Shown here piece by piece: positions 1-42,263 of a DNA stretch of 42,263 nt (positions within the stretch are counted from its first letter, which is position 1; every line of letters starts with the position of its first letter). Origin of the DNA: Lentisphaeria bacterium (lineage in GTDB: Bacteria > Verrucomicrobiota > Lentisphaeria > Victivallales > Victivallaceae). The notes beneath the pieces were generated by a model. That model did no database searches. It was not told the DNA's origin and saw only the letters and a list, made by a program, of their open reading frames with translations. The position numbers and the translations under genes were made by a program. The stretch covers positions 1 to 42,263 of the forward strand of contig JAFVZS010000091.1 in the NCBI GenBank assembly GCA_017508015.1, read 5' to 3'.

Positions 1-1
1 C

Positions 2-260
2 TTCACCGTTACCTTGATTTGACGGCGACCTTGCCTTGCACTGCATCCACCGGGGGTGGTGGCGGTGGCGCATTGCGTCGGTGAAAAAATCAAATAAAAA
101 ATATGCCACCGGGTGCTTACCCGGACGGGATCCAGCGGCGGAACGCTGGTCGCCGCCATAAGCGGCGAAATATAAGCGAAGCGTATAAGGTCGGCGACAA
201 GCCGACACCACCTGACGTAAGCGAAGTCACGCAAATTTTTGCGTGACACTTGAGCGCAAG
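2..260. repeat. Leader region with a chain of consecutive hairpins
   Basis: This non-coding stretch upstream of the GH2 gene holds a series of inverted repeats: CCACC/GGTGG at 47-59; CCGGGT/ACCCGG at 109-124; CCAGCG/CGCTGG at 132-149; CGCCGC/GCGGCG at 151-167; GTCGGC/GCCGAC at 190-206; GTCACGCAAA/TTTGCGTGAC at 226-247; and CTTG/CAAG at 249-260. An outer pairing TTCACCG (2-8) with CGGTGAA (79-85), continued by TTGATTT/AAATCAA, encloses the first part. I see no T-tract typical of a terminator. It could be a dispersed structured repeat, the end of an upstream gene's terminator region, or a structured mRNA leader. The hairpins are seen directly; the function is unknown. Confidence 0.6.
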
Positions 261-317
261 GCAGTAAAGTTGAGATAAAAACAGATCGTTCAAAAAGGAC
301 GGTGGAGAAAATAAGTT

Positions 318-2762
318 ATGATGGAAAAAATTTCGCTTGACGGCATCTGGGAAGGGGATTACTTCATTTCCGGGGCCCAGCGCAGTGCGTGGGGCAATAA
401 TTGCCGGGTAGTGGAGCAGATGCTGCGGGAAAGTGCGATGAGTTCCGGATTTTTTTCCGGAGCGGAAGCTCAATGGGCGTTGAAAGGCACGATTCCCGGA
501 TGTGACCGCACCTTTCTGCTGGAAAACGGTTTGATACCGGATATTTATTACGGCCGGAATCTGGAGCTGTCTTACTTTTCGGAAAAACATTCATGGGCGT
601 TCCGCAAAAAATTCACCATTCCGGAAAATTGGCACGGCCGCCGGATAATTCTGGAATTTGCCCGGCTGGATTACCATGCGATCATCTTTCTCAATGGAGA
701 ATATATTACTGAACATGCCAATATGTCCTATGGGATAAGCGTGGATATCACCGGCAACCTCAAGTCGGATGAGGAAAATGTTTTATGTGTACTTTTTGAT
801 CCCGCTCCGCAGGGAGAGGCATCGCATTATTCGGATAGACCGGCGGATTTTGCGAAGTTTCACCGCACCCAGATCGGTTTCGGCTGGGATTGGTCGCGGA
901 AACTGGTTCCCACTGGCATCGTTGATTCGGTAACGTTGTGTGCCTATGAAAATTGCCGGATAACTGATATTTTCTGCCATTTTGACGGAGTGAGTGCCAC
1001 GCTGTTTCTGGAAGTCGAAGCCCGGAAAGATATGGAGCAGGAATTGTTGATCCAATTGGCGACAAATGATGATGCAACTTATTTGTGTTCAACAAGTGAA
1101 ACGATTCAATTGGCAGCCGGTAAAAATTTTCTTTCACTGCCGGTGTCACTGCCGGAAAATTTGCAGTTGTGGTATCCCAACGGTTCCGGCAGGGCGGCGT
1201 TGTACCGTCTGGGGGTCACACTGGATGGCTTTACGGAAGAAAAGTTGATCGGCTTCCGCACGGTGACGATGACACGCAACCCGGATTCTCCGGAAAACGC
1301 CTATGATCTGACTTTCAATATCAACGGCAAAGCAGTTTTTGTCAAAGGAGCGGATTATGTGCCGGCGGATTTGATGCTTTCGCAGGTGAAATCCGGTGAT
1401 TATGAACATCTGGTGCGTGCCGCTCACGCCGCCGGGATCAACTTTTTCCGCATCTGGGGCGGCGGAGTGATCGAAAAAGATGCTTTTTATGAAGCCTGCG
1501 ACCATTACGGGATCATGGTGTGGCAGGAATTTATGCACGCCTGCAGTCAGTATCCCAAAGATGCGGCATTTCTGGCGGTTAAAGAACGCGAAGGGCGGGA
1601 GATCATCCGCAAATTGCGGAATCATCCGTGCATAACGCTCTTTTGCGGGGGAAATGAGTTGCAGTATTACGGCGAAATCCCCGACAGCCCGATGTTGAAA
1701 AAGTATGGTGAATTGGTTGCTGAATTGATGCCGGGCATTCCCTATCATATCACATCGCCCGACCTTTCCCGGCCCGGAGAAAGACACCACGGGCCGTGGC
1801 ACTGGCGCACTCACGGCGAATGGAATACGCACTTCCGCTGTTTTGCCAGTGAATTGGGGTGCAACGGTATGCCGGAATACAGCACTTTGCGCCGCTTCAT
1901 TCCGGAAAATGAGCTGTCGGCGATGGATGGTCCGGCTCTGGCATATCACTTTTTCAATAAATACGGGGTCAACGATTTGAGCCGTCCGGTCAAAGAATTT
2001 TTTGATGCGGAAAATATGGAAAAATTCTGTGCGGCATCCATATTCAGTCAGGCCGATCTGGTGCAGTATATCATGGAACATTACCGGCGGCTGGCTCCGG
2101 GAGCCAGCGGATGTGTTTTCTGGCAGTACAATGAGCCGTGGCCGACTTGTTCTTGGAATCTGATCGACTATTACGGTTATCCCAAAATGGCACTTTACGC
2201 TTTGAAACGGGCCAATGCACCGGTACTGCTCTCACTTAAAGATGATTCATGGGCATGCAAAGAGGGCAGATTGAGTGCCAAATGGTTCATCACCTGCGAT
2301 GAGGAATTTTCCGGCAAAGTCGCCGCCACGGCATATTCAGCCGACGGGGAAATGGTGTTTTCGATGGAAAAAGAGGGTTTATGGGCCAAAGGTACAACGC
2401 TTCTTGCCGGTGTGGATGAATCTTTGCCGGAGGGTTTGACGGCGGTGTTTTTCACCATTGACGGAAAATATGCCGGAGTGCGCATTTACGGAGTGCCGGA
2501 CTTCAGAAGTTTCTTTGCCTTGCAGACGGCGCAAATCAGTGCCAAAGTAAAGGATAATACCGTAACAGTATGCAATACCGGCAGGATGGGGGCATTCAAC
2601 ATCCGTCTGGCGTTCCCGGCTCTGCCGGATAAAGCGATATTATTTACCGACAATTACCTCACTCTTGCTCCCGGAGAAAGCCGCGAAGTAACTTTCCTCG
2701 GTGATGCACAAAGTGCGGCATTGCAAGTTGATTCCCTTAACCAGAAAGTTTCCTTAAACTAA
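318..2762 (+). CDS. Glycoside hydrolase family 2, beta-mannosidase-like
   Basis: This 814-residue protein has the layout of GH2 beta-mannosidases: an N-terminal jelly-roll (about 1-180, with GWDW near 190), an immunoglobulin-like domain, a TIM barrel (about 330-620) and C-terminal beta domains. The acid/base region reads [12 protein letters not shown], placing the catalytic Glu at residue 447. The nucleophile is probably Glu512 in [14 protein letters not shown] and WQEFMHAC are also family-typical. No signal peptide is visible, so it probably acts in the cytoplasm on short mannosides. ATG 318 and ATG 321 are both possible starts; GGTGGAG lies upstream at 301-307. It is the first gene of a rightward set with the pseudopilin and two secreted proteins. 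Beta-mannosidase is the best reading of substrate, but other beta-glycosides cannot be excluded. Confidence 0.88.
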
Positions 2763-2785
2763 CTCAAAAAAAGGAGGTTCCAGTT

Positions 2786-3490
2786 ATGAAAAATGCTTCG
2801 TTCCCCAGTTCCCGCCATGGCGGAGTAAAGCACCGCTTTACTCTTATCGAGCTGCTCGTCGTCATTGCCATTATCGCTATTTTGGCGGCGATCCTGCTTC
2901 CGGCATTGAATAGTGCCAGAGAGCGTGGCAGATCGGCCAGTTGCATCAACAACCTCAAACAGATCGGCAATATGGCAACGATGTATGAAGACTCATACGG
3001 TTGTTATCCGGTGGCGATGGATACTTCCAGCGGAGCCAATGATCAGCGTTGGGTAATGGGATTGCGCAAAGCTGATTCCGGATTGGATATGAATATTTTC
3101 TATTGTCCAAGCGGTACGTATTCGTGGGATGTCAATGATGGAACAAATTTACTGTATCGAACCTATGCTGCAATGGGCTGGTATATCGCATATTCGCAAT
3201 ATATTGCAACTTCAAGCAATGGGCCGTTTTCCTCCAAAAACTTGTGGAATCCGACCCGTACGATCCTTTACGGAGATTCCGAAGATAAAGGCGCTAACAC
3301 CTGTATTGTCGATACATACGGCAACGGAGCGTTGTCCTTCCGCCATGCAAGGATGATGAATGGACTTTTCGGAGATATGCATGTCGAATCAGTGGCAAAG
3401 GAACATCAGGTGCCTGCCGTGGCGCAGGATTCCAGATTCGGATACAAGTCGTTGAAAGATAAATACGGCAACAGATATGTTGAGTATTGA
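2786..3490 (+). CDS. Pseudopilin-like protein with prepilin-type N-terminus
   Basis: This 234-residue protein starts with a short basic leader, then [20 protein letters not shown] followed by [12 protein letters not shown], the hydrophobic helix of type IV pilin/type II secretion pseudopilins including the conserved Glu at mature position 5. The residue before the expected Phe+1 is Arg, not the Gly usually needed by prepilin peptidase. The C-terminal part has a H-x-x-M-M-N-x-L-F-x-D-x-H-V pattern seen in the large pseudopilin-like families of planctomycetes and Lentisphaerae. AGGAGG (2772-2777) gives a strong ribosome site. It sits between an intracellular glycosidase and two secreted glycan-binding proteins. 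A role in display or secretion of the degradative enzymes is an inference. Confidence 0.85.
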
Positions 3491-3518
3491 TAAATAAACT
3501 CAAACGGAGGAAAAAATC

Positions 3519-4025
3519 ATGAAAAAAGCACTGTTTCTTATCGCCATGGCGGCCATGGGACTTACTGCCGGAGAAGTTAGTTTCAAATGGACGGGTAAAT
3601 CCGAAAATATCCCCTCCCGCCCCAAAATCGAGGAGATCACCGAGGATGACTGGGTCTCCATCCGCTGTACTCCGACTGCCGCAGGCCCGTGGCAGGGCAT
3701 GGTGGGTACTCCCGCATCAGCGGTTGCACTTACCGGTTTCAAAGGCGTTTCTTTTGATATCCGCCAGAAGTGCTATCCGGGCAACTGCGCCACGGTGATC
3801 TACATCCACACTGACAAAGGCAATTTCTACCACAGCTTCAATGCCGGTAACGGTCAGGATTGGGTGCATGTCGAGATTCCTTTTGAAACGGCCAAATGGC
3901 AGGGTTCGGATAAATCCGGATTCGATGGAAAAATCACCCGTATCATCATCTATCCCTATCAGGCTCTTAATGCGCCGTCAAAATATATTGAGATCGCCAA
4001 TTTTGAGCTGATTCCGGCTGAATAA
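3519..4025 (+). CDS. Small secreted carbohydrate-binding-like beta-sandwich protein
   Basis: This 168-residue protein has a signal peptide of about 17 residues (MKKALFLIAMAAMGLTA) and otherwise one domain. That domain aligns along its whole length with residues 1-170 of the next gene: both share RCTPT-x-x-x-PWQG, DIRQK-x-YPGN or EFRQK-x-YPGN, VEIPF and the end motif YxEI(A/T)N. The pattern resembles CIA30/CBM-type jelly rolls in which a binding sheet follows a Trp-rich strand. It has no catalytic motif I recognise. It is preceded by GGAGG (3506-3510) and is 9 bp from the next gene, so the two are probably co-transcribed. It may be a free-standing glycan-binding module. That function is inferred from context and from its fusion to a glycosidase-like protein. 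Confidence 0.75.
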   Translation: MKKALFLIAMAAMGLTAGEVSFKWTGKSENIPSRPKIEEITEDDWVSIRCTPTAAGPWQGMVGTPASAVALTGFKGVSFDIRQKCYPGNCATVIYIHTDKGNFYHSFNAGNGQDWVHVEIPFETAKWQGSDKSGFDGKITRIIIYPYQALNAPSKYIEIANFELIPAE

Positions 4026-4034
4026 GGTGAAAAT

Positions 4035-7000
4035 ATGAAAAGATTTCTGCTTTTTGCCCTGCTGCCGCTGACGCTGGCCGCCGGTGATATACAAATATCA
4101 TGGAGCGGCTCCGGCGGCAAAAATACCCCGCCCAAAGTGGAAGAATTTACCGAAGACGGCAGAACATTTTTCCGCTGTACCCCCACGGACAATAATCCGT
4201 GGCAGGGTATCCTCGCCCGATTTGCCGCACCGGTGGATCTTTCGCAATACCGGGGCGTGGCTTTTGAATTCCGTCAGAAATTCTATCCCGGCAATCCGGC
4301 GGTGGTGTTTTATTTCAACACTCCTTCCGGCGCGGTATATACCGATTTTTCCGGCGGCAGCGGCCGGGAGTGGCAAAAGGTGGAAATACCTTTCGACAAA
4401 CGCATCTGGAAAGGTGCGGAAAAACACGGTTTCCCGATGGCGACCGGATTCCGCATCTATCCTTATGCCGAATTGGATAAACCCACGGAATATTTCGAGA
4501 TCACCAATGTCCGTTTTCTTCCCAAAGAAGCGGATGATTCACCGCGGAAAATCACTATCCGCAGTTACTCCATTTCCGCTACGCCGACCGATGGCCCCGA
4601 CCCGGGCAATACGCTTTGTGACGGCAAAACCGATGTGGATATCCACTTCAGAGGTTACGGCAATGAAGAACCGGTATTCACCTTTGACCTCGGCACCATC
4701 CATGTCATCACCCGACTCCAATTGACCGCTTCGGGCAAAGAAGCGGCACAGAACTTCCGCAATGCCTCCATCATGGCCAGTGTGGATGGCAAACGCTATT
4801 TTCCCGCCGGCAGTATCAACGCCGGAAGTATGCAGGGAAAGATCCAGATCTACTCTTTTGATACTCCTTTTGCGGCCAGATATATCAAAATTTCTCCCAT
4901 CCGTCAGCGGCAGGATTTTCCCATCCGTATCGCTGAAGCGGAGTTCACCGGCTATATTCCCACCAGCGATGAATTGGCCTCTTTCAGCGAAAAAGCTTAC
5001 GATGAGGGCCGTCCGCTGCCGCCGGATAACGGCAAAAATTATGTTTCAGTCAAACATGGCGATTACAGTTTCAAAGTGTGCAAAGATAACGGTATTCTCT
5101 GCGATATCCGTTACAAAGATCAGTTGATCGCTCTCAAACAATTCAGCCGTTATGAATTGCTCTACCGCAAAAGCGATGTGCGTTCCGACAGTTACGCCGA
5201 TAAAGTGAGTAATTTCACCGTCACGGCAAACGGCGTGAAATTTACCGCCGTCAATCCGCAGATACCCGGAACGGTTTTCACTTACGAAATCACCATTGCC
5301 GGTAACGGCATCGTCAGTAAAGTTACCGTCGCCGATTCGCAAGTTACCCAACGGGCATTTTTGCGGATTTACAATGAAACGGTTTTCGACAAAGATTTCC
5401 GCCGCGATGGATATTACGAATCATGGGGCGGCCATCACCGGCTGGAAAGATTGGCGGCCAGTGAAGTCGTTACCGATAAATCCACCGACGGTGCGGCGAC
5501 AATGAGCTTTGAAGCCGCCGGCGGCAAAAAGACCCTGTTCCACACTCTGACCCACTATAACGGCATTTTTCTGCCGCCGGGAACCAGCGTGGAAGAGCGC
5601 GGCGTTCAATATTTTCTGGCCAACGGCATGCGCCTGTGTATCGGGGTCATCGGTCTGGGCGATCACCGGGAACAGAGCATTTCCACCTTGTTTTTAATGA
5701 GCGACGGAACCTTGCTTGATGCCTATGAGAAATATTTTACCACCACTGAATATGCTGATTTTGTCCGCAATATTCCCCGCGCTCCATGGCTGCGGGATGC
5801 CAAAATCGCATCGCAGGTCGGCGGTTGGGAAGGTTTGTGGGTCGGCGGTATGGAAAGAGCCGCAGAAAACCTCAACCGGCTTTATGAATATGATCCGGTA
5901 GTTGTTGCCATGCTGCCCGGTCTGGGTAAAACCTGGGGTGACTTCTACTACGGCGAAGATACCGATATGGGCAGTTTCGGTGCCAGAACCACCGGAAGAC
6001 AAGTGCGTGAACGCTATCAGAATCTGCGCCGCATCAATCCATGCATGAAAGTCGGGGTCTACAACTGGCTCTGGTCTGCCGGAGCCAATTCCAATATTTT
6101 TGCCAACCATCCCGACTGGTTCGTGACCAGGACCCGTGAGGGCGCAGTGGCCAACTACTTCCCCGGTGCGGAGATAATTCTCAACTATTTGCGCTCATTC
6201 ACCAATGAAGCCAGCCGCACCGATGCCGTGGATACCATCTGCGGTCAGATGGATGCCTTTGATCTGGATATTTTCTATCTGGATGGCGGCACGATCGGCA
6301 CATTCGCCCTCAACTGGGAAACCATGCGCATTGATGAACCGACCGGTTTGCTGTTCATGCATGAAGCGATCCGCAAGCGCATGATGCAGAAAAATCCCGG
6401 TCGCGCAGTATTTTTCAATGTGCCATTCAATCCGCAGGCAGATTTCGGATTTCTGGAATCATTCAGCGATATCGTTTCCAACTGGCGCAGCGGTGCGGCA
6501 AATATGTACAAATTCAAAATTTTCCAGCACCGCAATCCGCTTCACTACCCCATCTATATCTACTGGATCGGCACGACCAACGGCCCGCTGGAAGATTACA
6601 TGGCCGGTACCGGATTATTCGCTTCCACCCACAGCCGCGGCGATAAAGTCGGCGATGTCGGTTACATTTCCGCCCGTTTTGAAGTCCGCCAGCTGGCCAT
6701 GGTCGAGGCCCGCATTTCACCCAACTGGCGTTTCGATGCCCAAACCACCGTCGAAGCCATGCCTCTGCGCCAGCATCAAAGCGGTATAATTTTCCTCAAA
6801 CACCACGGTGATGATCCCAAAACGGAAACGGTAAGTTTCGATGCCGCCCCATTCGGTTTCGATCCGGATAAACCGGTCTATCAATGGCTGGTTTATCTCA
6901 AAGATGCCAATCAGTATGAGTGCAGTTTCGGTGAACCTGCCATCCGTCAGGCATATGAGAATTTCAACTGGATCAGTGACCGGGTGACGATCCCGCAATT

Positions 7001-8948
7001 CGCCGGTACGACCGGCATTGTCAACGGCCGCATTTCACGTTCCATCGAATTGCCGGGCAACCGGGCGGTGTTGTATACGGTTTCGCAAGTTCCGGCAGTG
7101 GTGTGGAGTTACCGCGGTCATCCGGCATATCATCGCATTTCCGGCCGGCCGGATATCACTGTTTCCGGCGACTATGATGCTTTGACCGTTAATTCCGAAA
7201 AGGAAAATTCCGAAATAGCCATCATCATTCCGCCGGGCAAAATCCCGCAGACCATTACGGTAAACGGTGAAACTGCCCGATGGAACTGCTTCGGCGAAAA
7301 TGGTACTTTCCTTGCCGTTGTCAAAATTCCCGCCGCCGGAAAAAGTATCGTAAAAGCTGTTTTCCGGGATGTTGAAAAACTTGCCGGTAAACCGGTACTG
7401 AAACTCCGCCGCAGCGGTTACAATCTGCGCTGTACTCTTACCGTGCCGGAAACTTACATCGGCAAGGCCGTTTGTTTTACCATTTCCGATGGTAAAAACA
7501 GCGTTTACAGCAAAACCATCGTGCCGGAAAATACCACCGTCAATTTCACCGTGAAACTGCCGGAAACCACGCTCGATGCCCGTTACAGAGTTTCGGCGCA
7601 GATCCCCGGCAATGAAGCGGCAGAGGCATTTTGCACCATCCGTGCGCTGGCCCGCAAAACCCGGCTGCAGGAGATCATGCCGCCGGAAAATGTGCGCACT
7701 TCAACTGCGGCAAGCGCAGTTACCGCTCAAGGTATGCAAGTGTCACAAATTTTCCGCATTGAAACCAACAACTGTTCGGAATCCATTGTCGAACCGGAAA
7801 ATCTCGCCGTGAATATCCGCACTCTGGAAAACTATACGACCTACTGGAATACCACTGCCGGCGCGCTGGAATTATCCGGCGTCAAACGCTATATCAAAGT
7901 GGAATTGACCGGCAATATGTGGTACTTCAATAAATACAGTTCGTGCGCTTCGGGCAGACATTCGCCGCGCCATACAACGCCATCGCACTATCTGGGACTT
8001 TTCTTTGACTTCGGTACTCCGCAGGGATACACCGTCCGTGCCGCCGGAGGATTTGGTAAATACGATATCGAAAATCCACATATTCTTTTCAAACACGGGG
8101 CCAACCGTCTGCCGCAGCGGCATTGGATGCTCAATGATATGATGCGTTCGCTGAGTCTGGAAAAACAGACCGTCTGGCTTGATCTGCAATCGCTCGGAGC
8201 TCCGGCGGCATGGAATGGCAAATTGATCGTGGCGGCAGTGATGACTCATTGCAGTCCCGATCGCCGGATCGGGTTCCGGATCCTGGAAACTGCCGACCGT
8301 CTGCCTGCCGGTGCAAGCTGTCACGAACCATTGTCATTACAGAAAACTGAACCGCCCAGAGTGGTGAATGTACCGAAAGTTTCCGGAGCTCCGGATGCGG
8401 CCGCCTGGGCCGCTTTACCGGTAGCCGGAACTATGGCTGACATTCTCAACCGGGCGGCAATTGAAAAGTATCCCGCCAAAGTAAAAGTTGCCCACGACGG
8501 GAAAAATCTTTACTTCTGCTACCTTTTGCAGGATGAACCGGGTAAAATTTTTGACTGCCGCGACGGCGATGCCGGCCGACCGTATTTCAGCGATTCAGTG
8601 GAATTGCTTTTGGAACTCAAAGACCGGCCCGGTCTGCAACTGCATATCATCGTCGATGCCAAAGGCAATACCGTGGTCATGACCCATGCCATTGATCCGG
8701 CAATGAAAAGTCAGCAGGGCAAAGTGCCCAACTTCCCCTTCCGCAAAACTCTGATCACCGGGGATACTTCCAACTGGCAGGTGATTTTCACCGTGCCGCT
8801 GAGTGCCATCGGTGTGAACGGCAACATTTCCGGTACTGCGCTTTCATTCAACATGATGCGCAACCGGGTGGATAAAGGGATAATGGTCAATTTCGCCCTC
8901 GCTCCCAAATATTACTCGGATAATCATCACAAGCTGTATCTGCAATAA
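4035..8948 (+). CDS. Large secreted multidomain glycosidase-like protein
   Basis: This 1637-residue protein has a signal peptide (about 1-17), a module paralogous to the preceding small protein (about 18-172), an F5/8-type-C-like (discoidin) sandwich (about 178-312), a beta-rich domain (about 330-530), a probable TIM barrel (about 580-900), further beta modules, and a C-terminal CBM9/DOMON-like domain (about 1435-1637). In the barrel, KVGVYNWLW near 670 and FYLDGG with Asp at 750 resemble strand ends of GH36/GH31-clan barrels, where the Asp is a nucleophile. I cannot name the family with confidence, and alpha-glycosidase activity is an inference. The reading frame is intact and long; codon use matches its neighbours. 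It closes the first glycan locus and is followed by a strong hairpin. Confidence 0.75.
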   Translation: MKRFLLFALLPLTLAAGDIQISWSGSGGKNTPPKVEEFTEDGRTFFRCTPTDNNPWQGILARFAAPVDLSQYRGVAFEFRQKFYPGNPAVVFYFNTPSGAVYTDFSGGSGREWQKVEIPFDKRIWKGAEKHGFPMATGFRIYPYAELDKPTEYFEITNVRFLPKEADDSPRKITIRSYSISATPTDGPDPGNTLCDGKTDVDIHFRGYGNEEPVFTFDLGTIHVITRLQLTASGKEAAQNFRNASIMASVDGKRYFPAGSINAGSMQGKIQIYSFDTPFAARYIKISPIRQRQDFPIRIAEAEFTGYIPTSDELASFSEKAYDEGRPLPPDNGKNYVSVKHGDYSFKVCKDNGILCDIRYKDQLIALKQFSRYELLYRKSDVRSDSYADKVSNFTVTANGVKFTAVNPQIPGTVFTYEITIAGNGIVSKVTVADSQVTQRAFLRIYNETVFDKDFRRDGYYESWGGHHRLERLAASEVVTDKSTDGAATMSFEAAGGKKTLFHTLTHYNGIFLPPGTSVEERGVQYFLANGMRLCIGVIGLGDHREQSISTLFLMSDGTLLDAYEKYFTTTEYADFVRNIPRAPWLRDAKIASQVGGWEGLWVGGMERAAENLNRLYEYDPVVVAMLPGLGKTWGDFYYGEDTDMGSFGARTTGRQVRERYQNLRRINPCMKVGVYNWLWSAGANSNIFANHPDWFVTRTREGAVANYFPGAEIILNYLRSFTNEASRTDAVDTICGQMDAFDLDIFYLDGGTIGTFALNWETMRIDEPTGLLFMHEAIRKRMMQKNPGRAVFFNVPFNPQADFGFLESFSDIVSNWRSGAANMYKFKIFQHRNPLHYPIYIYWIGTTNGPLEDYMAGTGLFASTHSRGDKVGDVGYISARFEVRQLAMVEARISPNWRFDAQTTVEAMPLRQHQSGIIFLKHHGDDPKTETVSFDAAPFGFDPDKPVYQWLVYLKDANQYECSFGEPAIRQAYENFNWISDRVTIPQFAGTTGIVNGRISRSIELPGNRAVLYTVSQVPAVVWSYRGHPAYHRISGRPDITVSGDYDALTVNSEKENSEIAIIIPPGKIPQTITVNGETARWNCFGENGTFLAVVKIPAAGKSIVKAVFRDVEKLAGKPVLKLRRSGYNLRCTLTVPETYIGKAVCFTISDGKNSVYSKTIVPENTTVNFTVKLPETTLDARYRVSAQIPGNEAAEAFCTIRALARKTRLQEIMPPENVRTSTAASAVTAQGMQVSQIFRIETNNCSESIVEPENLAVNIRTLENYTTYWNTTAGALELSGVKRYIKVELTGNMWYFNKYSSCASGRHSPRHTTPSHYLGLFFDFGTPQGYTVRAAGGFGKYDIENPHILFKHGANRLPQRHWMLNDMMRSLSLEKQTVWLDLQSLGAPAAWNGKLIVAAVMTHCSPDRRIGFRILETADRLPAGASCHEPLSLQKTEPPRVVNVPKVSGAPDAAAWAALPVAGTMADILNRAAIEKYPAKVKVAHDGKNLYFCYLLQDEPGKIFDCRDGDAGRPYFSDSVELLLELKDRPGLQLHIIVDAKGNTVVMTHAIDPAMKSQQGKVPNFPFRKTLITGDTSNWQVIFTVPLSAIGVNGNISGTALSFNMMRNRVDKGIMVNFALAPKYYSDNHHKLYLQ

Positions 8949-8990
8949 CAGAATACCATAACAGCCCAAGTTGTTGGAAAATTGTTTTGC

Positions 8991-9028
8991 GGGGAAGACA
9001 ACCTTTTTGAAAAAAGCTTGTCTTCCCC
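8991..9028 (+). terminator. Strong hairpin, probable terminator of the first glycan operon
   Basis: GGGGAAGACAA (8991-9001) pairs perfectly with TTGTCTTCCCC (9018-9028). The enclosed loop can itself pair as CTTTTT/AAAAAG. No T-run follows, so termination is inferred from stem strength and position 42 bp after the stop codon. The loop segment CTTTTTGAAAAAAGCTTG is the reverse complement of a segment of the 117-bp repeat nearby. Confidence 0.6.
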
Positions 9029-9099
9029 GTACCCTATCTTTCAAAAACTTTTCAAAATGGCTGCAGTCAAAGCTGAAAAGTTTGAAAACGCAGATTTGA

Positions 9100-9150
9100 A
9101 CGGAGAGAACGGAGAGAACAGAGAGAACGGAGTGTACGGAGTGTACGGAA
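9100..9150. repeat. 9-bp tandem repeat, about 5.5 copies
   Basis: Units ACGGAGAGA, ACGGAGAGA, ACAGAGAGA, ACGGAGTGT, ACGGAGTGT and a partial ACGGAAGCA follow each other without gaps from 9100. A reverse-complement-like sequence, CTCCGTTCACTCCGTAC, lies about 100 bp downstream at 9246-9262, so the two could pair. Copy-number variation by slippage would be expected. Confidence 0.8.
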
Positions 9151-9324
9151 GCATCAGGGGATTATTAACGGCTGATTTCCCATAAATAAATAAAAATTTT
9201 CTCCCGGGTAGCGGTTGTTTTTTTTACCCAAACCCCATCCGTAATCTCCGTTCACTCCGTACAAGATATTCCATAAAAATGCGTTTTCAACATACAGGTT
9301 TTGCGGCAAAGTTGTTTCTTGCAG

Positions 9325-9441
9325 TTACTTTTCTTTTTCCGTAAAAAGAGCAATTCCCATTTTGAGTCGATCCCGACGGGAGTTTTTGCCAAGCTTTTTT
9401 CAAAAAAGCGCCGATCAAGCCGTTGCGGCTGCAACGGCGCG
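9325..9441. repeat. 117-bp repeat, copy 1
   Basis: Identical to 9630-9746 except for one base (A at 9370, T at 9675). The unit begins TTACTTTTCTTTTTCC and ends CTGCAACGGCGCG. Inside it are short palindromes CTTTTT/AAAAAG, CTTTTTTCAAAAAAG and GCCGTTG/CAACGGC. It looks like a dispersed palindromic element. Confidence 0.9.
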
Positions 9442-9629
9442 CCCCCCCGTTTGTTTTGCATCTCCCATCCAAGCTCTCAAAAATCCTTAAAATTTTTCAC
9501 CGTGATCTGATCCCGGAGCGTTTTCGGCTGGTTACTTACCAGTAGCCGCCTCAAACTACCGGGTTCATCTCCTCGCTGAAAATATTTTAATCTCTTTTTG
9601 ATCAGCTTGGCTGAGAGATGCCCTTTTGC

Positions 9630-9746
9630 TTACTTTTCTTTTTCCGTAAAAAGAGCAATTCCCATTTTGAGTCGTTCCCGACGGGAGTTTTTGCCAAGCT
9701 TTTTTCAAAAAAGCGCCGATCAAGCCGTTGCGGCTGCAACGGCGCG
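9630..9746. repeat. 117-bp repeat, copy 2
   Basis: The second copy, 305 bp downstream of copy 1 with 116 of 117 positions identical. It is followed within 20 bp by a related TTACTTTTCTTTTTTC segment (9767-9782) that forms one arm of the palindrome at the end of the repressor gene. Confidence 0.9.
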
Positions 9747-9765
9747 ACTCCCCGTTTTTCTTTTG

Positions 9766-9799
9766 CTTACTTTTCTTTTTTCGTAAAAAGAAAAGTAAG
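9766..9799 (-). terminator. 15-bp perfect palindrome at the end of the repressor gene
   Basis: CTTACTTTTCTTTTT (9766-9780) pairs perfectly with AAAAAGAAAAGTAAG (9785-9799) around a 4-base loop. It abuts the stop codon of the leftward repressor, and read leftward the stem is AT-rich, with a T-rich strand. It may act as a terminator in either direction. Confidence 0.55.
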
Positions 9800-10705
9800 T
9801 TACATTTCGCTGATTTTTTTGACGACAATGCCGATCCAGGCGATATCATCAGGGGAACAGGGAATGATCCGGCCTTCCGGGTTGTCGCTGGTCAGAAGCA
9901 TTTGAGAAGGGGATTGTTTGCGCAAGCGTTTGCAGACGACTTTTTCCGGGATATTGCTTTGTTCGCTGAAGCGGACTACGACGACTTTGTTATCTGGGAT
10001 GGCATTGAGATTTTCTGCCGGTTCGACCAGTACGATATCATCATCGAGGATTCTGGGTTCCATGGAAATGCCGTGTACTTTAAAGGCCCGGGTATCCCGT
10101 CTGGAATCGGCCGGTACCGGTACGGTCAGGGTGGTATCGGGGTCCCAGTTTTGCATGATGACGTTATCGGATTCCAGAGATTCCAGGTGACTGGCGGCGT
10201 TGGCCCACTCTACTACCGGAACGGGGCGAACGAGCATGGCTCCGTCGCGATAGAGTCCGCGTGGTGAGAGCATGGATAATTCACTGCCGGATAGCGGGGA
10301 ATCGGCCGGATCGCAATTGAGGACATCGAAAACAGCCGAAAGCACATCCGGGAACCAATTCAATTCTCCGTTGAAAAGGCGGTTTATGGTAGTTTGTGAA
10401 TCGTAACCGATCGCGCGGCGCAGCTGTTCGGTGGAATTCATGCCGTTTTCAGCCATTTTCTGCCGGATAAATTCCCGCAGAGCGGCACTGTTTTTGATGG
10501 TACCGGAAGTGGCCGGTAGTGGTGGAAGTTCCAAAACGGCCTGTAATTTTTCCCAGCAGTCATCGGTAATTGATTTTACTTTACCGCTTAAATAGCGGGA
10601 GATATTGGAGGCACTTACCTGGCATTTGGCGGCCAGTTCTTTGGCATCTCCGGCTTGTGCGACTGCCTTGCGCAGGGCTTGGAGTATTCTGTCATCGATT
10701 CTCAT
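9800..10705 (-). CDS. Phage-type repressor: two HTH domains plus S24 (LexA/CI-like) peptidase domain
   Basis: This 301-residue protein starts at ATG 10705, which has AAAGG upstream; longer upstream starts lack one. Residues 1-60 form an XRE-like helix-turn-helix (VSASNISRYLSG). Residues 70-132 look like a second HTH (SQTTINRLFNGELNWFPDVL). Residues about 160-295 form a LexA/CI-like S24 domain with HGISMEP (Ser214 nucleophile) and VVCKRL (Lys259 general base). A canonical Ala-Gly cleavage site is not obvious; EWANAASH near 166-173 lies about where one is expected. It is divergent from the packaging genes, and three operator-like palindromes lie between. It probably represses the rightward genes and itself, with release on DNA damage as in lambdoid systems. 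That regulation is inferred. Confidence 0.88.
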   Translation of the reverse strand: MRIDDRILQALRKAVAQAGDAKELAAKCQVSASNISRYLSGKVKSITDDCWEKLQAVLELPPLPATSGTIKNSAALREFIRQKMAENGMNSTEQLRRAIGYDSQTTINRLFNGELNWFPDVLSAVFDVLNCDPADSPLSGSELSMLSPRGLYRDGAMLVRPVPVVEWANAASHLESLESDNVIMQNWDPDTTLTVPVPADSRRDTRAFKVHGISMEPRILDDDIVLVEPAENLNAIPDNKVVVVRFSEQSNIPEKVVCKRLRKQSPSQMLLTSDNPEGRIIPCSPDDIAWIGIVVKKISEM

Positions 10706-10745
10706 TTTTTTACCTTTCACAGTATATGGCATCTTACAAGATATA

Positions 10746-10777
10746 AATATACACCTTGATTGCGTGCATGCAAGCAA
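10746..10777 (-). promoter_or_regulatory. Operator-like site O1 over the repressor promoter
   Basis: Core TTGCGTGCATGCAA at 10760-10773 is nearly palindromic. On the minus strand TTGCAT (10773-10768), a 16-bp spacer and TATATT (10751-10746) make a sigma-70-like promoter for the repressor. The operator core covers the -35 and part of the spacer, consistent with autorepression. Confidence 0.6.
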
Positions 10778-10807
10778 TTTTTTTGAAAAAAAAGTTGTTT
10801 TTATGGG

Positions 10808-10835
10808 TTGAAAATTGCATCAATGCAATTATATT
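10808..10835 (+). promoter_or_regulatory. Operator-like site O2 filling the spacer of a rightward promoter
   Basis: TTGAAA (10808-10813), then a 16-bp spacer that is the inverted repeat ATTGCAT-CA-ATGCAAT, then TATATT (10830-10835). The operator core TTGCATCAATGCAA is at 10815-10828. A protein bound here would exclude RNA polymerase from the rightward promoter. Confidence 0.6.
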
Positions 10836-10882
10836 GTCTTTTTCTGTGGGCTTAAGCGTGTGCTCAAAATTTTTTACCCGTC

Positions 10883-10910
10883 TTGGTTGCACGCATGCAA
10901 TCAAGATAAT
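10883..10910 (+). promoter_or_regulatory. Operator-like site O3, second rightward promoter candidate
   Basis: Core TTGCACGCATGCAA at 10887-10900 matches O1 in inverted orientation; the flanks extend the match (CTTGATTGC in the inverted copy). TTGGTT (10883-10888), a 16-bp spacer and GATAAT (10905-10910) form a weaker promoter candidate. The centre-to-centre spacings O1-O2 and O2-O3 are about 55 and 72 bp. Confidence 0.55.
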
Positions 10911-10936
10911 AAAACATTAAAGAAAGGATTAGAAAG

Positions 10937-11134
10937 ATGGTTTCAGGCAGGGGGAAGATCTCCGATCCGCTGATTTCCAAAGCCGGTAATATTTATTCGG
11001 CGGCGGGAATTTTGCGGCTTTTCGGAAAAATTTTTCCAAATCGTGTTGACGATCCGGTGCATTTATGGAACAAGTCAATGTGCAGGAGTGATCACCATGA
11101 CTCAAAACAACAATCAAAATACAAAAGGAAGTGA
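10937..11134 (+). CDS. Small unknown protein at the head of the phage cassette
   Basis: A 65-residue frame begins just after the operator region with GAAAGG 9-10 bp upstream of ATG 10937. It has no motif I recognise. Its last 38 bp overlap the following gene in another frame, and the C-terminus (SDHHDSKQQSKYKRK) is low complexity, which lowers the case for it being real. It could be a short early protein or a leader peptide. Confidence 0.35.
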   Translation: MVSGRGKISDPLISKAGNIYSAAGILRLFGKIFPNRVDDPVHLWNKSMCRSDHHDSKQQSKYKRK

Positions 11135-11342
11135 CGATGAGCTTTTGAAGTTGGTCGAAGATGCTTTGTTGAGGCGGGCAACCGGCTACGAGGATGCTTC
11201 CGGCAAAGCGGTTCCCCCGGATGTCCGGGCAGCCATGTACTGGCTGGAAAACCGTTGTCCGGAAAGGTGGAAAAAGAATCGTGCAACGGGTAAAGATGAT
11301 GATCCGGGCGGATTGCTGACTGATGATGAAGCTGCACTTTAA
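11097..11342 (+). CDS. Short terminase-small-subunit-like protein
   Basis: This 81-residue protein uses ATG 11097 with AGGAG at 11084-11088; a longer frame from 11043 lacks a good ribosome site. Residues about 38-58 read PPDVRAAMYWLENRCPERWK, which resembles the PDTTAxIFWLKNRRPxxWRDK signature in many phage small terminase subunits. The N-terminal DNA-binding HTH usual in that family is missing, since only about 35 residues precede the motif. It lies 15 bp before the portal gene, in the usual small-terminase position. It may be a reduced TerS, or a TerS-derived packaging factor that works with the HTH protein encoded upstream of terL. The match is by eye. Confidence 0.6.
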   Translation: MTQNNNQNTKGSDDELLKLVEDALLRRATGYEDASGKAVPPDVRAAMYWLENRCPERWKKNRATGKDDDPGGLLTDDEAAL

Positions 11343-11357
11343 TGAAGAGGAGAAATC

Positions 11358-12737
11358 GTGAAAAATTATATCTTTCACCGTAAAAATGCGGAATATGCCG
11401 CCAATGAACGCCGCTGGCGGCGTGCTGCCGAGGCTTATTCCGGCGGCCGGGAATATATTGAACAGGCACTGATCCGGCATGTTTCGGAGATCGATCTGGA
11501 ATTTTCCGAACGCCGCCGCCGCGCCTATTACTTCAATTATCCCCGGGCTATCGCACGGCGTATAACTCAATATGCTTTGAGTGTCGATCCGGTACGGCGC
11601 AATGCGGATCCTGAATTGCTGGAAGATTGGAGCCGCACCGGTTTGCGCACCAATGAGGTCATGCGTCAGTTATCCACACTGCTCAATGTTTACGGCCGGG
11701 CGTGGCTGCTGGTGGATATGCCGATATTTGACGGCACTCCCAGCCGTTTGCAGGCGAAAAATGAGCGATTGCGTCCCTATGTGCGGGCCGTTTCACCGCT
11801 TCAGGTGGTGGATTGGGCTTACGGCGAGGATGGCAAATTGCTCTGGGCATTGATCGCCGAAGAGCTGACACTTGCCGAAGATCCATTCTCTCCGCCGGTA
11901 CATCTGCGTCGCCGCCGTCTTTACGACCGGAACAGCTGGCGGCTGTTTGAATACAGTTCCGGCGGAGTGCAGGAGATCGCTTCCGGGATCAATCCCACCG
12001 GCTGTGTGCCGTTGATCGGCGTGACGGAACCGGATGGTTTCGGTTTGTCGGCCAACCACTGGTTCGAAGATGTGGTGCGCATCAGTGAGGCGATTTTGAA
12101 TAATGAATCCGAAGCGCAGATGAATACGGTCAAGCAGATGTTCGGCATGCTGGTGGTTTCTGATTCATTTGCCCGCAGTGCCCGGAAATTTTCCGGCGCA
12201 GAAAAGAGCAGCGACAACTTTGCCGCCACCGTCGCCCGCAGTGCTGCGATCATTGAATCGGTGGATGAAAAGGGGATCAGCCGTTTTATCAGTCCTTCCG
12301 GGGTGGCTACTGATACCATCCGTGAAGAGAACCGCTATCTCAAACAGGAGTTGTACGACGTGGTAGGATTGGCAGTACAGAGCAATTCCAAAGAGCGGCA
12401 GAGTGCTGAATCCAAGGAGTGGGATTTCCAGAATGTAGCTCAATTTCTCGCAGTCCGGGCCGAATTGCTCGAACAGGCCGAATTGGATGCCTGGAAGCTC
12501 ATGCGCCGCTATGATTTGGATCTGGCGGTGCCGGAGATCCATTATAACCGCCGGTTTGCAGTCGGTGATCTGGCTTCCGGTATTGCCGGGCTGCTGCAAT
12601 TGTCGGAAATCCCCGGCGGCAATGCCTACCGCCGGGCCGTCAGCCGGACGGCTGTCGAATTACTGGGCAATATCGGGCCGGTAAGTGCCGGTGAAAAGGA
12701 AAAGATCATTCACGAAATCGATCAGGAGAATGAGTAA
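11358..12737 (+). CDS. Phage portal protein
   Basis: This 459-residue protein has portal length and character: N-terminal aromatic/basic segment (YYFNYPRAIARRITQYALSV), a mixed alpha/beta middle, and a long helix-rich C-terminal third (about 320-400, QELYDVVGLAVQSNSKERQS) matching the stem and crown helices of portals. Position before a scaffold-like gene and the capsid gene supports this. Portals form the dodecameric ring at one capsid vertex through which terminase loads DNA. The start has GAGGAG upstream at 11345-11350. The stop overlaps the next start by one base (TAATG), which implies coupled translation. The family is assigned from pattern and context rather than from a short signature motif. 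Confidence 0.75.
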   Translation: MKNYIFHRKNAEYAANERRWRRAAEAYSGGREYIEQALIRHVSEIDLEFSERRRRAYYFNYPRAIARRITQYALSVDPVRRNADPELLEDWSRTGLRTNEVMRQLSTLLNVYGRAWLLVDMPIFDGTPSRLQAKNERLRPYVRAVSPLQVVDWAYGEDGKLLWALIAEELTLAEDPFSPPVHLRRRRLYDRNSWRLFEYSSGGVQEIASGINPTGCVPLIGVTEPDGFGLSANHWFEDVVRISEAILNNESEAQMNTVKQMFGMLVVSDSFARSARKFSGAEKSSDNFAATVARSAAIIESVDEKGISRFISPSGVATDTIREENRYLKQELYDVVGLAVQSNSKERQSAESKEWDFQNVAQFLAVRAELLEQAELDAWKLMRRYDLDLAVPEIHYNRRFAVGDLASGIAGLLQLSEIPGGNAYRRAVSRTAVELLGNIGPVSAGEKEKIIHEIDQENE

Positions 12738-13168
12738 TGTCAAACAATGAAAATGATGAAAGCCGGGAACTCCCGGTTGAACCGCAGGAAAAAAGTCCGG
12801 AAGAGCGACTGACCGAACTGGAAAATGAATACTCTCTGCTGCAACAGAAGTATTCCGCATTGCAGCAGCGCAACATTCTGGAAAAGGTTTGCTTTGAAAG
12901 CGGTTGTACTGACCCCGGATATTTGCAATTTTGTGCGGAGCGCAAAGGTGTCAACCTTGAAGATACGGAAGCTCTGCGGCAGTTCGCCGGTGAACTTGCC
13001 GTTTCCGCTCCGGGGGTCTTCAGTGCCCGGATCATTCCCGGCAGCAGTGCCGGGAGTGCCAAATTATCCACCTCCCCGTCCGGGATTGCGGAGGAGGCAT
13101 TTCCCGGTGACCGGATCGCCTTGATTGCACTGTCGATCGACAATGCTCCGGATGTTTCCGGCCGATAA
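12737..13168 (+). CDS. Putative capsid scaffold protein
   Basis: This 143-residue acidic protein has an N-terminal coiled coil (about 15-50, SPEERLTELENEYSLLQQKY) and a Ser/Gly/Pro-rich C-terminal part. Scaffold proteins of tailed phages have this composition and lie between portal and major capsid genes, as here. No protease motif is visible, so the head may mature without a dedicated prohead protease. The function is inferred from composition and position. A minor head protein is the alternative. Confidence 0.6.
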   Translation: MSNNENDESRELPVEPQEKSPEERLTELENEYSLLQQKYSALQQRNILEKVCFESGCTDPGYLQFCAERKGVNLEDTEALRQFAGELAVSAPGVFSARIIPGSSAGSAKLSTSPSGIAEEAFPGDRIALIALSIDNAPDVSGR

Positions 13169-13202
13169 TATAAACATAATTCAAAAAAAAGGAAAAACAA
13201 AC

Positions 13203-14360
13203 ATGCTTTACAACTATTCTTTCGCCAACCGTAAACGTGACCTGTCTGATGTGATGGCAACTGTCATCAAGGATGAGCCGCGTTTCATTTCCAACTTCCG
13301 CACTGCTCCGGATGCCGCTTCTGCCAAACATGAATATCTGGAAGATCAGCTCACCGGCAGGGGTGTCGCCGCCACTGCCATTGCCGATGGTGTGCTGACT
13401 TTGAGTGCCGCCGATGCCGCCAAACTCAAAGTCGGTACTTTGCTGGCCCTCAAAGATGATCCGGCCCTTTTCCGCGTGACTGCTGTGACCGGTGAAACTG
13501 CCGCGCTGGAATTGGCCGGCAGCAACGGTTCCAACCTTACTGCGGCGACCGGTTTGCCTGCAGAGGGCGGCAAATTTCTCATCGTTTCCACGCCGATGGG
13601 TGAAGGAACTTCCAACGGCGACGGTGAAGAAAATTATCATCTTTCCACGGTGGAGTGGAATGCCACGCAGATCTTCCGTAAAGAGATCGTGCTTTCCGGA
13701 ACTGCTCTGGCGGTAAATCTTTACGGCAATGCCGACAATCAGTTGAACCGTCAGACCGCTTTTGCTCTTGCCGACCTTGCCCGTGATCTCAACCGGGTGG
13801 CACTTTTCGGCCGCCGGGTGGAAGCGACGGTAAACACCAGAGGCGAGGCCGGAGGATTGTACTTTTTCGGTACGCAGCCGGGAGTTCCGGTGATCGATGC
13901 CGCCAAAAGTAAATTGGATAGCTTCCTGATCAATGATGCGGCACAGGCGATCCTCGGCGAGGGTGGTGATCCGATGCAGATCCTCTGTTCCCCCGGTCAG
14001 GCACGGGTTATTTCCAATGAATACCGTGACCGTATTCAAATTCTGCGTTCCGATGACCGCCGCGGGGCGTATGTTGCAGTCATCGTCAACGAAATCAACG
14101 GCAGAGGCATGACCATCATGGCCGATCCGGATATGCCCGACGGTGATGCGTGGGTGCTGGATACCGGTTGTTTCGCTCTGGCCAGTCTTTCCGGCAGAGC
14201 GATCACCGATATGGATGCCACGCCTGGTGGTTTCGACGGCATCCGCCGGGTGGCGATCGGTGAATTGACCTTTGAATTCAAAAACGTCAAACAGCGTTGC
14301 TGCCGGATCAAAAATCTGCTTGCCAGCAGTGAAGCGATCGCCGCTTTGCGCAATGCATAA
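13203..14360 (+). CDS. Major capsid protein, SU10/DUF5309-like (HK97 fold)
   Basis: This 385-residue protein starts at ATG 13203 with AAAGGAAA upstream; the frame is open further upstream but without a ribosome site. The N-terminal NRKRDLSDVMATVIKDEPRF followed by KHEYLEDQL matches the SU10-type major head proteins, whose N-terminus reads RDLSDVI... then HEWxxD. The C-terminus (GELTFEFKNVKQRCCRIKNL) fits the same family. It forms the capsid shell. A perfect 11-bp GC-rich hairpin follows the gene, as is common after highly expressed capsid genes. Codon use agrees with the rest of the cassette and with the host genes. Confidence 0.8.
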   Translation: MLYNYSFANRKRDLSDVMATVIKDEPRFISNFRTAPDAASAKHEYLEDQLTGRGVAATAIADGVLTLSAADAAKLKVGTLLALKDDPALFRVTAVTGETAALELAGSNGSNLTAATGLPAEGGKFLIVSTPMGEGTSNGDGEENYHLSTVEWNATQIFRKEIVLSGTALAVNLYGNADNQLNRQTAFALADLARDLNRVALFGRRVEATVNTRGEAGGLYFFGTQPGVPVIDAAKSKLDSFLINDAAQAILGEGGDPMQILCSPGQARVISNEYRDRIQILRSDDRRGAYVAVIVNEINGRGMTIMADPDMPDGDAWVLDTGCFALASLSGRAITDMDATPGGFDGIRRVAIGELTFEFKNVKQRCCRIKNLLASSEAIAALRNA

Positions 14361-14393
14361 GAGATTTTGAAGGTTTATTGTGACACCATCGCT

Positions 14394-14422
14394 CTTTCCC
14401 CCCGTTCAATGCGGGGGGAAAG
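14394..14422 (+). terminator. GC-rich hairpin after the major capsid gene
   Basis: CTTTCCCCCCG (14394-14404) pairs with CGGGGGGAAAG (14412-14422) around a 7-base loop, 33 bp after the capsid stop codon. No T-run follows, so it may stabilise the 3' end of the capsid mRNA or attenuate rather than fully terminate. Confidence 0.6.
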
Positions 14423-14443
14423 GGAATTTCGGAGATATGAGCT

Positions 14444-14866
14444 ATGACACTGATTGAAATCGATGAATTTTTCCGGGAACATCCGCTGAAAGAAAGCTAC
14501 TTCAAATTCAGCGATACCGAACGTGCCGGAATCGCTGCTGTGGCGGAGCGTGATGTGACTGCGGCAGTGGCCAATGTGCCGCAAATTTCCGCCAAAGAAC
14601 AGCAACTGGTCGATGCTGCGATTGCTGAACAGACCGTTTTTCTGATGCTCAATCCGGAATATCTGACCGGCATTTTCACCCGTATCGAAAATATCGGTTC
14701 AGCCGGAAACAGCCGCCGTTTCAGCGGTCAGGAGTCTCCGCTGGGGCAGCGGCCGGCAGCTTTGATCGCTCCGCTGCTTGAACGCAGCAGCAGTACCGGC
14801 AGCAGCAGTGCCGCCGCCGGAAACCGTGAAGCTTTGCCGCCGGTTATATCGCTTTTGCGCGGTTGA
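14444..14866 (+). CDS. Putative head completion/connector protein
   Basis: This 140-residue protein follows the capsid gene. It has an alpha-helical N-terminal half (FSDTERAGIAAVAERDVTAA then EQQLVDAAIAEQTVFLMLNP), which resembles the small helical connectors (HK97 gp6-like, DnaT-like) that dock on the portal, and a Ser/Ala/Gly-rich C-terminus (RSSSTGSSSAAAGN). GGAGATATGAGCT lies upstream of the ATG. No tail gene follows, so if it is a connector it would seal the head or receive tails from another element. The assignment rests on position and helical pattern. Confidence 0.55.
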   Translation: MTLIEIDEFFREHPLKESYFKFSDTERAGIAAVAERDVTAAVANVPQISAKEQQLVDAAIAEQTVFLMLNPEYLTGIFTRIENIGSAGNSRRFSGQESPLGQRPAALIAPLLERSSSTGSSSAAAGNREALPPVISLLRG

Positions 14867-14895
14867 GGATAATTTTTACAGAAGAGGAGAGTTTT

Positions 14896-15396
14896 ATGAA
14901 TAACCCGGAATGTTACGGAAAATTTCCCAACGGCACATCCCCGTGTGCCAAGTGTGATTACTTTGATTCCTGCCGCTATTATGCCGCCACGGCAAAAAAG
15001 ATGAACCGGCGGGAAAAGAATACCGTCAGTTTTGAAACGGCAGGTTTTATGGCGGAAACGGCAGTTTTTCCGGAAATCCCCGATGCTGAAAGCATTTCCG
15101 AAAAGGCGGGTCTCATTGATGTGGTCGGCCGTTTTTTCCGCTATCTGCTTGATCTGGATGATTATACTCTGGCGATGATCTGTCAGGTCATCTGCGGAGA
15201 TGCCGGCGGCAGACCGGCAACGGTCAGTGCTTTGAGCGGTCAGATGGGCTGTTCCCGGCAGGCCACCCACCGGAAACTTCTGACGATCATTGCGGAACAT
15301 CCGGAACTTTCCGGATTTTTCGGCAGTTTGATGCCGAAAATTTCCCGTTCCAGAAATATGTTCTGGCGGCATCGCCGGAATGAGTGCTGCAAATGA
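14896..15396 (+). CDS. Cys-cluster and HTH protein, candidate regulator or terminase DNA-recognition subunit
   Basis: This 166-residue protein starts at ATG 14896 with GAGGAG upstream (14883-14888). Residues 6-28 carry four Cys (CYGKF...SPCAKCDYFDSC), a possible metal site. Residues about 107-131 (TVSALSGQMGCSRQATHRKL) form a convincing helix-turn-helix. It lies 14 bp before the terminase large subunit gene. An HTH protein in that spot could recognise packaging sites, supplying the DNA-binding half missing from the short TerS-like protein, or could regulate late transcription. I do not recognise the family. Confidence 0.6.
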   Translation: MNNPECYGKFPNGTSPCAKCDYFDSCRYYAATAKKMNRREKNTVSFETAGFMAETAVFPEIPDAESISEKAGLIDVVGRFFRYLLDLDDYTLAMICQVICGDAGGRPATVSALSGQMGCSRQATHRKLLTIIAEHPELSGFFGSLMPKISRSRNMFWRHRRNECCK

Positions 15397-15410
15397 ACTG
15401 CCGGTGAAAT

Positions 15411-16664
15411 ATGTTCCGTTATACCCCCATTCAGCATAAAGCATTGAAACTGCTTTCCGCACCGGTCGGGCATATCATGCTTTTCGGCGGTTCAAGGTCA
15501 GGCAAAAGCTTTGTTCTGTGCTGTGCTTTGGCCGCAAGGGCCTTGAATGCCCCCGGCAGCCGCCATGCAGTGGTGCGCCGTTACTGTGCCAGTGCCCGCA
15601 CGACCATCGGCTTGGATACCTTGCCCAAGGTGTTGAAAAGCCGTTTCGGCAGTCGGGTACGCTGGAAATTCAACAAGTCGGAAAATTTTTTCCGTTTCGG
15701 CAATTCATCGGAAATTTGGCTGATCGGGCTGGATGACGGTGAAAGGGCCGATAAAATATTGGGTAAGGAGTTTGCAACGATTTACTTCAATGAGTGTTCC
15801 GAATTGGATTATGCCAGCGTACAGACCGCATTGACCCGGTTGGCACAAAACTCTCCGCCGCTGGTCAACCGGGCCTATTATGATTGTAATCCGCCGGGCA
15901 AAAGTCACTGGTGTTACCGGGTTTTTGTCGAAAAATGCGATCCGGTCAGCCGGAAGCGTTTTGCCCATCCGGAAAATTATGCGGCAATGCAGATGAATCC
16001 CAAAGACAACCGGTGCAATCTGCCGGCAGATTACATCGAAAATACCCTTGCCAATCTGCCGCTGCGTCAACAGGAAAGATTCCTGAAAGGTGAATGGCTC
16101 GACGACGAGGAAGGTGCTTTGTGGAGTTATTCCATGATCGATCCGCACCGGAAAAATTCCGCACCGGAACTGGAACGCATAATCGTCGGGATCGATCCGG
16201 CGGTGAATTATTCAGCGTCAAGCGATTATACCGGTATCGTGGCCGCCGGAGTTTCTGCGGATGGCGAGTTTTACGTGCTGGCTGACCGGAGCATGCGGGC
16301 AACTCCTTCTGAATGGGCTCAGGAAGCGGTTAAGCTCTGCGGCTTGCTGAAAGCTGATCAAATCGTTGTCGAGGTGAATAACGGCGGAGAATTGCTGGGA
16401 GCTTTGCTCTCCGGAAAAGATGAAAATATTCCGGTAAAACCGGTGCGGGCATTCAAGGATAAATATTCCCGGGCCGAACCGGTGGCCGCCTTTTACGAAA
16501 GAGGTTTGGTGCATCATGTGGGATACTTCCCGGAATTGGAAGCCCAGATGTGTTCTTTTTGCCCCGGCCGTTATTCCGGATCACCTGACCGGATGAATGC
16601 ATTGGTCTGGGCGGTAAGTGAATTGGCCGCCTTTTCCCCGGGATGCCGCTTTGTCACCGCGTGA
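15411..16664 (+). CDS. Phage terminase large subunit
   Basis: This 417-residue packaging motor has an N-terminal ATPase domain with Walker A FGGSRSGKS (residues 25-33) and Walker B IYFNECSELD (near 123-132), then an RNase-H-like nuclease domain with GIDPAVNYSASSDYTGI (Asp262), VVEVNNGGE and a C-terminal SPDRMNALVWAVSELA. Related terminases usually have SPDRxDAxVWA in the last motif; Asn replaces the second Asp here, while the first, more likely metal ligand, is kept. Length is normal for the family. It is the last gene of the cassette rather than the first, and only 31 bp separate its stop from the stop of the convergent GH99-like gene. Confidence 0.92.
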   Translation: MFRYTPIQHKALKLLSAPVGHIMLFGGSRSGKSFVLCCALAARALNAPGSRHAVVRRYCASARTTIGLDTLPKVLKSRFGSRVRWKFNKSENFFRFGNSSEIWLIGLDDGERADKILGKEFATIYFNECSELDYASVQTALTRLAQNSPPLVNRAYYDCNPPGKSHWCYRVFVEKCDPVSRKRFAHPENYAAMQMNPKDNRCNLPADYIENTLANLPLRQQERFLKGEWLDDEEGALWSYSMIDPHRKNSAPELERIIVGIDPAVNYSASSDYTGIVAAGVSADGEFYVLADRSMRATPSEWAQEAVKLCGLLKADQIVVEVNNGGELLGALLSGKDENIPVKPVRAFKDKYSRAEPVAAFYERGLVHHVGYFPELEAQMCSFCPGRYSGSPDRMNALVWAVSELAAFSPGCRFVTA

Positions 16665-16695
16665 TGCAGCGATTGTAAAGCGGCTTTGCCGGCGG

Positions 16696-19167
16696 TCAGT
16701 CGGTCAAATCTATCGGCCGCATCCGGAGCGGATCAAGTTTGGCAAGATCTATGGCCAGCGGACGGCTCAAATTGCCTGCTTTATCTGCACTTTGGATGAA
16801 TACCCAGTCTTCCGGTTTGCCCTCGGCGGCGATCCCGTTGAAACGGTAGGTTTCACCGTAACGTTCTCCGGGGTAAGAGGCGATACCTTCTGCGGCTTGG
16901 GAAAAATCATAAACCAATGCCGCACTTTGCAATTCAATAACGGCATCTTCTTTTTCTTCATAGATCCGGGTCTTCCGGTTGTATGCCGGAGCAAAGGAGA
17001 GGGTTATTCTGGCTTCACCGATGGAACTTTTATTCCATCGCCGCATGGGGATCGTAATGTGGTGGTACTGACCGTCTCCGGCGGTGGTGAAACTTATTTC
17101 ACCGAGAATGTTGAAATTCAATCTTTCCGGAGAGGTTTGAAATGAGACGGTTACTTTGCCTTTACCGGTATCTTTGTAACTTAAAAAAAGATATGGTATG
17201 TCTTCCACGCCGAAAGTTACCCCGGTAAAGGCGATCTGAACCGGGGTTTTGCCGGAAATATTTACATTTTCCGGATCGGCCGGTATGATCAGCACTGCTT
17301 TGTCGGCGGCAGCATTGGCCCCGAAGCGGATGAAGTTGTTGCCGTAACGCATGATCTTTGCTCCGGCGACCGGAGATTCGGCATCGTAAGTTTGGATCAT
17401 CAGTGCCGGATCCAGCGGGGCATAGTATGCGGATGTGACTTCCGGCGGAGTCCGGTCGATCCCGTAAAGTCTGCTCCATAACAGCGGATCGACCACTTCT
17501 TTGGGCGGCAGCGGCGGCGGTTCAAAGGTCAGACCTTTAGCGGCCGCCAGAATCCGGCAGTACAGATACGGATCATTGTTATAATCATCCCGGCACAGGC
17601 CCGGTTCCAGAGCAGTATTTTCCCGCCAGTCATTCCATGAACTGATCAGGATCGCATCCGGATTGGCGGCATCGGTCAACTCCAGAAAGCGGATGAGAGT
17701 TCTGCCGCCGTTACTGTCCATCCAACGGCCGGAAACCGTGGCATAACACGTTTCATTGTAAACGCCGTACCCCCATAACCAGGCCATGGCTCCGTTGCGC
17801 CGCAGAATTTCCATCAGCGGCCGGGCTGAATCCATCCGGCTTTGCCAGGCTGCCCAATTTTGATTGTTTTCCCGGAAAGGTTTGCCGGTATTGGTGCTTA
17901 ACATATTGGAATTTGCACTCAAAACCACTGCATAACCGCCGGGAATGTTGCCGGCAGACCTTTCATCCGGGGTGGTCATGGGAATAAAGCATATTTCCCG
18001 ACCGGCCAATTCTTCGGCTTTACGCATGGCCTGAATAAGTTGATCCACGGTCACTTGGTTGTTTCGCCAGCCGCCCCAGTGCTGGAATTGGATGACCGGT
18101 TTGCCATTGATTTTCAGATATCCGGGGTGATCGCCGTAACGTCTGATGGTGTCTGCCCAGCGGCGGGCGCAAATATCCGGATTCTGTGATACGGCATTGC
18201 GGAAATGCACTTCATCATGTATTCCGAGTTGAAATCCCTGTCGGGCGGCTTCTTCCAATGCCGTTTCAAAAATCGGCAGCATATGATCCCACCACAATCC
18301 ATCCTGACTGGTGAATAATTGAACAAACGCACCGGAAATACCGGCGCGTTTCATACAGGCGATCTGCCAACGTTGCAATTCAATGCTTGGTGAGTGATAG
18401 TACCCGGCCAACGGCATTCCCGGAGTTCCCAGATATCTCCGCCACGCTCCCAGCGGAGCATTGATTTCGAGGTCATGCGGGTTGCCGCCCTCTCGCCAGT
18501 GCTGAAAACAGAGTTTGCCATCCCGGGTATAAGCGTTTTCATACCATATATGGTATTCCATCAGATAGATCGGGGCTTTGACCGGCTTGATCGACGGCCG
18601 CAATGCTTCAAAAGTGGTTGCCTGATTTTGTATCACTCCGCCGGGAGCGGGCAATTGTACGGTACTTTGAGCCGGGCCGGATTCGACTTTGCGGGGATTG
18701 GAAATTTTCCATTTGAGAGTCCGATCTTTTTTCATTCCGTGGATTTTTAAACGCAACAGGGCAATTCTGGCCGGATTTGGTGCATTGGCCGTGAAAGTTC
18801 CCTTGACCAGCAATTCGGCGGTGAAAAGTAAATCTACTTTATCGCGGAATACATTCTGCTGCGGAAAAAGAGCCCCGCCCATGCTTTCCAGACACGGTAC
18901 GACGGCTACCGGTTGCGGTTGTTCAGGTTCGATGGAAATGATCACATCCCCGGTGGTCAAATTGAATGCTCCGCCGGGAAAATTTATCAGAATCGTCGCC
19001 GGATCTTTGGAGTCCGTCAATTTGGTCAGCGTTACGGTGGCACCCTCATCGGAGATGTCAAATTCCGCCCGGTAGTTTTCGGTTTGCATCAGCCGCCAGC
19101 GTAATTTTGCACCGTACAAAGACAAACTGAAAATTCCCAGCAACAGTATCAGACAAAACTTTTTCAT
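16696..19167 (-). CDS. Secreted GH99/GH71-like glycosidase
   Basis: This 823-residue protein has a signal peptide (MKKFCLILLLGIFSLSLYGA), an N-terminal beta domain (about 20-180), a TIM-barrel domain (about 200-560) and C-terminal beta modules. The barrel begins with YLMEYHIWYEN, carries FVQLFTSQDGLWWDHM and ends with ISSWNDWRENTALEPG, a pattern close to the WNEW-x-E-x-x-x-LEP of GH99/GH71/WbsX-type proteins. GH99 members cleave alpha-mannosides inside N-glycans or mannans, which would fit with the GH38 mannosidase next door. The substrate is inferred. It is the third gene of a leftward run after the regulator and pseudopilin. Confidence 0.75.
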   Translation of the reverse strand: MKKFCLILLLGIFSLSLYGAKLRWRLMQTENYRAEFDISDEGATVTLTKLTDSKDPATILINFPGGAFNLTTGDVIISIEPEQPQPVAVVPCLESMGGALFPQQNVFRDKVDLLFTAELLVKGTFTANAPNPARIALLRLKIHGMKKDRTLKWKISNPRKVESGPAQSTVQLPAPGGVIQNQATTFEALRPSIKPVKAPIYLMEYHIWYENAYTRDGKLCFQHWREGGNPHDLEINAPLGAWRRYLGTPGMPLAGYYHSPSIELQRWQIACMKRAGISGAFVQLFTSQDGLWWDHMLPIFETALEEAARQGFQLGIHDEVHFRNAVSQNPDICARRWADTIRRYGDHPGYLKINGKPVIQFQHWGGWRNNQVTVDQLIQAMRKAEELAGREICFIPMTTPDERSAGNIPGGYAVVLSANSNMLSTNTGKPFRENNQNWAAWQSRMDSARPLMEILRRNGAMAWLWGYGVYNETCYATVSGRWMDSNGGRTLIRFLELTDAANPDAILISSWNDWRENTALEPGLCRDDYNNDPYLYCRILAAAKGLTFEPPPLPPKEVVDPLLWSRLYGIDRTPPEVTSAYYAPLDPALMIQTYDAESPVAGAKIMRYGNNFIRFGANAAADKAVLIIPADPENVNISGKTPVQIAFTGVTFGVEDIPYLFLSYKDTGKGKVTVSFQTSPERLNFNILGEISFTTAGDGQYHHITIPMRRWNKSSIGEARITLSFAPAYNRKTRIYEEKEDAVIELQSAALVYDFSQAAEGIASYPGERYGETYRFNGIAAEGKPEDWVFIQSADKAGNLSRPLAIDLAKLDPLRMRPIDLTD

Positions 19168-19188
19168 GTTGCAACCTCCTTATTGTTA

Positions 19189-19953
19189 TCAGTTACGTGC
19201 AAGGTCAATATTCGGACAGGCATTGCTGTCGCCTTTTTCTGCAATCGGATTCACACCGTATTTCCAGTAGATTTTCCATGTTCTGCGGCCGGTTTCGACG
19301 TGTCCGTCACGCATGGCCACATTGGCCATTTCGTTGTGGGCAGTGGCGATACGGCTGAATCCCGCCCGGTAAAACTGCATCCATGATGTGCCGCCCATGA
19401 AGTTATAACTGTCATTGAAATTGGGAAACGCTGACGGACTGATCTGAAAATTATCCGGAGTTTCGCCGCCATTAAGATTTTTGACATCATCAGGGATCGG
19501 GTTGCCCAGTACGAATCTGCCGCCCTGATCTTTCCAGTATCCCCGGCCGTTGTTGCTTACTTTGCAGTAGACGCCAACTTTATTGTAGGTGTATTGGGCC
19601 GTGTCGTAAACGAATGGCCGCATTGACGGACAGACCAGCGAACTGGCACTTCCTTTGGTCGGTTGATCGATATATCCTGACCGCCAGAAACGGGAGCTCC
19701 AGGCCATATCTCCATCCTGGGTATCAGCCTGAGATGCTTCACAGGGCAGATCCGGCGGACAGAACCAATCATCATTGTCACTGCGGTACTGGGCATCGGC
19801 CATGGAACATTGTTTCAGGTTGTTGATGCAACTTGCGCTGCGGCCGCGTTCTCTGGCGGCATTGAGAGCCGGAAGCAATATCGCCGCCAAAATGGCGATG
19901 ATCGCAATTACCACCAGCAATTCGATCAGGGTGAAATGACGGTGTTTTTTCAT
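19189..19953 (-). CDS. Pseudopilin-like protein with prepilin-type N-terminus
   Basis: This 254-residue paralogue of the pseudopilin near 2786 has leader MKKHRH, then the same [20 protein letters not shown] helix and [20 protein letters not shown]. The residue before Phe+1 is His, again not Gly. The C-terminal part has [18 protein letters not shown], the His/Asp-Gly-His-Val pattern of this family. It sits between the regulator and the GH99-like gene, 21 bp before the latter, so its expression should follow that operon. A role in surface display or secretion of the glycosidase is an inference; a structural pseudopilin of a type II system is the conventional alternative. Confidence 0.85.
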
Positions 19954-19968
19954 GATTTTTCCTCGCTG

Positions 19969-21036
19969 TCAGTTTAGTTTTTTTACTGAAGATCTTTCGA
20001 TCAATTCCGGTTTGAATGTAACAGTTTTGCCGCAGACATCGGTGGGATTTGCCAACAGGGTTTGGGCTGTTTCTGCTGCAATTGCCGTCAGCGGCTGGGC
20101 TACGGTGGTCAGTGCCGGTTCCATCGTGGCGCAAAAAGATTGATTGTCGCAGCCGATCACGGAAATATCTTCCGGGACCCGGAGGCCGCAAACGCTCAAT
20201 TTTTGCACCAGCATCAGAGCCAGAACATCGTGAATGGCAAAGACTGCGGTGATTTCACGGTGCATTTTGAGGAATTCCGCAGCTTGGGCGATGTATTGTT
20301 TCTGATATTCCGGATCGTCAAAATCCACATTTTGCTTTTCTTCGTTGAATACGGTACAGTATTCCGTGCTTAACTCGTTTTCCGCAAGAGCCAGCCGGAA
20401 TCCCCGGATACGTTCCTGAACCGTTGCTGCATTGCCCGGCGGCGGCAGGATCATGAAATTGCGGTGTCCGTTGCGGATGAAGCAATTGGCTACCATTTCC
20501 CCCAATGCAGTATTATCTGTACTTATCCTCGGCATATCCAGGCGTGCGGGGATATCGTTGATACAGACCATCGGTATATTCAACTTTTTTAAATGGACTG
20601 AAATTTCATCGGCAAACCGGCGGCTGTTGTAGATCACTGCACCGCCCAGATTGAGATTTTCCAGTTTCAAAGGAGATTCTTCGCTGCAATAGAGAAATAC
20701 CGGCAGAAAACCGGCGGCTGCGATTGCATCGTGCAGTTTTTGCAAAACTTCGGAAACGAAACTGTTCTCCTCTGCCCGGCAGGAAAAGAATATGCCTATG
20801 ATGTTGGATTTTACCTGTGAGGCAGGGGCAATATAAAACCCGGAACCGCGTCTGGCTTGTAAAATCCCCTCGGTTACCATCGCTGAAACAGCCCGGTGGA
20901 CAGTTAAAAGTGAACTGCCGGTCATATCGGCCAATTCCCGGATCGACGGGATGCGTTCACCCGGATTGAGTTTGCGATGGGCGGCAAAATCCAGTACAAA
21001 AGTTCTGATCGCTTCTGTTTTATCCATTTTGCTCAT
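19969..21036 (-). CDS. GntR/LacI-type (AraR-like) transcriptional regulator
   Basis: This 355-residue protein starts at ATG 21036, with GGAG 8 bp upstream; the longer frame to 21207 runs through the promoter. Residues 1-70 form a GntR winged HTH (ERIPSIRELADMTGSSLLTVHRAVSAM, with wing RRGSGFYI). The rest is a LacI/periplasmic-binding-protein-like sugar sensor (IIGIFFSCRAEENSF..., SVIGCDNQSFCATMEPALTTVAQP). The family binds a sugar and releases DNA. It is divergent from the GH38 gene and heads the leftward run, so it probably controls both. The effector is probably a mannose-containing sugar, by context only. Confidence 0.88.
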   Translation of the reverse strand: MSKMDKTEAIRTFVLDFAAHRKLNPGERIPSIRELADMTGSSLLTVHRAVSAMVTEGILQARRGSGFYIAPASQVKSNIIGIFFSCRAEENSFVSEVLQKLHDAIAAAGFLPVFLYCSEESPLKLENLNLGGAVIYNSRRFADEISVHLKKLNIPMVCINDIPARLDMPRISTDNTALGEMVANCFIRNGHRNFMILPPPGNAATVQERIRGFRLALAENELSTEYCTVFNEEKQNVDFDDPEYQKQYIAQAAEFLKMHREITAVFAIHDVLALMLVQKLSVCGLRVPEDISVIGCDNQSFCATMEPALTTVAQPLTAIAAETAQTLLANPTDVCGKTVTFKPELIERSSVKKLN

Positions 21037-21072
21037 AGAGTTTTCTCCTGTTGAAAATTGTATTATACAGAT

Positions 21073-21101
21073 AATATAGCATACGAAAAACTGTTTGTCA
21101 A
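21073..21101 (-). promoter_or_regulatory. Promoter of the leftward regulator-pseudopilin-GH99 operon
   Basis: On the minus strand TTGACA (21101-21096), a 17-bp spacer and TATATT (21078-21073), with TGC directly before the -10. This matches the sigma-70 consensus closely. An inverted repeat TATTAT-ACAG-ATAATA (21061-21076) overlaps the -10 and start region and could be an operator, though it is AT-rich and short. Confidence 0.75.
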
Positions 21102-21128
21102 TGGTGAAAAATAATTTGTTGTTACAAT

Positions 21129-21157
21129 TTGAAAAATGAGAAGTTGTGGTGTATATT
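21129..21157 (+). promoter_or_regulatory. Promoter of the GH38 alpha-mannosidase gene
   Basis: TTGAAA (21129-21134), a 17-bp spacer and TATATT (21152-21157), 55 bp before the ATG. It faces the regulator promoter, with about 28 bp between the two -35 boxes. Confidence 0.7.
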
Positions 21158-21211
21158 AGCCCAAATGAAATAGAATAAAGTGTTATAATCAGTTTGCAGG
21201 AGTCCATTACT

Positions 21212-23626
21212 ATGTCTGCCCAGTACCGTGCTTATCTTGTTACGACGACCCATTGGGATCGGGAGTGGTATTATTCAGTCTCCCGTTTCCGCTTCCGGCT
21301 GGTGCGGTTGATCGACCGGATACTGGATATTCTGGATAAAACACCTGATTACCGCTGTTTCTGGCTGGATGGTCAAACTGTTCCGGTCGATGATTATCTG
21401 GCGGTCTGCCCGGAAAACCGTGAGAATTTGACTGCCGCGTTGGAATCCGGCCGCCTGTTGATCGGTCCGTGGTATTCGCTGGCTGATGAATTTTTGATCA
21501 ATGGTGAATCCCAGATCCGCAATTTGCGTTACGGTATGCAGATGATGCGCCGTTACGGTCAGGAAAATTTGATCGGTTATCTTCCGGATACTTTCGGACA
21601 TACCGGTCAGATGCCGCAGATATTACGTAATTTCGGTATCGATAATGCGGTTTTGTGGCGGGGATATGACAAAGAAGATATTGTTGAACAGGAAAATTAT
21701 TGGAATTCACCGGATGGTACCCGGATCAGATTGTGCTGTCTGGTTTGCGGATATACCAATGCCAGTCACCTTTATCCTGATCATGATTCATTGGCAATGA
21801 GTATGCCGGATCTGGAAAAATTTTCGGTCAATGACCATATTCTTCTGATGAATGGCATCGATCACAGTTTGCCGGAAAGCGATTTGAAATCCCGCATCGC
21901 CTGGGTGGAGGAAAATTATCCGCAGCTGTCAGTGCATCATGCCACGCTTGCAGAATATCTGCAGGAAACTCCACCGTCGGATAAGGCTGTGACATTTGCC
22001 GGTGAATTGCTTTGCCGTCCACCGCTGGAATCAGTACTCTCTGCCCGGCAGAATCAGAAAAATATGTTGCGGCAAGCTGAAAATACACTGATATATTATG
22101 CTGAACCGCTCCGGGTGCTTACCAATAGAAAAAAACATAACGGCTTTTTGGAAGCCGCCTGGAAAAATCTGTTGAAAAATGCCGCTCATGATTCAGTTTG
22201 CGGTTGTCACGATGATCAGACGGCTTACGATGTGGAAAACCGCTTCCGTCATGCTTTGGAATTTGCACATGGAATGCTGCGTGAAGATATTGCCGCTCCG
22301 TTTTATCCGGATGAATTCAATGCATCCGGTCTGACCAAAATCAGGATCTTCAATCCGCTTCCTCAAGGTGTTACCGGGCAAATCAAATTTGAATACCGGA
22401 TCTCCGCAGATCAGGATATGCCGGAATTCCCGGAATTGAATGACGGTACACCATTGCAGGTTTTGTCGGTGAAAGAGGAGTTGCGCCAGCAGTTTCATGA
22501 TTCAAAAAATCCCTCGGATGATCCGGTGAAAGTTTTGACATTGATCTCCGGCCCGGTAACTCTGCCGGGTATGGGATGTTATGATTTTCATATCCGCAAT
22601 GGCCGGAAATGTGAAACTGCGGTAACTGCCCGGTTGAATGTGCTGGAAAACGCTTACATCCGGGTCAAACTTTATGAAAACGGCTCGCTTGATCTTTACG
22701 ACAAGGTAAATGACCGGCTTTATGCCGGGTTGAATATGTTGCGTTTTGAGAGTGATAACGGCGACCTTTATACTGCAAAAATCACCGGAGAGAGTTTGCG
22801 GGCAGAGTTGACGGATGCGTGGCGGGTCACTGCATCCGGGGCGTGCCGGGCGGAAATCAGCGGTTCATTCCGTTTCCCCGGCAAAGATTTAGTGCTTGAT
22901 ATCAGTTACGCTCTGGATTCTGATTCGGCAATGGTGAAAATTGTCTGCTCGGCAGACAACCGGGAAAAAAATTGCCGGATCTCTGCGGATTTTGCCATGC
23001 TGCCCGGTTCTGAACTTTATGCCCAGATGCCGTTTGATCTGGTTAAATGTCAACCTGCTCAAGCCCCGCGGCCGATGCACTTCTGTGCGGCGGCGGTCAA
23101 TGGCGGCGAGGCGTTGACGGTGGCCAATGCCGGACTTTATGAGTTGCAGTACAACAGTAAAGACTCTTTTGCCGTTACTTTGTTCCGCCCGGTTGGAGTT
23201 ATTATGCCGCCGTTACAGGTTTATCCGGCTGCTTCCGGAGAACTTCCCGGCGTGACTGCGGTATCTTATCAACTCGGTATTACCGGAGCATCGCCTGGCA
23301 GTATCACTGCCGGGGGATTTCAGTATAATTTGCCGCCAATGGTTTTTCAAGTGCCGGAAAATGCCCCGGAAATGGGAACGCTTTTGAGTTTCAGCAATGA
23401 AAATTGGTTCCTCTGCGGCGTGGAAGATATGGGCATGGGCCGGGTCGCAGTACGTTTTTTTAACGTTTCCGGTGAAACAACTTGCGGTCAGGTACGTTGT
23501 CTGATGCCGTACAGTAAAGTATCCCGGATAACTGCCGGGGGCGAAGTGATTGAAAATGACGCTGATCCGGATAATCTGACCGCAGAAGGGCATGAGATCG
23601 TAACTTTACTTTTTGCTTTGCATTGA
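21212..23626 (+). CDS. Glycoside hydrolase family 38 alpha-mannosidase
   Basis: This 804-residue protein starts at ATG 21212 (an upstream ATG at 21194 is less well placed; GCAGGAG at 21197-21203 fits 21212). The N-terminal zinc-binding motif is TTHWDREWYY. LPDTFGHTGQMPQIL carries the catalytic nucleophile Asp126. AHDSVCGCHDDQTAYDV matches the GH38 AHDSIxGCxxDxV block, followed by the beta-sandwich domains typical of the family. Length fits the bacterial MngB-like group. No signal peptide is seen, so it probably removes mannose from imported oligosaccharides in the cytoplasm. It is divergent from the AraR-like regulator. Confidence 0.92.
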   Translation: MSAQYRAYLVTTTHWDREWYYSVSRFRFRLVRLIDRILDILDKTPDYRCFWLDGQTVPVDDYLAVCPENRENLTAALESGRLLIGPWYSLADEFLINGESQIRNLRYGMQMMRRYGQENLIGYLPDTFGHTGQMPQILRNFGIDNAVLWRGYDKEDIVEQENYWNSPDGTRIRLCCLVCGYTNASHLYPDHDSLAMSMPDLEKFSVNDHILLMNGIDHSLPESDLKSRIAWVEENYPQLSVHHATLAEYLQETPPSDKAVTFAGELLCRPPLESVLSARQNQKNMLRQAENTLIYYAEPLRVLTNRKKHNGFLEAAWKNLLKNAAHDSVCGCHDDQTAYDVENRFRHALEFAHGMLREDIAAPFYPDEFNASGLTKIRIFNPLPQGVTGQIKFEYRISADQDMPEFPELNDGTPLQVLSVKEELRQQFHDSKNPSDDPVKVLTLISGPVTLPGMGCYDFHIRNGRKCETAVTARLNVLENAYIRVKLYENGSLDLYDKVNDRLYAGLNMLRFESDNGDLYTAKITGESLRAELTDAWRVTASGACRAEISGSFRFPGKDLVLDISYALDSDSAMVKIVCSADNREKNCRISADFAMLPGSELYAQMPFDLVKCQPAQAPRPMHFCAAAVNGGEALTVANAGLYELQYNSKDSFAVTLFRPVGVIMPPLQVYPAASGELPGVTAVSYQLGITGASPGSITAGGFQYNLPPMVFQVPENAPEMGTLLSFSNENWFLCGVEDMGMGRVAVRFFNVSGETTCGQVRCLMPYSKVSRITAGGEVIENDADPDNLTAEGHEIVTLLFALH

Positions 23627-23647
23627 TGGCGGCCGGCCGGTCACCGG

Positions 23648-24808
23648 TCAATCTTCATCGTCGATTCTGGTGTGCCGGTAGATCGATTGCACGATCCCCA
23701 GTGTGGTCATTGCCGTCAGAATGAATGAACCGCCGTAACTGACCAGCGGCAGCGGCAATCCGGTCACCGGGGCGATGCCGACACTCATGCCGATATTGAT
23801 GAATATGTGACAGAAAATCAGTGTCGCCACCCCGCAGGCAATATATCTGCCGTAAGAGGATACCAGAAATGCCGTCCGCAATATCGTGTAAAGTAACAAC
23901 GCATAGAGGGTCAGCAGGGTTATCACGCCGATAAAGCCGGTCTCTTCGGCGATCACGGAAAAGATGAAGTCGTTGTTGGAAACGGTCTGCGGCAGAAATC
24001 CCAGCTCATTTTGAGTTCCCCGCCCGATGCCGGTTCCGGAAGCTCCTCCTGCCCCGACGGCAAGTTTGGCCTGATAGGCGTTGTGACCACGGTTGCCGCG
24101 ATCGGAACCGGGATTGAGAAAGATCTTGATCCGGTCGCGCTGATAGTTGCGCAGTACCAGCGGATCTTCCCGGAAACTGTCAAAGAGGATAAAGGCGATC
24201 CCGGCGGCAATGGCGATCACTCCCAGAAGCACATACCGCCACTTGATTCCGAAACAAAAGAGCATGGCTCCGGAAACCGGCAGCAGTACCAGCGCACTTC
24301 CCAGATCCGGTTCAACGGCGATCAGCAGAAACGGTATGGCCACGGTGACCATGGCCAGAAAGATGCACAGCAGTTTGTTGCGGGCGAAACGCGGCGCAGA
24401 AAAGATTGCCGCCATCATGCCGATAACCATCAGCTTGGCCGGTTCCGACGGCTGAAGACGGAAGCCGAATATATTCAGCCAGCGGGTCGCACCGAAAACC
24501 TTTATCCCGAAAAAAAGTACTGCCGTCAGCAGCAGCAATGAAACCGCATAGCCGCCGATCATCAATGCCCGACAGGTGAATGAACGGTAGTCCAGCACCG
24601 AAACAAAAATGTATACTCCGGTACCGATCGCTATCCATATCAATTGTTTATAGAAAAATCCGCGGCTTTCTTCCGTGTCGATCTGCATTCCGGTGGAATT
24701 GATGAAAACCAGCCCGGCCGCCAGTAATAAAAATACAACTCCTATTTGCAGATAATCCAAGCTCTGCAAATAGGAGATTATCGGCAGCTGCCGGTCAGGT
24801 TTGCGCAT
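23648..24808 (-). CDS. rodA: Rod-shape-determining SEDS protein RodA
   Basis: This 386-residue integral membrane protein has about ten hydrophobic segments. The SEDS signature is present: HNAYQAKLAVGAGG, GRGTQNELGFLPQ then NDFIFSVIAEETGF, and the C-terminal GLPLPLVSYGGSF. RodA polymerises glycan strands for the lateral wall together with a class B PBP. RodA is favoured over FtsW by the DPGS-like loop and the GTQ-LGFLPQ motif. It starts 3 bp after the purA stop, so the two genes are co-transcribed. No mreC or PBP2 gene is nearby in the window. The end converges on the GH38 gene with a 21-bp gap. Confidence 0.9.
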   Translation of the reverse strand: MRKPDRQLPIISYLQSLDYLQIGVVFLLLAAGLVFINSTGMQIDTEESRGFFYKQLIWIAIGTGVYIFVSVLDYRSFTCRALMIGGYAVSLLLLTAVLFFGIKVFGATRWLNIFGFRLQPSEPAKLMVIGMMAAIFSAPRFARNKLLCIFLAMVTVAIPFLLIAVEPDLGSALVLLPVSGAMLFCFGIKWRYVLLGVIAIAAGIAFILFDSFREDPLVLRNYQRDRIKIFLNPGSDRGNRGHNAYQAKLAVGAGGASGTGIGRGTQNELGFLPQTVSNNDFIFSVIAEETGFIGVITLLTLYALLLYTILRTAFLVSSYGRYIACGVATLIFCHIFINIGMSVGIAPVTGLPLPLVSYGGSFILTAMTTLGIVQSIYRHTRIDDED

Positions 24809-24811
24809 GAC

Positions 24812-26086
24812 TTACTCCGCATCGGCGGCAAAAGTCTGGTCACGGCGCGGGCCTACGGAAATGATCGCCACTTCAGAATCGACCAATTCGGCCATACGGG
24901 CGAGATATTTCCGGGCATTTTCCGGCAGATCGGCAGTTTTGCGGGCTTCGCTGGTGCTGCACTTCCAGCCGGGCATATATTCATAGACCGGTTCAGCGGC
25001 TTCCAATTCAGCGACTGAAGCGGGAAATTCCGTGGTCAGCACTCCGTTGACTTTGTAGGCTACGCAGATGGCGATCTCATCAAGGTCATCCAGACAATCC
25101 AGTTTGGTTACAGCCAGTTTGTTGATACCGTTGACCATACAGGCGTAACGTGACGCGATCGCATCGAACCAGCCGCAACGGCGGGGTCTGCCGGTGGTCG
25201 CACCGAATTCCCGGCCGATCTGACGCAGTTTTTCACCGGTGGCATCGAATAATTCTGTCGGGAAAGGTCCTTCGCCGACCCGGGTGGTGTAAGCTTTGAT
25301 CACACCCCAGACATCGCGGATGCTCTGCGGGGGCACGCCGCCGCCGGTACAGGCTCCGCCGCTGGTGGTATTGCTGCTGGTAACAAAAGGATAGGTTCCG
25401 TGGTCGATATCCAGCAGGGCTCCCTGAGCACCTTCAAAAAGCACATTTTTGCCCTCTTTGACGGCCCGGTTGACCGAATAAACGGTGTCGCAGACCATGG
25501 GGGCGAGGCGTTTGGCCGCTTCGAGAACTTTGGTAAGTTCAGCTTCGATATCAAGCTGCGGAACTCCGTATTCAGCGAATACTTTATTGTATCTGGCGCA
25601 TTCAGCGCGGAATTGTTCAGCGAGTCTTTCCGGGAACTTCAAATCGATCGCCCGGATGCCGGTACGGCGCATTTTATCCATATAAGCCGGACCGATACCG
25701 CGACCGGTGGTGCCGATCTTCTGTTTGGCTTTGTTTTCGCTCAAAGTGTCAGCCACCCGGTGGTAGATGAAAATCATCTGTGCCCGGTTGCTCAGCTGGA
25801 CATTGTCAGTGGCAAAGCCTTTTTCCTCAATGCCCCGCAGTTCCTCATCCAATGCGACCGGATCAACGACCAGACCGTTGCCGATGACGCAGGTGACTTC
25901 CGGGCGGAAAATGCCCGACGGCACCAGATGCAGCACGTAACGTTTGTCGCCGATCTCCACCGTGTGACCGGCATTGTTGCCGCCTTGAAAACGCACCACC
26001 ATATCCACATCACGGGTGAGGACATCGATCAACTTGCCTTTGCCCTCATCGCCCCACTGGGTTCCGACCAGAATATCTACCGGCAT
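24812..26086 (-). CDS. purA: Adenylosuccinate synthetase
   Basis: This 424-residue enzyme makes adenylosuccinate from IMP, aspartate and GTP in AMP synthesis. ATG 26086 has AGGAG about 8 bp upstream; the longer frame to 26179 reads through the promoter. The N-terminal GTQWGDEGKGK loop (residues 8-18) holds the catalytic Asp13, and His41 lies in GGNNAGHT. GTTGRGIGPAY, FEGAQGALLDIDHGTYPFVT and the TGRPRRCGWFD region are all present. Length is standard. It is followed directly by rodA. Confidence 0.97.
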   Translation of the reverse strand: MPVDILVGTQWGDEGKGKLIDVLTRDVDMVVRFQGGNNAGHTVEIGDKRYVLHLVPSGIFRPEVTCVIGNGLVVDPVALDEELRGIEEKGFATDNVQLSNRAQMIFIYHRVADTLSENKAKQKIGTTGRGIGPAYMDKMRRTGIRAIDLKFPERLAEQFRAECARYNKVFAEYGVPQLDIEAELTKVLEAAKRLAPMVCDTVYSVNRAVKEGKNVLFEGAQGALLDIDHGTYPFVTSSNTTSGGACTGGGVPPQSIRDVWGVIKAYTTRVGEGPFPTELFDATGEKLRQIGREFGATTGRPRRCGWFDAIASRYACMVNGINKLAVTKLDCLDDLDEIAICVAYKVNGVLTTEFPASVAELEAAEPVYEYMPGWKCSTSEARKTADLPENARKYLARMAELVDSEVAIISVGPRRDQTFAADAE

Positions 26087-26150
26087 GATAAAAACTCCTG
26101 TTTTTGCTCCCGGAGAAGCAATTGTTGTTGAAAATAAACACTTAAACCAT

Positions 26151-26179
26151 AAAATAGCATCAAAGTGGCGGTTTTTCAA
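26151..26179 (-). promoter_or_regulatory. purA: Promoter of purA-rodA
   Basis: Minus-strand TTGAAA (26179-26174), a 17-bp spacer and TATTTT (26156-26151), preceded by TGC as in an extended -10. It lies 65 bp upstream of the purA ATG. Confidence 0.7.
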
Positions 26180-26230
26180 ATCATTTGCACCGGATTTTGA
26201 CTAAATCATCGGGAATAAACGGATATTTAC

Positions 26231-26259
26231 TTGTAAATGCACCGGAGAACTGCTATATT
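26231..26259 (+). promoter_or_regulatory. Promoter of the PSP1-to-hisA gene set
   Basis: TTGTAA (26231-26236), a 17-bp spacer and TATATT (26254-26259), again preceded by TGC. It lies 48 bp before the ATG at 26307 and is divergent from the purA promoter. Confidence 0.7.
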
Positions 26260-26306
26260 GTTCATAAGTCAATGTGGTGTATATATTCTAACGGATCGAT
26301 CGGAAT

Positions 26307-27242
26307 ATGGAAAAAGTCTGGATAGTGAAACTTGAAAACGGAGCCTCGCTTGAAGTGCGCGGCGACGGTGAATTGGATTTGAAACGGGGCGGTCAATGTG
26401 TTTTCCGGCGGGATTTTTACGAGGATATCGGTACCGTTGTGGCAGAGCTGGCCGCACCGAGTATGACTTCGCGTATCGAGGATCTGCCGCAAATATTGCG
26501 GGTCGCCGGAGAAGCGGAGTTCGCCGAGGCTGATGAAAATCGCCGCAAAGCGGCAGATGATATGGCGGTCGTGCGCGAATGGATCGGAAAACTCGCTTTG
26601 GAAATGAATCCGGTCAATGCCCACTACTCTCTTGACCGCAAATTGCTTACTGTGCAATTTTGCGCCGACGGCAGAGTGGATTTCCGGGAGTTGGTCAAGG
26701 AACTTTCCCGGGCATTGAGTGTCCGTATCGAGCTGCGGCAGATCGGGGTGCGCGATGAGACCGGTATTTACGGCGGTATTGCCGTCTGCGGACAGGTGCT
26801 TTGCTGCAGCCGTTTTCTCAAGGAGTTCAGTTCGATCAATGTCAAAATGGCCAAAGAGCAGGATCTTCTGCTTACTCCCGGTACGATTTCCGGAGTTTGC
26901 GGCCGGTTGAAATGCTGTTTGAAGTATGAGCATGAGGGCTATCTGGAACTGGAAAAAGGTATGCCGCGCAAGGGGGAATTTTGCGATACCCCATCCGGCA
27001 GAGGCAAAATCACCGACCGTAATTTGCTGACCTCCAAAGTGAGTGTCACCTTTGAAAACGGCAGTGTTTCAGTTTTCCACGTTTCAGATATCACCGTCTG
27101 CACTCCGGAAAAGCACTTCGGCAAAGATCAGGAAAAGAATGCGAAAAACAATCCCAACCGGCAGGGCGAAAACAAGAACCGTAAAAACGGCAAAAACCAC
27201 CAGCATAACGGTCAGGATGAAGCCGGCGGAGTGAAAAAGTGA
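26307..27242 (+). CDS. PSP1-domain protein, RicT (YaaT)-like
   Basis: This 311-residue protein has the PSP1 C-terminal domain (about 80-240). Diagnostic features are GIYGGIAVCGQVLCCSRFL and TPGTISGVCGRLKCCLKYE, whose Cys pairs in Bacillus RicT hold iron-sulfur clusters with RicA and RicF. RicT acts in RNA processing with RNase Y and in developmental control in Bacillus; related proteins in other phyla are poorly understood. The C-terminal tail (about 270-311) is Lys/Asn-rich and probably disordered. Its stop overlaps the next start (GTGA), so translation is coupled. Function beyond the family is unknown. Confidence 0.85.
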   Translation: MEKVWIVKLENGASLEVRGDGELDLKRGGQCVFRRDFYEDIGTVVAELAAPSMTSRIEDLPQILRVAGEAEFAEADENRRKAADDMAVVREWIGKLALEMNPVNAHYSLDRKLLTVQFCADGRVDFRELVKELSRALSVRIELRQIGVRDETGIYGGIAVCGQVLCCSRFLKEFSSINVKMAKEQDLLLTPGTISGVCGRLKCCLKYEHEGYLELEKGMPRKGEFCDTPSGRGKITDRNLLTSKVSVTFENGSVSVFHVSDITVCTPEKHFGKDQEKNAKNNPNRQGENKNRKNGKNHQHNGQDEAGGVKK

Positions 27243-28165
27243 ATCCCGGAGAGCTGGAAAAACTTGTTTCGCTGGATGCCGCCGGTTTTTTGATCACCGG
27301 CAGTGAGAGCAGCGGGGAGTTTTTGCGGCGGATCGGCGAAACGGAAAAGGTCTATGCGGATTTTGAAACTGAACTGGCGGAAGCCGGAACGGTGAAGGTC
27401 TTTGATATGTTTGAAGTTTCCGCCGCTGACCGCATCGCACCGGAACTTTCCGCAGAAGCTGCGGAGATCACCGAAAAATTGTATGCGTTTTCGGTAAAAC
27501 ATGTTCCCGGTTTTTATCTGACCGGCCAGGTCGGTCTGCTCTGGGGCGGTTGCCTGATCGGGGATCCGGAACAGAATTTTGCCGTGTTCCTGCTCCGCAA
27601 TGCTTTCCGCAAAAAGAACCGTTTTCTCAATTACCGCCGGGAAGAGCTGATGGCTCATGAGTTGTGCCATTCGGTCAGGCATGTGTTGGAGGAACCGGCT
27701 CTGGAAGAGTACTTCGCCTATCAGACATCGCCGTCGCCGCTGCGCCGGTATCTGGGCAATTGTTTTATTTCCGACAAAGATGCGTGGGGATTTCTGCTGC
27801 CGGTGATGCTGCTGCCGGCGGCGGAGATCATCCGGGCATTATGGATACCCGACTTTCCCAGCTGGATATTCTGGCTGGCCGCAGCGGTGTATCCGGTATT
27901 TTTACTGTGGCGCAATCACCATTACCGGCGGATCGTTGCCAAAGCCCGCAAGGCATTGCAGAATGCCGGAGTCAAACAGGTCGAAGCGGTTCTTTTCCGC
28001 ATTCTGCCGGGAGAGATGCGGGAGTTGAGTTTTTGTGACCGGGAAAAAATGGCGGCTCTGGTTGATGAAAAAGCCGCCCGTTATGCCCGGTGGCAGGTGA
28101 TCAAAGAACGCTTTTTCAAGGCGGAATCAGAGCAAACAAACGGGGAAAACGACCATGAAAATTGA
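27239..28165 (+). CDS. Putative membrane zinc metallopeptidase (HExxH)
   Basis: This 308-residue protein starts at GTG 27239, overlapping the upstream TGA. Residues about 136-146 read LMAHELCHSVRH, an HExxH motif, followed by EEPALEEYFAY, which could give the third zinc ligand. Two hydrophobic segments follow (about 182-202, WGFLLPVMLLPAAEIIRALW, and 207-223, WIFWLAAAVYPVFLLW). The N-terminal half is likely cytosolic, and the C-terminal part is charged. I do not recognise the family, and peptidase activity rests on the motif. Its close coupling to the PSP1 gene and to an unknown gene suggests a shared task. Confidence 0.65.
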   Translation: MNPGELEKLVSLDAAGFLITGSESSGEFLRRIGETEKVYADFETELAEAGTVKVFDMFEVSAADRIAPELSAEAAEITEKLYAFSVKHVPGFYLTGQVGLLWGGCLIGDPEQNFAVFLLRNAFRKKNRFLNYRREELMAHELCHSVRHVLEEPALEEYFAYQTSPSPLRRYLGNCFISDKDAWGFLLPVMLLPAAEIIRALWIPDFPSWIFWLAAAVYPVFLLWRNHHYRRIVAKARKALQNAGVKQVEAVLFRILPGEMRELSFCDREKMAALVDEKAARYARWQVIKERFFKAESEQTNGENDHEN

Positions 28166-29219
28166 ATCGCAAATCCAAATTGCCGCTTCCGGCAGTCAAC
28201 TTGAGCTTTATGCTGACGGGCCGGAGTGTGCCGCACTTTTTGCCGGCGGCAGCAAGGTGTTGGGCATCGGCCGGATCAAAACCGGCAGCTTTGATGAATC
28301 GCTCGGTTTGGCAGAGAAGCTGCGCCGCCACCTGGCCAATGGTGCACTCTCGGCTTCTGCGGAAAGTGAAAATGTCATTCCTTTCGGCTGTGAATACCGG
28401 GTGAAAAGGCAGTGGAAATTTTCCGGCAACATCGGTGAATTGACCGATGATATTGCCGCTGATAACGGCGGAATAATCAACGATCTGGCATTGGAACCGG
28501 TCACTTTTTACGGCGCGGCAAGCGAAGTGTCGGTCTTGCTGGATGGAGAAAATTCACCACGGGTGTCTGCCGCTGACGGTGTGATTTACGACGGCGAAAC
28601 TTTGCCGGTGGCCGTGAAGGTGCTTTTCAAAGACGGCCATGCGGCAGAATTTTACTGCGGTGATGATTTCTGGCGGCATCGCTGCGCCTCTGCTCTTCCC
28701 GGCGGCAAGGCCCGGCATACCATTACTGCCGGAGAGGATCGTGTCGTCTGGGAGCGGAAGGTGTTGACTTTGCCGGAGGATGTTGAAGCGGAAAAACGGC
28801 CGTGGCGTTTCAAAACCCTCTTTGCCGTTTCCGGAGAAAACACCGCTGCCGGGACTCAAAAAGCTGATTTGCAGCTCAATGGCTGTGCCGCCTCTCCGGT
28901 CATCCATAAGCAGTTGCGCCGTTTCATAAGAAAACAGCAGGAAAACAGTGCGGTGGTGATCGGTATTGCCGGAGATATCTGCTGTGAAGACGGCAGTCAT
29001 GTTTCCCGGCCCGGCAAAAAAATTGCCCACGGTATGCTCGGTGAGATATTTGATGAATACATCTGGAGCAACAGCGTGATGGCCCGCAAATCAGGATGCT
29101 GTACTGTGGAATTGAATATCCTGCCATTATCAGCTTCCGTGATCGCCGGAAATTTGCGTAAAGCTCCGGAAAAACTGAATTTCCCGGATTGGAGAGAGGA
29201 GGATGAGGAGAACTTATGA
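28155..29219 (+). CDS. Unknown protein
   Basis: This 354-residue protein has no signal peptide, membrane segment or motif I recognise. The sequence is rich in beta-prone stretches and short acidic turns. Segments such as VTFYGAASEVSVLLDGEN and DRVVWERKVLTLPEDVE look like soluble beta-rich domains. ATG 28155 overlaps the end of the preceding gene by 11 bp and its stop overlaps the hisA start (ATGA), so it is translated with both. The frame is well used, with codon bias like its neighbours, so it is probably a real protein. No function is proposed. Confidence 0.7.
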   Translation: MKIESQIQIAASGSQLELYADGPECAALFAGGSKVLGIGRIKTGSFDESLGLAEKLRRHLANGALSASAESENVIPFGCEYRVKRQWKFSGNIGELTDDIAADNGGIINDLALEPVTFYGAASEVSVLLDGENSPRVSAADGVIYDGETLPVAVKVLFKDGHAAEFYCGDDFWRHRCASALPGGKARHTITAGEDRVVWERKVLTLPEDVEAEKRPWRFKTLFAVSGENTAAGTQKADLQLNGCAASPVIHKQLRRFIRKQQENSAVVIGIAGDICCEDGSHVSRPGKKIAHGMLGEIFDEYIWSNSVMARKSGCCTVELNILPLSASVIAGNLRKAPEKLNFPDWREEDEENL

Positions 29220-30001
29220 AAGATTTTCCCCGTGCCCGTTTCCGCCCCTGTATCGATTTGCATGACGGCAAGGTCAAGCAGATCGTCGGCGGCACCCTCA
29301 ATACCGGAAACGGTGAAAATGAGCTGCAGACCAATTTTGTTTCGGAAAAGACTCCGGAGTGGTATGCAGAGCTTTACAAACAGCATGCGTTGACCGGCGG
29401 GCATGTTATCAAACTCGGCCCGGGCAATGATGAAGCCGCTCTGGCGGCATTGCGGGCCTATCCCGGCGGTTTGCAGATCGGCGGCGGGATCAATGCCGGT
29501 AATGCCGGAAGTTTTCTGGATGCCGGAGCTGCCGGAGTGATCGTTACCAGTTTCGTTTTTGCCAACGGGATTTTTCTTGAAGAAAATTTGCAGAAACTGC
29601 TGAAAGCCGTCGGCAGAGAACATATAATCCTTGATCTTTCCTGCCGGAAGGCTCCCGACGGCCGTTACATGGTGGTCACTGACCGCTGGAAAAATTTCAC
29701 GTCCATGGAACTCAATGGCGAAACCCTTGAACGTTTCAGCGGCAGTTGTGCCGAATTTCTTGTGCATGCAGTGGATGTCGAAGGAAAATGTTCCGGGATC
29801 GATGAGCAATTATTGGATATCCTTGCCCGTTTTTCTCCATTGCAGTGTGTCTACGCCGGGGGGATCGCTTCATTTGACGATATCGCCCTGATCGAAAATG
29901 CCGGAAAGGGCAAAGTGGATTACACTATCGGTTCAGCTCTGGATATTTTCGGCGGGCATATTGCTTATGATGCGGTGGTGAAGCATCAGCAGCGTACTTG
30001 A
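29216..30001 (+). CDS. hisA: HisA, eukaryotic-type ProFAR isomerase
   Basis: This 261-residue protein is phosphoribosylformimino-5-aminoimidazole carboxamide ribotide isomerase, the fourth histidine-biosynthesis step. The opening FRPCIDLHDGKVKQIVGGTL resembles the eukaryotic HIS6 type more than the usual bacterial HisA (IPAIDLxxGxxV). Asp14 matches the first catalytic acid. Phosphate-binding segments GLQIGGGINAGN and YAGGIASFDDI are present. It is not with other his genes but ends an overlapping set of a PSP1 protein, a metallopeptidase-like protein and an unknown protein. Length is normal for the type. Confidence 0.9.
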   Translation: MKDFPRARFRPCIDLHDGKVKQIVGGTLNTGNGENELQTNFVSEKTPEWYAELYKQHALTGGHVIKLGPGNDEAALAALRAYPGGLQIGGGINAGNAGSFLDAGAAGVIVTSFVFANGIFLEENLQKLLKAVGREHIILDLSCRKAPDGRYMVVTDRWKNFTSMELNGETLERFSGSCAEFLVHAVDVEGKCSGIDEQLLDILARFSPLQCVYAGGIASFDDIALIENAGKGKVDYTIGSALDIFGGHIAYDAVVKHQQRT

Positions 30002-30105
30002 ATTTAACCGGCAGACGGATTAAGTTATATGCAAAGCAGAATTTGCCAACAAAACCTTAAACATGGTTTCAAATCAACAGAATATTTACTGAAAGGAATA
30101 TCGTA

Positions 30106-31584
30106 ATGAAAAATTTTCTCGCATTTGACCTCGGCGCATCCAGCGGCAGAGCGATCATCGGCAGTGTGGAAAACGGCAGACTTGTCATGCAGGAAGTTCA
30201 TCGTTTCCCCAACGGTCCGATCGAGATCGACGGTTCATTTTACTGGGATTACCCCCGGCTGTGCAATGAGTTGAAAACCGGGTTGCGCAATGCTCTGGCC
30301 ACCGGAGTGAAACTTGATGGTATTTCGATCGACACCTGGGGGGTGGATTATGTTTTCTTTGACAAAGATACCAAAGCCATGCGCCGTCTGCCTTACAACT
30401 ACCGGGATACCCGTACTGTCGCCGCCGCAGAAAAAGTGTGGCAGAAAATTTCCAAAGCGGAACTTTACAAGCTTACCGGTATTCAGTGCATGACATTGAA
30501 TACCATTTACCAGCTCTGCGCTCATTATGAGGAGCATCCGGAAGATTTTGAAAATTCGTTCTTCCTGCCGATCCCCGATGCACTGGCTTTGTCGCTTGGC
30601 GGCAATGCCACGGCGGAATACACCTTCTGTTCCACGACCAATTTGCTCGACCCGGTGAGCCGTCAGTGGCACTGGGAATTGATCGGCAAACTCGGCCTGC
30701 CCGAAGAAGTGTTCCCGGAAATCGTTGCCGCCGGAACGCCTTCCGGGGTGCTCAGCGCAGAACTCTGTGCTGAATTGGGATGTGATCCGATCCCGATTTT
30801 CAAGTGCGGCTCCCACGATACGGCCAGTGCCGTGGCGGCTGTGCCTGCACCGCTGAGCGGTCAGTGGGCCTATCTGAGTGCCGGCACCTGGGCGTTGCTC
30901 GGGGCGGAAATCGACCGGCCGATGATGACCGCAGAGAGCGAAAAGCAATCCATTACCAACGAAGGCGGTGTGGGCGACAGGATCCGTTTTCTGACCAATA
31001 TCATGGGATCGTGGCTCTTTCAGGAGTTGCGGAGGGTGTGGAATGAGGAAGGAAAAAATCTCTCATTCAACGACATGGAGCAGATGGCCCGCCGGAGCGA
31101 ACCTTGCAAATATTTCATCAATCCCAACTGTGCCGAATTTGCCGCCCCCGGTGATATGCCGGGCAATATCCGGGCATTTTTGAAGCGCACCGGTCAGGGA
31201 GAGGAGTTTTCCGATGCCGAAGTGGTGCGGGCAGTGTATGACAGTCTGGCACTCTATTTCGCCAACAAGATCGCACTGTTGGAAAAACTGCTCAATGCCG
31301 ATTACGCCTGTTTGAATGTGGTCGGCGGCGGTACCAAGGATGGCTTTCTTATGGAATTGACCTCCAGTGCCCTTGACCGTCAGGTGGTGGCCGGTCCGAT
31401 CGAGGCGACGGCCGCCGGAAATATTCTGGTGCAGGCGATGGCCGCCGGAGAAGCTGATTCACTTGATGAAGTTCGTCAGATCATCCGCAATTCCTTTGAA
31501 CTTAAAACATTTGCTCCGGATGCCGCCATGGCTGCCGTCTATGCGGCCAATGCGGAAAGATTTGCGGCTGTCGCCGGTAAATGA
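30106..31584 (+). CDS. rhaB: Rhamnulokinase
   Basis: This 492-residue FGGY-family kinase phosphorylates L-rhamnulose at O1. Motifs include N-terminal FDLGASSGRAIIG, the SIDTWGVDYVFFD block, YRDTRT, GSHDTASAVAAVP and the C-terminal VVGGGTKDGFLMEL ATP-binding region. No rhaA or rhaD gene is visible in the window. GAAAGGAA lies 8 bp upstream. The stop overlaps the next start (ATGA), coupling it to an ABC solute-binding protein. Rhamnose use would fit with glycan degradation elsewhere in the window, though the link is only by context. Confidence 0.93.
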   Translation: MKNFLAFDLGASSGRAIIGSVENGRLVMQEVHRFPNGPIEIDGSFYWDYPRLCNELKTGLRNALATGVKLDGISIDTWGVDYVFFDKDTKAMRRLPYNYRDTRTVAAAEKVWQKISKAELYKLTGIQCMTLNTIYQLCAHYEEHPEDFENSFFLPIPDALALSLGGNATAEYTFCSTTNLLDPVSRQWHWELIGKLGLPEEVFPEIVAAGTPSGVLSAELCAELGCDPIPIFKCGSHDTASAVAAVPAPLSGQWAYLSAGTWALLGAEIDRPMMTAESEKQSITNEGGVGDRIRFLTNIMGSWLFQELRRVWNEEGKNLSFNDMEQMARRSEPCKYFINPNCAEFAAPGDMPGNIRAFLKRTGQGEEFSDAEVVRAVYDSLALYFANKIALLEKLLNADYACLNVVGGGTKDGFLMELTSSALDRQVVAGPIEATAAGNILVQAMAAGEADSLDEVRQIIRNSFELKTFAPDAAMAAVYAANAERFAAVAGK

Positions 31585-33410
31585 ATAAACGCCGTATCTT
31601 TTTTGCCGGGTTGACCGCACTGCTTGCGGCGGTGACTCTGGGTGTACTTTTTTCCGGTCGTACTGGGGGGCCTCCGTGGCCGGAAGATGCCCGGATTCTG
31701 TACAGCGCAGCCGGAGGTACAGTCAAAACTCTTGATCCGGCTTATGCTGACGATCTGGCCAGCCGGGATTTGACGGCACTTTGTTATGATACGCTGGTGC
31801 AATATGATTATCTGGCCAGACCGTACAAGCTGGTTCCGTCAATGATTACGGCCATGCCGGAAGTTTCTGCCGACGGGAAATCTTATACCTTTGAATTGCG
31901 TGATGATCTGCTTTTTGCCGCTGACGATGTATTTGCAGCAGAAGCGGAACGGAAAGTCACATCATATGATGTGAAATTTTCCATTTTGCGTATTGCCGAT
32001 GCCCGCAATCACAGTCCGGTCTGGTGGATTTACCGCAACCGTATCGCCGGATTGGAGGAGTTCCGGAATCAGACTGCTGCGGCCGAAGCGGGGGATATGA
32101 GCATGTATGACCGGGATGTTCCCGGTATAGTCATTCATTCCGGGCGGCGTTTTTCTCTGATCCTCAATGATCCGGATCCGGTTTTTCTCTATCTGCTGGC
32201 TATGCCGAATACCGGGATCGTTTCCCGTCTGGCGGCGATGGATGAGTCCCGTCCGGCACTTTCCCGCAATCCGGCCGGCAGCGGACCATTTACTTTGCAG
32301 GAGTGGATACCGGATCTGCGCCTGCGTTTTCTGCGCAATCCCGATTACCGCCCGGAATATTTTCCGCAGGCGGCTGATCCGGCCGACCGCACCCGGCGTC
32401 TGCCGCTGCTTGACGGTGTGGAGATCAGTCAGATCCGTCAGCCGATGACCCAATGGATGCTCTTTTTACAGGGAAATCTGGATTACAACGCTCTGGATAA
32501 GGATAATCAGGAGACTCTGGCCGGCGGAGGAGTACTGCTTCCCGCGCTGGCGGAGCGTGGCGTGGTATTGGATGAACACCCGGAATTTGAGATCCGTTAT
32601 GTCGGTTTCAACTTCCGTGACCCCCGTCTGGGCGGCAATTTGAAGCTGCGTCAGGCGTTGCGCATGGCATACGATATCGGCCGCCGCATAGAACATGCTT
32701 CCGGGATGCTGATCCCGGCGGCAGGCCCCATTCCCCGGGGAGTGGCCGGATTCATTGCGGCGGAAACTGCCGGACACCCCGATTGGGAAAAGGCGCGGCA
32801 ATTGCTGGCCGATGCCGGATATCCCGGCGGCATCGATCCGGAAACCGGGGAGGCACTGGTTTTGGATTTTGATCAGGCCGGTTCTTCGGTCGGTCACCGG
32901 CAAATGGGGGAATTGGCGGCATCTGACTGGGCGAATATCGGTATTCAGACCGTTTCTCATCTCAACTCCCGTCCCCGCTTTGCGGATAAGCTGCGACGCG
33001 GCAAATTTCATCTTTTCCGCTATTCATGGATCGGGGATTATCCGGATGCGGCCAATTTTTTGCAGCTTTTTTATTCCGGCAATATCGGCAGCTGCAACTA
33101 TTGCGGTTTTTCCGACAGGGAGTTTGACCGGATGTATGAAAAAGCTCTGAATATGCCGGATTCTCCGGAGCGGACGGAATTATATTTGCAGATGGTAGAA
33201 TTGCTCAATGAAAAGTGCGTCTGGATATATGAAGGATTTCCCATTTCCGGGGTGTTGCGTTACCGGTGGCTGGAAAACAGCGTGCCGCACGATTTCGGTT
33301 TCACCCGCTGGAAGTATCTTGCGGTCGATGCGGCCGCCAGAGCACGGGCCAAAGCGGGATTTACGTCATTGTCACTTGGTGAATTATCCGGCAGACGGGA
33401 AGCGAGGTGA
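31581..33410 (+). CDS. ABC transporter solute-binding protein, family 5
   Basis: This 609-residue protein has an N-terminal hydrophobic segment (RIFFAGLTALLAAVTLGVLF) that serves as a signal or anchor; no lipobox Cys is seen. The SBP_bac_5 fold is shown by TLDPAYADDLASRD near 50, SYTFELRDDLLFA near 95-107, VTSYDVKFSI and NPAGSGPFTLQEW. Such proteins bind peptides, oligosaccharides or metal chelates. Length is above the family mean. It is coupled with rhaB upstream and the permease downstream. No OppB-type permease or ATPase gene lies beside it. Confidence 0.88.
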   Translation: MNKRRIFFAGLTALLAAVTLGVLFSGRTGGPPWPEDARILYSAAGGTVKTLDPAYADDLASRDLTALCYDTLVQYDYLARPYKLVPSMITAMPEVSADGKSYTFELRDDLLFAADDVFAAEAERKVTSYDVKFSILRIADARNHSPVWWIYRNRIAGLEEFRNQTAAAEAGDMSMYDRDVPGIVIHSGRRFSLILNDPDPVFLYLLAMPNTGIVSRLAAMDESRPALSRNPAGSGPFTLQEWIPDLRLRFLRNPDYRPEYFPQAADPADRTRRLPLLDGVEISQIRQPMTQWMLFLQGNLDYNALDKDNQETLAGGGVLLPALAERGVVLDEHPEFEIRYVGFNFRDPRLGGNLKLRQALRMAYDIGRRIEHASGMLIPAAGPIPRGVAGFIAAETAGHPDWEKARQLLADAGYPGGIDPETGEALVLDFDQAGSSVGHRQMGELAASDWANIGIQTVSHLNSRPRFADKLRRGKFHLFRYSWIGDYPDAANFLQLFYSGNIGSCNYCGFSDREFDRMYEKALNMPDSPERTELYLQMVELLNEKCVWIYEGFPISGVLRYRWLENSVPHDFGFTRWKYLAVDAAARARAKAGFTSLSLGELSGRREAR

Positions 33411-33415
33411 ACGAT

Positions 33416-34585
33416 ATGGAAAATTCTGAAAAGTATTCATTTTTCCATGATCTATACCGCCGTTTCGGTAAAAGTGCCGTGGCCTGGTGCGGGGTGGCGG
33501 GAATCATTTTTTTGAGTATTCCGGCGATTTTTGCACCTTTTATTGCCAATGGCCGTCCGCTGTTGATGATCAGCTCTGACGGCGTATGGAGCATGCCTTT
33601 TCTGCACTCCTTTTTCGCTCCGGAAAGTTCCGAAGTGCTGGTGGAAAAACTTTTCAATTTTCTTGCTCTTTATCTGCCGGTAGCGGTGGTGTTGAAACGG
33701 CTTTGCCGCCGGAAAAAACTCCGCCGCATACTATTGGCGGTCACGGCATTGCTGATCGCTGCCGGATTTTTTGCCGGTGTACCGGTGATGGATAAGCAAA
33801 ATTACCGGCAGCTTGCCGGCAAAGAGCGTTTCGCTCTCTTTGCGGCCATACCTTACGGGCCGGATGAGATCGTCGGAGAACCTTATGAAGCTCCCGGGCG
33901 CAGACATATTCTCGGCTGCGATGATATCGGCCGTGATCTGGCGGCCAGAGTGATCTATGGTTCCCGGGTGTCGCTGGCGGTGGGAGTGCTTGCCGCCACG
34001 GTGGCGATGGCGATCGGTTTGACCGTCGGTATGAGTGCCGGGTATTTCCGGGGGAAAATGGATCTGCTGTTGATGCGCCTGGTGGAAATAATGCAATGTT
34101 TCCCGACTTTTCTGCTGCTGTTGATATTGATGTCACTGCTGGGCGATTACCAAATCGCCCAATCGATCCCGCTGGTGATCCTGGTGATCGGCTGTACCGG
34201 GTGGATCGGCGTGGCATTTTTAGTGCGCGGCGAAGTGCTTAAAGAAAGTTCGCTTGCCTATGTGAAAAGTTGTGTGGTTTCCGGAGTGTCTCCGTGGAAG
34301 ATCATGTTCAAACATCTGCTGCCCAATATTTCCGGTACGGTGCTGATCAGTTTTACATTCGGAGTGGCCGGAGCGATCCTGAGTGAAAGTTCTTTGAGTT
34401 TTCTGGGCTTCGGGGTACAGCCGCCGACTGCCAGCTGGGGAAATTTGATGCGTCAGGCATTTGACAATCCGATGGCGTACTGGCACTTGACCTTTTTCCC
34501 GGGAATGATGTTGTTTATTGCGGTGATGTCATTCAACTTCACCGGCGATGCCCTGCGGCGGGCATTTGATGTGAAAGAGGATTGA
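33416..34585 (+). CDS. ABC transporter permease, OppC/DppC type
   Basis: This 389-residue permease is placed at ATG 33416, with GAGG at 33404-33407; GTG 33407 is an alternative. N-terminal membrane segments (about 22-45, 82-125) precede the BPD permease domain (about 175-385), with HILGCDDIGRDLAARVIYG typical of OppC partners, the EAA loop (VSPWKIMFKHLLPN) and the end SLSFLGFGVQPPTASWG. It should pair with an OppB subunit, which is absent from the window. The neighbouring solute-binding protein is its likely partner. Confidence 0.87.
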   Translation: MENSEKYSFFHDLYRRFGKSAVAWCGVAGIIFLSIPAIFAPFIANGRPLLMISSDGVWSMPFLHSFFAPESSEVLVEKLFNFLALYLPVAVVLKRLCRRKKLRRILLAVTALLIAAGFFAGVPVMDKQNYRQLAGKERFALFAAIPYGPDEIVGEPYEAPGRRHILGCDDIGRDLAARVIYGSRVSLAVGVLAATVAMAIGLTVGMSAGYFRGKMDLLLMRLVEIMQCFPTFLLLLILMSLLGDYQIAQSIPLVILVIGCTGWIGVAFLVRGEVLKESSLAYVKSCVVSGVSPWKIMFKHLLPNISGTVLISFTFGVAGAILSESSLSFLGFGVQPPTASWGNLMRQAFDNPMAYWHLTFFPGMMLFIAVMSFNFTGDALRRAFDVKED

Positions 34586-34589
34586 AAAG

Positions 34590-35684
34590 ATGGATTTTTA
34601 TCGTATATTGGAAAAAGCAGAAGCAGGTGTCTTCCCGGATGAGGCGGAAATCGCCATGCTGCTCGATCCTCCGGACCAGACGGCACAGCAGGCTTTGTTT
34701 GAGGCGGCATACCGGGTGAAAAGCGGAATTTGCGGCCGGGTCGTCAATCTGCGCGGTCTGATCGAATTTTCCAATGTTTGCACAAGGGATTGTCTTTATT
34801 GCGGCATAAGAAAGAGCAATCACCGGGTGTCACGTTATACGATGAGTGCCGATGAGATCGTCGCTGCGGCATCCCTGGCCGGAGAATTCGGTTACGGTTC
34901 GGTGGTGCTGCAAAGCGGTGAAAGAAGTGATGAAAAATTTGTGGATTTTGTAGAAGAAGTGTTGTACCGGATCGGTCAGCTGCCCTGTGATCTCGGAGTG
35001 ACACTTTCCTGCGGTGAGGAAACTTTGGAAACATATTTGCGGTGACGGAAAGCCGGTGCCAAAAGATATTTACTGCGCATTGAAAGTTCCGATGAGGAAA
35101 TATTCCGGGCCATCCATCCGGCAGAAGCGTTATATTCTGAACGCAAAGCCGCATTGCAGAGACTCCGGCAGGCCGGTTTTCAAACCGGTTCCGGGGTGAT
35201 GATCGGTCTGCCCGGGCAGACATTGCGGCATCTGGCCGCAGATATCGTATTTTTCCGGGATATGGATCTGGATATGATCGGCATGGGGCCGTTCCTGCCG
35301 CAGAGTGACACTCCGCTGGGAGAGTGTTATCCGGATATTCCCGGTGCGGCGCAGCGGCGTCTGGAACTTTCTTTGCGGATGATCGCCGTTACCCGGCTGG
35401 TGTTGAGGGATGTGAATATTGCCGCAACCACGGCGCTGCAGGCGATCGATCCGGAAAACGGCCGTGAGCGCGGCATACTGGCCGGAGCCAATGTGATCAT
35501 GCCCAATGTCGGTGATGTTTCCCGCCGGAAAGATTACCAGTTGTACAACGGCAAACCTTCGCTGGATGAAAATTCACAGCTCATCCGGGAAAAACTGATC
35601 TCTTCACTGGCGGCGATCGGCGAAACGCCCCGGTTCAATGCGCACGGTGATCCGCTGCATTATCAGAAACGGGGTGTAAATTGA
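34590..35684 (+). pseudogene. hydE: hydE-like radical SAM maturase with one in-frame TGA
   Basis: The frame runs full length (365 codons, stop included) but carries TGA at codon 152 (35043-35045). Before it: FSNVCTRDCLYCGIRKSN with the CxxxCxxC cluster of radical SAM enzymes. After it, in the same frame: RKAGAKRYLLRIESSDEEIF then IHP, matching the HydE block xxWRxAGAxRYLLRIETSxxxxFxxIHP. The TGA sits where HydE has Trp (TGG), so a single G-to-A change would explain it. HydE helps build the H-cluster of [FeFe]-hydrogenase. The rest of the frame is undamaged, so the alternatives are a fresh nonsense mutation, a sequencing error or readthrough (next base C). No hydF or hydG is in the window. Confidence 0.75.
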
Positions 35685-36748
35685 GAGCATTTGATCTTGC
35701 CAAATATCTGCGTAAAAATCCGCCTCTGCCGGTGAATTGGCCGGAAAGATGCCGTCATGCCGTAGTCATACCGGTCTACAATGAACTCGGTTCATTCGGG
35801 GCCACTGAATACTCCATACGGCAGGCTTTGAAATATACCCCGGAAAAGATCGCCGTCATTGCCGTGATCAACTATCCGGCCGGAGCTGATAAAACGGAAT
35901 CGGAAAAATTGTTCAATCTGATCCGCTCCGGAGTGTTTCCCGGAGTTATTCCGCTTTATCTGCCGGAACTTACCGGCGGTGTGGGGGCGGCCCGCAAGGC
36001 CGGAATGGATGCTTTTATCGGAATATTGAAGCCGGAAGAGCTTGAAAAAAGTGTGATCTTTTCACTTGATGCCGATACGCTGGTCGAACCGGAATATTTT
36101 GCCGTAGTCCTTCCTGCTGCGCTTCAGGGCGGGGCGGTGTCGGTCGGCTTTTCCCATCAGCGGGCCGGAGATTTTCTGCATCAGGCGGCGATCGACCGTT
36201 ATGAAGCGTATTTGACCAGATATGTGGAAAAATTACGTCAGGCCGGTTCTCCATACGCTTTTTATACTGTCGGTTCGGCGTTTGCGGTCAGGGCGGATTC
36301 ATATGTGAAAGCCGGAGGCATGAAAGTCCGTCAGGCCGGAGAGGATTTTTATTTTTTGCAGGCGGCGGCCAAAACTTCACAGGTCACTTCTCTGCCGGAA
36401 AAACTGGTGCATCCTTCGCCGCGGATATCATCCCGGGTGCCATTCGGTACCGGTCCGGCGGTGGCCAGACTGCTGCGTAATGAGGAGCTCAAAGAGATTC
36501 CGGATGCGGCTTTCATCCTGCTTGGAGCGGTACTCGGCAAAGTTTCCGATGAATCGCTGGCCGGTGCGGAAAAATTTCTGATGCAAATGCCGGTGGCTGC
36601 CGCAGAATTTTTTCTTAAAGAGGGGTTCCCGGCGGCGTGGAAACGCATCCTTGAAAATCTGCCGGCCAGGCCGGGAGCAAGGTGCGAGGCATTCAATGAA
36701 TGGTTTGACGGACTTAAAACGTTGCGTTTTTTACATTTTTTGAGTTGA
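35681..36748 (+). CDS. Family 2-like glycosyltransferase
   Basis: This 355-residue protein probably starts at TTG 35681, overlapping the hydE stop (TTGA). HAVVIPVYNELGS near residue 25 is the nucleotide-sugar strand, and SLDADTLVEPEYF near 127 supplies the DxD metal site. The GGVGAARKAGMDAF helix and GSAFAVRADSYVKAGGM also fit GT-A enzymes. No membrane segment is evident. Acceptor and donor are unknown. A role in cell-envelope polysaccharide is possible. Its coupling with hydE looks coincidental or shared by transcription only. Confidence 0.78.
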   Translation: MRAFDLAKYLRKNPPLPVNWPERCRHAVVIPVYNELGSFGATEYSIRQALKYTPEKIAVIAVINYPAGADKTESEKLFNLIRSGVFPGVIPLYLPELTGGVGAARKAGMDAFIGILKPEELEKSVIFSLDADTLVEPEYFAVVLPAALQGGAVSVGFSHQRAGDFLHQAAIDRYEAYLTRYVEKLRQAGSPYAFYTVGSAFAVRADSYVKAGGMKVRQAGEDFYFLQAAAKTSQVTSLPEKLVHPSPRISSRVPFGTGPAVARLLRNEELKEIPDAAFILLGAVLGKVSDESLAGAEKFLMQMPVAAAEFFLKEGFPAAWKRILENLPARPGARCEAFNEWFDGLKTLRFLHFLS

Positions 36749-36774
36749 TTTTATAAAAAAATATAAAAAAGCAG

Positions 36775-36803
36775 TTGACAAAGGTATTTTTCTGCGATAT
36801 TTT
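36775..36803 (+). promoter_or_regulatory. Consensus promoter of the EIIA-like gene
   Basis: TTGACA (36775-36780), a 17-bp spacer and TATTTT (36798-36803), 60 bp before the ATG at 36864. The -35 is a perfect consensus. Confidence 0.7.
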
Positions 36804-36863
36804 ATCATTTGCACTGAGTAAAATTTTTTAGAAACTGTTTTATAGTGGCACGGAGAAAGTATT

Positions 36864-37331
36864 ATGAAAAATGATTTTTCCCAGTATGTGGACAAGGATT
36901 CGGTAATGACCCTTGTGGGGAAAACCAAATTGGAGGTTATGGATCAGTTGATCTCCAGAGCGGCAGATTTGACCAAATTGAGCCGTGACGTGATCTTCCG
37001 TCTGGCGTGGAAACGCGAGCAGATGATGACCACCGGTGTCGGCGGCATGCTGGCGTTGCCGCACATCCGGGTAAATGATATTTTGCATCCTTATGTGATC
37101 GTTGGTGTCTGTGAAAATCCGATCACCGATTATCAGGGGCTGGATGATCAGCCGGTGCGGGTGATCGTATTCACCGTGGCTCCCGATGAGAATCAGGAAG
37201 CCTATCTGCAGCTGCTTTCCGGCATTTCCCGCCGGTTGCGCAATCCGAAACTTATTGAACAGATCGTCGGCACTGTCGGCAACACCGTCGAATTGCTCAA
37301 GGTCATCCAGCAGGAATCCGATCCCCAATGA
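36864..37331 (+). CDS. PTS EIIA(Fru/Ntr)-like phosphocarrier
   Basis: This 155-residue EIIA domain has ALPHIRV with the phosphorylated His at residue 67, and the C-terminal helices typical of PtsN/FruA IIA (YLQLLSGISRRLRN, TVGNTVELLKVIQQ). It may accept phosphate from HPr/NPr and regulate rather than transport, since no EIIB/EIIC lies adjacent. It overlaps the next gene (ATGA). A consensus promoter precedes it. The choice of PtsN over a sugar EIIA is an inference from its being a single-domain protein. Confidence 0.85.
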   Translation: MKNDFSQYVDKDSVMTLVGKTKLEVMDQLISRAADLTKLSRDVIFRLAWKREQMMTTGVGGMLALPHIRVNDILHPYVIVGVCENPITDYQGLDDQPVRVIVFTVAPDENQEAYLQLLSGISRRLRNPKLIEQIVGTVGNTVELLKVIQQESDPQ

Positions 37332-37720
37332 GTACGGAAAATGCATTCCCGAACCCCAAAACTCAGCTCGATTTTCATTGTTTGAGTGACGGCTGTGAAG
37401 GCGTGGTGGGGTTTGATTTGATCAACATTGCAGACCCGGAATTTCAGGCGGTTTGTCCGGTTTGTCACCGGGCTTATGCGCTGGATGATGAGTTGCGGAA
37501 TAAATTGACCCGGATGATGAAGCTGATCTCTGCGATCCGGGAGTGTGAGGATATTTTAGGAGACAGTGTCGTATCGGTGAATGTCGCCGGCGGCGAAGTG
37601 CGCGTACCTTATGCGCTGCTGCTGACCCGGCTCAATACGCTGATCTCACTGGAAATTTCCGGACGCAAGATCGATTTCCACTTATGGGTCGAGCCGTCCA
37701 ATCCCCAAATATTCCGTTGA
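37328..37720 (+). CDS. Small unknown protein with a possible zinc ribbon
   Basis: This 130-residue protein is translationally coupled to the EIIA gene. It has an N-terminal Cys (SDGCEGVVGF) and CPVCHRAYAL near 39-48, so a CxxC-type zinc site is possible, but a second full CxxC pair is not seen. The rest is a small alpha/beta segment (VSVNVAGGEVRVPYALLLTRLN). The family is not recognised. It may be a binding partner of the EIIA protein. Confidence 0.65.
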   Translation: MSTENAFPNPKTQLDFHCLSDGCEGVVGFDLINIADPEFQAVCPVCHRAYALDDELRNKLTRMMKLISAIRECEDILGDSVVSVNVAGGEVRVPYALLLTRLNTLISLEISGRKIDFHLWVEPSNPQIFR

Positions 37721-37777
37721 CATCTGAAAACCGGAGCATCTGCGGTTGAAAAGATGCAAAAAATTTGATCGGCGAGC

Positions 37778-37810
37778 AGGGCGAAAGGCATTGAAATATC
37801 CTTTCGCCCT
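37778..37810 (+). terminator. Hairpin between the EIIA pair and secA
   Basis: AGGGCGAAAGG (37778-37788) pairs perfectly with CCTTTCGCCCT (37800-37810) around an 11-base loop. No T-run follows directly; the next T-run is at 37844-37849. It lies 58 bp after the upstream stop and 88 bp before the secA start, so it may be a terminator or a structured leader for secA. Confidence 0.5.
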
Positions 37811-37897
37811 TCGGCGCACTTATAGAACCGGGAAAAACTGCGGTTTTTTCTGAATTTGAAACAGCGTGATGGAGAAGAACAGGGAGGATTTTTTTTA

Positions 37898-40864
37898 ATG
37901 ATAAATGCAATCATCAAAGCGATATTCGGCACGAAAAGTCAGCGTGATGTCAGGCGGATGAAACCGCTGGTCGCCCGCATTAACGCTCTGGAAGTCGAAT
38001 ATCAGAAACTTTCCGATGAGGAACTTCAGGCTAAAACTCCGGAATTCAAGGAGCGTCTGGCCCGGGGTGAGACCCTTGATGACATCATGTGCGAAGCTTT
38101 TGCCACTGTCAAAAATGCCTGCCGCCGGCTCTGCGGCAAAACCCGGGAGGTCTGCGGGCAGGAGCAGACGTGGAATATGATCCCCTTTGATGTGCAGTTG
38201 ATGGGCGGCATCGCTCTGCATCGCGGTTCGATCGCCGAGATGGCCACCGGTGAAGGTAAAACTCTGGTGGCGACCATGCCGCTGTATCTCAATGCTCTGA
38301 CCGGTAAAAACTGCCAGTTGGTCACGGTCAACGACTATCTGGCCCGCCGTGACTCCGAATGGATGGGCATGATCTATGAGTTTCTCGGGCTGACGGTCGG
38401 CTGTCTGCAAAATATGCAGCCGCCGGCTCTGCGTAAAGAACAGTATGCCTGTGATATCACCTACGGGACCAACAGCGAATTCGGCTTTGACTATCTGCGG
38501 GATATGGGAATGGCTTCTGAGGCCGATCAGATCGTTCAGCGTGATCACTACTTCGCCATCGTGGACGAAATCGACAGTATTCTGATCGATGAAGCCCGTA
38601 CTCCGCTGATCATTTCCGGGCCGGTTCCGCAGGCCACCAATCAATTCGCTGAACTCAAACCGCTGGTTGCTTCACTCTACACCAGACAGAATATGCTCTG
38701 TTCCCGGCTGGTGCGGGAAGCCAGAGAGGTTCTGGCGCAGGAGATCATTACCGATGCGGAAAGAGAAGAAGCCTGTATGAAACTGCTTCAGGCCAAGTAC
38801 GGTATGCCGACACACCGGCAGCTGCTGCATGCCCTGGAAGACGGAGAAATTTTGCGGGAAGTCGAAAGACTGGATTCCAAAGTCCACAGTGACAACAACC
38901 GGGGAATGCTTCAGGAGGTTCAGTCGATCCTCTACTTCACCATCGACGAAAAGACCCATGAAGCTGATCTTACTGAGCTGGGCCGCAATGCCGTCAGTCC
39001 GGATAATCCGGATGACTTCATCATGCCGGATCTGCTCAGTGAACTGCACCGTATAACCGATGAAACGCTCACCGCAGAGGCACGTCTGGAAGCGAAAAAC
39101 ACCTTTCAGGATCAATTTGCCGTCAAGAGCGAAAAGCTTCACGACCTTTCACAGCTGCTCAAAGCCTACTGCCTTTTTGAAAAGGATGTCAATTATGTAG
39201 TTATGGATAAAAAGGTGATGATCGTCGATGAACACACCGGCCGTCTGATGCCCGGCCGCCGCTTTTCCGACGGTCTGCATCAGGCTCTGGAAGCCAAAGA
39301 GGATGTCCCCATTGAACAGGAGACTCAGACAATGGCGACCATCACCATCCAGAATTACTTCCGCATGTACAGCAAACTGGCCGGTATGACCGGTACAGCC
39401 GAAACGGAAGCTTCCGAATTTCATCAGATCTACAAGCTGGATGTGACGGTGATCCCCACCAACCGGCCGTGTATCCGCAAAGATGAGAATGACTCGATTT
39501 TCAAAACCAAACGTGAGAAATTCAAAGCGATCCTTGATGATGTCATTGAAAGGCATGAAAAAGGTCAGCCGGTACTGCTCGGCACGATTTCAGTCGGTGA
39601 TTCGGAAACGCTTTCCCGCATGCTCAAAGGGCGCAAGATACCCCACAATGTTCTGAATGCCAAAAATCACCAGCACGAGGCTGAAATCGTCGCCCGGGCC
39701 GGTCAGGTCGGGGCGGTTACTGTGGCAACCAACATGGCCGGCCGCGGTACTGACATCAAGCTCGGTGAGGGAGTGGCGGAATTGGGCGGACTGCATGTCA
39801 TCGGCAGTTCCCGGCATGATTCCCGGCGGATCGACCGGCAGTTGCGCGGCCGCTGTTCCCGTCAGGGTGATCCGGGAAGTTCCAAATTTTATGTCTCTCT
39901 GGAAGACGACCTCATGCGGCTTTTCGGCGGCGACCGGATCGTTAAGATATTTGACCGTTTCGGTTTGAAAGAAGGCGATGAACTTCAGCATCCGTGGCTG
40001 GATAAATCCATTGAAACTGCCCAGAAAAGGGTGGAGCAGCAGCATTTCGCCATCCGTAAACGCACGCTGGATTTTGACGATGTGATGAATAAGCAGCGGG
40101 AGATCGTCTATGCTTTGCGCCGTGATGCTCTGCTGTCGGAAAATCCCCATGATGTGCTTTTCGGCATTATTGATCAGGTCATTGAAGAGCTGGTCCAAAG
40201 GGTCGCTATGGGCGGGGATGGCAAAAACGACGGCAAATTTCAGGCAGATAAACTGGCCGCCGAACTCAATGTGCTTTTCCCGCTGGAATTCAAAGCGGAA
40301 TTTTTCACTGCCGGTATCGTTGACGGCAAAGTTACCGACTTCAAGGCTCTTGAATTGCAGATCATTGAAAAAATCGAAAGTGCTTATCAGGAGCGCAATG
40401 CCAATACCGGAGAAGAGGAGCTGGCCTATTTGCAGCGGCACACGGTGCTGGAGGCCATCGACCGTCTGTGGCAGGAGCATCTTTACGCCATGGATCAGTT
40501 GCGTTCCAGCATGTCTTTGCGGGTATATGCCCAGAAAGATCCGCTGGTCGAATATAAAAATGAAGCATTCGGTATATTCAAAAGCATGATGGATCAGGTC
40601 TTTACCAATGTGGCAAAGAATCTTTTCCGTATTACAGTGCGCCGGATCGTTTCACTTGAGGAGTTCCTTGCTTCCATGCCCAAAGAGTTGCGCCATCAGA
40701 CGATGGAACAATTCGGTCTGCCGGTTCCGGAAGCTCAGGAAGCAGCTCCGGCGGAAGAGGTCAATATCACTTTTCACCGGGAGGCTCCCAAAGTCGGCCG
40801 CAATGATCTTTGTCCCTGCGGAAGCGGAAAAAAATATAAAAAATGCTGCGGAAAAGAGCAGTGA
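37898..40864 (+). CDS. secA: Preprotein translocase ATPase SecA
   Basis: This 988-residue protein drives Sec export. ATG 37898 has GGGAGG about 10 bp upstream; a longer frame from 37856 is less well placed. The N-terminal DEAD domain has ATGEGKTL (about 116-123) and VDEIDSILIDEARTPLIISG (near 222). The second motor domain has NMAGRGTDIKLG and QLRGRCSRQGDPG. The C-terminal scaffold helices and the zinc-binding CPCGSGKKYKKCC end are present. Length is near the larger bacterial SecA forms. It lies upstream of valS with a 23-bp gap. Confidence 0.97.
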   Translation: MINAIIKAIFGTKSQRDVRRMKPLVARINALEVEYQKLSDEELQAKTPEFKERLARGETLDDIMCEAFATVKNACRRLCGKTREVCGQEQTWNMIPFDVQLMGGIALHRGSIAEMATGEGKTLVATMPLYLNALTGKNCQLVTVNDYLARRDSEWMGMIYEFLGLTVGCLQNMQPPALRKEQYACDITYGTNSEFGFDYLRDMGMASEADQIVQRDHYFAIVDEIDSILIDEARTPLIISGPVPQATNQFAELKPLVASLYTRQNMLCSRLVREAREVLAQEIITDAEREEACMKLLQAKYGMPTHRQLLHALEDGEILREVERLDSKVHSDNNRGMLQEVQSILYFTIDEKTHEADLTELGRNAVSPDNPDDFIMPDLLSELHRITDETLTAEARLEAKNTFQDQFAVKSEKLHDLSQLLKAYCLFEKDVNYVVMDKKVMIVDEHTGRLMPGRRFSDGLHQALEAKEDVPIEQETQTMATITIQNYFRMYSKLAGMTGTAETEASEFHQIYKLDVTVIPTNRPCIRKDENDSIFKTKREKFKAILDDVIERHEKGQPVLLGTISVGDSETLSRMLKGRKIPHNVLNAKNHQHEAEIVARAGQVGAVTVATNMAGRGTDIKLGEGVAELGGLHVIGSSRHDSRRIDRQLRGRCSRQGDPGSSKFYVSLEDDLMRLFGGDRIVKIFDRFGLKEGDELQHPWLDKSIETAQKRVEQQHFAIRKRTLDFDDVMNKQREIVYALRRDALLSENPHDVLFGIIDQVIEELVQRVAMGGDGKNDGKFQADKLAAELNVLFPLEFKAEFFTAGIVDGKVTDFKALELQIIEKIESAYQERNANTGEEELAYLQRHTVLEAIDRLWQEHLYAMDQLRSSMSLRVYAQKDPLVEYKNEAFGIFKSMMDQVFTNVAKNLFRITVRRIVSLEEFLASMPKELRHQTMEQFGLPVPEAQEAAPAEEVNITFHREAPKVGRNDLCPCGSGKKYKKCCGKEQ

Positions 40865-40887
40865 TTCACCTTTGGAGATAACAGAAT

Positions 40888-42263
40888 ATGGCAAAAATGG
40901 AACCGTTGCCGAGAGCGTATGAATCGGCAGATGTGGAAAAGAAGTGGTTCCCGGAATGGGAAAAGGCAAATTGTTTTCATGGCGATCCGGAATCCGGCAA
41001 GCCGGGATATTCCATCGTTATTCCGCCGCCGAATGTGACGGGTATTCTGACATTGGGCCATGTGCTTAACAATACCTTGCAGGATATTCTCTGCCGCCGG
41101 GCAAGAATGAAGGGCTTTGAAGTGTGCTGGTTCCCCGGCACCGACCATGCCGGTATCGCTACCGAAGCGCGCGTGGTCAAATATCTCAAAGAAACCGAAA
41201 ATGTCACCCGGGATGAGCTGGGCCGTGATGAATTTATCAAACGGGTGTGGCAGTGGAAAGAGGAGTTCGGCGGCAAAATCATCCGTCAGCTCCGCACGCT
41301 GGGCTGTTCCTGTGACTGGGAAAGAGAACGTTTCACCATGGATGAGGGACTTTCGGCCGCAGTACGCAAGGTCTTTATCCAACTCTATGAAAAAGGCTAT
41401 ATCTACCGCGGTCAGCGGATGATCAACTGGTGTCCGGCGGCCAAAAGTGCGCTTTCGGATGAGGAGGTCATCTACAAGGATGTCGCCGGTAAATTCTACT
41501 ATTTCCGTTATCCGCTGGCTGATGGAAGCGGCTTCCTTACCGTGGCGACCACCCGGCCGGAAACGATGTTCGGCGATACTGCTGTGGCCGTTCATCCGGA
41601 AGATCCCCGTTTCAAAGATCTGATCGGCAAAATGGTCAAACTGCCGCTGACTGACCGGGAGATACCCGTTGTCGGCGATCAGCATGCCGACCCGACCAAG
41701 GGAACCGGCTGTGTGAAAATCACCCCGGGGCACGACCCCAATGACTTTGAAGTCGGTAAACGGTGCAATCTGGAAGTGATCAATATCATGAATCCGGATG
41801 GTTCACTCAACGATCTCTGCCCGGCAGAATTCGCCGGTATGGATCGCTTTGAAGCCCGTGAACTTTGCGTTAAACGCATGGAAGAGGCCGGTTTGCTGGA
41901 AAAAATCGAAGATATCACTCATGCCGTCGGTTATTCCGAGCGCGGTAATGTGCCGATCGAAACACTGGTCAGTGCCCAGTGGTTCTGCAAGATGGGCGAA
42001 CTTGCCAAGCCGGCGATCGAAGCGGTGAAAAGCGGTAAGATCAAATTCCATCCGGAACGCTGGACGAAAACCTATTTTCACTGGATGGAAAATATTCAGG
42101 ATTGGTGTATTTCCCGGCAGTTGTGGTGGGGGCACCGCATCCCGGCATGGTACAATGAAAAAGGCGAAGTTTACGTCGGCGAAAGTGCTCCGGCCGGCGG
42201 CAGCTGGCGTCAGGAAGAGGATGTGCTGGATACCTGGTTCAGCAGCTGGCTGTGGCCGTTTTC
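40888..42263 (+). CDS. valS: Valyl-tRNA synthetase, C-terminus beyond the window
   Basis: The first 458 codons are present. PPPNVTG at 46-52 is typical of ValS, followed by TLGH (55-58), in which the first His of the HIGH signature is Thr; some PVC and related ValS have this. FPGTDHAGIATEARVV, INWCPAAKSALSDEEV, TTRPETMFGDTAVAVHP (editing domain) and ISRQLWWGHRIPAWY are all ValS-like. The KMSKS region lies beyond the end. It probably shares a transcript with secA. Confidence 0.95.
   Translation, partial: MAKMEPLPRAYESADVEKKWFPEWEKANCFHGDPESGKPGYSIVIPPPNVTGILTLGHVLNNTLQDILCRRARMKGFEVCWFPGTDHAGIATEARVVKYLKETENVTRDELGRDEFIKRVWQWKEEFGGKIIRQLRTLGCSCDWERERFTMDEGLSAAVRKVFIQLYEKGYIYRGQRMINWCPAAKSALSDEEVIYKDVAGKFYYFRYPLADGSGFLTVATTRPETMFGDTAVAVHPEDPRFKDLIGKMVKLPLTDREIPVVGDQHADPTKGTGCVKITPGHDPNDFEVGKRCNLEVINIMNPDGSLNDLCPAEFAGMDRFEARELCVKRMEEAGLLEKIEDITHAVGYSERGNVPIETLVSAQWFCKMGELAKPAIEAVKSGKIKFHPERWTKTYFHWMENIQDWCISRQLWWGHRIPAWYNEKGEVYVGESAPAGGSWRQEEDVLDTWFSSWLWPF

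Follow-up and report, generated by a model that had tools for sequence, protein, structure and literature searches.

The window, a 42,263-nucleotide stretch of contig JAFVZS010000091.1 from a Lentisphaeria bacterium, carries at positions 9800–16664 a head-and-packaging cassette in which a CI/S24-type repressor gene and three palindromic operator sites are followed by genes for a small terminase (TerS), a portal, a scaffold-like protein, an SU10/HK97-type capsid, a connector-like protein, a helix-turn-helix (HTH) protein and a large terminase (TerL) (Table 1). All cassette genes are open and tightly packed, with intergenic gaps of 0–83 bp between TerS and TerL. An initial reading of the DNA without database searches (the sequence-only reading) had named these genes and pointed out palindromic sites. 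Pfam and PHROGs searches recovered every named gene, open and close to where it had been placed, and the palindromes proved real, with three sites at 10759–10906.

Table 1 Features of the cassette and of the host genes that anchor it in relatives
Feature	Position	Strand	Evidence and remarks
CI-like repressor	9800..10705	-	Peptidase_S24 (E 1e-14) and HTH_26; two HTH regions and an S24 peptidase domain
Operator-like palindrome O1	10759..10778	.	ATTGCGTGCATGCAAGCAAT; equivalent sites in several of 14 loci
Operator-like palindrome O2	10811..10832	.	AAAATTGCATCAATGCAATTAT
Operator-like palindrome O3	10881..10906	.	TCTTGGTTGCACGCATGCAATCAAGA
Small terminase (TerS), 81 aa, without N-terminal HTH	11097..11342	+	phrog_309, E 8e-11
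Portal protein	11358..12737	+	phrog_145, E 7e-43; profile A1 matches in 20/21 genomes searched
Scaffold-like protein	12737..13168	+	Weak homology to zth2 scaf
Major capsid protein, SU10 type	13203..14360	+	Pfam SU10_MCP, E 1e-45
Connector/adaptor-like protein	14444..14866	+	No database match; role by position in prophages only
Cys-rich HTH protein	14896..15396	+	Always immediately before TerL in cassettes and PH64-like prophages
Large terminase (TerL)	15411..16664	+	Pfam Terminase_6N/6C; phrog_979, E 7e-63
rodA and purA, host genes anchoring the locus in relatives	23648..26089	-	Pfam; flanks common to loci L034, L035, L039 and L042

An HK97 fold is presumed for the capsid from its membership of the SU10 family. 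In sequence searches of the PDB the capsid matched no solved structure, the portal gave a weak match (0.008) and TerL matched a large terminase (1e-5); motif alignment showed that TerL keeps its ATPase and nuclease motifs. The homolog of the scaffold-like protein in Lentisphaerae strain zth2 (scaf) passes Pfam Phage_scaffold. The connector-like gene keeps its place behind that for the capsid in cassettes, dispersed gene sets and prophages, and the AF2 model of its product is helical (pLDDT 75), with no fold match in the PDB.

Pfam and PHROGs revealed no tail, integrase, replication or lysis gene in the cassette itself, in agreement with the initial claim of no integrase gene, and ten large ORFs from the rest of the window had no match to tail, integrase or lysis families. 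The companion claim of no tail holds for the cassette but not for the genome, in which a tail-tube homolog is encoded at a separate site. The sequence-only reading had named tail and integrase genes immediately beyond related copies as a sign of an ordinary prophage remnant, and this sign did not appear: among 82 flanking ORFs at nine related loci, no tail or head gene occurred among the families listed, and integrase or endolysin matches were single and non-recurring. The cassette had also been described as flanked directly by host-like genes within a glycan-use region. The host flanks stand, but in relatives the locus is anchored at rodA–purA instead of at glycan genes, and the cassettes of the closest relatives end 3–40 bp from rodA. 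A function in anti-phage defence was set aside, as PADLOC gave no match for five of the proteins.

The repressor switch and the small terminase

The CI-like repressor retains the residues that are presumed to be catalytic, Ser in GISMEP and Lys in CKRL, but its cleavage site, usually Ala-Gly in LexA and CI proteins, reads Ala-Ala. In an alignment of 14 homologs, the Ser/Lys dyad was lost at loci L041, L045, L046 and L062. The exact operator motif ATTGCAYNNRTGCAAT was present in 17 of 19 genus genomes, solely at the cassette position (the reversed control pattern gave 0), and most of the window's clade has two copies ~70 bp apart. Because the motif was found at the cassette only and is absent from the tail-tube loci, a CI regulon shared by cassette and tail genes was rejected, and the joint use of tube and cassette is thus something that we infer.

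We aligned 17 TerS proteins of the genus with those of the prophages and zth2. TerS of the window's clade is 77–83 aa long and has no HTH (9 of 9 genomes), and the HTH is kept in eight sister TerS (126–132 aa) and in prophage TerS (152–155 aa). This comparison indicates that the DNA-recognition domain of TerS has been lost in the window's clade. A TerS without the N-terminal DNA-binding domain is a proposed mark of the TerS of gene transfer agents (GTAs) (PMC6854486), and the window-clade TerS has this form.

Inheritance, separate tail genes and a related prophage

A search of relatives for the gene order, as the sequence-only reading had suggested, found it unchanged in at least 16 genomes of the genus. 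The capsid gene was present in 31 of 35 genomes checked (rpoB in 29 of 35) and, on a wider scale, in 63 of 77 Victivallaceae genomes versus 6 of 116 from the rest of the class. The capsid and portal tree had 13 of 20 splits in common with the rpoB tree (label shuffles gave ≤3) and the Mantel r was 0.87 (0 of 2000 permutations), with three well-supported split pairs in the capsid and portal tree conflicting with rpoB. Congruence with rpoB, shared flanks and family-level distribution indicate vertical inheritance of the locus and its near-universal presence in the genus, and match the description of GTAs as being passed on mostly vertically and diversifying along with their hosts (PMC9662315).

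Ratios of dN/dS (Nei–Gojobori, finite values), which had been proposed for capsid and TerL, were 0.08–0.17 for the capsid, 0.05–0.22 for TerL, 0.06–0.15 for the portal and 0.09–0.18 for CI, and point to purifying selection on the cassette genes. Decay in sister strains, the other anticipated sign of a remnant, did not appear as premature stops in any of the 17 loci used for dN/dS; the capsid gene is broken in one genome (G006). In other genera the homologs lie dispersed between housekeeping genes. The complete zth2 chromosome, for example, has the complete set in scattered form, with the capsid gene at 1,774,406–1,775,545 and the portal gene at 1,785,950.

The tail-tube gene of the window's own genome (G000:C114:3029-3451) adjoins tRNA-Val. 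This gene was detected in 26 of 34 genus genomes and adjoins tRNA-Val(TAC) in 11 of 12 loci scanned; the predicted fold of its product matches tail tubes, including the tube of RcGTA (6tba), and its dN/dS is mostly 0.10–0.21. Across the genus, tube, stopper-like (head-closure-like) and terminator-like genes lie at chromosomal sites apart from the cassette, the stopper-like gene being detected in 17 of 34 genomes and not in the window's own clade. An HK97-gp10-like neck gene occurs in true prophages only and is absent from all dispersed sets, and a non-exhaustive search identified neither tape measure or baseplate genes nor any for fibres, spikes or lysis. A fully endogenised genome, often at multiple loci, is likewise characteristic of GTAs (PMC9662315), and here the cassette is accompanied by separate tube, stopper-like and terminator-like loci and by the scatter in zth2.

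PH64-like tailed prophages of Victivallaceae (G064:C10 and IMG/VR 2786546706_000002) have a TerS–portal–scaffold–capsid–connector–(minor head)–HTH–TerL order that matches the cassette, with capsids 65–67% and TerL ~60% identical. Unlike the cassette, they go on with minor head, stopper, neck, terminator, tube, tape measure and tail-tip genes, and their TerS retains the HTH that the window TerS lacks. In portal and capsid trees, PH64 is the sister of the genus cassette. These relationships indicate that the parent of the cassette was a tailed siphophage that is still a prophage in relatives; by the three cassette trees, some exchange with PH64-like prophages, of TerL, is conceivable.

A probable domesticated particle and its alternatives

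Judged by its genes, the locus probably (a probability of about 0.7) encodes the head and packaging functions of a domesticated siphophage that is inherited vertically as a GTA-like particle of Victivallaceae. This agrees with the domesticated particle locus proposed by the sequence-only reading, given vertical inheritance, near-universality in the genus and no integrase or replication module. Profiles and fold show that capsid, portal, TerS, TerL, scaffold and tail tube derive from caudoviricetes, and GTAs are defined by caudoviricete-derived proteins that form caudovirion-like particles (PMC9662315). In the mechanism that we propose, release of CI from its private operators would lead the cassette to make proheads, which TerL and the truncated TerS would fill headful by headful with any cellular DNA at hand. 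The connectors, together with a tube that is either short or supplied by the host, would then seal the head, and a small fraction of cells would release the particle, which may carry DNA to kin. GTAs package mostly random host DNA in a head too small for all of their own genes, and deliver it to other cells (PMC9662315). The loss of the TerS HTH in the window's clade and the intact TerL motifs bear on random packaging only indirectly.

The sequence-only reading had also offered a satellite that borrows tails, which would be a capsid-forming, cf-PICI-like element that packs its own genome and takes tails from a helper phage, for which PH64-like tailed prophages in relatives are possible candidates. 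cf-PICIs have head and packaging genes and a CI-like regulator without tail genes, as the window cassette does. However, they are mobile and have integrase and replication genes, whereas the window locus has neither, nor an excisionase gene; it meets rodA or other host genes at tight junctions, it does not have the patchy distribution of a mobile element, and TerS in the window's clade has lost the domain with which a satellite would pick out its own DNA. Vertical inheritance, the missing integrase and the genome's own tube gene led us to reject this account, which we regard as highly improbable. An ordinary prophage remnant, a PH64-like head module persisting by chance or for CI superinfection immunity, would agree with a gene order equal to that module minus the minor head gene, and with the broken capsid gene of G006. 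Against this stand purifying selection on all cassette genes, the absence of decay throughout the genus, congruence with the host tree and rpoB-like prevalence. Moreover, capsid, portal and TerL persist in some sister clades that have lost CI or its catalytic dyad, so what is being retained is not CI immunity. A decaying prophage was rejected on selection and prevalence and seems improbable, and the earlier judgement that this is not a classic prophage is borne out by selected, near-universal genes with no adjacent tail, lysis or integration modules and, apart from the capsid gene of G006, no visible decay.

We also consider it unlikely that the domesticated particle is something other than a GTA, a head-only or head-plus-stub form in which DNA is packed for storage, shedding, decoy or immunity and never delivered. 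The search that found no fibre, baseplate or tape measure, the lack of the gp10-like neck gene in dispersed sets and the patchiness of tail genes across the genus are all consistent with such a particle. However, separate sites have retained tube, head-closure-like and terminator-like genes, and the tube is under selection, which would be hard to explain if there were no conduit for delivery.

Relation to known gene transfer agents and released particles

The GTA-like reading is best compared with RcGTA of Rhodobacter capsulatus (Rhodogtaviriformidae), in which head, portal, terminase and tail-tube genes that stem from a siphophage are likewise fixed in host chromosomes. Both occupy several loci, are inherited with the host, have a similar tube fold and have a TerS without the N-terminal HTH (PMC6854486). 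The window system differs in its SU10-type capsid with no sequence match to a solved structure, in having no detected compact cluster that includes tail and baseplate, its tail genes being distant from the head cassette, and in retaining a phage-type CI with private operators, in a Victivallaceae host. Transfer has been tested for BhGTA (VSH-1) of Brachyspira, which differs from the window system in host phylum and in its genes. As in the window system, the genes of BhGTA are likely dispersed over several loci, and its endolysin is experimentally validated (PMC9662315).

Few GTA families have been validated experimentally: those of Alphaproteobacteria (types I and II), that of Brachyspira and a small number besides (PMC9662315, PMC12946183). 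A search of the open-access literature, most subscription journals being outside this scope, gave no report of a GTA in Lentisphaerae or Victivallaceae. If confirmed, the Victivallaceae system would be a separate phage domestication, fixed across one family of gut and sediment bacteria. It would also provide a natural before-and-after series, with TerS losing its DNA-recognition domain, CI losing its self-cleavage residues and the parent prophage persisting in relatives.

Lentisphaerae strains WC36 and zth2 release hexagonal particles (<100 nm) on polysaccharides (PMC11361711), and a GTA-like particle would offer an alternative source for some of these. The published transcriptome of WC36 includes an induced 'phage portal protein' (PMC11361711), which may be the chromosomal one. 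In a broader and tentative proposal, which we consider possible but doubtful, Victivallaceae would have an undescribed family-wide GTA, with a head under a private CI switch partly uncoupled from SOS cleavage and a tail from dispersed, host-controlled genes; the hexagonal particles would be this GTA, and glycan feeding would trigger the export of host DNA. Since zth2 and WC36 are in culture, the GTA idea is directly testable.

Gene content, spread and selection of the cassette

The window is contig 58 in the draft genome (1.49 Mb, 61% complete) of a Lentisphaerota/Victivallaceae bacterium that is uncultured, with rumen and colon Lentisphaerae MAGs as its nearest named records. All head-and-packaging genes named in the sequence-only reading were recovered, with intergenic spacings of 0-83 bp from TerS to TerL (Table). 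The Walker A (GGSRSGKS), Walker B (YFNE) and acidic nuclease residues of TerL were kept in 12/12 homologs compared, except for D396N in the window (TerL, 15411-16664), which adjoins the invariant D393 of the nuclease motif, is found in the window alone and could affect nuclease activity.

Features of the cassette and of homologous genes at other sites
Feature	Position	Setting	Basis
CI/S24 repressor	window, within 9800-16664	- strand	significant profile match
TerS, portal, capsid, TerL	window, within 9800-16664	divergent from repressor	significant profile matches
Scaffold-like gene		between portal and capsid genes	zth2 homolog
Connector-like gene		after capsid gene	conserved position alone
HTH gene		between connector-like gene and TerL	
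zth2 scaffold-capsid-connector-two tube-like genes	1.774 Mb	between host genes (ispE, pyrH, lpxA nearby)	inspection (host genes)
zth2 portal, small head-closure-like gene	1.786 Mb		
zth2 TerS-TerL	1.604 Mb		
zth2 two tube-terminator fusion genes	0.740 and 1.276 Mb		
Tail-tube gene, window's own genome	G000:C114:3029-3451	tRNA-Val(TAC) next after gene	

By searching related genomes for this gene order, we found full cassettes with identical order in at least 16 genus loci. The capsid gene occurred in 30 genus genomes including the window's, mostly as a single copy and free of stops. Within the same 35 incomplete genomes it was detected in 31 and rpoB, our calibration, in 29, which puts the cassette on a level with core genes in prevalence. 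Across the class, 63/77 Victivallaceae genomes had the capsid gene versus 6/116 others. The capsid+portal and rpoB trees had 13/20 splits in common (at most 3 over 1000 label shuffles) with a Mantel r of 0.87, and three well-supported split pairs conflicted. Sister genomes had flanking genes in common (related loci L034/L036, L045/L046 and L035/window). The anchor of the window's subclade is rodA-purA, 3-40 bp away from the cassette end in L034, L035, L039 and L042. In the window, TerL and rodA are ~7 kb apart, with glycosidase and regulator genes in between, so the proposed glycan-use region was added locally. Two sister pairs (L041/L062; L039/window 9799-30147) each differ in the orientation of the whole cassette while its host flanks are unchanged, a pattern that resembles inversion on the spot.

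Over 17 loci, pairwise Nei-Gojobori dN/dS (finite values) ranged from 0.06 to 0.15 in portal, 0.08 to 0.17 in capsid, 0.05 to 0.22 in TerL and 0.09 to 0.18 in CI; the scaffold, connector and HTH genes gave larger values (0.08-0.37). Decay in sister strains, which would have pointed to a prophage remnant, was largely absent: no cassette gene in the 17 loci had internal stops, while the capsid gene of one genome searched (G006:C25:32883-33889) is split into two frames with ~45 residues missing, possibly a decayed copy or an assembly error. Capsid dS (13203-14360 and homologs) is far below that of other cassette genes (0.31 versus ~1.0, window/L039 pair), perhaps reflecting biased codon use under high expression, or else recombination.

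Parent phage and dispersed tail genes

A tailed prophage on contig 10 of a searched genome (G064) shares the gene order TerS-portal-scaffold-capsid-connector-minor head-HTH-TerL-stopper-neck-terminator-tube with an IMG/VR element of 44.8 kb; in the prophage a tape-measure-like gene comes next. Relative to the window cassette, the prophage adds the minor head gene and, after TerL, the stopper, neck, terminator and tube. In portal and capsid trees the genus cassette forms one clade adjoining this prophage, and the scattered genes of other genera are placed elsewhere. These separate positions may mean that a single phage lineage was domesticated twice within the family, although some exchange with prophages, mainly of TerL, may have occurred.

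Homologous genes are scattered over the complete chromosome of zth2, a Lentisphaerae strain from another genus of the family. Tail-tube and terminator-like domains are joined in one zth2 protein twice (L121 9175-10071, L122 9658-10554), with differing small partner genes. Using profiles built from zth2 genes and prophages, we found a tail-tube gene in 26/34 genus genomes, a head-closure-like gene in 17/34 and terminator-like genes in several, all away from the cassette. The same search saw an HK97-gp10-like neck gene in true prophages only and in no dispersed set. The earlier statement that no tail is present thus applies to the cassette but not to the window's own genome, which carries a tube gene. 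In 11/12 genus loci scanned the tube gene adjoins tRNA-Val(TAC). For an AlphaFold2 model of the protein (pLDDT 81), top matches throughout were tail-tube and related Hcp/tube proteins, the RcGTA (Rhodobacter capsulatus gene transfer agent, GTA) tail (6tba) being among the structural matches (best Z 11.7). Its dN/dS values (mostly 0.10-0.21, one pair 0.42) show purifying selection on the tube gene.

Control, packaging and the particle reading

The palindromic sites were borne out, with 22-bp palindromes between CI and TerS in most of 14 loci examined, usually two copies ~70 bp apart. The exact 16-mer ATTGCAYNNRTGCAAT occurred in 17/19 genus genomes, on cassette contigs only (contig-end fragments counted), with zero matches for a control pattern, so CI seems dedicated to the cassette. 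With the cleavage site and Ser/Lys assigned from what is generally established for LexA/CI, the usual Ala-Gly site is Ala-Ala in window-clade CI with Ser/Lys kept, Ser and Lys are lost in the L041/L045/L046/L062 clade, and no CI was found in L040, L043 and L044, a pattern suggestive of control moving away from SOS self-cleavage. A 133-nt direct repeat (96%) that has inverted ends (9325-9457 and 9630-9762, just beyond the repressor gene) looks like a small dispersed repeat.

TerS measures 77-83 aa in the window clade versus 126-155 aa in sister loci and prophages. An N-terminal region of ~50 residues that reads as helix-turn-helix is present in TerS of the prophages and eight sister loci and absent in 9/9 window-clade loci; Pfam HTH models matched only some of the longer TerS, so this assignment rests partly on alignment. 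RcGTA gp1 is likewise without this region, a proposed mark of GTA-type TerS (Sherlock et al., PMC6854486). Packaging has thus probably changed from specific to unspecific, and we infer that the window TerS would pack DNA without sequence choice.

We consider it fairly likely (probability roughly 0.7) that the locus encodes a domesticated, GTA-like particle. Kogay et al. (PMC9662315) list six attributes of GTAs, of which the two examined in full, endogenisation over several loci and vertical inheritance, are found here; gene evidence shows phage descent, and the domesticated particle locus is favoured among the options of the sequence-only reading. Their list also names packaging of random DNA, heads too small to hold the agent's own genes, and DNA delivery. 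We found no GTA report for Lentisphaerae/Victivallaceae in the open-access papers searched. Wang et al. (PMC11361711) described hexagonal particles <100 nm from strain WC36 fed polysaccharides, as well as hexagonal particles from zth2 on polysaccharides; in WC36 they saw a 'phage portal protein' strongly induced. The phage genomes they assembled are non-chromosomal.

A catalogued viral contig (L317, IMG/VR 3300022661_003906) has the same CI-to-TerL cassette, and viral catalogues may count domesticated loci as viruses. Far from the cassette, a 1002-aa protein (37856-40861) matches phrog_32805, a family of unknown function, at 802 bits.
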